Shown here piece after piece: positions 1-44,331 of a stretch of 44,331 nt of DNA (position 1 is its first letter; every line of letters starts with the position of its first letter). Below the pieces are notes generated by a model that saw only the letters and a list, made by a program, of their open reading frames with translations, had not been told where the DNA came from and made no database searches. The stretch covers positions 1 through 44,331 of the IMG/VR virus record IMGVR_UViG_3300021964_000142; one strand, given 5' to 3'. Made by a program: the position numbers and the translations under genes. Source of the DNA: a virus.

Positions 1-96
1 TGTTCTTAACTTTGTTGCAAGGGCATAAGGACCCATTCCTTTTACTGGAGCCAAATAATTTGTCACATCAGCAAATAATATTATATCGTATTTCAT
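1..96 (-). CDS. N-terminus of probable B12-binding / radical-SAM-type protein (partial)
   Basis: A minus-strand reading frame starts with ATG at 96-94 and runs off the left edge of the window, so only 32 codons are visible. The translation begins MKYDIILFADVTNYLAPVKG and continues with a GPYALATKLR stretch. A short beta strand followed by a P-x(n)-G-x-G-x-x-x-L-A-x-x-L-R pattern is typical of the N-terminal cobalamin-binding Rossmann domain of B12-dependent radical SAM enzymes, which occur in marine T4-like phages. The ATG overlaps the stop of the upstream sulfotransferase-like gene (ATGA), so the two are probably co-transcribed. The CxxxCxxC cluster lies outside the window, so the assignment is an inference. 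Confidence 0.5.
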   Translation of the reverse strand, partial: MKYDIILFADVTNYLAPVKGMGPYALATKLRT

Positions 97-638
97 AGAT
101 TGTTATTTATTATTGAGTTATACCAATCAAAATCTAAGTCATAATGGTATCTTACTTCATCGATTCCTTTGATGTATTCAATTGCTATTTTATCGTTAGT
201 ATGATCAGATGGGTTTGGATTCATATCTATATTATTCCAATCAAACCATCGATGCCAAACAATATTGTATTCATCACATTTTTGTTTTACTTCTTCTCTT
301 AAGTTTTCAAATAAAAAGACATGATCAATTCTATGCTTATATGGTCTAATAAACTTAGTTTGAGTCCAAAAATGTTTATCAATATCAATTTTTCTTATTT
401 CCTTAAGACCTTTTTCTATAAGGGCTACTGGATCCTTCTCGCCACGCGGTATGCCATCTTTATCAGGCCTGGAATAGATTTCCTTACATGCTGACCAAAA
501 ACGGCTATATGGGCATCTGGCAACCGCTAGTAAGGGTAGGTTTGGATTCTTTTCGTACCATACGTGTTTGGTTAAATATTGAGTAAACCTAGATGCGTTT
601 TTATAAATCTCTACAAACAGAGGATGACTGTGTGTCAT
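93..638 (-). CDS. Small sulfotransferase-like protein
   Basis: 181 residues. It has the two PAPS-binding signatures of the sulfotransferase superfamily in the right order. A 5'-phosphosulfate loop-like segment YKNASRF lies at residues 12-18. A 3'-phosphate-binding segment, ARCPYSRFWSACKEIY, starts at about residue 40 with Arg41, Arg46 and Ser49 in the R-x-P-x-x-R-x-x-S pattern. The C-terminal half has the aromatic-rich ending seen in small Sulfotransfer_2-type proteins. Members transfer sulfate from PAPS to sugars or other acceptors; the acceptor here is unknown. The start overlaps the gp4 stop (ATGA at 638-635) and its own stop overlaps the next minus-strand gene. It could be an inactive relative; the family call is moderately sure. 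Confidence 0.6.
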   Translation of the reverse strand: MTHSHPLFVEIYKNASRFTQYLTKHVWYEKNPNLPLLAVARCPYSRFWSACKEIYSRPDKDGIPRGEKDPVALIEKGLKEIRKIDIDKHFWTQTKFIRPYKHRIDHVFLFENLREEVKQKCDEYNIVWHRWFDWNNIDMNPNPSDHTNDKIAIEYIKGIDEVRYHYDLDFDWYNSIINNNL

Positions 639-1141
639 TTTTTCTTTTTATTTCTCCTGTAAGGCTTAAATGGTTTCATTTCTTTTAACTTACCTGGTGT
701 TGGTTTTTGTAATATACCAAGACTTCGTAATTCGTTTTCAGTCCATATTTGAAAATGCCAACCTCGATCAAGTGCATATTCGTTTGCAGCTTGCCACTTA
801 TTTTGATTCTTTACATATGCTAGTGCTTCAGAAATATATCGCTTAGATCTATTTGGATTCTTTGGAAGTTGAGTTTGTTTCTCTGGCTTAATCTCAATTA
901 AAAAAGTCTTACCTTCAGTTGTTGTAAATTTTAAGTCCATAAAGTAACGGTGATATTTCTTATCAACGTCGTAGTAATAAGGTATAATGACTTCCTCTGA
1001 CGACCACTCTCTTATATTAGAGTTTCTATCACACCAAAGAAAGCAAGCCTTTTCCCACTGAGAGCGATAAATAACATTATTCAAGTCTCCTCTATACTTA
1101 TGCGTATTAACGACTCTGTATTTACCCTTATACGTTCCCAT
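635..1141 (-). CDS. 4: Head completion protein gp4
   Basis: 168 residues on the minus strand. T4 gp4 (50=65) is added to DNA-filled heads before tail joining and has a TnsA-like nuclease fold. The sequence shows the family pattern: a basic KGKYR N-terminus, VIYRSQWEKA, REWSSEEVIIPY, the HRYFMDLKF strand with an acidic residue, and LIEIKPEKQT, an E-x-K nuclease-type motif. Length is close to T4 gp4 (about 150). It is the first gene leftward of the strand switch at 1142-1187 and is followed with ATGA overlap by the sulfotransferase-like gene. In T4 the gene also lies next to 53, as here. An imperfect late-promoter-like TAATAAATA can be read on the minus strand near 1169-1177 but is unproven. 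Confidence 0.88.
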   Translation of the reverse strand: MGTYKGKYRVVNTHKYRGDLNNVIYRSQWEKACFLWCDRNSNIREWSSEEVIIPYYYDVDKKYHRYFMDLKFTTTEGKTFLIEIKPEKQTQLPKNPNRSKRYISEALAYVKNQNKWQAANEYALDRGWHFQIWTENELRSLGILQKPTPGKLKEMKPFKPYRRNKKKK

Positions 1142-1147
1142 TTTCCA

Positions 1148-1155
1148 TATAAATA
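1148..1155 (+). promoter_or_regulatory. T4-type late promoter box for the gp48-gp5 operon
   Basis: A perfect TATAAATA lies in the 46-nt gap between divergent genes 4 and 48, 32 nt before the gp48 ATG. T4 late promoters consist of just this -10 element, recognised by gp55 with the gp45 clamp. It would drive the tightly packed rightward series 48-53-27-5. Confidence 0.75.
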
Positions 1156-1187
1156 AACATATTAAAGTTATTTATTAGAGTACTAAA

Positions 1188-2333
1188 ATGCCACAATATA
1201 CAGATTTTACAGCTGACATTGTAGAAAATTCTGAAGGACAACAAGTCTACAGAAGGCCTGATTACCAGAAATTACAATTTCCACTTGATCGATTAGATTA
1301 TAAAGGTGAAATTAAATTTAGACCTTTTAGAAGACAGCCGGTGAATGTAGCTGGTATTGCAAGTGAGGTTTCTCATTTAGCAAGAACTTATCCAGATCTA
1401 ATTGCAAACATTAATGAAGGATTAGTGCCAGATGCAACAGAAGAATTTTTACGATCAGCAGGTAATACTGACGAACAAATTCAGCAAATAAACTCTGAGC
1501 AAAATAGACAAATGCTGGGTGAAGCTTTTTCAGATCCAGTTAACTTAGTCAAAGAATATGAACCAGTTCACTGCTCAATGTATATGCCACAAGCAGTTCA
1601 ATTTAGAGATCTTATTAGATATAATGATATGTCTATTGGAGCTGGTGGTGCTGCAGCATTTGGAGCACTTCAAGCTGGTCAGGGTGTTATAGGAGCTGGA
1701 ATAGCTGGAGTTCAGGGTTCTCTTTCTGCAATGACAAGTAATCCTGGACAAGCTGCAAATACTCCACAAGCTAGATTAGCTTTAAGTGCATTAGGTTCAA
1801 GAGGAAATGCTCAAATACAAGGGGCAACTAGATTAGCAACTCAGGTAAGTATTAACCCAAACCAAAGAACATTGTTTGAAGCTCCATCAATAAGAGATTT
1901 CTCTTTTACTTTTAAACTTATTCCAACTAGTTTAACTGAATCAAGAGAAATTAATAAAATAATTAACTTTTTTAGACGACAGATGTACCCCGAAAGAATA
2001 TCATTAGGAGACAACGGGTTTGCTGTTGGTTATGAATTTCCAAGTTTATTTGACATTTCTTTTTTATATAATGGTTCACCTTTGCCAAATACTGAAATGT
2101 TACCATGCTACTTATTTGGTATGGATATAAACCTTAACCCCACCAATCAGGCTTTTCATAGTAATGGTAATGGAGGAGAGTTTAATGAAGTTGAATTGGT
2201 TCTTAACTTTAGAGAGGAAAGAGCTCCTGATAAAAACGATTTTAATGAAAGTAATAAGGCCGTATATGAGGTTCCATTAAACAATAGACTAACTCAAGAA
2301 GTAGAAACGTCTAGAGAGTACGAGGATACGTAA
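1188..2333 (+). CDS. 48: Baseplate tail-tube cap gp48-like (gp48/gp54 family)
   Basis: 381 residues. In T4, gp54 initiates and gp48 caps the first tail-tube ring on the baseplate hub. The tube-protein-like part lies in the second half: IRDFSFTFKLIPTSLTESREI, then an FFRRQMYPE segment and a late LPCYLFGMDINLNPTNQAFH strand region. This follows the gp19-like tube fold shared by gp48 and gp54. The middle (about residues 140-200) is an Ala/Gly-rich low-complexity stretch. Length is near T4 gp48 (364). It opens the rightward baseplate operon, 32 nt after a late promoter, and its stop is followed after 1 nt by gene 53. The gp48 and gp54 families are hard to tell apart by eye; gp48 is preferred from marine phage gene order. 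Confidence 0.7.
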   Translation: MPQYTDFTADIVENSEGQQVYRRPDYQKLQFPLDRLDYKGEIKFRPFRRQPVNVAGIASEVSHLARTYPDLIANINEGLVPDATEEFLRSAGNTDEQIQQINSEQNRQMLGEAFSDPVNLVKEYEPVHCSMYMPQAVQFRDLIRYNDMSIGAGGAAAFGALQAGQGVIGAGIAGVQGSLSAMTSNPGQAANTPQARLALSALGSRGNAQIQGATRLATQVSINPNQRTLFEAPSIRDFSFTFKLIPTSLTESREINKIINFFRRQMYPERISLGDNGFAVGYEFPSLFDISFLYNGSPLPNTEMLPCYLFGMDINLNPTNQAFHSNGNGGEFNEVELVLNFREERAPDKNDFNESNKAVYEVPLNNRLTQEVETSREYEDT

Positions 2334-2334
2334 A

Positions 2335-3123
2335 ATGGCTAAGTATTTTAGAAATTTTCCAACACTTAGATATAAATTTGGCAATGAAACGTCAGCAGTC
2401 TTATTTAATGACTTATCTGTTTATAATGATTTAGTAGATCAGATAAGTGATGAGTTATTATTATATCAATACTATGATATTTTGGACGGAGATAGACCAG
2501 ATACAGTATCTCACATTTTATATGGCACAGTTGATTATCATTGGACACTTTACTTATTAAATGAACATATAAGAGAATCTGGCTGGCCTTTAACTGAACA
2601 AGAAATAACTGAACAATTAACGAAAAACTTTCCCGATTATGCTGTAACTTCAAACTGTAGAGACTTAAGTGGAGTTAAGTTAAACAGCGATGTTGCAGAT
2701 GATAACATTGGTGCTTTATTTACTGTAGGACAAGCTGTAACTGGAGATCAAAGCAGCCACAGTGGAGTTATACAAGATAGACAAATTGACATTGGTCAAT
2801 TCATTATTAGTTCAGCTAATACAAATGCTTTTTCAACTGATAATTATTTAACATATAATGATGATGAAGGTAATCCACAACATCTTGAAATATTATCAGT
2901 TACTGCTGAGAAAGATGGTGTTCATCACTATGAAGACTCTAATGGTAATTGGGTAGACGTAGATCCATTTGAAATAACAACTCGTGCTCCAAGTGGATTA
3001 GTAACAAAAACTTTTGAAGATAATTTTAGAACAAAGAATGACGAACTCAGACAAATAAAAGTTCTTAGACCCGACGTGGTTAAAAGAGTAGCGTCTGAGT
3101 ACTTTAGATTAATTAGAAGATAA
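2335..3123 (+). CDS. 53: Baseplate wedge protein gp53
   Basis: 262 residues. gp53 is the last subunit added to the T4 wedge and holds wedges together around the hub. The N-terminal part shows the family pattern: YYDILDGDRPDTVSHILYG followed by DYHWTLYLLN and a Trp-Pro pair (T4: a PEELANAIYG-type segment, YWVLLMCN, then GW). The C-terminus ends with DELRQIKVLRPDVVKRVASE, matching the NEKLRQIKII end of T4 gp53. The protein is about 65 residues longer than T4's, with the extra sequence in the centre (about 110-205). The stop and next start share the A of TAATG at 3123, indicating translational coupling to the hub gene. Confidence 0.85.
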   Translation: MAKYFRNFPTLRYKFGNETSAVLFNDLSVYNDLVDQISDELLLYQYYDILDGDRPDTVSHILYGTVDYHWTLYLLNEHIRESGWPLTEQEITEQLTKNFPDYAVTSNCRDLSGVKLNSDVADDNIGALFTVGQAVTGDQSSHSGVIQDRQIDIGQFIISSANTNAFSTDNYLTYNDDEGNPQHLEILSVTAEKDGVHHYEDSNGNWVDVDPFEITTRAPSGLVTKTFEDNFRTKNDELRQIKVLRPDVVKRVASEYFRLIRR

Positions 3124-4526
3124 TGACAGTATCAACTAGACAGTTTGAAATTACTGAGGCAGTAATTACATCCCCGTTAATTAGAACTCCCTTAGATATA
3201 AAAAATGTAATCGTAGACTTAGAATTATACGAAAACATAGAGCGTCCTTATGTAAGTGGAAAGGTTAACCTTATTGATACGAATGGTGTTTTTACTTCAG
3301 ATAACATGTTAAACTTTAGAGGAGGAGAAACTTTAGCCATAAACGTTGAAGTTAATTTAAGTTCATCTCCAACTGAAAATGCTACTTACAATATAAAAAG
3401 AACATTTACAATCACTGGAATTGAAAAGATGGCTGCTGCAGGAAATGACTCTGCAACAATGGTTGTATTAAGTATAGTAGATCCATGGGTCTTTAAGAAT
3501 TATGTAAAAAAATTCAGTCGATCGTTTAGTGGATCTCCTACAGAAATCATAAGAAAAATATTAACAGACGAAAGACTTTTAGGATTACCACAAGAAATTT
3601 TACAAACATCTGGAGAACCTCCGGTACAAAAAAATATGAAAGTGGTTATACCATACTTAACTCCACTTGGTGCAGTAGAGTTTATAAGAGATAGATGTAC
3701 TACAAAAAATGGTTCACCTTTTTTCTTACGATCTAATGTTCACTCTTGGTTTGAAACAGGAGACGGTTGGTTGACATTTGAGTCATTAGATTACTTACTT
3801 TCATTAAGACCATTTAATATTGACGCACCCTTTGTTCAATCTGTAGCTATGATTAATTCAGACCCTAGCTGGGCTAAACCAGATCAATTAGTAATGGACA
3901 ATGTAGAGTTTGGAGAAAACCATAATTCATTATCAACCATTATGTCTGGTGGATTATCTTCACAGCTTTCAGTTACAGATATATCTTCAAATAAAAGAAT
4001 AAGAAGTAAACATAATATTGATAGAATGCTTTTAAATTTAAGAAATCAGGGAGTATTAAAAGAAGATGATAGACAAAATATTTTTAATGAAGGAATATTC
4101 TTTAATGAAGAAGGATTGGAAGCTTTACCTTCTATGTATTTTCATCAAATAGTAAATACTAATTCTTATACAGATGCAAATAGTTTTTATGATGATTTAT
4201 CTCCTGCGGATTATAGAAAAAGAGTTGAAAATATTGCATTACGAGCAGCACTAATGCAAAATTTTGTAAAGGTACAAGTTCCATCCTATATATTCATGGC
4301 TGCAGAGTCTGGAGTTGGTGAAACAGTATCATTACTATTTTCTGGTAATGCTGGAGGAACAGACACTCCAGAAATAGAACAATTAATCGATTACGATAAA
4401 TCTGGAAATTATCTAATTTATTCGCTTAGACATAGCTTTGCAGCTGGTGCTATGAGTTCATCAATGAGAGCATGTAAATTAGATAAAAACTATAAACTAT
4501 CACCTATTACGAATTTTGAACCATGA
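3123..4526 (+). CDS. 27: Baseplate hub protein gp27-like
   Basis: 467 residues. T4 gp27 forms the trimeric hub torus that carries gp5. Features matching gp27 order are an N-terminal beta domain with an RPYVSGKVNLIDTNGVF-type strand pair, a GGETLAINVEV strand, and an FTITGIEK / ATMVVLSIVDPW pair. These are followed by a helix (GSPTEIIRKILTDERLL) equivalent to the 'ESIKEMLGVIYQDRTLL' region of T4 gp27, then VVIPYLTPLGAVEFIRDRC. The position immediately before the gp5 OB-fold gene, with an ATGA overlap, supports it. It is about 75 residues longer than T4 gp27. Similarity is at the level of structural pattern rather than strong identity. Confidence 0.75.
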   Translation: MTVSTRQFEITEAVITSPLIRTPLDIKNVIVDLELYENIERPYVSGKVNLIDTNGVFTSDNMLNFRGGETLAINVEVNLSSSPTENATYNIKRTFTITGIEKMAAAGNDSATMVVLSIVDPWVFKNYVKKFSRSFSGSPTEIIRKILTDERLLGLPQEILQTSGEPPVQKNMKVVIPYLTPLGAVEFIRDRCTTKNGSPFFLRSNVHSWFETGDGWLTFESLDYLLSLRPFNIDAPFVQSVAMINSDPSWAKPDQLVMDNVEFGENHNSLSTIMSGGLSSQLSVTDISSNKRIRSKHNIDRMLLNLRNQGVLKEDDRQNIFNEGIFFNEEGLEALPSMYFHQIVNTNSYTDANSFYDDLSPADYRKRVENIALRAALMQNFVKVQVPSYIFMAAESGVGETVSLLFSGNAGGTDTPEIEQLIDYDKSGNYLIYSLRHSFAAGAMSSSMRACKLDKNYKLSPITNFEP

Positions 4527-5374
4527 AAACAATAAGAACAATATCTAAGGAATTTTATGGAGATCAAACTAGATGGTTTGTTGGAACTGTTGTGAATAGT
4601 TCTCCTCCTTATGGTTTTGAAGGTAAAGTAAAAGTAAGAATAGATGGAGTTCATTCTCCATTTACAAACGATATACCAGAAGCTGATTTACCATGGGCTA
4701 GTGTTATTATGCCATCAACTGAAGCTGGAGTATCTGGATTAGGAAGAACACCAAAGTTAACAGCAGGTGCTTTGGTATTTGGCTTCTTTGTTGATGGAAT
4801 TTCATCGCAGATACCAGTTATTGTTGGTTCACTGCCAAAAGATGAATATCCAACTGTTTCACAATTATCTGAGATTGAAGATAATCAATTTGAGATAATT
4901 GTTCCTACATTACTAAGTGATACTATAACGGAAATACCAGTAAGAAGACTTAGAAGAAGATCTGAAGGCATGAAGTTCTTTATTGATAATGGTTATACTG
5001 TAAACCAGGCTGCTGGAATTATGGGTAACTTGGATCATGCATCCCGACTAGAAACTGAAGATGCTGGAATAGGAAACTGGAATGAAACAAGGCAAGCAGA
5101 ACTTATTGAGTTTTCATCTAAATTTTTAAGAGGAGCTGGAACAATTGATCAAGCTTCAAATAGATATATTATTCAGTTAAGATTTGTGTTACATGAATTA
5201 AGAACTTCACGAGTAGTTGCAAATGGAAAACTTTTAAAGTCAACTATTGTAGAGGGACGTAATGGTTCAGCACAAGTTATAAAAAGATATTACATAGAAA
5301 ATTTTGACCCAGTAGACGATGAAGAAGTATTAGAACAAAGTCTTACTGCTAGAGAAGAGGTATTAAGAGCATAA
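4523..5374 (+). CDS. 5: gp5-like needle protein: OB-fold plus degenerate lysozyme-like domain
   Basis: 283 residues. Residues about 15-115 form the gp5/VgrG OB-fold (RWFVGTVVNSSPP, GKVKVRIDGVHSP, LPWASVIMPSTEAG, GALVFGFFVDG, QIPVIVGSLPK), which plugs into the gp27 torus. Residues about 146-260 look like a Phage_lysozyme2 (tail lysozyme) domain: MKFFIDNGYTVNQAAGIMGNL and then GIGNWNETRQAELIEF, where the family usually has GIAQW...R...L..F. After GNL the family has an xxES with the catalytic Glu. Here it reads D171-H172-A173-S174, so the Glu appears replaced by Ala. Unlike T4, the beta-helix is not in this polypeptide but two genes downstream. Catalytic inactivity is an inference. Confidence 0.8.
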   Translation: MKTIRTISKEFYGDQTRWFVGTVVNSSPPYGFEGKVKVRIDGVHSPFTNDIPEADLPWASVIMPSTEAGVSGLGRTPKLTAGALVFGFFVDGISSQIPVIVGSLPKDEYPTVSQLSEIEDNQFEIIVPTLLSDTITEIPVRRLRRRSEGMKFFIDNGYTVNQAAGIMGNLDHASRLETEDAGIGNWNETRQAELIEFSSKFLRGAGTIDQASNRYIIQLRFVLHELRTSRVVANGKLLKSTIVEGRNGSAQVIKRYYIENFDPVDDEEVLEQSLTAREEVLRA

Positions 5375-6906
5375 TGGCATTTCCATCTAGATTTAGACAA
5401 AGATTAATAGACATTATACAAGGAAGTAATGCTAGTCGAGCATTTAAAGATGTTCCGATTGATGACATACTTGCAGTATTACCATCTACATTTAGTCTTA
5501 GCGGTCGACCTAATGAAGTAGCTGCTGCAGTACAAGAAATATATAACGCAAAGACAAGGACTACTTCAACTCAACCTGGATCAACTGCCGGTGGATCTAC
5601 GTCACGAGACGTTGCACAAAAAGTTTTAGGTGGAGCAACAAATGATGTTATAAGTGGAGTATTTAATGGACAAATACCTAGCGTAGGAAATATAACAAGC
5701 AATATAGCCGGTTCATTAATTGGTGCATTAGGAGTATCAGTAACTTTTGATAGTGATGGAAGAGCTAGTGTATCATCTTCTCCTGTCAATACTGCAATAT
5801 CAGCAATTATTAATATTATTACTGGATTAGGCGTAGGAAACGGAAGTTTACAAGATATTTTAGAAGAAGCTACTACTGAAGGATTAAACAGAGCTAAAGA
5901 TGCTGCAGCTGGACTCGTAGGATCTCATGTTGGAGATTTAAATTCATTAGTCACTGGATTAGGCGGAACAGCTGGTGACATAACTGATTTGACAGGTGCA
6001 TTAGCTCAAACGACAGCTAAAACGCTAACACCCAGTATAGTTAGTGAAATTACAGGTGGAACAACTGAAGAAGCTGAAAGAGTTATTGGAAGTTTATCAG
6101 TAAACACAGATAGTTTAGTTACTAGTGTTAACAATGAAATAAACGAAAATGTAAATGCTGCATTAAGTGGAACAGGAGGAGTAGGCCAAAGAGTTGCACA
6201 AGAAATTAATCCAGATATTACTACAATAACTGAAGCTTTACAAATAGATACAAGTCAGTCTGCATTTGATCCTCCATTTCAAATTGGACAAAACGTTGCA
6301 GAATGGAATGTTTCAAATAAAAGAAATATTGAATTTGGCTACGTAAATACAGTAGAAGAGCTTACTGCAGAGTTTGCTGCAATAACTAGAGGAATTACTG
6401 GTGTTGTAGTACATTGGACCAAAACATTTTCAAATCAGAATATTGGATCTGAAGAAATTAATAGCCATAATTTAGACTTAGGCGGAGACGGGATTGAATA
6501 CCATTATGTAATACGTAGAGACGGTTCACTTCAAAGAGGAAGACCTAATGGTATTGAATCAAATCATACGACACTTAGAAATCATAATAGAAAAAGTTTA
6601 GCTATAGCATTTGTCGGTGGGTATAACTGTCCAACAGGAACTGAAAACCCAGATAAATATCTATCTGCACGATCTCTAACTCAAGCACAGTTTCACGCAT
6701 TTGAGTTATTCTGTAAAGAATTTTTATTAAGATACCCAGGTGGTCAAATTATAGGAAATAATGACTTAAGAGCTGAATACATTGATCCAGGATTTGATGT
6801 AAGAGATTATGTTGACGATGTATTTAATAAGAAATCGTTATTTGCAGATCCTTTTGTTGGAAATGCATTTGAACCTGCTGAAATTAACACAACGGAATTA
6901 CCATGA
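5374..6906 (+). CDS. Baseplate-associated protein with N-acetylmuramoyl-L-alanine amidase (Amidase_2) domain
   Basis: 510 residues. The first about 270 residues are Gly/Ala/Thr/Ser-rich with long helical or hydrophobic stretches and no recognised domain. Residues about 320-495 are a T7-lysozyme/PGRP-type amidase: VVVHWTKT (zinc-ligand His347), EYHYVIRRDG (Tyr376, matching T7 Tyr46), LAIAFVGGYNC and IIGNNDLRAEYIDPGFDV. The second zinc ligand, normally the His of G-H-N-D, is Asn462 (codon AAT). The third ligand position is Asp471, as in AmpD/PGRP proteins. Lying between the OB-fold and beta-helix genes, it probably sits in the needle and replaces T4 gp5 lysozyme. Start overlaps as TAATG, end as ATGA. 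Confidence 0.8.
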   Translation: MAFPSRFRQRLIDIIQGSNASRAFKDVPIDDILAVLPSTFSLSGRPNEVAAAVQEIYNAKTRTTSTQPGSTAGGSTSRDVAQKVLGGATNDVISGVFNGQIPSVGNITSNIAGSLIGALGVSVTFDSDGRASVSSSPVNTAISAIINIITGLGVGNGSLQDILEEATTEGLNRAKDAAAGLVGSHVGDLNSLVTGLGGTAGDITDLTGALAQTTAKTLTPSIVSEITGGTTEEAERVIGSLSVNTDSLVTSVNNEINENVNAALSGTGGVGQRVAQEINPDITTITEALQIDTSQSAFDPPFQIGQNVAEWNVSNKRNIEFGYVNTVEELTAEFAAITRGITGVVVHWTKTFSNQNIGSEEINSHNLDLGGDGIEYHYVIRRDGSLQRGRPNGIESNHTTLRNHNRKSLAIAFVGGYNCPTGTENPDKYLSARSLTQAQFHAFELFCKEFLLRYPGGQIIGNNDLRAEYIDPGFDVRDYVDDVFNKKSLFADPFVGNAFEPAEINTTELP

Positions 6907-8354
6907 CAGCTGAAAGAGAAAGCCAAAGATCAGTTAACCAGTCTGTAGGAGTAAAGCAGGAAGGCTTTAATGATGCAACTGGAGAATATCCAAAGAAAGA
7001 TTATTTTTTTGGTACATCCATTAATGCTGCTGCAAGAGGAGCTAAAGTTAATGAACTCTATACTGGAGGAGGTTATCTTGATGTATCAATTAATCTTCCA
7101 GATCAAAGAGCATCAGAATATCCACACAATCAAGTACAGGAGACGTCATCAGGTCACGTTATTGAAATAGACGATACTCCAGGCGGTGAAAGAATACTTA
7201 TTAAACATAAGACCGGCTCTGGTATTGAATTAAGAGCTGATGGTAGTACTGTTTACAGTTCACGTAAAAAGAAAGTAGAAGTTGTTGGTGCTGACCAAAC
7301 AGTTATAGTTGAAGGTGAAGGTAAATTAGTCTATAAAGGAAATTTAGACGTACACGTTACTGGTGATTATAACTTAACTGTTGGTGGAAACATGAACGTT
7401 AAAGTTCATAATAAAGAAGTTCATGAAGTCTACGGTAATGCATTTAGCACTGTTTATGGTAATGAACAAAAAGATGTTCATAAATCTCAATCAACAAGAA
7501 TATTACAAGATAAAACCACAACCGTATTGGGTAATGATTTAAATAGAGTAAAAGGAAATTATGAAGATTACGTTGGTGGTAAAATAGACTTTTCCTCTAA
7601 TGATAGAATGCTAATGACATCAGGTGGTAGCATTGCAATAAGTTCAGCTGATGCATTTAATGCTACTGGAGCTAAGAGAGCTAGTGTTATAGCACCTAAG
7701 GGTGTACTTGGTGGAGAAGGATTTAAAATGTATGCTGCTACTTATTCAGGCCCACCTGAAGGAACTGGAGCAACTACTGTATTTTATGGAGATCTTGTTG
7801 GAACAGCAGCAAATGCTTTAGTTGCAGCAAGGGCAGAAACAGCTACTACTGCTGTAACTGCTGGTACTGCAGCTGACGATGCAGGTACTGCTTATGCTAC
7901 AGCACTAGGTCCAGCTACAATTGCAGCTGGAGTTATAACTAGTGCTTATACGGTAACAGATGCACCTGTTGATAATGATGGAGTATCTCCTAATTTAGTT
8001 ATTACTACTGCTCATATATTTGGTGCAGATTACGGAGCTAGAAATATTCAAATAGATCCAACGGGGGCGTTAAAAGATAGAATAACATTTACAGACGATT
8101 ATGGAACAGTGTTTGATCATGAGCCAACTATTCATGAGATAAGAGCACAATTAAGAAACGGAAACAGTAATGTAATTGCTGACGGACTTATACGGAAAAA
8201 ACTATTAGGTGAAAATTATGCTTCTGTTGCAACTGATGGAGAACCAGTACGAAGTGCAGGTAGAGCACCTTCATCTAGATTTGGTTATACCTCTATTGGT
8301 AATAACGCAATTGTAAATAACAGTAAGCGATTTACTCCATCGGAGAGAAGATAA
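6903..8354 (+). CDS. gp5 C-terminal-type beta-helix needle protein
   Basis: 483 residues. Residues about 70-130 resemble the gp5/VgrG segment after the OB-fold (GHVIEIDDTPGGERILIKHK, GSGIELRADGSTVYSS). From about 150 to 235 there are roughly ten consecutive octapeptides of the V-x-G-N-x-x-x-x type (VTGDYNLT, VGGNMNVK, VYGNAFST, VYGNEQKD, VLGNDLNR). This is the T4 gp5C triple-stranded beta-helix repeat forming the membrane-piercing needle. The C-terminal about 230 residues contain an Ala/Thr-rich stretch and a mixed domain of unknown role. It starts inside the amidase gene (ATGA) and ends TAATG with the next, so hub assembly genes are coupled. In T4 this part is fused to the OB-fold and lysozyme. 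Confidence 0.8.
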   Translation: MTAERESQRSVNQSVGVKQEGFNDATGEYPKKDYFFGTSINAAARGAKVNELYTGGGYLDVSINLPDQRASEYPHNQVQETSSGHVIEIDDTPGGERILIKHKTGSGIELRADGSTVYSSRKKKVEVVGADQTVIVEGEGKLVYKGNLDVHVTGDYNLTVGGNMNVKVHNKEVHEVYGNAFSTVYGNEQKDVHKSQSTRILQDKTTTVLGNDLNRVKGNYEDYVGGKIDFSSNDRMLMTSGGSIAISSADAFNATGAKRASVIAPKGVLGGEGFKMYAATYSGPPEGTGATTVFYGDLVGTAANALVAARAETATTAVTAGTAADDAGTAYATALGPATIAAGVITSAYTVTDAPVDNDGVSPNLVITTAHIFGADYGARNIQIDPTGALKDRITFTDDYGTVFDHEPTIHEIRAQLRNGNSNVIADGLIRKKLLGENYASVATDGEPVRSAGRAPSSRFGYTSIGNNAIVNNSKRFTPSERR

Positions 8355-8950
8355 TGATATTATTAGTTGACCCACTTTACAATCCACAATTTAGAACAAC
8401 AATTACTTCTAGTACTAAACTTGGTCCTGGAATTACTATGGCTAAATTCTTAGGAGCTCCAGGGACTCCGACTACTTTATTTAACTCTGATGCTACCGAT
8501 AAACAAATTGCAAGAAACTTATATATTCAAGCTGAGGCAATGAGAACCATAATAGAACATGAAGCTTTTAAAAATATTCGATTAGTTGTGACTGAAACAA
8601 ATATAGCAACAGGGTTTGGAACAAAGGTTGTTTATCAAGTCTTAGGTAAAGATGGAAAGGTTGATATACCTAAGTCATTTGATGTAGCAGAATTTTGGAA
8701 AGACTTTATTAATTATAATAGTTTAGAATTAGCTTATGACAGATATAATCCAGACGATTCACTGAGTGTATCAATTGTTTTAGAAATGCCAATGATGAAT
8801 ACGACTTATGATGTTTCGTTTTCAAATCAGATATCAACTAGCATTAATGCAGATGGAGCTAAAGCAGATAAGAATGAATTAATTGAGTATCGTAGGTTAA
8901 GCACAGATACTTCTTCAACAACTGAAGGTTTATATAATGATTATGCCTAA
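8354..8950 (+). CDS. Conserved-type baseplate-region protein, possibly M15-peptidase-like fold
   Basis: 198 residues with no secure assignment. The order of elements loosely recalls peptidase M15_3: a TSSTKLGPGITMAKFLGA segment, an ARNLYIQAEAMRTIIEHEAF helix, a strand (IRLVVTET), a DVAEFWKDFINYNSLELAYDRY helix/loop and a LSVSIVLEMP strand. The zinc-binding His/Asp residues of that family (S-x-H-x6-D, H-x-H) are not visible, so it would be a non-catalytic relative. It is translationally coupled to the needle gene (TAATG) and ends just before the gp25 promoter, which suggests a role in the baseplate hub. The fold suggestion is a weak inference. Confidence 0.6.
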   Translation: MILLVDPLYNPQFRTTITSSTKLGPGITMAKFLGAPGTPTTLFNSDATDKQIARNLYIQAEAMRTIIEHEAFKNIRLVVTETNIATGFGTKVVYQVLGKDGKVDIPKSFDVAEFWKDFINYNSLELAYDRYNPDDSLSVSIVLEMPMMNTTYDVSFSNQISTSINADGAKADKNELIEYRRLSTDTSSTTEGLYNDYA

Positions 8951-8957
8951 ACTAGAT

Positions 8958-8965
8958 TATAAATA
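8958..8965 (+). promoter_or_regulatory. Late promoter box directly in front of gene 25
   Basis: A perfect TATAAATA in the 22-nt gap before gene 25, with only 7 nt between box and ATG. If initiation occurs about 6 nt downstream, as in T4, the message would begin within a few nucleotides of the AUG. No Shine-Dalgarno sequence is seen here. Confidence 0.65.
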
Positions 8966-8972
8966 AAGTATT

Positions 8973-9410
8973 ATGGCAAGAGCATTAGCAGCAGAAGATA
9001 AAGACCTAACTTCTAGCCTAGTTATAGCTAGGAATAGAAAGTATAAGGATATTGATTTGACCTTTGCAAAAAAGGGAAGCGGTGAAATTTATAAAAAGGA
9101 AGATGCTGCTGCAGTAAAACAGTCTATTAAAACTTTACTTTTAACTAATCGATTTGAGAAACCATTCTTACCTAGATTTGGTGGAGATTTAAGAGGACAG
9201 CTATTTGAGCTAATGAACGGCGACGTATCTCAAGACATAAAAGAACGAATAATATCTCAAATAGAAGCTTTTGAGCCAAGAGCAAAAATATTAAGTTTAA
9301 ATGTAAGAGCAAATGAAGATCAAAATGATTTAAGAGTTAACCTTACGGTAGCAATAAAAAATACAACTCAACAAATTAATTTCTCATTTGCAGTATCGAG
9401 GTTAAGATAA
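8973..9410 (+). CDS. 25: Baseplate wedge protein gp25
   Basis: 145 residues, near T4 gp25 (132). gp25 is a lysozyme-like but structural wedge component that joins gp53 and gp6 and contacts the first sheath ring. Family features are visible: LTFAKKGSGEIYKKEDAAAVKQSIKTLLLT near the N-terminus, then RPF/KPF-type EKPFLPRFGGDLRGQLFE, IISQIEAFEPRAKI and a final FSFAVSRLR strand. It starts 7 nt after a late promoter box with no visible ribosome site. A start further in would remove conserved residues, so the ATG at 8973 is preferred. Gene 6 follows after 1 nt. Confidence 0.92.
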   Translation: MARALAAEDKDLTSSLVIARNRKYKDIDLTFAKKGSGEIYKKEDAAAVKQSIKTLLLTNRFEKPFLPRFGGDLRGQLFELMNGDVSQDIKERIISQIEAFEPRAKILSLNVRANEDQNDLRVNLTVAIKNTTQQINFSFAVSRLR

Positions 9411-9411
9411 T

Positions 9412-11298
9412 ATGGCAACTACGATTAGATCTACTTCTTTAGATTTTGATACAATCAAAAATAATCTAAAGACCTTTTTAGCAGCACAAAACGAATTTGC
9501 TGATTATAACTTTGAAGCATCTGGGTTATCAAATATACTTGATGTTTTAGCTTATAATACGCACTACAATGCACTGATTGCAAACTATGCATTAAATGAA
9601 TCTTTCTTGGGAACAGCTCAATTAAGAAGTTCAATTGTATCTCTTGCAACAGCTATTGGTTATATACCAGATTCACGTATTGCATCTAGGTCAACAGTTA
9701 ATTTAAGTATTACTATACCTTCATCTGACACACGACCAGATACAGTAACAATGCCAATCAATACTAAGTTTACTGCATCTATTGATGACACTACTTATAC
9801 TTTTCAAACAAGAGCAGAATTAACTGCTTCAAACTCAAGCGGAACATATAGGTTTCAAACTGCAGTAGGAAGTAATAATATTGAGTTGTTTGAAGGAACT
9901 CAGAAAACTAAAACATTTATCGTAGGTCCTTACCAAGAAAATTTAACTTATGTTATACCCGATAAAAATTTAGATATAAGCACAGCAATTGTAAAAGTAT
10001 ATGATTCACCTTCATCTTCACTTTATACATCTTACACAAATATAGCTAATGCTCAAGAATTAACTTCAGCCTCAACCGTATATATCTTAAAAGAAGCACC
10101 AAATGGTTACTTTGAATTAACATTTGGTGATGGTAATACTTTAGGTGTTACGCCGACTGCAGGTAAACAAATTGTTGTTGATTACTTATCAGTTAACGGA
10201 CCATCAGCAAACGGAGGTTCAACCTTTGCTCCTGTTAATCAGTTAACAGTTGGAGCAGAAAGTTATACAATTACTTCAACCACTGTTGCAAATTCAACTG
10301 GTGGTAAAGCAAAAGAGTCAATTGAATCAATTAGAAAAAATGCACCTTTCTTATATGCATCACAAAATAGAGCAGTAACTGCAAATGATTATTCAGCTCT
10401 TATTCTTAGAAACTATTCTACTCTTATTGATGATATTAGTGCATGGGGCGGAGAAGAAAATACAGAACCAAAATTTGGAACTACGTTTGTATCAATTTTA
10501 TATGATGCTGACGTAACTGATGCTCAAAAAACATCGACACAAGATGGCATTAGAGTATTAGTAAAAGACTTAGGTGTTGTATCATTTGACGTAGAATTTG
10601 CTGATCCAGCTGTTACATTTATTGAAGCAGATGTATTCTTTCAATTTAATCGAAAATTAACAACACTATCTGAAAATACTATTAGAACAAGTGTAAGACA
10701 AGCAATTAGAGATTATTTTGAAGATACATTGTTATTTAATTTAACAACTAATTCTGGTAAATTTAAAAAATCATTTAGACGATCTAATATGTTAACTGAT
10801 GTTGATGCAGTAAGTACAGCTGTACTTTCATCGCGATCAGATGTTAGAATGCAGCAAAGGTTTAATGTATCAACTCCTGGGTTAGCTGCTGACTCAACAG
10901 TTGTTGGTAGCGTAGTATTATCAGCTTCTAGAAGTTATACTCTTACATATCCAGTAGCTATTGCAGCTCCAGACGATGTATATCATAGAATAACAAGCAC
11001 TACATTTACTTACAATGGAGTATTATGTGAACTAAGAAATAGACTAAGTTCAAATGTATTAGAAATTGTAAAATCTTCTGATAAAACTGTAGTCGTAGAT
11101 AACATTGGAAGTTATAACGCTTCTGCTGGAACACTATCACTTCAGGGATTTAAACCTACTGGAGTAACTGGAAGTTACTTAAAAATAGCTGCAGTCCCAG
11201 CTAATCAATCAGCTGTAGTTCCATTAAGAAATTATATTATTGGTTATGACGAATCACGAAGTGCTGTAAGAGTTGTAGAAACAACAGCACAAACTTAG
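9412..11298 (+). CDS. 6: Baseplate wedge protein gp6
   Basis: 628 residues (T4 gp6: 660). gp6 dimers form the inner wedge ring that triggers sheath contraction. The N-terminus has the conserved FDTIKNNLKTFLAAQNEF ... ILDVLAYNTHYNALIANYA ... NESFLGTAQLRSS segment, typical of gp6/gpJ-like baseplate proteins. Further in come YFELTFGDGNTLG, ESIRKNAPFLYASQNRAVTANDY (baseplate J-like core, about 300-330) and a Val/Phe-rich C-terminal region. The gene lies between 25 and the gp7-like gene, exactly the T4 order. The assignment is secure. Confidence 0.93.
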   Translation: MATTIRSTSLDFDTIKNNLKTFLAAQNEFADYNFEASGLSNILDVLAYNTHYNALIANYALNESFLGTAQLRSSIVSLATAIGYIPDSRIASRSTVNLSITIPSSDTRPDTVTMPINTKFTASIDDTTYTFQTRAELTASNSSGTYRFQTAVGSNNIELFEGTQKTKTFIVGPYQENLTYVIPDKNLDISTAIVKVYDSPSSSLYTSYTNIANAQELTSASTVYILKEAPNGYFELTFGDGNTLGVTPTAGKQIVVDYLSVNGPSANGGSTFAPVNQLTVGAESYTITSTTVANSTGGKAKESIESIRKNAPFLYASQNRAVTANDYSALILRNYSTLIDDISAWGGEENTEPKFGTTFVSILYDADVTDAQKTSTQDGIRVLVKDLGVVSFDVEFADPAVTFIEADVFFQFNRKLTTLSENTIRTSVRQAIRDYFEDTLLFNLTTNSGKFKKSFRRSNMLTDVDAVSTAVLSSRSDVRMQQRFNVSTPGLAADSTVVGSVVLSASRSYTLTYPVAIAAPDDVYHRITSTTFTYNGVLCELRNRLSSNVLEIVKSSDKTVVVDNIGSYNASAGTLSLQGFKPTGVTGSYLKIAAVPANQSAVVPLRNYIIGYDESRSAVRVVETTAQT

Positions 11299-11305
11299 GT
11301 AAATC

Positions 11306-12307
11306 ATGTCACATAGATCTTTTGTAGATAAGAAAAGAAGAGAAATTAACTTATCGAAGTATGAAGTTAAGTCTGTTCTGCCTGAGCATTTCCAAGAAGA
11401 TTATCCAAAATTGGTTACTTTTCTTGAGAAGTATTATCAGCAATTAGATTCTGATTCACCTGTAGAGTTATTAAAACACTTATACGAAAAGAAAGATATC
11501 ATTGCAACTGATGCTGAATTACTTGAATATATTGAAGATGAATTACTTTTAGGTCAAGCATACTTTCAGGGGTTTAGCAATCCAAGAGCAGCATCTGAAT
11601 TTGCAAGTACTTTATATCGAGCAAAGGGATCTAAATTTTCTATAGAGCAATTCTTTCGTATGTTCTATAATGAAGATCCAGATGTTGTGTATGGTAAAGA
11701 TTTGATATTTAAGTTAAATGACTCTGCATCAGAAATTGGAGTCACAACTGATAAAAGAATAACTAACAATAAGTTATATCAAATCTTTGCTATTCTGATT
11801 AAGATTGGTTTACCTGTATCAGATTGGGAATCAATCTATAAATTATTTGTGCATCCATCAGGTATGTACCTTGAAGGATTAGTACAAATTGTAAATGCTG
11901 CAAACTTTGAGTTTGATAACATGCCTCAAGTTGTAACAGCACCTCCAGCACCATTATCAATAGTTGGAGAAGGTACATTTGCTCTACTTGCACTTGGAGA
12001 ACAAACACAAATTCAAGTTGGCGATAGTGATAATGATCAATATAGATTATACTTAGGAGATACTATCGAATACTATGGATCACTAGATAGTGGTGCATTA
12101 ACAATTGATCAATTAGCAAAACAATACTCATCAATTATTGAAGCTAATGAAGCTAGCTCACCAACATTTGATGAAGATCACGATGCTAACTCAAGTGGCG
12201 TAGGATTATCCAACACCATCGAAACAATCGATCAGGAAAGATATTTCTGGTGGGACCCTGATTCTGCTGATTATGATATACAAATTCAACAGAGAGATGA
12301 TACTTAA
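11306..12307 (+). CDS. 7: gp7-like baseplate wedge protein (equivalent to the C-terminal part of T4 gp7)
   Basis: 333 residues against 1032 in T4. Compared from memory with T4 gp7, the region around residues 20-190 parallels the gp7 C-terminal domain. It has an acidic 'LVTFLEKYYQQLDSD' helix (T4: EAYIQYLSD), then ASEFASTLYRAKGSKFSIEQFFRMFYNEDPDV (T4: an ARFFESRSYDFYSTKG segment followed by FKVLYNEE). Next comes VSDWESIYKLFVHPSGMYLEG (T4: SSRWKSDVIRFVHPVGFGF). The remaining about 110 residues are acidic and variable. It sits between gp6 and the gp10/gp8-like genes, as gene 7 does in T4. The missing N-terminal 700 residues suggest a slimmer wedge. Confidence 0.65.
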   Translation: MSHRSFVDKKRREINLSKYEVKSVLPEHFQEDYPKLVTFLEKYYQQLDSDSPVELLKHLYEKKDIIATDAELLEYIEDELLLGQAYFQGFSNPRAASEFASTLYRAKGSKFSIEQFFRMFYNEDPDVVYGKDLIFKLNDSASEIGVTTDKRITNNKLYQIFAILIKIGLPVSDWESIYKLFVHPSGMYLEGLVQIVNAANFEFDNMPQVVTAPPAPLSIVGEGTFALLALGEQTQIQVGDSDNDQYRLYLGDTIEYYGSLDSGALTIDQLAKQYSSIIEANEASSPTFDEDHDANSSGVGLSNTIETIDQERYFWWDPDSADYDIQIQQRDDT

Positions 12308-12311
12308 ATCA

Positions 12312-12319
12312 TATAAATA
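12312..12319 (+). promoter_or_regulatory. Late promoter box before the gp10-like/gp8 unit
   Basis: A perfect TATAAATA 4 nt after the gp7-like stop and 22 nt before the next ATG. An AGAGGAAAT ribosome site lies between, so this message has a normal leader. Confidence 0.75.
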
Positions 12320-12341
12320 AAACCATAATTAGAGGAAATTA

Positions 12342-13331
12342 ATGGCTAGACAAAATTTAAGAAGAGGAGCTGCTGCAAACGACGGAACTGGTGATACACT
12401 TCGCCAGGCTGGTCTAAAGATTAATCAGAACTTCTCTGAGTTATATTCAAAACTAGGAGCTGGAGTTGATAGTGCAAATAATCTATCGACTGTAATGGGC
12501 TTTGATAGCAGTGCACTTACATTTGATAGTGCAAGTTATACTGTGTCACTTATGGCAGCTACGCCTACTGCGAATAGAACAATTAAATTACCAAATGCTT
12601 CTGATACACTTGTAGGTAAAGCAACAACTGATACACTTACAAATAAGACTTTAACAAGTCCAGTATTAACAACTCCTCAGATAAACGATACCTCAGCTGA
12701 TCATCAATACGTATTTGCAGTTAGTGAACTTGCAGCTGATAGAACAGTTACATTACCACTTTTAAGTGGTGCTGATACATTTGTATTTCAAGCACATGGT
12801 CAAACACTTACAAATAAGACTTTAACAAGTCCTACATTAAATACAGCTAAGATTGGTACATCGTTAAATGATACAAATGCAAACGAATTAATTAAGGTAA
12901 CAGCAACCGGTTCTGCAGTAAATGAATTTACTGTAGCAAATGCTGCAACAGGAAGTGGTCCAACGTTATCAGCAACTGGTGGGGACACAAATGTCAACAT
13001 AAATATTAATGCAAAGGGAACTGGTTCAGTTGAAATTGGTAAGTTAGCAGTTAATCATGATGAAATTACTGCAGCTTCCGGAACAGCTTCAACTTCTACT
13101 AGTTTAACCATACTTAATAGAGGAAGTGCAATTGCATTAACGATATCGGATGGAATAACCATTGGAGAAGTAAAACATCTTCTTAATATAAACACAGGAA
13201 CAGTCACAGCAACTCCTGATACATTTGGTCAAGGTACTTCTTTTACGTTGGCTGCAGATAAAGGATGTACAATGCTGTGGCATACTAATGGATGGTACGT
13301 ACTTAATCAAAATGAGGTAACCATAACGTAG
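12342..13331 (+). CDS. gp10-N-terminus-like baseplate/fibre adaptor protein
   Basis: 329 residues. The N-terminus, NDGTGDTLRQAGLKINQNF followed by SELY, closely matches the start of T4 gp10 (VDDGTGDYLRKGGIKINENF, then DELY), the part of gp10 that joins the wedge. The middle carries two TLTNKTLTSP repeats, common in phage fibres; at DNA level a stretch of about 26 nt recurs at about 12636 and 12808. The C-terminus (GEVKHLLNINTGTVTA ... MLWHTNGWYVLNQN) resembles a small beta domain also found in gp10-like proteins. A late promoter and strong RBS precede it, and gp8 follows after 9 nt. Likely a peripheral wedge or fibre-attachment protein; the exact T4 counterpart is uncertain. Confidence 0.65.
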   Translation: MARQNLRRGAAANDGTGDTLRQAGLKINQNFSELYSKLGAGVDSANNLSTVMGFDSSALTFDSASYTVSLMAATPTANRTIKLPNASDTLVGKATTDTLTNKTLTSPVLTTPQINDTSADHQYVFAVSELAADRTVTLPLLSGADTFVFQAHGQTLTNKTLTSPTLNTAKIGTSLNDTNANELIKVTATGSAVNEFTVANAATGSGPTLSATGGDTNVNININAKGTGSVEIGKLAVNHDEITAASGTASTSTSLTILNRGSAIALTISDGITIGEVKHLLNINTGTVTATPDTFGQGTSFTLAADKGCTMLWHTNGWYVLNQNEVTIT

Positions 13332-13340
13332 GATTAAAAA

Positions 13341-14837
13341 ATGACAGCAGTAGTAACAGTAAAATCAAAATTTCAACAAGCAGAGAAATTATTTAATGAT
13401 GTTGGTCAGCAATATGTTGTCTTAAATGATAGTGCTGGAGCATCTACTATTAATTTTGCATCAGCAGCTAATCAAGACTCTGCTTTAGCTAACTTTAAAG
13501 GTTTAGGTAATTTAACTGGACCCCATGTTGTTAAGAAACATGAAGTTAATAATTATTATATTGGTATCGGAAGAGCAGAAGACTGGAACGATTCTGACGT
13601 TGCACCTTCACCAAGCGTTAATCCAAGACAAGAAAGATTATTAAGATATTCATTACAAGCAGTAAAAAAAGTAGACAATTATAAATTCGTAATTCCAAGA
13701 TACAACTGGACATCAGGTGCAAACTACAATGCATATGATGATAATCAAACTGGTTATCCTTCAAATGCTTATTATGTACTAACTGATGAGAATAACGTTT
13801 ACATATGTTTACAAAAAGGTACAAACAATCTTGGCGAAGTACAGCCATCAACAGTAAAACCAACTGGTGTTGCTACTGGTGCGTTTACTACTGCTGATGG
13901 ATATACTTGGAAGTTCTTATATGCTATTGATGCTACAAATGCTAATAAATACTTAGCTGCTAACTATATGCCAGTTGAGAAAGTTGTAGCCGACTCGGCA
14001 AATGATCCAACACTTACTGCTGCACAAACACAACAAGTTGGTATACAGAATGCTGCAATAGCAGGTGCAATTACTTCTATTGCATTAGATTCTGGTGGAG
14101 CTGGGTATGTTAATGCACCAGCAATTACAGTTGTTGGAAACGGTTCAAGTGCTACAGCTCATGCTTATGTAAGCGGTGGAGTTATTAAGAAGATAGCATT
14201 TGATTCAGCTTCATTCTTTGGTTCAGGTTATACTTATGCAAGTATATCGATTGCAGACTCAAGCGGTGTAACTAAACCCGCTGTTGCAAGACCAGTTATT
14301 GGTCCTAAAGCAGGATTTGGTGCTGACCCAAGAGAAGATTTAAAATCAAGTTCAGTTATGTTTAACGTTCAGCCGGCTGGTACAGTAAATGGAACATGGC
14401 CATTAAACGACTTTAGACAAGTAGGATTAATTAAGAATCCTCTAGTACTTGGATATGATAGTGATAGAAACTATTATGAAGGTGCAGAAGCAAGAGCAAC
14501 CAAGAAACTAACAGTTAGTGGCGGTATTACAGGATTTGATAACGACGATACCATAACTCAATCTGGTACTGGTGCAAAAGCATATGTAGTCAAAACAAAT
14601 GGAGACTTCATATATTACAACCAAACTGAAAAAACTGGATTTACAGCTTTTGACTCATCAGCTATTACAAGTAGTCCTGGCGGTGGATCTGCAACTATAA
14701 CTAAGATTTGGTTAAGTGATGCTGACAGTGATGCAGTTGATAACTTAACAGGAGATATCTTGTACATAGATAATAGAGCTGCAGTACAGAGAGCAATATC
14801 ACAAACAGAAGACTTAAAAGTAGTAATTACAATTTAG
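13341..14837 (+). CDS. 8: Baseplate wedge protein gp8
   Basis: 498 residues (T4: 334). gp8 is a homodimeric wedge protein binding gp7 and gp10. Matching segments in order are VVTVKSKFQQAEKLFND, NNYYIGIGRAEDWND (T4: ITFGRSEPW), FVIPRYNW (T4: AVIPRRDW), YICLQKGT, DGYTWKFLYAID (T4: DGYVWEYLFEI), YMPVEKV, the RQVGLIKNPL strand (T4: RQISIITNPLE), and a final LYIDNRAAVQRAISQTEDLKVVI (T4: MIYMENRPPIIMAMDQTEEINI). The extra length comes from an inserted Gly/Ala-rich beta region at about 220-300 and another at about 390-450. Confidence 0.9.
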   Translation: MTAVVTVKSKFQQAEKLFNDVGQQYVVLNDSAGASTINFASAANQDSALANFKGLGNLTGPHVVKKHEVNNYYIGIGRAEDWNDSDVAPSPSVNPRQERLLRYSLQAVKKVDNYKFVIPRYNWTSGANYNAYDDNQTGYPSNAYYVLTDENNVYICLQKGTNNLGEVQPSTVKPTGVATGAFTTADGYTWKFLYAIDATNANKYLAANYMPVEKVVADSANDPTLTAAQTQQVGIQNAAIAGAITSIALDSGGAGYVNAPAITVVGNGSSATAHAYVSGGVIKKIAFDSASFFGSGYTYASISIADSSGVTKPAVARPVIGPKAGFGADPREDLKSSSVMFNVQPAGTVNGTWPLNDFRQVGLIKNPLVLGYDSDRNYYEGAEARATKKLTVSGGITGFDNDDTITQSGTGAKAYVVKTNGDFIYYNQTEKTGFTAFDSSAITSSPGGGSATITKIWLSDADSDAVDNLTGDILYIDNRAAVQRAISQTEDLKVVITI

Positions 14838-14845
14838 GATAAGAA

Positions 14846-17800
14846 ATGGCAACAGCATACAATTCAGGAATATTTGAATCAACTTATAGAGATGATTTTA
14901 AAGATAGTGATCAGTATTATCGAATATTGTTTAATGCTGGTAGAGCTCTACAAGCTAGAGAGTTAACTCAGTTACAAACAATCATCAATAAAGAAATCGA
15001 GAGATTTGGTAAAAATATTTTTAAAGAGGGTGCATGCGTATCTGGATCTACTCTTACAATTAATAAGTCATATGACTATATTAAACTAAATACAGACACT
15101 AATGCTGGCGGTTTGGCTTTACCTGCAAATACAGCTAATTTGGTAGATGCAGAATATACAGGAGCTACTTCTGGTGTTACATTTAGAATATTAGAATTTT
15201 ACACAGCAGCTCAAACTGGAGACGTTGATACTATTTATGTACAATATATTGGTGGTACTTCAACTGGTAATTACATTAAAGTTGCTAATAACGAAACACT
15301 AGAAAATCCATCTGTCGGTGATATTAAATCTGTAACAACCGATGCAACTGGAACTGGTACTAGAATTTCATTCGGTGATGGTGCTTATTTTACTCAAGGT
15401 CACTTTGTATTTGCACCAGCCCAATCACTTATACTAAGTTATTATTCAAACAATTATAGTGGTAACGTTGGATTTAAAGTTACACAACAAATCGTAACTG
15501 CTGCAGATAATTCAGCTTTGTATGATAACCAAGGTACTACACCTAATACATCTGCACCAGGCGCAGATAGATATAAAATTCAGCTGACTGTTATAGATGA
15601 AGCTAGCGTAAGTGCAGCTGAAGACTTTATTTACTATTGTACAGTTAAAAATTCTGAAGTCGTCTCTCAAGTTTCAGCAACTGATAACTACAATAAAATA
15701 AATGACCTAATGGCTAAGCGTACTTTCGAAGAGTCAGGTAACTATATTGTTAAACCATTTAAAGCAACATTTGATTTAAACGATTCAGATACAAATTACT
15801 TAGACTTACAAGTTTCACCAGGTATTGCTTATGTTAATGGTTATAGAGCAGAAACCCAAACAACAAATAAAATACCTATAGCTAAACCTCTTACTTATGT
15901 AACAGAAGCTAACGTAAATGTTCCAGTTGTTTATGGTAACTATGTGCTATCTGATTCAGGTACACATACTGATATAATTAATTTTTCAACGCTAGACTCA
16001 GCTACTTTATTTAACAGTGCAAATAATGCTGTTGGTAAAGCACGAGTTAGAGCTATCGAAGAAGATGGAACAAAACATCGATTATACATCTTTGATACTA
16101 AGATGTACTCAGGCCAAAATTTTGAAACTGACGTATTAAGTATCGGTGCAAGTCCAACAAACGATTTTGCTATTGAGCAAGAAGTACTCAATGGCGTTGC
16201 AAAGTCAATTATCAAACAACCAAGGGATAATAACTTATTTTTTGACTTACCAAGAAAGCGACCAAAAGAATTATCAGACTTAACAATGACAGAGCAGAGA
16301 TATTTATCTGCTACCTCAAATGGTTCTGGTCAATATACAGTTACTGTATCTTCTCCATCTGCATTAGCTGATACTTCTTTATGGGTAGCAACAAAGGCTG
16401 ATGGAACTATAGTTGGACCAACTATTGTATCTTCTTCTGCTACATCTGTAACGATTGGTGGATTAGGTACGTCAGCTGCGTTTGACTTAGCATATTATGT
16501 AACAAATACAATTACGCAAAGAACTAAGACGCTTACGACTACAACCAAAACATCTACTTCATCTGGTGATTATGTAGATTCAGATGGTATATCTTATTTA
16601 AATCTTGGTCAAGCTGACTTATACGACGTACTTGCAATTCAAGACAGTGCAGGTGCAACTGCTGTAGATATTATAGATAATTTTATTATTGATAATGGTC
16701 AAAGAGATAACTATTATCAACCTGCTAGACTTGTTCTTAAATCAGGATTAAGTAAGCCATCAGCAACTTATTGTCAATTTAGATACTTTGCACATGGTAC
16801 TGGTGACTTCTATTCAGTTAACTCATACGATGGTCAAGTTAACTACTCAAATATTCCATCATACACTTCACCAGTAACTGGTGAAATAGAATTAAGAGAT
16901 GTATTAGACTTTAGGCCAACTAAATCAGGAATTGCTGGAACAATTGCAACATTATCTGACGTTAACCCATTACCAAGAAATGGTGATACAATTACTGCTG
17001 ATATTCAAACATATCAGCCACGTTCAGATAAGTTAGTTATTAGTGAAGGCGGTGCGTTAATTAACGTACAAGGTACACCAGATTTTCAGCCTAAATTCCC
17101 TAATACACCAGATGGAACTTTAGAATTATATCGTATAGCTCTTAATGCTAATACATTAAACGATTCGGATCTTATATTAAATCCAATAGACGCAAAGAGA
17201 TATACTATGAACGATATCTCTAAGTTGGATAAACAGGTTCAAAGACTAGAAGAACTTACTGCTCTATCATTACTTGAAGTTGATACAAAAAACTTACAGA
17301 TATTAGATAGTACTGGTAATGCTAGAACGAAAGCTGGATTTATAGTTGATAACTTTAGTGATCAAGCATTTGCACAAACTGCTGATGCTGGTTACAGTGC
17401 TGCTATTGATCCAGGCGAAAAATTATTAAGACCATCATTTTACGAAAATAATATTAGGTTGTTCTTTAACGCTGACTCATCATCAAATGTAACAAAGGTC
17501 GGTGACTTAGTCATGTTATCATATGACTCTGCTGAATACCAATCAATTAATATTTGCTCTGGTACAGAAAACATTAACCCATTTAACGTTACTACATCTA
17601 GAGGTACAATTAAATTATCTCCAGCATCAGATGAATGGAGAGATGTTACAGGAAAAACAACTAAAGTTGTTCAAGGTGGAACTAAATTAGATACCACTCA
17701 GGCTTACCTATGGAATAACTGGGAATGGAACTGGGGCGGTAAAGAAATAGATGATTTAGAAGTTGGTGACGATGCAAATAGATCATTAACATCATCAACA

Positions 17801-20164
17801 CCCGATAGAGATTATAGAACAGCACAACAACGAAGAGCTGATGCTTGGGGCGATCAACCTGACTCACCAAGATATAATCCTAATGAACAAGATAGGGTTA
17901 CAAATACATATAAAGTAAACAGAATTGCATCATCTGAAACGATAAGAGAAGTTATTGGAAGTAAAGTTGTTGATATAGCACTTATTCCTTGGATTCGCTC
18001 ACGTAAAGTTTACTTTAAAGCTGAAGGATTAAGACCTTCAACAAGATATTTCCCATACTTTGATGGTAAGCAAGTAGATAATTGGGTTACAGAAGAAGCA
18101 TTTGTTAACTTTGCAGCAGACTCTGCAGATTTAGGAAATGAACACGATACAGTTTCATCTCACCCAGAAGGTTCTGGTACACTTATATCTGATACGAATG
18201 GTATAATTGAAGGTTCATTCTATATACCATATCAGCAATTTAAAGCTGGTACAAGACAATTTAAACTATTAGATATTTCTGGTGGTAACGATAATCAAGC
18301 TTTATCTATAGCCACAGCTATTTACGAAGCACAAGGGCATATTTCAACTGTACAAGAAACAGTAAAAAATACTAGAGTATTAACAGTCATAGGTGAAGGA
18401 ATATCAAGCACAAATAATAAAGTTATTGATAATGTTAAATCATCGATTGGTAAAATAACCAGCCCATTGATTACAGGTCCTAATGATTTTACTATCAATA
18501 GTGGACTTCCAGGGCTAGATAAAATCTATAGTAATCTTAGAACTAGATCTACGGGTGATACTTTTATCGGTGATAAGTTTATGTTATCACGATGTGGATA
18601 TAAAGATCCTCTTGCTCAATCTTTCTTGGTTAATGATGCAACTGGCGTATTCATTAGTAAAGTTAAAGTATACTTCAATTCAAAAGATAGTACACTGCCT
18701 GTAACTTTACAAATTAGACCAATGGAAAATGGACATCCACATTCAACTAAATATATTGCAAGTAAAACTCTTTCATCTTCAGAAGTTACAGTTGTATCTA
18801 CTCAAACTGTTGCAGGAGTATTAGCAGCTCCTACATCGTTTACGTTAGATGAACCAGTTTACTTATCACCAAACGAAGAATATGCAATTGTACTTCTTGC
18901 AGATAGTAACAAGTATAATGTATATGTATCTGAAGTTGGTCAGTTTGAATTAGGTTCTACATCTAAGAGAATTACAACTCAACCTTCACTTGGTTCACTA
19001 TTTAAATCACAAAATGGTAGAACATGGGAGCCAGATCAGAAGAAAGATATGATGATGAAACTCGTAAGAGCATCATTTAATAAAACATCTGGTGACGTAA
19101 GATTGAGAAATGCTAGAGTACCAACATTTAAGTTGGGTAATAATCCATTTAAAACTACAGCTGCTGATTCAGACATTGTACTTAATTTCCCAGATCACGG
19201 ATTAGATTCTAGTGATACATTTACAATATCTGGTCTAACTGGCGGAACTAGTTATGGTGGAGTTCTTGGTAGTCGCTTAAATGCATCTCATACTGTTAAG
19301 CATTTTGATGCTACAGGTATTGTATTTGGTGTTCCTGCAGGTGGTCCTGCACCAACTAAAACTACATACTCTGGTGGTAACGGTGTTAAAGTAGCAAAGA
19401 GAAACGTTCAGTTTAACTTAGCTAAAGTAGATATTCAGAAAATGGTACCAGATTACACAGGTATTGCATTAAGAGGTAAGTTTACTTCTGGTCGGTCAAT
19501 ATCTGGTTCAGAAACAAGAATGACTAAAGACACTACCTGGTCAGCATTAAGGTTTGGTAGAAATATATCGTTTAATGCACCTAAGATGATTGCAAACAGA
19601 GACAGAGAAATTTTAGCAGTAGGTTCTGAAGGATTAGGTGGAAAATACTCTGCAGAAATAAGCGTACCACTTAAAACAACAAGTAATTTTGTATCTCCAA
19701 TAGTTGATTTACAAAGAGCATCTTTGACAATAATTGGAAATAAAATTACTGATACTACTGTAGACAAATTTACAATTGATACCGCACTAGAAACTAAAGC
19801 TACTAACGGTAAAGAAGTTGCAAGACATATTTCTGTACCAGCTACACTAGCTAATGCATCAGTTGGTATTAAAGCTTTCTTAGCAATTAATAGACCTTCA
19901 GTGGCTTCTGTCGATTTATATTACAGAGTTGGTGGAGAAGATACTAACTTAGATCAAGTAGATTGGGTATTATTATCACCTGAATCTACTCCAGCACCAG
20001 ATGATAATCCTAAGATCTTTAGAGAATATGAATATCTTGCTGGTGGTCAAAATGGCGTATTAGATCCATTTACAAGAATGCAATTTAAGATTGTAATGAG
20101 ATCTACTAACTCATCTAGAGTACCTGCAATTAGAGACTTTAGAGCAATAGCGATGATTGACTAA
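14846..20164 (+). CDS. Giant virion structural protein, DUF4815-type (baseplate/tail-fibre network)
   Basis: 1772 residues, the longest gene here. The N-terminus (NSGIFESTYRDDFKDSDQYYRILFNAGRALQARELTQLQ pattern, residues about 5-45) is the DUF4815 signature of large marine T4-like structural proteins. Residues about 600-1000 contain YVDSDGISYLNLGQADLYDV and a DFRPTKSG segment. At about 1250-1400 a beta-sandwich-like domain is seen (SRCGYKDPLAQSFLV, ISKVKVYFNSKDST, LPVTLQIRPMENG). The C-terminus ends in MQFKIVMRSTNSSRVPAIRDFRAIAM. It occupies the T4 9-10-11 position and is expected at the baseplate periphery. No enzymatic domain is apparent. Its stop overlaps the next start (TAATG). Confidence 0.82.
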   Translation: MATAYNSGIFESTYRDDFKDSDQYYRILFNAGRALQARELTQLQTIINKEIERFGKNIFKEGACVSGSTLTINKSYDYIKLNTDTNAGGLALPANTANLVDAEYTGATSGVTFRILEFYTAAQTGDVDTIYVQYIGGTSTGNYIKVANNETLENPSVGDIKSVTTDATGTGTRISFGDGAYFTQGHFVFAPAQSLILSYYSNNYSGNVGFKVTQQIVTAADNSALYDNQGTTPNTSAPGADRYKIQLTVIDEASVSAAEDFIYYCTVKNSEVVSQVSATDNYNKINDLMAKRTFEESGNYIVKPFKATFDLNDSDTNYLDLQVSPGIAYVNGYRAETQTTNKIPIAKPLTYVTEANVNVPVVYGNYVLSDSGTHTDIINFSTLDSATLFNSANNAVGKARVRAIEEDGTKHRLYIFDTKMYSGQNFETDVLSIGASPTNDFAIEQEVLNGVAKSIIKQPRDNNLFFDLPRKRPKELSDLTMTEQRYLSATSNGSGQYTVTVSSPSALADTSLWVATKADGTIVGPTIVSSSATSVTIGGLGTSAAFDLAYYVTNTITQRTKTLTTTTKTSTSSGDYVDSDGISYLNLGQADLYDVLAIQDSAGATAVDIIDNFIIDNGQRDNYYQPARLVLKSGLSKPSATYCQFRYFAHGTGDFYSVNSYDGQVNYSNIPSYTSPVTGEIELRDVLDFRPTKSGIAGTIATLSDVNPLPRNGDTITADIQTYQPRSDKLVISEGGALINVQGTPDFQPKFPNTPDGTLELYRIALNANTLNDSDLILNPIDAKRYTMNDISKLDKQVQRLEELTALSLLEVDTKNLQILDSTGNARTKAGFIVDNFSDQAFAQTADAGYSAAIDPGEKLLRPSFYENNIRLFFNADSSSNVTKVGDLVMLSYDSAEYQSINICSGTENINPFNVTTSRGTIKLSPASDEWRDVTGKTTKVVQGGTKLDTTQAYLWNNWEWNWGGKEIDDLEVGDDANRSLTSSTPDRDYRTAQQRRADAWGDQPDSPRYNPNEQDRVTNTYKVNRIASSETIREVIGSKVVDIALIPWIRSRKVYFKAEGLRPSTRYFPYFDGKQVDNWVTEEAFVNFAADSADLGNEHDTVSSHPEGSGTLISDTNGIIEGSFYIPYQQFKAGTRQFKLLDISGGNDNQALSIATAIYEAQGHISTVQETVKNTRVLTVIGEGISSTNNKVIDNVKSSIGKITSPLITGPNDFTINSGLPGLDKIYSNLRTRSTGDTFIGDKFMLSRCGYKDPLAQSFLVNDATGVFISKVKVYFNSKDSTLPVTLQIRPMENGHPHSTKYIASKTLSSSEVTVVSTQTVAGVLAAPTSFTLDEPVYLSPNEEYAIVLLADSNKYNVYVSEVGQFELGSTSKRITTQPSLGSLFKSQNGRTWEPDQKKDMMMKLVRASFNKTSGDVRLRNARVPTFKLGNNPFKTTAADSDIVLNFPDHGLDSSDTFTISGLTGGTSYGGVLGSRLNASHTVKHFDATGIVFGVPAGGPAPTKTTYSGGNGVKVAKRNVQFNLAKVDIQKMVPDYTGIALRGKFTSGRSISGSETRMTKDTTWSALRFGRNISFNAPKMIANRDREILAVGSEGLGGKYSAEISVPLKTTSNFVSPIVDLQRASLTIIGNKITDTTVDKFTIDTALETKATNGKEVARHISVPATLANASVGIKAFLAINRPSVASVDLYYRVGGEDTNLDQVDWVLLSPESTPAPDDNPKIFREYEYLAGGQNGVLDPFTRMQFKIVMRSTNSSRVPAIRDFRAIAMID

Positions 20165-20397
20165 TGGATTTAGTATCAGTTGAAGGACATAAAGGTTTAG
20201 CACGAGATAGAAAGAGTGGTGTTATAGTAAATATAAACCAAAACGAAATCTATCAAGCTAGACAAAGAAAAATAATGAGGCTAAAGAAAGCCGAAGAAGA
20301 ACAACAATTGATTAATCGTCTTGAGAAAGTTGAAGATGGAATAAATAAAATTAACGATTTAATCTTAAAATTACTGGAAAAAGAAAATGGCGTATAA
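20164..20397 (+). CDS. Small coiled-coil protein, conserved-type, unknown function
   Basis: 77 residues. The N-terminal third (VEGHKGLARDRKSGVIVNIN) is a compact charged segment. The rest is strongly helical with heptad-like Leu/Ile spacing (LINRLEKVEDGINKINDLILKLLEK), so a coiled coil is likely. It is coupled at both ends: TAATG with the giant structural gene, and an 11-nt overlap with the next fibre gene. This position suggests a small assembly or connector protein. No family function is recognised; the reading frame is well supported by the overlaps. Confidence 0.65.
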   Translation: MDLVSVEGHKGLARDRKSGVIVNINQNEIYQARQRKIMRLKKAEEEQQLINRLEKVEDGINKINDLILKLLEKENGV

Positions 20398-21694
20398 AGT
20401 AGTAAATTTAGACGATAACTTACTAGATTTTAGAAGGAAGTATAATGTTACTTCTAAGTTTGCTGGTGACAGTGCACTTCTTACTACAGGCGTACAATCC
20501 AGTTTAGTAGGTGCTATTAATGAGATTGAAGCAGTATTCGATGCTTCTGCTAATCAGATTAATTCAACAGGATTATTAATTGATGATACTGCAGATATTA
20601 CTCTTGATGCTGCTGGTGATGATATCATATTTATGGATGCCGGTGCTGAAAGATGGAGAGTCAATCTTGACGTTTCTCCTTCACTTGAAGCTACTGGTGA
20701 TGCATCAATAATAGGTTCAGGTAATCTTACAATCGATGCTGTCACAGACATCACTCTTGATGCTGATGATGGGGATATATTCTTAAAAGATGGCGGAGTA
20801 CAATTCGGTTCTCTTACGAATACATCTGGAAACTTAATAGTTAAATCGGGCACAACAACTGCTGCTACTTTTAGTGGTGCAGACGTAACCTTTGCTTCGG
20901 ATGTTACAGTTACTGATAATCTAACAGTAAATGGTAATACCACACTTGGTAATGCTGCAACAGATACAGTAACTATAACAGCTGATGTTGCTTCAAACAT
21001 TTTACCATCTGCTGATGACACATACGATTTAGGCGCAGTTGGTTCAGAGTGGAAAGATCTTTATGTTGATGGTACAGCAAATATAGATTCATTAGTTGCT
21101 GATACTGCCGATATTAATGGTGGTACAATAGACGGAACTACAATCGGTGGATCAAGTGCTGCAGCAATCACTGGTACTACAATTGATGGCACAACAATTA
21201 CTGCAACGACTAGTCTTGTTTCACCTCAAATTACAAGAACTGGTGACTTCACAGTTGATGCATCAGGAGATATTGTACTAGATGCCGATGGCGCAGATGT
21301 ATTATTAAAAGATGCTGGTGTACAATATGGTGCATTAACAAATACATCTGGAAACTTAATAGTTAAATCAGGTGCAACAACAGCTGCTACTTTTAGTGGA
21401 GCAAATGTTACATTTGCTGGCACAATAACACAGGGTACTGCGTTAACTACGACTGCAACAACTGTTGGTGCTGCTATTAATGAATTAAAAGCTGCTGTAG
21501 ACGTTGCAGATGGTACTGCAACAAGTTCATCTGGTTTTATTGGAGATCCAAGTAGTTTAGATAGTGATGAATTTAGTTATGCAACTAAAGCTGGTGGTAG
21601 ATTTAACGTAGTAGAAATGATGAGTGAATTAGGAAGAAGAATGGTCGATGTCTACGATAGTGCAGGTACATTATTAAATGTAGCAACGCCATAA
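20387..21694 (+). CDS. Fibre-like structural protein with repeated beta modules
   Basis: 435 residues rich in Thr, Ala, Asp and Gly. The head (VVNLDDNLLDFRRKYN) is followed by two copies of a beta module around residues 130-165 and 300-345. Each contains D-x-x-L-D-A-D-G-x-x, LLKDGGVQ/AGVQ, TNTSGNLIVKSG and TTAATFSGA. A helical INEIEAVFDA/INELKAAVDV segment also occurs twice. It includes an SADDTYDLGAVGSEWKDLYV module, common in phage fibres and also present in the 1370-residue protein. It ends VYDSAGTLLNVATP, nearly the same tail as that protein. First gene of the fibre cassette; role inferred from composition and place. Confidence 0.72.
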   Translation: MAYKVVNLDDNLLDFRRKYNVTSKFAGDSALLTTGVQSSLVGAINEIEAVFDASANQINSTGLLIDDTADITLDAAGDDIIFMDAGAERWRVNLDVSPSLEATGDASIIGSGNLTIDAVTDITLDADDGDIFLKDGGVQFGSLTNTSGNLIVKSGTTTAATFSGADVTFASDVTVTDNLTVNGNTTLGNAATDTVTITADVASNILPSADDTYDLGAVGSEWKDLYVDGTANIDSLVADTADINGGTIDGTTIGGSSAAAITGTTIDGTTITATTSLVSPQITRTGDFTVDASGDIVLDADGADVLLKDAGVQYGALTNTSGNLIVKSGATTAATFSGANVTFAGTITQGTALTTTATTVGAAINELKAAVDVADGTATSSSGFIGDPSSLDSDEFSYATKAGGRFNVVEMMSELGRRMVDVYDSAGTLLNVATP

Positions 21695-21712
21695 TACTTC
21701 AATGGGTAAACC

Positions 21713-23365
21713 ATGAATAGTAGGCCAGTAAAAATTAATAATGCTTTAGGGGACCTTCAGAGATTTACAGCTCCTGAAGAAGACTTTGTTGCCTATAGAG
21801 CATCATTACGATTGGCAAACGATGATTCATCTGGCGTTGGTCAATTAAGTACACTCTCAGGAACCAGTATCGGTTCATTTACAGATACATTTTTTAATGA
21901 AGCAGTAGGAACTCATCCAGGCTCATCAATAACTACTGGTTCAACAGTCACAACTGTATATCAAAGAACAGGTTCAGATTTAGATTCTGCTGATGCAAAT
22001 TTTAGAACACCAATTAATGTTAATAATGTTGCAGGTAAAATTGCCGAGTTTAGCCAAGCAGAATGGGGAGACTTAGCAAATAGATTAGCAAAAATCATCA
22101 TGACCAATGAATATCCTGGTACATTTAGATTAGGATCATCGGCTCCTAGTGGTGATTACAGTGTCCATTTAAATAATGTATTTAGTGACACACAAACAGA
22201 CGGAACAACTGTTAACTATAGCATTTACAAAAGAGCCACAATGACGGCTCCTACAAAAGTAAATGCTATGGCTATCAAAAGATCAGCCGGTCCAACAGGA
22301 ATATATCAAGGTGTTCAAGCCATGGATAGTGATCAAATGACTTATTCATTTGGTAATCATCTAAAGACTTGGATGATGGCTACATCAAATAACGTTGGTG
22401 CATATCAGATAAGATCTTCTGCTCAAGGTGTGCCTGTGGCATCAGGTACTTGGGAAGCAAGGGGTACTGCAACAGATACAAAGAAACAAACTGCTGATCA
22501 GGCTTATACTACTGATTATGCAGGAAATTATACTGGAGATTACGTTGGTGACTTTGTAGGAGACTTTAGCGGCACCTATACAATAAATTCTACTAACGAT
22601 TCAACTACAGACTCAACTAGAACTTCAACCAGAAATTCTACTACAGAATATATAGGTAACTATACCGGAGACTTTGTTGGTACTTATACTGGTGATTTTA
22701 CTGGTAACTTTATTGGAAACTTTGCTGGTAACTATGTTGGTGATTTTATCGGTGACTTTACTGGAGACTTTATCGGTAACTATGAGGGTGAATATTTAAA
22801 TCCCGATGGCACTGATTATACAACAGACTACATAAGTGCAAACTATGTCGGCATTAATATATTAAACGAACAATATGTTGGTAACTTTATTGGTGGACCA
22901 TATCTTGGTTATCCAGCTTATGTATTTGACTATGAATCGGTTAGGATTGGAGCTCAAGAAATTGCTTATACTGGTAACTATGCTGGAGAATATATAGGAC
23001 CAGGCTTTTTTGGAGAGTATACTAGAAATTCAACTGCAAACTTTGTAAGGAATGATACTAACGATTCAACTAGAGACTCTACACGAGATAGTACAAATAA
23101 TAGCACTAGAAACCAAGACGAAAACTTTACTCAAACATTTACAGCAACTTATACTGGTGACTTTACTGGTGATTACGTTGGTAATTTTATCGGAAACTTT
23201 GTTGGAGACTTTACAGGTAACTTCGAAGGAACCTATACAACTAACTCAACTTTAGCTTCACTAACAGCCTATGAAGGCGTTTATACAGGAAACTTTTTAG
23301 GAGAAACAATACAGTCCTCATCTGAAACGATTGAAACATATACACTTTATGTTCGAGTAGCATAA
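21713..23365 (+). CDS. Tail-fibre-like protein with degenerate tetrapeptide repeats (paralog A)
   Basis: 550 residues. Residues 1-about 260 are a non-repetitive head domain with VGTHPGSS, YPGTFRLGSSAPSGDYSVHL and VGAYQIRSSAQG. From about 262 to 525 the protein is almost wholly a four-residue repeat, aromatic-(Thr/Val/Ile)-Gly-(Asp/Asn) (YTGD, FVGT, FTGN, FIGN), changing to NSTx/DSTR units twice. The last about 25 residues (GNFLGETIQSSSETIETYTL) end YVRVA. Head and tail are shared with the next gene, showing duplication. A shaft-like or solenoid beta structure is plausible for the repeats. Start ATG at 21713 follows a GGGTAAACC stretch; no late promoter precedes it. Confidence 0.78.
   Translation: MNSRPVKINNALGDLQRFTAPEEDFVAYRASLRLANDDSSGVGQLSTLSGTSIGSFTDTFFNEAVGTHPGSSITTGSTVTTVYQRTGSDLDSADANFRTPINVNNVAGKIAEFSQAEWGDLANRLAKIIMTNEYPGTFRLGSSAPSGDYSVHLNNVFSDTQTDGTTVNYSIYKRATMTAPTKVNAMAIKRSAGPTGIYQGVQAMDSDQMTYSFGNHLKTWMMATSNNVGAYQIRSSAQGVPVASGTWEARGTATDTKKQTADQAYTTDYAGNYTGDYVGDFVGDFSGTYTINSTNDSTTDSTRTSTRNSTTEYIGNYTGDFVGTYTGDFTGNFIGNFAGNYVGDFIGDFTGDFIGNYEGEYLNPDGTDYTTDYISANYVGINILNEQYVGNFIGGPYLGYPAYVFDYESVRIGAQEIAYTGNYAGEYIGPGFFGEYTRNSTANFVRNDTNDSTRDSTRDSTNNSTRNQDENFTQTFTATYTGDFTGDYVGNFIGNFVGDFTGNFEGTYTTNSTLASLTAYEGVYTGNFLGETIQSSSETIETYTLYVRVA
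22501..23260 (+). repeat. 12-bp coding repeat tract in paralog A
   Basis: Degenerate tandem 12-bp units of the kind GGTGACTTTACT / GGAAACTTTATC encode the tetrapeptide. The tract is interrupted at about 22800-23000 by a less regular stretch. Synonymous sites differ from unit to unit, so the peptide repeat is better conserved than the DNA. Confidence 0.85.
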
Positions 23366-23373
23366 TAAAAGTA

Positions 23374-23381
23374 TATAAATA
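23374..23381 (+). promoter_or_regulatory. Late promoter box directly before the large repeat-fibre gene
   Basis: A perfect TATAAATA in the 23-nt gap between the two paralogs. Only 7 nt separate it from the ATG and there is no Shine-Dalgarno sequence, the same layout as gene 25. Confidence 0.65.
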
Positions 23382-23388
23382 ATACATT

Positions 23389-26154
23389 ATGGCAGCACCT
23401 CTTAAATTAGTCGCAACTAAAGACTTACGCGAATTTGATTCAGATAACTATGAATACATAGCTTACCAGGCTGCACTTCAACTTGCAGCTGGAGATTCTG
23501 CAGAAGCAGGTTCACTTTCAACCGTTGCAACTGGAAACACAAGTATTGGTACATATAGAGATACCTTTTATAATCAGGCAGTAGGAACTCATCCAGGTTC
23601 AGCACTATCTACTGGAAATACTGATACAACCTTATACCAAAAGACAGGTACTGCTGCCGAAACAGATTCAGATATTAGATCCCCGTTAAAACAAGATATA
23701 GGTGGAACAACTAATGTAAGAGAACAGACATCAGCTGAGGTAAACGCTTTAACAGATGTATTATTAAGTCGTATTATGACATACGAACATCCAGGTACGT
23801 TTAGACTTGGTTCATCTGCACCTAGTGGTGATTATGCAGTACATTTATCCGGAGTATTTACAGATACGCAAACAGATGGTACAACTGTAACATACAACAT
23901 TTATAAGAGAACTCAAAATAGTAATATTTACACAGACTATGCTGGTTCTCCACCAACAGAAATATTACCTGTAGGTATTAAAAGAGACGGTGGTGGTTCA
24001 GGTACGTATGAAGGATTTATAGAACTTACTCAAAGACAGACTCAATTAACATTTGGTCAAAGAGCTAAAACACGAATTATGTCAAGCACCGATTATATTG
24101 GTGCTTATCAATTACGGTCATCTGCAGACGGTGCACCAGTAGCTGCAGGTACTTGGGTTGCTAGAGGAACTGCAACTGATACAAGAAAAGAAACAGCTGA
24201 TGCAGATTATACAACAGACTTTGAAGGTATCGTATACGAATCAGATTATGAAACAACCTTTACTGGAAACTATATTGGAGACTTTACTGGTAATTTCATA
24301 GGAGACTTTGTTGGTGCTTATGCGTCTGATTATACAAACCCAGATGATCCAGCTGCAAACTCTACGGCCAACTCTACGCGAAACTCTACTGCAAATGCAG
24401 AAGAAGATTATACAGGAGACTTTGTTGGAGACTTCGTTGGTACTTACACAGGTGACTTTATTGGAGACTTTGTAGGAACATATACAGGCGATTTCATAGG
24501 TGACTTTGTCGGCACATATGTTGGCACATTTACTGGTGACTTTGTCGGAACATATGTCGGAGACTTTACAGGAGACTTTATTGGAACATATGTTGGTGAC
24601 TTTACTGGAGACTTTGTCGGAGACTTTACTGGTAACTTTATAGGAGATTTCGTAGGTACTTATGTTGGAGACTTTACTGGTAACTACATTGGTAACTTTG
24701 TCGGAGACTTCTTAGGACCTGTTACATATACTGGTGACTTTGTTGGTACTTACACTGGTGACTTTACTGGTAACTTTGTCGGAGACTTTACTGGTGACTT
24801 TACTGGAGACTTTGCTGGTAACTATATAAACGTAGATGCAATTAACTTTGCTGGACCAATAGATTATATTGGTGACTATGTTAACGTCGACCAAATTGCT
24901 TATGTAAACCCAGACGGTATTAACTATCAGGGTCCAATAGATTATGTTGGTGACTATGTTAACGTCAACCAAATTGCTTATACCAACGTAAACCAAATAG
25001 CATATACGAACGTTAACCAGATTGCTTATACTAATGTTAACCAAATTAACTATTATGGTCCTGGACCAACTTACTATGGACCTGGACCTACTTATTACGG
25101 ACCAAGTCCTGCAGTAGAAAAAACATATACAAGAAGTAGTTACAATAACTTTAGAGAAACTTTTTATCTTGGAAACTTTACTGGTACTTATCAAAACCTT
25201 GATGGTATCGCATACCAAAATGTTAACCAAATTGCTTATGTTAACGTCAACCAAATTAACTATCAGGGTCCGGGTCCTACTTACTATGGACCAGGTCCTA
25301 CATATTTTGGTCCTGGACCAACTTTTTTTGGACCATCACCTGCATACGCTGGTAACTATGTAAACGTAAATGCTGCAAACTATTATGGTCCAGGACCAAC
25401 TTTTTTTGGACCATCACCTGCATACGCTGGTAACTATATAAATCCAGATGCTGCAAACTATTTTGGGCCCGCAGATTTTGAAGGTAACTATACAACAAAC
25501 TCAACTGCAAACTCTACTGCTGACTCTACAAATAATAGCACAGCAGATCAAGATGAAAACTTTACATCAGATTATACTGATCCAGATGCTGCAAACTCAA
25601 CAAATGATTCAACAGTAGATTCAACAAGAAACAGTACTAATCCTGCTGATGAAAACTTTACAAGTGATTATACTGCTAATTCTATCGATAACTTTACTGC
25701 TAACTCAACCGGTCCATCTGATGAAAACTTTACATCAAATTACACTACACCTGCTGATGAAAACTTTACAAGTGATTATGAAACTCCAGTAGATGAAAAC
25801 TTTACCGCTAACTCAACTAGAAATGAAGACGAAAACTTTACAAGTAACTACACTGCTGATCAAGATGAAAACTTTACGACTAACTATGGTGGTAACTATG
25901 TCGGTGATTATATTGGAGACTTTACTGGAGACTTTACAGGTGACTTCTTAGGACCTATTACATATACTGGAGACTTTGAAGGAAACTTTACGACTGACTA
26001 TACACGAAATTCTACTGCAGATGATTTAGAAGATTATGTTGGAACATTTACTGGAACGTTTGGTTTAGTATTTGTTGGAAACTTCCTTGGAGAAACAATT
26101 CAATCTTCTGCAGCAACTGTAGAGACATATACTCTATATTGTAGAGTAGCTTAA
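23389..26154 (+). CDS. Large tail-fibre-like protein with tetrapeptide and other short repeats (paralog B)
   Basis: 921 residues. The head (about 1-265) parallels paralog A: YIAYQAALQLAAGDSAEAGS, VGTHPGSA, HPGTFRLGSSAPSGDYAVHL, IGAYQLRSSADG and GTWVARGTATDT. Residues about 270-485 are tetrapeptides (YTGD, FVGT, YVGD, FTGN). About 485-700 mixes NVNQIAYT octapeptides and YYGPGPT heptapeptides. About 700-835 holds NSTx units and DENFTSDY/DENFTSNY repeats. Then YVGD/FTGD units return before the conserved end (GNFLGETIQSSAATVETYTL, ending YCRVA). Very high Asp/Asn/Gly/Tyr/Thr content and almost no Lys in the repeats. Probably an extended fibre shaft or receptor-contact element; function inferred. 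Confidence 0.8.
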   Translation: MAAPLKLVATKDLREFDSDNYEYIAYQAALQLAAGDSAEAGSLSTVATGNTSIGTYRDTFYNQAVGTHPGSALSTGNTDTTLYQKTGTAAETDSDIRSPLKQDIGGTTNVREQTSAEVNALTDVLLSRIMTYEHPGTFRLGSSAPSGDYAVHLSGVFTDTQTDGTTVTYNIYKRTQNSNIYTDYAGSPPTEILPVGIKRDGGGSGTYEGFIELTQRQTQLTFGQRAKTRIMSSTDYIGAYQLRSSADGAPVAAGTWVARGTATDTRKETADADYTTDFEGIVYESDYETTFTGNYIGDFTGNFIGDFVGAYASDYTNPDDPAANSTANSTRNSTANAEEDYTGDFVGDFVGTYTGDFIGDFVGTYTGDFIGDFVGTYVGTFTGDFVGTYVGDFTGDFIGTYVGDFTGDFVGDFTGNFIGDFVGTYVGDFTGNYIGNFVGDFLGPVTYTGDFVGTYTGDFTGNFVGDFTGDFTGDFAGNYINVDAINFAGPIDYIGDYVNVDQIAYVNPDGINYQGPIDYVGDYVNVNQIAYTNVNQIAYTNVNQIAYTNVNQINYYGPGPTYYGPGPTYYGPSPAVEKTYTRSSYNNFRETFYLGNFTGTYQNLDGIAYQNVNQIAYVNVNQINYQGPGPTYYGPGPTYFGPGPTFFGPSPAYAGNYVNVNAANYYGPGPTFFGPSPAYAGNYINPDAANYFGPADFEGNYTTNSTANSTADSTNNSTADQDENFTSDYTDPDAANSTNDSTVDSTRNSTNPADENFTSDYTANSIDNFTANSTGPSDENFTSNYTTPADENFTSDYETPVDENFTANSTRNEDENFTSNYTADQDENFTTNYGGNYVGDYIGDFTGDFTGDFLGPITYTGDFEGNFTTDYTRNSTADDLEDYVGTFTGTFGLVFVGNFLGETIQSSAATVETYTLYCRVA
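24240..25980 (+). repeat. Mosaic of short coding repeats in paralog B
   Basis: Regular 12-bp units (GGAGACTTTACT-like) lie at about 24260-24840 and 25890-25990. 24-bp units for NVNQIAYT lie around 24950-25050 and 25205-25260. 21-bp units for YYGPGPT lie around 25050-25110 and 25265-25330, with a near-identical block of about 50 nt recurring at about 25323 and 25392. 12-bp NSTx units and DENFT-coding segments fill 25490-25890. There are no spacers; all of it is coding. Confidence 0.85.
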
Positions 26155-26192
26155 TATTTGAATATATAACATTATAACAATTGAGGTAAATT

Positions 26193-26630
26193 ATGAAACG
26201 CACTTGGCAAAATCATGCGTTCTGGGAAAACTACCAAAAAGATAGAATAACCGGAATACTTATCATTGAAGATGGTAATAAAAAAACTAGGCAGCAATTA
26301 ACTGTTTATAAATTTAATCAAGATGGAACTGATAATCCAGATTTCCAAGAGATTATAGATCAAGTTGGAGTTGAAGCTCTAAATAGAAATACCGCTGAAA
26401 GAAATGACCGAAAAGCATCTGATGCTAAAGCTCGGCATATAAAAGAGCAACAGCAAAAGAAGCAAAGGGAATTAGCTCAGTTATTTGAAGCAAAATTGCA
26501 GGCATTTGAAATAGATGAAATTAAGAACTCTAGTAATCGTGAACTTAAATCGAAATTACGGAAATCAAAGAATATGGTTGAGCTGCAGATCTATGCGCAG
26601 CTCATCGTCAAAGAAGCCTTAGGACTATAA
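26193..26630 (+). CDS. Helical protein of unknown function after the repeat fibres
   Basis: 145 residues. The N-terminus (TWQNHAFWENYQKDRITGIL) leads into a beta-type segment (IIEDGNKKTRQQLTVYKF). The second half is highly charged and helical, with Lys/Glu/Gln-rich stretches suggesting a coiled coil (about 70-105). A GAGGT ribosome site lies 8 nt before the ATG. An AT-rich TATATAAC upstream is a poor late-box variant. Its place between fibre genes and modification enzymes would fit a fibre assembly factor, but I recognise no family, so the function is left open. The glycosyltransferase gene follows after 1 nt. Confidence 0.6.
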   Translation: MKRTWQNHAFWENYQKDRITGILIIEDGNKKTRQQLTVYKFNQDGTDNPDFQEIIDQVGVEALNRNTAERNDRKASDAKARHIKEQQQKKQRELAQLFEAKLQAFEIDEIKNSSNRELKSKLRKSKNMVELQIYAQLIVKEALGL

Positions 26631-26631
26631 C

Positions 26632-27378
26632 ATGGAAAATAATGGTTACCTAATAGTTGCTTCTCGCAAACCTGCATTCTATTCTATGGCAATTAATCTT
26701 GCCGAATCAATTAAAGATTATTATGAAGACGCTCAAATCTGTTTAGTCACCGAAGAACAATGGATAGACGTAAGAGCTAAAAATGTTGCTGATCACATCA
26801 TACATTGTGACGATCATTATCGCGCCAAGATCTGGGGTATGGCACAGACTCCATTTGATAAGACGTTCTATATTGATGCTGACTGTGAAGTAGTGCACGA
26901 AGATATCGCCACAGTCTTTGATCAGCTCGGTGACGACGATTTAATGTTTACCTATTTAGGAGAAGATCGTTATTACGTCTTTAAAGAAGTATTCTTTGGT
27001 CCAAAAGAAAATCAAAATAAATTAGAACTGTGTGGAGCTTGTTGTTTATATGACTGGAGAAAACCTATTGTAAGAGATTTCATTAATGATTGGTTTGACT
27101 TATTTCATAAACAATGGAATAATGCTTGGTGGCCAAAAGACGAAAAAGGAAATTGGGATGAAGTTAATTATCCTCGATCTCTTAGACAATGGGATCAGTT
27201 TACTTTATGGTGGTTAACTAAGAAAGAAGATAAATATAAAGATCTAAAAGTTGGAATATTTGAAGACGATGCAAGATGGAATTGGTATACTGGTTATGAT
27301 AAAACTAGAACTTTTACAAAGAACCCAGAAATAATTCATCACTATTCTTATATGGCACCAAAAGATAAAATATTATGA
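26632..27378 (+). CDS. Glycosyltransferase, GT-A fold with DxD motif
   Basis: 248 residues. The N-terminus is Rossmann-like (NGYLIVASRKPAFYSMAINLAESI, then YEDAQICLVTEEQ). It is followed by KIWGMAQTPFDKTFYIDADCEV, in which D82-A83-D84 forms the metal- and nucleotide-sugar-binding DxD of GT-A glycosyltransferases. Later LCGACCLYDWRKPIVRDFINDW and QWDQFTLWW resemble the acceptor-side helices of small GT8/GT-like proteins. No membrane segment or signal is seen, so it acts in the cytosol. It is coupled (ATGATG overlap) to the oxygenase-like gene. The acceptor is unknown: fibre protein, host glycan or DNA are all possible. Confidence 0.7.
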   Translation: MENNGYLIVASRKPAFYSMAINLAESIKDYYEDAQICLVTEEQWIDVRAKNVADHIIHCDDHYRAKIWGMAQTPFDKTFYIDADCEVVHEDIATVFDQLGDDDLMFTYLGEDRYYVFKEVFFGPKENQNKLELCGACCLYDWRKPIVRDFINDWFDLFHKQWNNAWWPKDEKGNWDEVNYPRSLRQWDQFTLWWLTKKEDKYKDLKVGIFEDDARWNWYTGYDKTRTFTKNPEIIHHYSYMAPKDKIL

Positions 27379-28037
27379 TGACGTCAATTGAAATAAAGAA
27401 TCGAGAACTCTTAGAAATATTAGGAGAAGCTCAGTGGTTTGTCGATAACCACGATAAAGTACAAAGTGCTATAAAATATGAAGGACGTAATGTAGATGCT
27501 ACTCCATATATAAATGAAGAATTTAAATGGAAAACTATCAATGAAGGCAAAGCACATGAAGGTTATCCTATTGCAGCTGCTGGCTTTAATGTTAAACCAG
27601 AACAAGTAAAGTATAGTAATTTTACTGAAGAAATACCTAATAGATATGAAAGCGTAAATACACAATTAATGTCGTTCTTTGGAACAAGGTGGAATGCTTT
27701 ATTTCATATTTATCCACCTAAAGGTTTCTTGGCTTGGCATAATAATGCTAATGCATCATCATACAATTTAATCTTTACATATAACCCTACTGGTGATGGA
27801 TATTTTGCATATCACGATTGGAAAACAAATAAAACAGTAAAGATGAAAGACAATAAAGGTTGGAGTTGTAAGTATGGATTCTTTGCTTCTTATAAAGAAC
27901 CAAAGGAAAGATTAGTTTATCATTGTGCTTATACTGATAGTTGGCGAATGACAATATCTTATATTTACAATGCTTATGATACTGAAATCGGAAAAGAATT
28001 TCAACAACAAGTTATTGAAGAAATAGAAACAGAATAA
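27375..28037 (+). CDS. 2-oxoglutarate/Fe(II)-oxygenase-like protein (aspartyl-hydroxylase-type)
   Basis: 220 residues. The C-terminal half has the double-stranded beta-helix landmarks. GFLAWHNNAN carries His122 (H-N-N, with Asn124 where H-x-D is usual), followed by LIFTYN and GDGYFAYHDW strands. Then come VYHCAY with distal His183 and SWRMTISYIYN with Arg191, the expected 2OG-binding Arg. Aspartyl/asparaginyl beta-hydroxylases use two His and no Asp, so the H-x-N form need not abolish activity. Such oxygenases are frequent in marine T4-like phages. It is coupled to the glycosyltransferase and followed by a terminator, so the two enzymes end this unit. The substrate is unknown. Confidence 0.65.
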   Translation: MMTSIEIKNRELLEILGEAQWFVDNHDKVQSAIKYEGRNVDATPYINEEFKWKTINEGKAHEGYPIAAAGFNVKPEQVKYSNFTEEIPNRYESVNTQLMSFFGTRWNALFHIYPPKGFLAWHNNANASSYNLIFTYNPTGDGYFAYHDWKTNKTVKMKDNKGWSCKYGFFASYKEPKERLVYHCAYTDSWRMTISYIYNAYDTEIGKEFQQQVIEEIETE

Positions 28038-28062
28038 CATAAATAATTAAAAAATTAGAAAT

Positions 28063-28090
28063 AAAAGGCAACTTTGTGTTGCCTTTTTTT
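28063..28090 (+). terminator. Intrinsic terminator after the oxygenase gene
   Basis: AAAAGGCAAC (28063-28072), TTTGT loop, GTTGCCTTTT (28078-28087), with the T run continuing to 28090: a 10-bp stem followed by seven T. It ends the upstream fibre and modification unit. The last T of the run is also the first base of the next TATAAATA box. Confidence 0.9.
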
Positions 28091-28097
28091 ATAAATA
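28090..28097 (+). promoter_or_regulatory. Late promoter box fused to the terminator
   Basis: A perfect TATAAATA that begins in the T run of the terminator, 33 nt before the ATG at 28131. An AGGAAGT ribosome site lies just before that start. Confidence 0.75.
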
Positions 28098-28130
28098 AAA
28101 CTATATTTAATTTATTCATCTTAGGAAGTA

Positions 28131-28484
28131 ATGGCACAGCAAGAAGATTTAGAGATTGACCAAGGTGCAGACGTTGCAATTGAGTTATATGTAGACAGTG
28201 CTGATGGCTCTGTTAAAAACTTAACAGATATGACACTAGCAGCAACAATGAAACTAAGCTATAACGCTGATAGCTCAAACACAGTATCTTTTGGAACTGC
28301 TATTACAAATGCAGCTGGAGGAGTTTGTTTATTAACATTAACTAATACTCAGACAAATGCGTTAAAGCCTAAGAAAAGGTACGTATACGACGTTGAACTA
28401 TCCTTTATAGACGATAGTGGAAACTCATTAGTAGAAAGATTATTAGAAGGAAGTATTTACGTAAATCCTTCAGTAACAACATAA
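28131..28484 (+). CDS. Small beta-sandwich protein, BppU-N-like
   Basis: 117 residues. The pattern DQGADVAIELYVDSADGSVKN with LTDMTLAATMKLSY, then AAGGVCLLTLTNTQTNALKP and KRYVYDVELSF, ending LLEGSIYVNPSVTT, follows the layout of N-terminal domains of phage baseplate upper proteins (BppU_N-like). In these a short Ig-like domain reads 'qGd...dG...dLtg', then 'l.l....t..l..g.y.ydv' and 'eG.i.v...vT'. It is followed after 10 nt by the 1370-residue fibre gene and shares its late promoter. A structural fibre-base or collar role is inferred. Confidence 0.6.
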   Translation: MAQQEDLEIDQGADVAIELYVDSADGSVKNLTDMTLAATMKLSYNADSSNTVSFGTAITNAAGGVCLLTLTNTQTNALKPKKRYVYDVELSFIDDSGNSLVERLLEGSIYVNPSVTT

Positions 28485-28494
28485 GGAAGATAAT

Positions 28495-31400
28495 ATGTCA
28501 AGTGTTAGTAAGATTATAGTCGGTACTCCAATACGAAGATTACTGGGATCTAACTCAGCGTTAGGTTCTTTGGCTAATGTTACTATCACAAGTGTACAAA
28601 ACGGACAAATAATTGTTTATAACTCTGCTACTAGCGAATGGGAAAACGCATCACTTGATTCAGGAGAAGGTCTTAATTTAAGTTGGGATTCTGCTGCAAA
28701 TAAATGGACTCTATCTGCAGAATTTGCAACAACATCTAATCCAGGTATTGCAAGTTTTAATACTTTAGATTTTAGCGTTACTGATTCGGCTGCTGTTTCT
28801 GTTAAATTTGACGCAGTACCAGAAAGTCTCATACCAGCTACTGACAGTGCGTATGACTTAGGTTCTGCTGCAAAGAAATGGAAAGACTTATATTTAAGTG
28901 GAAATACCATTTATATTGGTGGAGGAGTTGTATCATATGATTCTAGTGCAGGTGAACTCAAAGTTGCTGGAAATACTGTTCTTACAACTGGTTCTGATGG
29001 TGATTCAGCTATTAGAGCTTTGTTCTCAGCTGACGGAGTAGCTAACTATAATCCAATAAATGGATTAATTAGTGTTGACAGTGCACGAGTCAAAAATATT
29101 TTTAGTGTATCAGGAAGTGGTGGATTAACTTATGATTCAGCTTCTGGCCAATTCTCAGATTCAGACAGATCAGCTACTCAAATAAAAGGCTTAATATCTG
29201 CTGATGGTAAAATATTAGGTTATAACAGCTCGACTGGTGTTATTAGTGCTGATAGCTCAGACATAAGAAACATCTTTAGTGCATCTGGTAGCTTATCATA
29301 CGATAGTGCAACTGGACAATTTAGTTATACCGACTCAGATCGTTCAGCTTCTTCTATTAAAGGATTATTCAGTGCATCTGGTAGCTTATCATACGATTCA
29401 TCAACCGGACAATTCAGCTATACAGACTCAGATCGATCTGCAGCACAAATTAAAGGCTTATTGACTGCTGATGGTAAGATACTTGGATATAATAGTACAA
29501 CTGGTTTATTCAGTGTCGACAGTGCAGATATAAGAAATATCTTTAGTGTATCTGGAGACTTATCATACGATTCGTCTACTGGACAGTTTAGTTATACTGA
29601 TTCTGCTAGATCAGCTGCGCAGATTAAAGGTTTATTCTCTGCAGCTGGTGACTTAAGTTATAATAGTTCTACTGGTGAATTTAGTTATACAGATTCAGAT
29701 AGAACAGCTAACATTATAAAAGGAATGTTCTCTGCTACTGGCGGAGGATTATCATATGATAGTTCTACTGGTCAATTTACAGACTCAGATAGATCGCGAT
29801 CACAATTATTAGGATTATTCTCAGCTTCTGGAAGCTTATCATATGATAATTCTACTGGTATTTTCAGTTATACTGATTCAGATCGAAGTGCACAGCAAAT
29901 TAAAAATTTATTTACTACATCTGGTGATACTACAGTATTAAGTTATAATAGTACAACTGGTGCATTTAGCACATCTTTGGTTGATTCAGATCTTGCTAAA
30001 ACAAATGCAAATGACGTATATCATGAAGGAATAACAATACCTGATACTAAATTAATTAACTTTGCAGATTCTACTGGATCTGTAGTAGCTAGCTTAGGAC
30101 ACTCTTCAGACGTTGTTAACTTAAATCATGATGGCAGAATAACAATTACTAGCTCTGCTAATGAAGTTAGATTGTTTGCATACGATTCTGTAAGAGTTAG
30201 AGCAACAAATATTGGTGCTTCAATTAATGGCAGAATGACAGCAGACAGTGCATTTGTTGACGGAGTTAAATTATCAACTACTGTAGGTCATCCTGCTTAC
30301 TCAGAAGGTTTAGTTTGGTACGATAATATCCACAAAACACTTAACTATTATGGTGATGACAGCGATGTTGTTTTTGAGATAGGCATCGAAGAACATCAAA
30401 GAGTTTATAACAATACTGGTGCAGATATTGCAGCAGGTAAACCTCTATACTTTAGTGGTAATTATAATCCAGGTGGTGGTATTGTACCCGTACCTACTGT
30501 TGGATTAGCAGATGCAACAGATGTAAATGCTTATAACGCACAAGGTCTATCTGCAAGTATAATTGCAGACGGTACTTATGGTTATATGATAAGATCAGGT
30601 CTTGTAGAAGGGTTTGATACCTCAGGATTAACTGCAGGACAAAACGTATTTGTTGGATTAGCTCCAGGGCTATTACAAAATGCTTCACCTACCTATCCAA
30701 ACTATCCAATGTGTATTGGTTGGGTTGTTAAATCAGATGCATCAAATGGTGTTATCTCAATTAACCAACAAAACCACTCTGTTAATAGCTTCCGTGTAAG
30801 AACAGATGCTCATATCGGTAATAACTTAAGGATCGATGGTAACTTAACAGTTGTAGGAACACAAACAATTACATCAACCCAAAATATCAATATCGGTGGT
30901 TCGATACAGTACTTAAATGCTGGTAATACAATCGGAGAAGCTGGCACCACATTTGTTGGTACAGGTCTAGACGATGCATTCTTTGCAGGCCACTATTCTG
31001 GTGACTCAGCAACTAAATCATTCTATGTAAAGATTGATGCAACAGGAACACCAGATACATTTGAATGGGGCTTTGATTCAGCAGTAGGAGCAGTTGCTAC
31101 AGGTGTTGCAATTGATGGTACTGCACAAATGCTTGACAGTGCATATAATATCAGTATTGACTTTGGTGCAACTACTGGTCACACATTAAATGATAAATGG
31201 ACAGGTACAGCTACTGCGACTAATGTTGATACAGGTCTATTCTCAAATAGAAATGCTGGAGGTAACTATACACACGTTGGTATGTACTTCGATGTATCTA
31301 CAAATAAATGGACATTCTTAAATGCTTATGATTCAGAACCAGGTGTTATTATCAATCCTGCAAATGGAACATACGGTGCTATTAAAGCTGCAACCTATGA

Positions 31401-32607
31401 AGGTAATCTAACAGGTAATGTTACAGGTCAAGTATCTGATATTTCAAACCACACAACTACAAACTTAGCAGAAGGTAGTAATCTTTATTATACTGATGCA
31501 AGAGCAAGAAATGCTCTAAAAGTTGGTGGTACTTCACTTTCGTACGATAGTTCAACAGGTGAATTATCATATTCTGACTCAGATAGAAGTAGAGCTCAGG
31601 TATTAGGATTATTCAGTGCATCTGGCTCATTGAGTTATAACAACTCAACTGGTAACTTTAGCTATACAGATTCTGATAGATCAAGAGCTCAGATACTTGG
31701 ATTATTTAGTGCAGGCGGAAACTTATCTTATAACTCTACAACTGGACAATTCAGTTATACTGACTCAGATATATCTGGTCAAGTTAGGGGAATGTTCTCA
31801 GTTGGTGGAGATTTAGCTTATGACTCAGCTACTGGACAATTCAGTTATACTGACTCAGACAGATCTGCTTCACAAATCAAGGGTTTATTTACTGCTTCTA
31901 GCGGATTAAAAGTCACAAGTGGTTTATTTGAATTAGATTCTAATGCATTCACACCATCAGTAAGAGCACAAATATCTGGTGATAAAGGGTTAACATATAA
32001 CTCAAGCACAGGCGTAATGGATGTTGATTCTGCTAACATTAAAGGAATGTTTAGTGTTACAGATAACGGAGGCGATGGTTCTTTAAGTTATAGTAATGGA
32101 GTAATTACTTATACTGGTCCAAGTGCATCTGAAGTTAGAGCACACTTAACAGCATCAGGTGGATTAAAAGTCACAAGTGGTCTATTTGAATTAGACTCTA
32201 ATGCGTTTACACCATCAGTTAGAGCCCAATTAACTGGTAATAAAGGATTAGCTTATAACTCATCTACTGGTGAATTTAATCTTGACTCTGCAAATGTTAG
32301 AGGAATATTTAGTGGTGCTGGAGACATAACCTATAATAGTGGTACAGGTGAATTTAGTTATACAGACTCAGATCGATCTGCAGCACAAATTAAAGGATTG
32401 TTTACTGCTGATGGTAAAATATTAGGTTACAATAATACAACTGGATTATTTACCGTTGATAGTGCTGACATAAGTAATATTATCACCGCAGATGTTGATA
32501 AAACATTTGTTGATGCTCTTAATGTAGATGCTGATACACTTGATGGTCAACAAGGTACATATTATCGAATTAACGTTTATAACGCAGCGGGTACTTTATT
32601 GAACTAA
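28495..32607 (+). CDS. Long tail-fibre-like protein with about 31-residue repeats
   Basis: 1370 residues. The head contains WENASLDSGEGLNLSWDSA and an ATDSAYDLGSAAKKWKDLYL module. Residues about 200-495 and 1010-1335 hold tandem repeats of about 31 residues built on GLFSASGSLSYDSSTGQFSY and TDSDRSAAQIK. Variants are TADGKILGYNSTTGLF and DSADIRNIF. The centre (about 630-790) is a non-repetitive fibre module (EHQRVYNNTGADIAAGKPLY; GLVEGFDTSGL; GWVVKSDASNGVISIN), followed by an HIGNNLRIDGNLTVVGT module. NLAEGSNLYYTDARARNAL at about 990-1008 is a common fibre motif. The end, VYNAAGTLLN, matches the 435-residue fibre protein. Probably a long fibre; trimerisation and receptor roles are inferred. 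Confidence 0.82.
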   Translation: MSSVSKIIVGTPIRRLLGSNSALGSLANVTITSVQNGQIIVYNSATSEWENASLDSGEGLNLSWDSAANKWTLSAEFATTSNPGIASFNTLDFSVTDSAAVSVKFDAVPESLIPATDSAYDLGSAAKKWKDLYLSGNTIYIGGGVVSYDSSAGELKVAGNTVLTTGSDGDSAIRALFSADGVANYNPINGLISVDSARVKNIFSVSGSGGLTYDSASGQFSDSDRSATQIKGLISADGKILGYNSSTGVISADSSDIRNIFSASGSLSYDSATGQFSYTDSDRSASSIKGLFSASGSLSYDSSTGQFSYTDSDRSAAQIKGLLTADGKILGYNSTTGLFSVDSADIRNIFSVSGDLSYDSSTGQFSYTDSARSAAQIKGLFSAAGDLSYNSSTGEFSYTDSDRTANIIKGMFSATGGGLSYDSSTGQFTDSDRSRSQLLGLFSASGSLSYDNSTGIFSYTDSDRSAQQIKNLFTTSGDTTVLSYNSTTGAFSTSLVDSDLAKTNANDVYHEGITIPDTKLINFADSTGSVVASLGHSSDVVNLNHDGRITITSSANEVRLFAYDSVRVRATNIGASINGRMTADSAFVDGVKLSTTVGHPAYSEGLVWYDNIHKTLNYYGDDSDVVFEIGIEEHQRVYNNTGADIAAGKPLYFSGNYNPGGGIVPVPTVGLADATDVNAYNAQGLSASIIADGTYGYMIRSGLVEGFDTSGLTAGQNVFVGLAPGLLQNASPTYPNYPMCIGWVVKSDASNGVISINQQNHSVNSFRVRTDAHIGNNLRIDGNLTVVGTQTITSTQNINIGGSIQYLNAGNTIGEAGTTFVGTGLDDAFFAGHYSGDSATKSFYVKIDATGTPDTFEWGFDSAVGAVATGVAIDGTAQMLDSAYNISIDFGATTGHTLNDKWTGTATATNVDTGLFSNRNAGGNYTHVGMYFDVSTNKWTFLNAYDSEPGVIINPANGTYGAIKAATYEGNLTGNVTGQVSDISNHTTTNLAEGSNLYYTDARARNALKVGGTSLSYDSSTGELSYSDSDRSRAQVLGLFSASGSLSYNNSTGNFSYTDSDRSRAQILGLFSAGGNLSYNSTTGQFSYTDSDISGQVRGMFSVGGDLAYDSATGQFSYTDSDRSASQIKGLFTASSGLKVTSGLFELDSNAFTPSVRAQISGDKGLTYNSSTGVMDVDSANIKGMFSVTDNGGDGSLSYSNGVITYTGPSASEVRAHLTASGGLKVTSGLFELDSNAFTPSVRAQLTGNKGLAYNSSTGEFNLDSANVRGIFSGAGDITYNSGTGEFSYTDSDRSAAQIKGLFTADGKILGYNNTTGLFTVDSADISNIITADVDKTFVDALNVDADTLDGQQGTYYRINVYNAAGTLLN
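29092..29982 (+). repeat. 93-bp coding repeats, first block of the long fibre gene
   Basis: About nine units of about 93 bp (31 residues), some shorter. Consecutive units near 29281 and 29374 start with more than 20 identical nucleotides exactly 93 nt apart. Confidence 0.85.
31528..32496 (+). repeat. 93-bp coding repeats, second block of the long fibre gene
   Basis: The same repeat family returns after the central module. A 38-nt stretch at 32359-32396 is identical to 29419-29456 in the first block, about 2.9 kb away in direct orientation. A second internal pair lies at about 31904 and 32161 (GLKVTSGLFELDSNAFTPSV). Confidence 0.85.
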
Positions 32608-32623
32608 TATATAATATTACATT

Positions 32624-33631
32624 ATGCTTCCATTTGAAAAAGGTCAAGAATATATAGATTTCATAAAAGATTATGACGTTCAGCATCATGAACAGTTAAT
32701 TAATCCTATTAGAAAAATTGAAGAAGAAATATACGATTTCTTTGGTATTTTTATTGTCGATAGAACTAAAGTATTTAAACAAGGTGCTGAATATAAAATA
32801 GTTGAAGAAATACCTGAAGGCCAAGTTGCAAAAACGTTTAGTCAATTAGTTGACGAAAGAGCAGAGCAACTTAAAGAAAAATATAAAGATAGACCTATGG
32901 TACTTATGTGGTCAGGTGGTTTAGATAGTACTACTGCTTTTTATGCACTTGTTAAAGCTGACTGTAAGTTAATTATGCATATAAACCATCACGCAATTGC
33001 TGAGCATCCATTATTAGCTGCAGAAATATTAAGTGGAAAATTTAAAAGAAACGTAGTACACAAATATGTTCATACTGGAGCTCTTGGTTCTCGTAAAATG
33101 GGGATCCCAGATTGGACGCATCCATGTGAATTTAACTATAGAGAATGGTTAAACTCTCAAGATAAGCCTATCGTAATTACAGGAGAGATTGGAGACCAAT
33201 TGTTTGGAAGTGCTATATCATATGTTCATTCGTTTAAAACGCGACAAGACTTTTATAGAAAAAGAGTTCCTGAGAATATTGCTAATGAGCTAGAACCAAC
33301 AATTAAAAACTTCCTAAATAAACCTGAGCACCGAATAAGTTTTGGTGAATGGACATGGGCAGTTAATTTTACATGTAAATACCAAAATGTATTATTAAGA
33401 ATGGGTTCACTTTGGAGACTATCTCCATTATTTGGTAATTGTGATCACTTCTTTAACACAAAAGAATTTCAATTGTGGTCTATGCAAAATTTTGAAAAAA
33501 ATGCAAGCTATCAGTCTCAGTATGTATATAAACAGCCAATGCGAGAATATATAATGGGTAAAGGCGGAGATCAAACATGGGCCATGAATAAAAGAAAAAT
33601 TGGCTCGTTATGCCAGGTAAAATACATATGA
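32624..33631 (+). CDS. Asparagine-synthetase-like PP-loop ATPase (no glutaminase domain)
   Basis: 335 residues. The ATP-pyrophosphatase P-loop S-G-G-L-D-S-T lies at 97-103 (PMVLMWSGGLDSTTAFYAL). VITGEIGDQLFGSAIS at about 184-199 matches the TGEGGDELFGG motif of AsnB-type synthetase domains. There is no N-terminal Cys-2 glutaminase domain; the first 90 residues are a different charged region. Such stand-alone domains adenylate a carboxylate or amide and use free ammonia or another nucleophile, as in sugar- or peptide-modifying amidotransferases. The upstream gap holds only an imperfect TATATAAT 8 nt before the ATG. The cupin gene overlaps its end. Substrate unknown. Confidence 0.72.
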   Translation: MLPFEKGQEYIDFIKDYDVQHHEQLINPIRKIEEEIYDFFGIFIVDRTKVFKQGAEYKIVEEIPEGQVAKTFSQLVDERAEQLKEKYKDRPMVLMWSGGLDSTTAFYALVKADCKLIMHINHHAIAEHPLLAAEILSGKFKRNVVHKYVHTGALGSRKMGIPDWTHPCEFNYREWLNSQDKPIVITGEIGDQLFGSAISYVHSFKTRQDFYRKRVPENIANELEPTIKNFLNKPEHRISFGEWTWAVNFTCKYQNVLLRMGSLWRLSPLFGNCDHFFNTKEFQLWSMQNFEKNASYQSQYVYKQPMREYIMGKGGDQTWAMNKRKIGSLCQVKYI

Positions 33632-34233
33632 ACATAGTAAAATATTCAAAAGATGAAATGACAACTGTTGTAAGTGATACAAATGATTTGTATTCTTATA
33701 AAGTATTCATTGGTAAACATACAGTACCTGTTGGTTCAGATGAATCATTATGGTATGTTGAAGGTGATACAGTAAAAACTGCAGTTAATAAAAATATCAC
33801 AATAGATCAATGTGGAGTTATTATAAAAGGTTATACTCCATTTGATAGAAGTTGTCAAATAAATCACTGGGCAACTTTACCCTATATTGATGGATGTGCT
33901 ACAACTCAGTTATTACCACCTATAAGAGTTGGTGATCCTACATTTCAAATGTTACACATGCCACCTCACTCATCAGAGCAAGCTCACCATATACACTCAA
34001 CGGCTAGAATAGTTTATGTGTATCAAGGTTATGGTGAATGTATCTATGGAACAAAAGTAAAGAATCATAGCATGCCTTTAGAAGAAGGTGATACACTTAT
34101 ATTAGATAAAATGGTACCTCATCACTTTATTACACATGAAAAGTCATTAGTTGTTTTACCACTTCATGTTTGGTCATCACCAGGTAAAGATGAATTTAAT
34201 CACCCAATGTTCAATGGAACGCACGAAGTTTAA
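33628..34233 (+). CDS. Cupin-domain protein
   Basis: 201 residues from the ATG at 33628. An in-frame ATG at 33610 also exists, but 33628 gives the ATGA overlap with the preceding stop used throughout this genome and has an AGG-like site upstream. The C-terminal half is a cupin barrel: MPPHSSEQAHHIHSTARIVYV supplies the clustered His residues of motif 1 and YQGYGECIYG follows. PLEEGDTLILDKMVPHHFITH gives motif 2 with its His. Cupins of this size act as metal-dependent isomerases, oxygenases or sugar-binding proteins. Paired with the PP-loop gene it may form a small modification pathway; the reaction cannot be told from sequence. Confidence 0.7.
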   Translation: MNIVKYSKDEMTTVVSDTNDLYSYKVFIGKHTVPVGSDESLWYVEGDTVKTAVNKNITIDQCGVIIKGYTPFDRSCQINHWATLPYIDGCATTQLLPPIRVGDPTFQMLHMPPHSSEQAHHIHSTARIVYVYQGYGECIYGTKVKNHSMPLEEGDTLILDKMVPHHFITHEKSLVVLPLHVWSSPGKDEFNHPMFNGTHEV

Positions 34234-34244
34234 TCCATTTTTGT

Positions 34245-34252
34245 TATAAATA
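34245..34252 (+). promoter_or_regulatory. Late promoter box for the neck-terminase operon
   Basis: A perfect TATAAATA in the 42-nt gap before gene 13, 23 nt from the ATG, with a TGAGGA ribosome site between them. It would drive 13-14-15-16-17. Confidence 0.75.
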
Positions 34253-34275
34253 AAGATATAACATGAGGACTAAAC

Positions 34276-35031
34276 ATGGCAACACCAGCAACTAGACAAC
34301 AACTAATAGATTATAGCTTAAGAAGGCTGGGTGAACCTGTAATTGAGATCAATGTCGATGAAGATCAGTTGCAAGATAAAGTCGACGATGCATTAATATA
34401 TTATAGAGACTATCACAGTGACGCCACTAAAAAGATTTATCTTAAGCATCTAATAACCGCAGCCGATGTAGCAAACGAATATATCACATTATCAAGTGAA
34501 ATTATATTTGTTTCTAAGCTATTTCCAATATCAAGCACATTTAATACTTCATTCAACTTCTTTGATATTAAATATCAGATGATGTTAAATGATATTGCTG
34601 ATCTCCAGAACTATGCTGGTGATTTAGCGTATTACGAGCAGATGCAACAATATCTGTCATTGCTTGATATGAAATTAAATGGTACTCCTCAAGTGCAATT
34701 TTCAAGAAGAGAAAATAGACTCTACATATTTGGTGATTTCAAAGACGAAGATATAAAGGCTGGTGATTATATCGTCGCAGAAGTTTATCAAATTATAAGT
34801 GAAGATAGTAATAGTAGTATCTGGAATGATCGTTGGTTGAAAGATTATACTACTGCTTTGATTAAACAGCAGTGGGGTCAAAACTTAATTAAATTTGAAG
34901 GAATGACATTACCTGGTGGCGTTCAGCTAAACGGACGTCAGCTGTATGACGATGCTACTGCAGACCTTGAGAGGCTCAGAGAAGTAATTAGATTAGAGCA
35001 CGAACTTCCACCAGACTTTTTCGTAGGATAA
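34276..35031 (+). CDS. 13: Neck protein gp13
   Basis: 251 residues (T4: 309). gp13 is a head-completion neck protein that binds the portal side with gp14. The N-terminus (RQQLIDYSLRRLGEPVIEINVDEDQLQDKVDDALIYYRDYH region, residues about 8-48) is the characteristic head-tail connector helix bundle. The centre has YQMMLNDIADLQNYAGDLAYYEQ, and the C-terminus has WLKDYTTALIKQQWGQNLIKFEGMTLPGGVQLNG, typical of marine gp13. It is the first gene after a late promoter, and gene 14 starts 3 nt after its stop. The assignment is secure by sequence and by the 13-14-15-16-17 order. Confidence 0.92.
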   Translation: MATPATRQQLIDYSLRRLGEPVIEINVDEDQLQDKVDDALIYYRDYHSDATKKIYLKHLITAADVANEYITLSSEIIFVSKLFPISSTFNTSFNFFDIKYQMMLNDIADLQNYAGDLAYYEQMQQYLSLLDMKLNGTPQVQFSRRENRLYIFGDFKDEDIKAGDYIVAEVYQIISEDSNSSIWNDRWLKDYTTALIKQQWGQNLIKFEGMTLPGGVQLNGRQLYDDATADLERLREVIRLEHELPPDFFVG

Positions 35032-35034
35032 TAA

Positions 35035-35961
35035 ATGCAAAATCCATATTTTCAACAAGGCCGAAGGTCTGAGCAAAATCTATACGAAGATATTGTTATC
35101 GAGTCTTTGAAAACTTATGGTCAAGACATTTATTATCTTCCTAGAGAAATTGTAAATCAAGACTCTATATTCAAAGACGATATTCCATCTCGTTATGGTA
35201 GTGCTTATCGTTTAGAAATGTACATAGAAAATGTTGAAGGATTTGATGGAGATGGAGATTTATTTACAAAGTTTGGTGTAGAAATACGAGATCAAGCAAC
35301 GTTTATTTGCTCACGTAGAAGATTTAAAAACCAGATTGGTAACAGATTAACCAATAAATTTGATCCAGATAGTATCATAGAATATTATAGGCCTAAAGAA
35401 GGAGATTTAATTTATCTTCCTCTATCTGGTTCTATATTTAAAATTAGTAAAGTAGAAGATGAGAGTCCATTCTATCAATTAAGAAATCTTCCTGTATTTA
35501 GAATGCAATGCGATCTATTTGAATACAATGATGAAGACTTTGATGTTCAGATCGGTGAAACTGAAAGATTACGAGAAATGGAAGATCAGTTTGCTTACAA
35601 ATATTTACTTACTGTTGACTCAGATGGTAATGTTGGATCTAGCTCACTTATATTCCAAAATGGAGAGATTGTACATCAAACATTATCTGATGGTACAATT
35701 ATACAGGGTGAGGTATCACGGCCATTTACAGACTCAGACTTAACACTTCACTTAGTTCATGTTGGTGCAAACGATGGTAAATTCCATTTACCAACAACTG
35801 GATTGCAGGTTGTAGGACAAACATCTACGGCTATAGCAAGAGTTACTGCTGTAACAGAACAACAAAACATTATGCAATCAACTCAGGCAGATGAGTTCGA
35901 TGCATTTGAAGATGGATTTATAGACTTTAGTGAAGGTAATCCATTTGGAGATCCTGAGTAA
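35035..35961 (+). CDS. 14: Neck protein gp14
   Basis: 308 residues (T4: 256). gp14 completes the neck together with gp13. The N-terminal part shows the family pattern NPYFQQGRRSEQNLYEDIVI, ESLKTYGQDIYYLPRE and FGVEIRDQATFICSRRRF. A beta-rich middle follows (EGDLIYLPLSGSIFKI, FYQLRNLPVFRMQCDLFEY). The C-terminal extension, about 50 residues longer than in T4, ends with an acidic EFDAFEDGFIDFSEGNPFGD segment seen in marine relatives. Stop and next start overlap as TAATG at 35961. Confidence 0.9.
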   Translation: MQNPYFQQGRRSEQNLYEDIVIESLKTYGQDIYYLPREIVNQDSIFKDDIPSRYGSAYRLEMYIENVEGFDGDGDLFTKFGVEIRDQATFICSRRRFKNQIGNRLTNKFDPDSIIEYYRPKEGDLIYLPLSGSIFKISKVEDESPFYQLRNLPVFRMQCDLFEYNDEDFDVQIGETERLREMEDQFAYKYLLTVDSDGNVGSSSLIFQNGEIVHQTLSDGTIIQGEVSRPFTDSDLTLHLVHVGANDGKFHLPTTGLQVVGQTSTAIARVTAVTEQQNIMQSTQADEFDAFEDGFIDFSEGNPFGDPE

Positions 35962-36761
35962 TGTTTAGTCATTTTTATCATCAAAGAGTAAGAAAAGCAG
36001 TAGCTATGTTTGGCTCATTGTTTAACAACATATATGTGTTAAGAAAAAACTCTAGTGGTGATGTTGTAAGCCAGGTTAAAGTTCCATTAGCTTATGCTAA
36101 TAGATCTAAAGTTATTGAAAGAATAAACCAAATGGATCGAGGTGAGCAATATGAAAGACAAGTTGCAGTTAAATTACCTAGATTATCGTTTGAAATTATT
36201 TCAATGACATATGATCCATCAAGACAATTATCTAAAACACAAAGTTTATCTAGGGCTGTAGCCGATAGTGTAGTAAACAGATATAAAATTTATGCTGGAG
36301 TTCCTTATAATATACAATTTCAATTAAATGCTTACGCTAAAACACAGGATGATGGATTACAAATCGTTGAGCAAATACTTCCTTATTTTAATCCTCAATA
36401 TACTTTAACTGTAAAACCATTTAGCGACTTTGCAGATTACTTAGAAGATGTTCCATTAGTATTAAATGGCGTATCATTTTTAGATGATTACGAAGGAACA
36501 GTAGAATCAAGAAGAACAATTATATACACCTTGGATTTTGAGATGAAAATCAATTTTCATGGTAATTACGGCAGTGGTGGTAAGATTATTCGTAAGACTA
36601 CAAACAAGATATATAATATTGCACCAAGCGCAAACACACCTGGTGTTGACTCAGATCAACTATTAGAGACATTAACAGTAGTACCGGATGCTCTATTAGT
36701 AAATGCTGATAGTGATTATGGATTTACGGAGACTATTACACTTGCTGTAGATAGTGCTTAA
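35961..36761 (+). CDS. 15: Tail sheath stabilizer gp15
   Basis: 266 residues (T4: 272). gp15 forms the hexameric tail terminator that locks the last sheath and tube ring and joins the neck. Visible features are MFSHFYHQRVRKAVAMFGSLF at the start, KVPLAYANRSKVIERI, KLPRLSFEIISMTYDPSRQL and VPYNIQFQLNAYAKTQDDGLQIVEQILPYFNP. An LVLNGVSFLDDYEG segment with TIIYTLDFEM strands follows. It lies between gp14 and gp16 with the expected spacing. The assignment is secure. Confidence 0.92.
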   Translation: MFSHFYHQRVRKAVAMFGSLFNNIYVLRKNSSGDVVSQVKVPLAYANRSKVIERINQMDRGEQYERQVAVKLPRLSFEIISMTYDPSRQLSKTQSLSRAVADSVVNRYKIYAGVPYNIQFQLNAYAKTQDDGLQIVEQILPYFNPQYTLTVKPFSDFADYLEDVPLVLNGVSFLDDYEGTVESRRTIIYTLDFEMKINFHGNYGSGGKIIRKTTNKIYNIAPSANTPGVDSDQLLETLTVVPDALLVNADSDYGFTETITLAVDSA

Positions 36762-36763
36762 TT

Positions 36764-37141
36764 ATGACAGATAAGAAAATTGTATCGTTGAAAGATAAAC
36801 AACGTGAAAAAAATTTAGATGATGACTATAATTATTCAAGAAAGACTTATTACGAGTTATTAGAACGAGGAAAAGAAAGTCTTGATGTGATGATAGAGGT
36901 TGCTAGGGAATCCGAACATCCTCGTGCTTTTGAAGTTTTATCAAATATGATGAAGCAAATATCTGAAATCAATGATAAACTCATGGACTTAAATAAAAAG
37001 GACAAAGAGTTATCCAAACCTCAACAAGAAGAAATCAAAAGAATGACTCAGAATAACATCTTTCTTGGCTCTACATCAGAACTACAAAAGTTTTTAAAAC
37101 AAGAGAAAGAAATAGATGTCACTCCAACCACAGAAGACTGA
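36764..37141 (+). CDS. 16: Small terminase subunit gp16
   Basis: 125 residues (T4: 164). Small terminase recognises viral DNA and regulates gp17. The sequence is mostly helical: YNYSRKTYYELLERGKESLD, then MIEVARESEHPRAFEVLSNM and MKQISEINDKLMDLNKKDKE, the central oligomerisation helices of the T4 gp16 family. NNIFLGSTSELQKFLKQ near the C-terminus is a conserved short motif of the family. It is shorter than T4 at both ends. The end overlaps the start of gene 17 by 26 nt, in another frame. Confidence 0.88.
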   Translation: MTDKKIVSLKDKQREKNLDDDYNYSRKTYYELLERGKESLDVMIEVARESEHPRAFEVLSNMMKQISEINDKLMDLNKKDKELSKPQQEEIKRMTQNNIFLGSTSELQKFLKQEKEIDVTPTTED

Positions 37142-38717
37142 AACATATCTAGGTAACATTAATGTCAAGCGTGACGGTGTTACTCAAGATTGGACACGAG
37201 ACCAAGTACTTGAATATAAGAAGTGCATGGATAACCCTGTTTACTTTACTGAAAAATATGTAAAGATTATTCAGTTAGACGAAGGCTTAGTTCCATTTGA
37301 GTTATATGATTATCAAAAGAACATGTTTAATCAGTTTAACGATAATCGATTTAATATTGTATTAGCATGTCGTCAGTCTGGTAAATCAATTTCTGCTTGT
37401 GCATACTTACTCTGGTACGCACTCTTTAATCCCGAAAAAACAATTGCAATCTTAGCTAACAAAGGAGCAACGGCTAGAGAAATGCTTGGTCGTATTACTC
37501 TTATGTTGGAGAATATACCATTCTTTTTACAGCCAGGTTGTAAGACACTAAATAAAGGTTCTATTGAGTTTAGTAATAATTCTAGAATTATAGCATCGTC
37601 TACATCAACAAGTTCTATTAGGGGTTACTCAGTTAGCTTACTATATCTCGATGAGTTTGCATTTGTTGAAAAAGCTGCAGAGTTTTATACATCTACATAT
37701 CCTGTAGTATCATCAGGTAAAGACACTAAGGTTATTATTACCTCTACTGCAAATGGTTTGGGTAATATGTTTCATAAAATATGGGAAGGCTCACAGCAAA
37801 GAATTAATGAGTTTATACCCTTTAGAGTTGATTGGTGGGATGTACCAGGAAGAGACGATAAATGGAAAGTACAGACAATTGCAAATACGTCTCAATTACA
37901 GTTTGACCAAGAGTTTGGAAATACATTCTTTGGTACAGCTCATACACTGATTAATCCAGACACACTAATAAAATTAAGAGCTCAGCCACCAGCAGAGTTA
38001 AGAGAAGATGGCCTCTTGAAACTATATGAAGAGGCAAAGGAAAAACATCAGTACATTATGTCTGTCGATGTTTCAAAGGGAAGAGGACAGGATTATAGCA
38101 CGTTTAACGTGATTGACATATCTACAGCGCCATGGCGTCAAGTAGCAGTATATCGCAACAACAATATCTCTCCTATGCTCTTTCCAGATATTATATATAA
38201 GTACGCTGTTTCTTATAACAACGCTTATGTCGTAATAGAATCAAACGATCAGGGAATGATAGTATGTAATGGACTCTATTATGATTTTGAATATGATAAT
38301 ATGCATGTTCAATCAACTGTAAAAGCTGGACAATTAGGTATAGAAATGTCTAGGAAAGTTAAGAGACTAGGATGTACAGCTATAAAAGATATATTAGAAC
38401 AAAACAGACTAACACTTGTTGACCAAGATACAATTAATGAAATGTCAACATTTGTACAATACGGCCAATCATATAGAGCAGTCGATGGAACTCACGATGA
38501 CTTAGCTATGGGATTAGTATTATTTGCATACTTTGCTTCATCTAGTTATTTTGAAGAAGTTACTGCAATTAATTTAAAACAATTATTATTTGAGCAAGAA
38601 GCTCAAGAAATAGAAGAAGATTTAGTGCCATTTGGGTTTGTAGATGATGGTTTAGATGAAGAACCTCAAGTAGATATTGAGAGAGAAGACTGGGCAATTT
38701 GGGACACAAACCTATAA
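37116..38717 (+). CDS. 17: Large terminase subunit gp17 (packaging ATPase/nuclease)
   Basis: 533 residues (T4: 610). The N-terminal ATPase has NPVYFTEKYVKI, a Q-motif-like DYQKNMF, Walker A CRQSGKS at 85-91 and Walker B LLYLDEF with D179 and E180. The C-terminal RNase H-type nuclease has MSVDVSKGRGQDYS (D318), VVIESNDQG (E375) and DGTHDDLAMG (D461). This spacing is close to T4 D401, E458 and D542. A long N-terminal extension of T4 is missing. The start lies within gene 16; an RBS-like AAGAGAAAG precedes it. It pumps DNA into the prohead at the portal and cuts it at headful. No intron or intein is seen. Confidence 0.95.
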   Translation: MSLQPQKTETYLGNINVKRDGVTQDWTRDQVLEYKKCMDNPVYFTEKYVKIIQLDEGLVPFELYDYQKNMFNQFNDNRFNIVLACRQSGKSISACAYLLWYALFNPEKTIAILANKGATAREMLGRITLMLENIPFFLQPGCKTLNKGSIEFSNNSRIIASSTSTSSIRGYSVSLLYLDEFAFVEKAAEFYTSTYPVVSSGKDTKVIITSTANGLGNMFHKIWEGSQQRINEFIPFRVDWWDVPGRDDKWKVQTIANTSQLQFDQEFGNTFFGTAHTLINPDTLIKLRAQPPAELREDGLLKLYEEAKEKHQYIMSVDVSKGRGQDYSTFNVIDISTAPWRQVAVYRNNNISPMLFPDIIYKYAVSYNNAYVVIESNDQGMIVCNGLYYDFEYDNMHVQSTVKAGQLGIEMSRKVKRLGCTAIKDILEQNRLTLVDQDTINEMSTFVQYGQSYRAVDGTHDDLAMGLVLFAYFASSSYFEEVTAINLKQLLFEQEAQEIEEDLVPFGFVDDGLDEEPQVDIEREDWAIWDTNL

Positions 38718-38720
38718 ATA
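38713..38720 (+). promoter_or_regulatory. Late promoter box 1 for genes 18-19
   Basis: A perfect TATAAATA that overlaps the last base pairs of gene 17 (stop at 38715-38717), 80 nt before the gp18 ATG. It is the first of two tandem boxes. Confidence 0.7.
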
Positions 38721-38728
38721 TTGTATAT

Positions 38729-38736
38729 TATAAATA
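38729..38736 (+). promoter_or_regulatory. Late promoter box 2 for genes 18-19
   Basis: A second perfect TATAAATA starting 16 nt after the first, 64 nt before the gp18 ATG. Tandem boxes fit the high demand for sheath and tube protein. Confidence 0.75.
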
Positions 38737-38800
38737 AAAGTATTGAGAAGAAAACCTTATTATGAAGAAACTTATTATTAACTTTTAGAGAGAGACGATT

Positions 38801-40549
38801 ATGGCACTTTTTACTCCATCAGCATCTCCTGCAATTACCGTTAAAGAAATCGACCTTACAGGTGTAGTACCTAATGTCGTAACTTCAACTGGTGCTTTTG
38901 TTGGGGATTTTAGTTGGGGTCCAATACGTAACGCAACCTTAGTGGCCAACGAAGCTGGTTTGGTTGAAGCATTTGGGTCTCCAACAACTACAAATAACGT
39001 AGATTATTTCGCTGCTGCGAATTTTCTAAGATATTCAAATAGTTTATATGTAGTAAGAGAAGCCACCGCAGCTGCATTAAATGCATCCGATTCATCAGGA
39101 GTAGCAGTCCAAGTAAGAGATAAAGATCATTTTGACACATTAAGTGTTGGTGATTCTAATCAGACTTACATTGCAAGATATGCTGGAACCTTAGGTAACT
39201 CACTTAAGATTGCATCATTATCTGCTTCTGACTCAGACGGTGTATTTAATACATGGACATATAAATCATCATTTGATGGACCACCAGGAACATCAACTTT
39301 TGCTTCAGGACTATCAGCAACTAATGACGAAATTCACGTTGCTATTGTCGATGAAGATGGTGATATTTCTGGTACTGCTGGAACAGTACTTGAAACTTTC
39401 CCATATGTTTCATTAGCATTAAATGCAAAAGCTGACGATGGAACTTCTAACTACGTAAAAGACGTAATTAATAACAGATCAGGATACATCTATCTTGCTG
39501 GTTTTGACAGTGATTTAACCACTGGAAATGCTGGCACAAATGCATCTTCTGGTGTTGACTTCAGAGTTGCACAAAGCAGAACAGCTGCTCAAATTAAGAC
39601 AGCTGCTACTAAATCTACCTCATTAGCAGGTGGAGCTGCTTCAGGCACACTTACAACTTCTGAAGTTGCTACTGGATTTGATTTGGTTGAAGATGTTGAA
39701 AATATTACTGTTGACTTTTTGATTGCTCCTGGCATGTCTGCTAGAGCTGATCAAACAACAGTTGTAAATGATCTTGTAACTATAGCTAGCTCAACACGGA
39801 AAGACTGTGTTGTTGTTGCATCTCCTGCTAGAAATGATGTCGTAAATGTGGCTGCAGCTACTGCAGTAACTAATGCTGTTACAACAGCTGATACATTTAC
39901 AAATTCATCATATCTAGTTGTAGATAACCAATACTTAAAAGTATATGACAAATATAACGATAAGTATATCTTTGTACCTGCTGCATCATCTGTTGCTGGT
40001 CTTATGGCCGCTGCAGACTTAAATGCTGCTCCATGGTTCTCACCTGCAGGTCAGAGAAGAGGTAATCTACTAGGTGTAACTGCTCTAGCATATAGTCCAA
40101 ATAAATCACAAAGAGACACCCTATACAAAGCGGGCGTCAACCCGATAGCAAATATTCCTGGACAAGGTGTATTACTATTTGGTGATAAGACTAAACTTGC
40201 AAGACCTTCTGCATTCGATAGAATCAATGTAAGAAGATTATTCCTTGCAGTTGAAAGGGCAATCAGCCAAGCTGCACGAAACGTTATGTTTGAGTTTAAC
40301 GATGAGTTTACTCGAGCAGAGTTCGTGAATATTGTTGAGCCATTCCTAAGAGAAATCAAAGGAAGGAGAGGTATCACAGACTTCAGAGTCGTATGTGATG
40401 CAACTAACAACACAGCTGCTGTTGTGGATCGTAACGAATTTGTTGCTTCAATATTCATTAAGCCAGCACGTTCAGTCAACTACATTACTCTAAATTTTGT
40501 AGCTGTCAGATCAGGTGTTGACTTTGAAGAAGTAGCAGGAACAGTTTAA
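38801..40549 (+). CDS. 18: Contractile tail sheath protein gp18
   Basis: 582 residues (T4: 659). The N-terminus (SPAITVKEIDLTGVVPNVVTS, GAFVGDFSWGP) and the C-terminus (an NVRRLFLAVERAI segment, FEFNDEFTRAEFVNIVEPFL, RSVNYITLNFVAVRSGVDF) are hallmark gp18 segments. These form the core and the handshake arms that mesh neighbouring subunits. The middle, about 100-370, holds the variable protruding domains and is less conserved. Two late promoters and an AGAGAGAG ribosome region precede it. gp19 follows after 12 nt, giving the classical major tail operon. Confidence 0.95.
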   Translation: MALFTPSASPAITVKEIDLTGVVPNVVTSTGAFVGDFSWGPIRNATLVANEAGLVEAFGSPTTTNNVDYFAAANFLRYSNSLYVVREATAAALNASDSSGVAVQVRDKDHFDTLSVGDSNQTYIARYAGTLGNSLKIASLSASDSDGVFNTWTYKSSFDGPPGTSTFASGLSATNDEIHVAIVDEDGDISGTAGTVLETFPYVSLALNAKADDGTSNYVKDVINNRSGYIYLAGFDSDLTTGNAGTNASSGVDFRVAQSRTAAQIKTAATKSTSLAGGAASGTLTTSEVATGFDLVEDVENITVDFLIAPGMSARADQTTVVNDLVTIASSTRKDCVVVASPARNDVVNVAAATAVTNAVTTADTFTNSSYLVVDNQYLKVYDKYNDKYIFVPAASSVAGLMAAADLNAAPWFSPAGQRRGNLLGVTALAYSPNKSQRDTLYKAGVNPIANIPGQGVLLFGDKTKLARPSAFDRINVRRLFLAVERAISQAARNVMFEFNDEFTRAEFVNIVEPFLREIKGRRGITDFRVVCDATNNTAAVVDRNEFVASIFIKPARSVNYITLNFVAVRSGVDFEEVAGTV

Positions 40550-40561
40550 TAGGAGAATAAC

Positions 40562-41089
40562 ATGGCTATTTTAGGCGTAGATGATTTTAAAGCTAAAATA
40601 AAAGGCGGTGGTGCTCGTCCTAATCTGTTCAAAGTAACCATCAATTACCCAGCTTTTGCTGAAGGTGATGTAGAGTTAACCTCGTTTTTAGTACGAGCTG
40701 CAACTTTACCCGAATCTTTAATGAGTACAATTCCTGTACCATTTAGAGGAAGGGAACTTAAAGTTGCGGGTGTACGTACTTTTCAACCTTGGGTAACTCA
40801 GGTATATAACGATACTGACTTCAATGTACGTAACGCTATAGAAAGATGGTCAAATGCGATCAATGCTCATAGTTCAAATGTTGGTCTTGTAAACCCAACT
40901 GACTATCAGGCTGATCTTATTGTTGAACAATTAGATCGAGACGAAACCGTTCTAAAAACTTATAACTTCCGTGGTGCATTCCCAGAGCAAATCGGTCAAA
41001 TTGATTTGGCTTATGAGAATAACGATGCAATTGAAGTATTTGATTGCACATGGCAGTATCAATACTGGGAGTCAAACACAACAACCTAA
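40562..41089 (+). CDS. 19: Tail tube protein gp19
   Basis: 175 residues (T4: 163). Tube subunits stack as hexameric rings inside the sheath. The family features are GARPNLFKVTINYPAF near the start, FLVRAATLPESLMSTIPVPFRGRELKVAGVRTF, WVTQVYNDTDFNVRNAIERWSNAIN and a C-terminal FDCTWQYQYWES strand. A strong TAGGAG ribosome site lies 6 nt before the ATG. It follows gp18 directly. The gene is separated from portal gene 20 by an 88-nt gap with a strong hairpin. Confidence 0.94.
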   Translation: MAILGVDDFKAKIKGGGARPNLFKVTINYPAFAEGDVELTSFLVRAATLPESLMSTIPVPFRGRELKVAGVRTFQPWVTQVYNDTDFNVRNAIERWSNAINAHSSNVGLVNPTDYQADLIVEQLDRDETVLKTYNFRGAFPEQIGQIDLAYENNDAIEVFDCTWQYQYWESNTTT

Positions 41090-41134
41090 ATTATTTGAAT
41101 ATTTTAGGAACTTATTTTCAGTATAAGTAATAAT

Positions 41135-41160
41135 GGGGAGCTTCAATAAAGAGGCTCCCC
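41135..41160 (+). other. Strong hairpin between genes 19 and 20
   Basis: GGGGAGCTTC (41135-41144) pairs with GAGGCTCCCC (41151-41160): 10 bp with one G-T wobble and an AATAAA loop. It is followed by AAAACTGAGG, so there is no U tract on the plus strand and none on the minus strand. It may be an RNA-processing or stability element at the end of the abundant 18-19 message, or an atypical terminator. Confidence 0.7.
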
Positions 41161-41177
41161 AAAACTGAGGAAATTAA

Positions 41178-42692
41178 ATGGCAGATGATAATGCTTTAAT
41201 AAAAATGTTTGGTTTTGAGCTCAGAAGAGCTGGAGCCAAAGTAAGCACAAATAAAGAAAAGTTGCAATCTATTGTACCTCCTCAAGACCAGGATGGTTCA
41301 GGTTATGTAACAGCTGCTGGGGCACACTACGGACAATATATCGACTTTGATAAAGAAGGCGATGCAAAAGATAATGTCCAACTCATTAAGAAATATCGCG
41401 GTGTATCTATGCACCCAGAAGTAGATGCTGCTATTGAAGATATTGTTAATGAAGCAATTACTACAGGTGATAATAAATCAATAATTGATCTTATACTTGA
41501 CAATGTTAAGGCACCTGATAGCATCAAACAAAAGATGCGAGAAGAATTTGAAAATATCGTGAATATGATTCATTTTAGTGATAACGCTCACGATATATTT
41601 AGAAACTGGTACGTAGATGGTAGAATATTCCACCACTTAGTAGTCGATGAAGCACAACCTAAGAAGGGTATTCAAGACATTCGTGTTATCGATTCAACTA
41701 AAATACGTAAAGTAAAACAAGTTAAGAAAGATAAAGATCCTAAAACGGGAGCTGAAATTGTTAAGAAAGTTTCAGAGTTTTATATCTTCCAAGAAAAACC
41801 AGGACAACAAAACAGCGGTATTAGATTATCGTTAGACTCTGTAAGTTATGTAACTTCTGGTCTAATGGATGAAAATAAGAAGAGAGTTATTTCATTCCTT
41901 CACAAAGCATTGAAACCAATCAATCAGTTAAGAATGATGGAAGATTCTCTTGTTATATACAGATTAGCAAGAGCACCAGAACGAAGAATCTTTTATGTAG
42001 ATGTTGGTAACTTACCACGAGGTAAGGCAGAACAATATATGAAAGACATCATGGCTAGGTATAGAAATAAACTAGTTTATGATGCTGGTACTGGTGAACT
42101 AAAAGACGACAGAAAACACATGTCAATGTTGGAAGACTTCTGGATGCCACGAAGAGAAGGTGGTAGAGGTACAGAAGTTTCTACACTGCCTGGTGGTGAG
42201 AACCTTGGAAACATTGAAGATATCATATACTTCCAGAAAAAATTATATAGATCTCTGAATGTTCCACTGCAAAGATTAGAGCAAGAAGCTCAATTCTCAC
42301 TTGGTAGAACAACAGAAATTACACGAGACGAAATTAAATTCCAAAAATTCATTGATCGACTACGTAAGAGATTTTCTATGTTATTCTTAGAGATTCTTAA
42401 GAAGCAGCTTTTATTAAAAGGTGTTATTACAGAAGAAGATTGGGATTCTTGGTATAACGACATTATCGTTGACTATCAAAGGGATAACCACTTTGTAGAA
42501 CTTAAGAACATGGATATTATGAGGGAAAGACTTCAAACTATGGATCAAGTTCAGCAATATGTGGGTGAATACTACTCTAAACAGTGGGTATGGAAAAATA
42601 TTCTTATGTTAGACGACGACGAAATTGAAAGAATAAAGCAGGAAATAGGTACTGCAACAGATGATGAGGACGAAGGTCCAGGAGAATTATAA
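41178..42692 (+). CDS. 20: Portal vertex protein gp20
   Basis: 504 residues (T4: 524). The dodecameric portal nucleates the prohead and is the DNA channel. Characteristic segments are YRGVSMHPEVDAAIEDIVNEAI, FRNWYVDGRIFHHLVVDE, GIQDIRVIDSTKIRKVK, EDSLVIYRLARAPERRIFYV, GNLPRGKAEQYMKDIM, EDFWMPRREGGRGTEVSTLPGG and LNVPLQRLEQEAQFSLGRTTEI. This is the cyanophage-like g20 region used as a diversity marker. A GAGGAAAT ribosome site precedes the ATG; no TATAAATA box is seen in the gap, so it is probably read through from 18-19. Stop and next start overlap as TAATG at 42692. Confidence 0.96.
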   Translation: MADDNALIKMFGFELRRAGAKVSTNKEKLQSIVPPQDQDGSGYVTAAGAHYGQYIDFDKEGDAKDNVQLIKKYRGVSMHPEVDAAIEDIVNEAITTGDNKSIIDLILDNVKAPDSIKQKMREEFENIVNMIHFSDNAHDIFRNWYVDGRIFHHLVVDEAQPKKGIQDIRVIDSTKIRKVKQVKKDKDPKTGAEIVKKVSEFYIFQEKPGQQNSGIRLSLDSVSYVTSGLMDENKKRVISFLHKALKPINQLRMMEDSLVIYRLARAPERRIFYVDVGNLPRGKAEQYMKDIMARYRNKLVYDAGTGELKDDRKHMSMLEDFWMPRREGGRGTEVSTLPGGENLGNIEDIIYFQKKLYRSLNVPLQRLEQEAQFSLGRTTEITRDEIKFQKFIDRLRKRFSMLFLEILKKQLLLKGVITEEDWDSWYNDIIVDYQRDNHFVELKNMDIMRERLQTMDQVQQYVGEYYSKQWVWKNILMLDDDEIERIKQEIGTATDDEDEGPGEL

Positions 42693-43075
42693 TGAGTAAT
42701 GAAGCATTAGCTAAAATGATAGATAATATTGCAAACAAAGACTTTAACAAAGCAAATGATGCGTTTAATGGAGCGTTAAACAGTAAACTTCAAGATGTAT
42801 TAGATCAAGCTAGAACTAAAATTGCTGGTCAAATATTTGATCCTCAAGTAGGAGTTGAACCAGACGAAGAATTAGTTGCTGGTGAAGTAAGTAATGACGA
42901 TCTTGAAGATGCAGAAGCAGAGGCAGCTGCAGATGAAGTTGAAGCTGAAGTAGATGAAGTCGAAGAATTTGATTTAGATGATGAAGAGCTAGATGATAAT
43001 GACACCGGAACAGAAGAAGATACGTCAGGAGATGATGAAGAACCTGAAGAGACTTCCGACGAAGATTCTAAATAA
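42692..43075 (+). CDS. 67: Prohead core protein gp67-like
   Basis: 127 residues (T4 gp67 about 80). The N-terminal helix region (LAKMIDNIANKDFNKANDAF, then NGALNSKLQDVLDQARTKIAGQIF) is the typical start of T4-like gp67/core proteins. The C-terminal about 65 residues are extremely acidic (Glu/Asp-rich, no aromatic except one Phe). Core proteins fill the prohead scaffold and are cut by protease gp21. The order 20-67-...-21 is as in T4. Its last 83 nt overlap the methyltransferase-like gene read in another frame, whose encoded N-terminus is basic. Confidence 0.82.
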   Translation: MSNEALAKMIDNIANKDFNKANDAFNGALNSKLQDVLDQARTKIAGQIFDPQVGVEPDEELVAGEVSNDDLEDAEAEAAADEVEAEVDEVEEFDLDDEELDDNDTGTEEDTSGDDEEPEETSDEDSK

Positions 43076-43709
43076 TTTAGAAGACTTATCTGAACAATAT
43101 CTTCTCTATATAATAAGTAATCCAGGTCTATTAAGATTTAGACCTTGGAACTCACAAATACAATATTTAGTTACAAATACACATAGATCACACTTAGCAC
43201 AAGCTTTAGTAACACATGATACTTTAAAAGCTTTAAATATAAACTCCGAAAGTGTACTGAATATAGGGACTGGAGGAGGATACTTAGAATACGTTTGTAA
43301 ACATTTCAATTATCCAATACATACAGCAGAATACTTAGACAATACAAATATAACTGACGGCGTTCGTGCATTTAGAGTAATAAGAGAATACTTTGGCACT
43401 ACCATAGATTATACTATGACGTCAGCAAATAAAGACAATTTTGTAATTAATAAAGGTAAGAAATACGATTGGTTGATATTTTTTAGATTTTTTTATCACA
43501 CTACAGCAGAAGAAAATTTTATTGTAGATTATGAAAAAGTATATAATATATTAAGAAAATTTGAAAAATATGGAACTAACTGCATTATACTGGGAAGAAA
43601 AGAGTGGGAGAGTTTTAAAGGCTTTAAGTCAATTACAAATTATATCAATCATCACCAGTATGGTAATATAAGTGAGATAATATCAGAGTTAAAGACAAAG
43701 ATATTATAA
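42993..43709 (+). CDS. SAM-dependent methyltransferase-like protein
   Basis: 238 residues from 42993. Other in-frame starts are 42999, 43032 and 43035, so the true N-terminus is uncertain. A GAAGAG at 42983-42988 supports the first. SVLNIGTGGGYLEYVCKHF (about 87-105) is a class I methyltransferase motif I with the G-x-G-x-G SAM loop. IHTAEYLDN follows as motif II with an acidic residue, and YDWLIFFRFFYH is a motif IV-like strand. The substrate is unknown and no target-recognition domain is visible. It is inserted into the conserved head cluster between 67 and 21, overlapping the acidic tail of gp67 by 83 nt. It lacks its own late box. Confidence 0.65.
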   Translation: MIMTPEQKKIRQEMMKNLKRLPTKILNNLEDLSEQYLLYIISNPGLLRFRPWNSQIQYLVTNTHRSHLAQALVTHDTLKALNINSESVLNIGTGGGYLEYVCKHFNYPIHTAEYLDNTNITDGVRAFRVIREYFGTTIDYTMTSANKDNFVINKGKKYDWLIFFRFFYHTTAEENFIVDYEKVYNILRKFEKYGTNCIILGRKEWESFKGFKSITNYINHHQYGNISEIISELKTKIL

Positions 43710-43712
43710 ATA
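43705..43712 (+). promoter_or_regulatory. Late promoter box before the small genes preceding 21
   Basis: A perfect TATAAATA overlapping the end of the methyltransferase-like gene, with 8 nt between box and the ATG at 43721 and no Shine-Dalgarno sequence. This is the third near-leaderless layout of this window. It likely drives the two small genes and protease gene 21. Confidence 0.65.
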
Positions 43713-43720
43713 TAACTAAT

Positions 43721-43933
43721 ATGAAAACATTCGCAGAAATTAGAAGAATGGGTAGTCAGTCTCACGGAAGACTGGTTAAGAAAGTTAAAGTCGGAACTCA
43801 TAACGTAGAAATACGAAAGGGTTCAGATAATAAGTTTCATGCTCATATAGACGGCGACATGTTAGATAAGTATTTAACCCAGGCTCAGGCAGAAAAAATG
43901 GCTAGAGCCTTTATAAAACAAGCGGAGATGTAA
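43721..43933 (+). CDS. Small basic protein of unknown function
   Basis: 70 residues, basic. The N-terminal MKTFAEIRRMG helix is the kind of start also found on core-associated marine phage proteins. The rest has a small beta unit (VKVGTHNVEIRKGSDNKFHAHIDGD) and a C-terminal helix (TQAQAEKMARAFIKQA). It lies where T4 has gene 68 (between 67 and 21), but no real similarity to gp68 can be claimed. The frame is supported by its promoter-proximal position and by the next gene starting immediately after its stop. Possible head-core or internal protein; function unassigned. Confidence 0.6.
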   Translation: MKTFAEIRRMGSQSHGRLVKKVKVGTHNVEIRKGSDNKFHAHIDGDMLDKYLTQAQAEKMARAFIKQAEM

Positions 43934-44215
43934 ATGGCAAACATATACAAACCACTAACAAGCGAAATTGCAAGCGGTGACTCTGCTGGTACTGGAGTAA
44001 ATGTATCACTTGCTACTAACGTAAGAGCAGTAAATACTAATACAACAACAGCATACACTGTAGGTGTTGCAGATTCAGCAACAGCATTAGGTCAATCTGT
44101 TTATATGACATTACCACCTAATGAAATTCACTTAATAAGAAAACTTCCAGGTGATGTAGTATATGCATCAAATGCTGCTGTAAAGTTTTGTAAAATAACT
44201 AATCCGGACGGGTAA
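43934..44215 (+). CDS. Small beta-rich protein before gp21, unknown function
   Basis: 93 residues starting directly at the base after the preceding stop (TAAATG). Predicted all-beta with many Thr, Ala and Val: VSLATNVRAVNTNTTTAYTV, then SVYMTLPPNEIHLIRKLPGD and AVKFCKI. The composition and size look like a small capsid-decoration or virion beta domain. No specific family is recognised, and no catalytic motif is seen. It is coupled to the gp21 gene, which starts 3 nt after its stop, suggesting a head-related role by position only. Confidence 0.6.
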   Translation: MANIYKPLTSEIASGDSAGTGVNVSLATNVRAVNTNTTTAYTVGVADSATALGQSVYMTLPPNEIHLIRKLPGDVVYASNAAVKFCKITNPDG

Positions 44216-44218
44216 GAT

Positions 44219-44331
44219 ATGAAGTTAATAGCAGAATACGTAGAAAACAATCTTGAAGTTATTGTTGAAGCAAACGAAAAAGGCGAAAAGAAATATGCTA
44301 TTGAAGGCGTATTTGCTCAGGCCGATCAAAA
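44219..44331 (+). CDS. 21: Prohead protease gp21, N-terminus (partial)
   Basis: The last 113 nt encode MKLIAEYVENNLEVIVEANE and KKYAIEGVFAQADQK before the window ends. The 'MKLIAE...v...v...K.y.IEGvFlQgd' pattern is the start of marine T4-like gp21, the serine protease that processes prohead core and capsid proteins. Catalytic residues lie beyond the window. The position after 20 and 67 matches T4. Confidence 0.8.
   Translation, partial: MKLIAEYVENNLEVIVEANEKGEKKYAIEGVFAQADQ

What the first reader, a model, noticed from the sequence alone, without database searches (positions are those of the whole stretch)
26632..28037. Glycosyltransferase and oxygenase pair inside the fibre cassette: possible fibre modification
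A GT-A glycosyltransferase (DxD at 82-84) and a 2OG-oxygenase-like protein of the aspartyl/asparaginyl-hydroxylase type are translationally coupled and lie between fibre genes, ahead of a terminator. The neighbouring fibres are extraordinarily rich in Asp, Asn, Thr, Ser and Tyr in accessible-looking repeats, including dozens of N-S-T triplets. A testable idea is hydroxylation and/or O- or N-glycosylation of the repeats. Alternatives are modification of host surface glycans or of small metabolites.
Basis: inference. Interest (0 to 1): 0.52.

Follow-up and report, generated by a model that had tools for sequence, protein, structure and literature searches.

The report
Fibre-linked glycosyltransferase–oxygenase enzyme pair
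Two enzymes, one that looks like a sugar-adding enzyme and one that looks like an oxygen-adding enzyme, travel together with repetitive tail fibres in a group of aquatic bacterial viruses, so they probably decorate those fibres, much as animals modify collagen.

Summary
26632-27378 encodes a 248-aa protein whose AlphaFold model (pLDDT 94.8) matches GT8 enzymes, glycogenin-1 first (Z 17.9, rmsd 3.4, 194 aligned); D82 and D84 are invariant in 44 of 44 sequences. 27375-28037 overlaps it by ATGA and encodes a double-stranded beta-helix protein (pLDDT 95.0) closest to PHD2/prolyl-4-hydroxylases (Z 10.8, rmsd 3.8, 152 aligned). Its metal motif is H-x-N...H, not H-x-D, in 50 of 50 sequences and 15 of 15 extra paralogues. 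In 50,697 phage records, fibre domain, linker gene, GT and oxygenase each hit the same single record (C48C1). Gene order varies, yet both enzymes stay beside fibres. Best reading: the pair modifies the fibre. Asp, Pro, Lys and N-S-T are poor universal acceptors; Tyr, Thr and Ser occur in all 68 fibres counted. Against: one lineage, so shared inheritance inflates the linkage; six of 68 fibres lack the tetrapeptide signal yet keep the pair; the oxygenase has paralogues elsewhere. No chemistry is shown.

The parts
21713..23365 (+). fibre 1, 550 aa, conserved N-terminal domain plus [F/Y]-x-G-[D/N] tetrapeptides
23389..26154 (+). fibre 2, 921 aa, N-terminal domain (about residues 4-277) plus 69 counted tetrapeptide units; probable substrate (inference)
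26193..26630 (+). 145-aa linker gene (called p145 here) between fibre and GT in the common order; no known family; possible assembly factor (inference)
26632..27378 (+). GT8-like glycosyltransferase, 248 aa
26875..26883 (+). codons of D82-A83-D84 (DxD); D82 and D84 invariant in 44 of 44
27375..28037 (+). double-stranded beta-helix, 2OG-oxygenase-like protein, 220 aa; its start overlaps the GT stop by ATGA
27738..27746 (+). codons of H122-N123-N124, variant metal motif HxN (H122 and N124 invariant, 50 of 50)
27921..27947 (+). codons from H183 (distal His) to R191 (putative 2OG-binding Arg), both invariant
28063..28087 (+). stem-loop followed by a T-tract, possible terminator (weak)
28131..28484 (+). 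fibre-assembly protein, PHROG 1084/3304 (L-shaped tail fibre assembly)
28495..32607 (+). downstream fibre, 1370 aa, other repeats

Best explanation
The two enzymes are a dedicated virion-modification module. They are made from the same gene cluster as the repeat fibre and act on it (or on its sister fibre) in the infected cell before assembly: the GT8-like enzyme puts a sugar from a nucleotide donor on hydroxyl side chains of the fibre (most plausibly Tyr, Thr or Ser of the [F/Y]-x-G units), and the oxygenase-like protein, an HxN variant of the prolyl-hydroxylase fold, oxidises a residue of the same fibre, perhaps to create or tune the GT's acceptor. Shown: anatomy, predicted folds, invariant active-site residues, linkage. 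Inferred: that both are active, that the fibre is the substrate, which residue, which sugar, and whether the steps are sequential.
For: Folds and invariant sites. Linkage from different starting genes: GT-fetched, 55 of 56 GT loci also hold the oxygenase (the other ends early) and 50 of 56 hold a repeat fibre within 5 kb; p145-fetched, 73 of 79 GT loci hold the oxygenase (the other 6 end within 3 kb); fibre-domain-fetched, 53 of 55 GT loci (the other 2 end within 3 kb). The same single record of 50,697 for each of the four genes. Among 71 GT clusters (90% identity) from 218 loci the order is fibre(-fibre)-p145-GT-oxygenase-assembly gene in 52; in rearranged cases each enzyme still lies beside a fibre or the fibre-p145 unit: fibre-p145-GT-fibre-oxygenase 4, GT-assembly-fibre-p145-oxygenase 2, assembly-fibre(-fibre)-p145-GT-oxygenase 3; in L264 a repeat ORF also precedes the moved GT. 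The next boundary is plastic (oxygenase to assembly gene 39 to 5049 nt) while GT and oxygenase mostly overlap. Possible sugar supply: nucleotide-sugar dehydrogenase over cut-off in 10 of 13 large records and NDP-sugar epimerase in 10 of 13, side by side in 9 (positions).
Against: One T4-like lineage (window terminase 68% to C48C1, about 47% to cyanophages), so loci are not independent and synteny can be inherited without shared function. Six of 68 fibres show no period-4 excess, and L084 has almost no repeat, yet the pair stays. The oxygenase has paralogues beside the tail-tube/UvsY genes and near replication genes without a GT. HxN may mean a weakened or different chemistry. The sugar-nucleotide genes lie among replication genes and may serve something else; 3 of 13 lack each over cut-off, and the dehydrogenase matches only part of its family models. 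The pelagimyophage paper PMC7029224 prefers host O-chain modification for GT8 enzymes of such phages (passages read).
Confidence: 0.6

Rival explanations
1. The GT (and perhaps the oxygenase) modifies host surface glycans, for superinfection exclusion or to keep progeny from sticking to debris; it lies near fibres because both belong to a host-recognition cluster.
For: GT8-type GTs of related marine myophages are read that way in PMC7029224 (passages); LgtC and other glycan-building enzymes are good fold matches; a second GT-like gene follows in some loci (L023, PHROG 1962).
Against: The host-recognition region is described as hypervariable (PMC7029224), but this pair is present in every fibre-domain locus with room and stays beside fibres through rearrangements; an oxygenase has no obvious place in that scheme (inference).
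Confidence: 0.2
2. Only the GT acts on the fibre; the oxygenase modifies another virion protein (its paralogue sits next to the tail-tube gene) or is a catalytically altered relic with a structural role.
For: Paralogue between tail tube and UvsY in C48C1 and related contigs; HxN motif in all.
Against: GT and oxygenase overlap by exactly 4 nt in 35 of 70 junctions and occur together in all fibre loci with room; invariant H122, H183, R191 argue for a kept active site.
Confidence: 0.12
3. The pair makes or modifies a small molecule, or acts on phage DNA, and its place is chance plus inheritance.
For: Glycosyltransferases and 2OG oxygenases act on DNA in other phages (passages of PMC12619734 and PMC7824862); AlkB is among the fold matches.
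Against: A fixed place inside the fibre cluster over GT identities down to 28%; no nucleotide-modification or biosynthetic genes beside it in the loci read.
Confidence: 0.08

Closest known systems
Glycogenin (GT8; PDB 3t7n)
   Same: Best fold match over the whole protein (Z 17.9, rmsd 3.4, 194 aligned, 16% identity); DxD; glycogenin sugars a tyrosine (recalled), and the fibres are Tyr-rich
   Different: No self-acceptor shown; only 3 of 43 members give any Pfam GT8 match at E 0.1 (best 0.00085) and the window protein gives none
PHD2 / Pseudomonas prolyl-4-hydroxylase / AlkB (2OG-Fe(II) oxygenases)
   Same: Double-stranded beta-helix, with distal His and Arg at strand starts
   Different: H-x-N instead of H-x-D/E; many fibres have few prolines (23 of 68 have 3 or fewer beyond residue 250); about 10-12% identity
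Collagen-type hydroxylase plus glycosyltransferase modules, including mimivirus (R699 glucosylates galactosyl-hydroxylysine of collagen; abstract of PMC9546862) and Skp1 modification (recalled)
   Same: Oxygenase and sugar transferase serving one protein, in collagen a repetitive one; a Skp1-pathway GT (6mw5) is a close fold match (Z 15.6, rmsd 3.3, 191 aligned)
   Different: Phage, separate small proteins, non-collagen repeats without universal Pro or Lys
Glycosylated virions of mycobacteriophages (Freeman et al. 2023; seen only as cited in PMC12619734)
   Same: Phage virion proteins carry sugars
   Different: Reported sites are C-termini of capsid and tail tube; no oxygenase partner and no repeat fibre in the passage read

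Membership tests
GT8 glycosyltransferases | GT-A fold like known GT8 enzymes | tested here: met
   glycogenin Z 17.9, rmsd 3.4, 194 aligned; LgtC Z 15.0, rmsd 3.4, 206 aligned
GT8 glycosyltransferases | DxD metal motif | tested here: met
   D82 and D84 invariant in 44 of 44
GT8 glycosyltransferases | Sequence match to Pfam PF01501 | tested here: inconclusive
   window none; 3 of 43 members weak, best E 0.00085; 11 of 43 match GT2 instead, best 0.0004
GT8 glycosyltransferases | Transfer from a nucleotide sugar with retention | not testable with these tools
   needs an assay
2OG-Fe(II) oxygenases (P4H/PHD type) | Double-stranded beta-helix fold | tested here: met
   pLDDT 95.0; PHD2 Z 10.8, rmsd 3.8, 152 aligned
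2OG-Fe(II) oxygenases (P4H/PHD type) | HxD/E...H facial triad | tested here: not met
   H122-x-N124...H183 in 50 of 50, and HxN in 15 of 15 paralogues added later
2OG-Fe(II) oxygenases (P4H/PHD type) | Basic residue for 2OG on the strand after the distal His | tested here: met
   R191 invariant, 8 after H183, start of strand 191-198
Asp/Asn beta-hydroxylase (AspH type) | Sequence match to its Pfam family | tested here: not met
   no such match in 49 members at E 0.1
Asp/Asn beta-hydroxylase (AspH type) | Fold neighbourhood | tested here: inconclusive
   see Tried and rejected
Hydroxylase-plus-GT modification of a structural repeat protein | Both enzymes genetically tied to the repeat protein | tested here: met
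Hydroxylase-plus-GT modification of a structural repeat protein | Modified residues on the repeat protein | not testable with these tools
   needs mass spectrometry

The most novel reading that the evidence does not exclude
A phage pathway in two steps: an HxN variant of the prolyl-hydroxylase fold hydroxylates the aromatic residue of [F/Y]-x-G units (a motif seen in nearly all the fibres, F and Y being interchangeable) and a glycogenin-like GT sugars the new or the phenolic hydroxyl, giving a glycosylated repeat fibre unlike collagen but built on the same logic, general to a T4-like lineage of aquatic phages.
Probability: 0.2. Interest if true: 0.8.

Novelty: new variant of a known kind. Interest (0 to 1): 0.58.

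Why it matters
If true, a group of aquatic T4-like phages makes chemically modified, sugar-bearing fibres with its own enzymes. That would change how receptor binding and host range are read from fibre sequence, would help explain the odd low-complexity fibres, and would add an unusual HxN oxygenase family to enzymology. The pair is small, has confident models and can be tested by co-expression with a short fibre segment.

Tried and rejected
Sequence-only family search: no Pfam or PHROG hit of weight for either window protein; members of the alignments give only weak, scattered hits; profiles against PDB sequences find nothing credible. So the assignments rest on folds and motifs.

N-glycosylation of NST: NST is zero in 31 of 68 fibres; rejected as universal site. 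Asp as universal site: zero in L095, L096, L097 and at most 3 in 5 of 68. Pro or Lys as in collagen: 3 or fewer Pro in 23 of 68, 3 or fewer Lys in 54 of 68. Tyr is not perfect either: L084 has only 5 Tyr beyond residue 250, mostly near its C-terminus. The acceptor argument assumes one universal residue type beyond residue 250; some rows behind it are weak (L084 a short fibre, L009 with its N-terminal domain displaced). A 63-aa fragment row for L255 crashed the first version; one search asked for more than 300 aa, so a 661-aa ORF of L255 took its place.

Bacterial relatives: one genome scan gave 5 loci; 2 carry the full set with repeat fibres (phage-like contigs in MAGs), 3 are weak GT-only relatives (24-28% over part) with no oxygenase or fibre. 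Rows counted as 'no fibre despite room' were L087, L016 and L035, and again L152 and L179, which are the same contigs as L087 and L016: only about 1.5-2.4 kb are held upstream of the GT, and a further gene can stand between fibre and p145 (L010, L015), so they are not shown to have a fibre. The viral scans keep the best 80 (p145: 80 of 355 stretches; fibre domain: 80 of 185, giving 76 loci), so distant relatives were not seen.

AspH-type folds were not among the displayed fold rows; that excludes nothing. BFVD has one close structural relative (A0A6J7WTX7, 31% identity, TM 0.85) and then a drop. Literature: searches (open-licence PMC library only); others returned none, and in the listings of the others I saw no title or abstract on this pair; of the listed papers I read only passages or abstracts of five. 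Freeman 2023 is not held.

Full report
What is there. The window is a 44,331-base virus record of a T4-like phage: its terminase is 68% identical to that of Phage C48C1 (Kyanoviridae) and about 47% to cyanophages. Two repeat fibres (21713-23365, 23389-26154) are followed by a 145-aa gene (p145), the GT (26632-27378), the oxygenase-like gene (27375-28037), a fibre-assembly gene (28131-28484) and another fibre (28495-32607). GT stop and oxygenase start share ATGA.

The GT. No Pfam or PHROG match of weight, but 44 non-redundant sequences align with D82, D84, R64, K66, D188, Q189, W193 and W194 invariant. AlphaFold with 43 window and viral sequences gives pLDDT 94.8. Foldseek and VIA-align both put glycogenin first (Z 17.9, rmsd 3.4, 194 aligned), with the Skp1 galactosyltransferase 6mw5 (Z 15.6, rmsd 3.3, 191 aligned), GlyE, LgtC and LARGE1 below. 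These are nucleotide-sugar GTs and several act on proteins (general knowledge). A protein acceptor is thus plausible, not shown.

The oxygenase. AlphaFold with 49 sequences gives pLDDT 95.0 and a double-stranded beta-helix. Best folds are PHD2 (Z 10.8, rmsd 3.8, 152 aligned) and P4H enzymes, with AlkB first in Foldseek. H122 ends one strand, H183 begins another and R191 starts the last, as in canonical enzymes (general knowledge), but the second ligand position is Asn in all 50 sequences and in 15 of 15 paralogues taken from C48C1 and larger contigs. AspH and 2OG halogenases also lack the carboxylate ligand (PMC10947486, passages read), so activity is possible, yet the chemistry is open.

The co-occurrence test. 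Starting from the fibre N-terminal domain alone (18-row profile), 76 loci came back; 53 hold both enzymes and 23 end too soon; none with 3 kb downstream of the fibre lacks the pair. Starting from p145 (80 loci), 79 hold the GT, 73 of these also the oxygenase, the other 6 end within 3 kb. Starting from the GT, 55 of 56 hold the oxygenase and 50 of 56 a repeat fibre within 5 kb; of the other 6, 5 hold under 1.5 kb upstream and L087 about 2 kb. In 50,697 phage records each of fibre domain, p145, GT and oxygenase hits one record, the same one. The loci overlap between routes and belong to one lineage; 218 GT loci collapse to 71 clusters at 90% identity and 39 at 70%.

Order. Of the 71 clusters, 52 have fibre(-fibre)-p145-GT-oxygenase-assembly gene; 7 have the same without a recognised fibre N-terminal domain in the stretch; 2 have fibre(-fibre)-p145-GT-oxygenase without the assembly gene; 4 have a second fibre between GT and oxygenase and 1 more ends in that second fibre; 3 have the assembly gene upstream; 2 have the GT moved ahead of the assembly gene and fibre. 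The oxygenase-to-assembly distance ranges from 39 to 5049 nt, so the surroundings are not simply frozen.

What the fibres share. 62 of 68 non-redundant fibres exceed the best of 20 shuffles in period-4 aromatic residues; the six that do not are L122, L130, L150, L060, L084 and L009; L060 has a YxGSR-type repeat instead. In L096 and L097 the repeat is about 75 residues, mostly Tyr, Thr, Ser, Gly and Ala with few Asn and no Asp, and the cassette is complete. Beyond residue 250, minima over 68 fibres are Thr 16, Tyr 5, Ser 4, Asn 2, and zero for Asp, Phe, Gln, Pro and Lys; NST is missing in 31. If one residue type serves in all, Thr, Tyr or Ser is favoured; a side-chain carbon of the aromatic residue is a bolder option.

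Beyond the pair. Of 13 large records with the cassette, all carry one full-length GT (G001 has an extra 35-residue weak match) and one to three oxygenase copies (7 with three, 3 with two, 3 with one). One paralogue follows the tail-tube gene, another lies near the replicative helicase in C48C1. Of 48 oxygenase-fetched loci 16 hold no GT: 3 of them (L011, L027, L050) carry the assembly gene downstream and are cut at the oxygenase, 13 are of the tail-tube kind by length and I read the surroundings of 5 of these. In a FastTree tree (no support values read) the tube-linked paralogues branch inside the fibre-linked group and the replication-linked ones apart, beside L095-L100. Nucleotide-sugar dehydrogenase and epimerase genes sit side by side in 9 of 13 records; the C48C1 epimerase is closest to 5u4q and the 6zl6 group in the PDB. 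They could feed the GT, but they lie among replication genes.

Judgement. Fibre modification by the pair is the best explanation (0.6), host-glycan modification the main rival (0.2). The sequential hydroxylate-then-glycosylate pathway is attractive by analogy with collagen and mimivirus (abstract of PMC9546862) but rests on inference. My searches showed no report of such a pair on phage fibres (open-licence library only); phage virion glycosylation as such is known (cited in PMC12619734).

Noticed in passing
L268 18267-18920 (C48C1 CDS0017); L032 10001-10630; L036, L044, L012, L014: An oxygenase paralogue with the same HxN motif follows the tail-tube gene and precedes UvsY; a possible modifier of the tail tube.
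   Followed up: partly
L268 40130-40804; L269-L277: A third oxygenase clade near the replicative helicase (NifU-like gene next in C48C1), motif WHTN.
   Followed up: partly
window 32624-33631 and 33610-34233: A 335-aa protein with a weak QueC/PAPS-reductase-like match (PHROG 1550, E 2.3e-5) overlaps a cupin gene (PF07883, E 2.7e-8) after the third fibre; the same two are in L003, L004 and L052.
   Followed up: no
L023 2834-3586, L073 2947-3717, L069 9507-10882: Extra genes between the oxygenase and the assembly gene; L023's matches a phage glycosyltransferase family (PHROG 1962, E 1.6e-9), L069's first a weak GT8 (E 0.013).
   Followed up: partly
L268 35326-37226 (C48C1) and positions: Epimerase and nucleotide-sugar dehydrogenase side by side; the C48C1 dehydrogenase matches only from about residue 62 of 319 (profile 78-295 of 413), so its first part is divergent or missing.
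   Followed up: partly
L263, L264: Contigs in bacterial MAGs (Sphingobacteriales, Gammaproteobacteria) carry the cassette with repeat fibres and look like phage contigs binned with bacteria.
   Followed up: no
L004 10695-11156 and 11262-12215: A CxxCxxCC iron/zinc-chelating protein (PF03692) and a DUF932 protein inserted between oxygenase and assembly gene.
   Followed up: no
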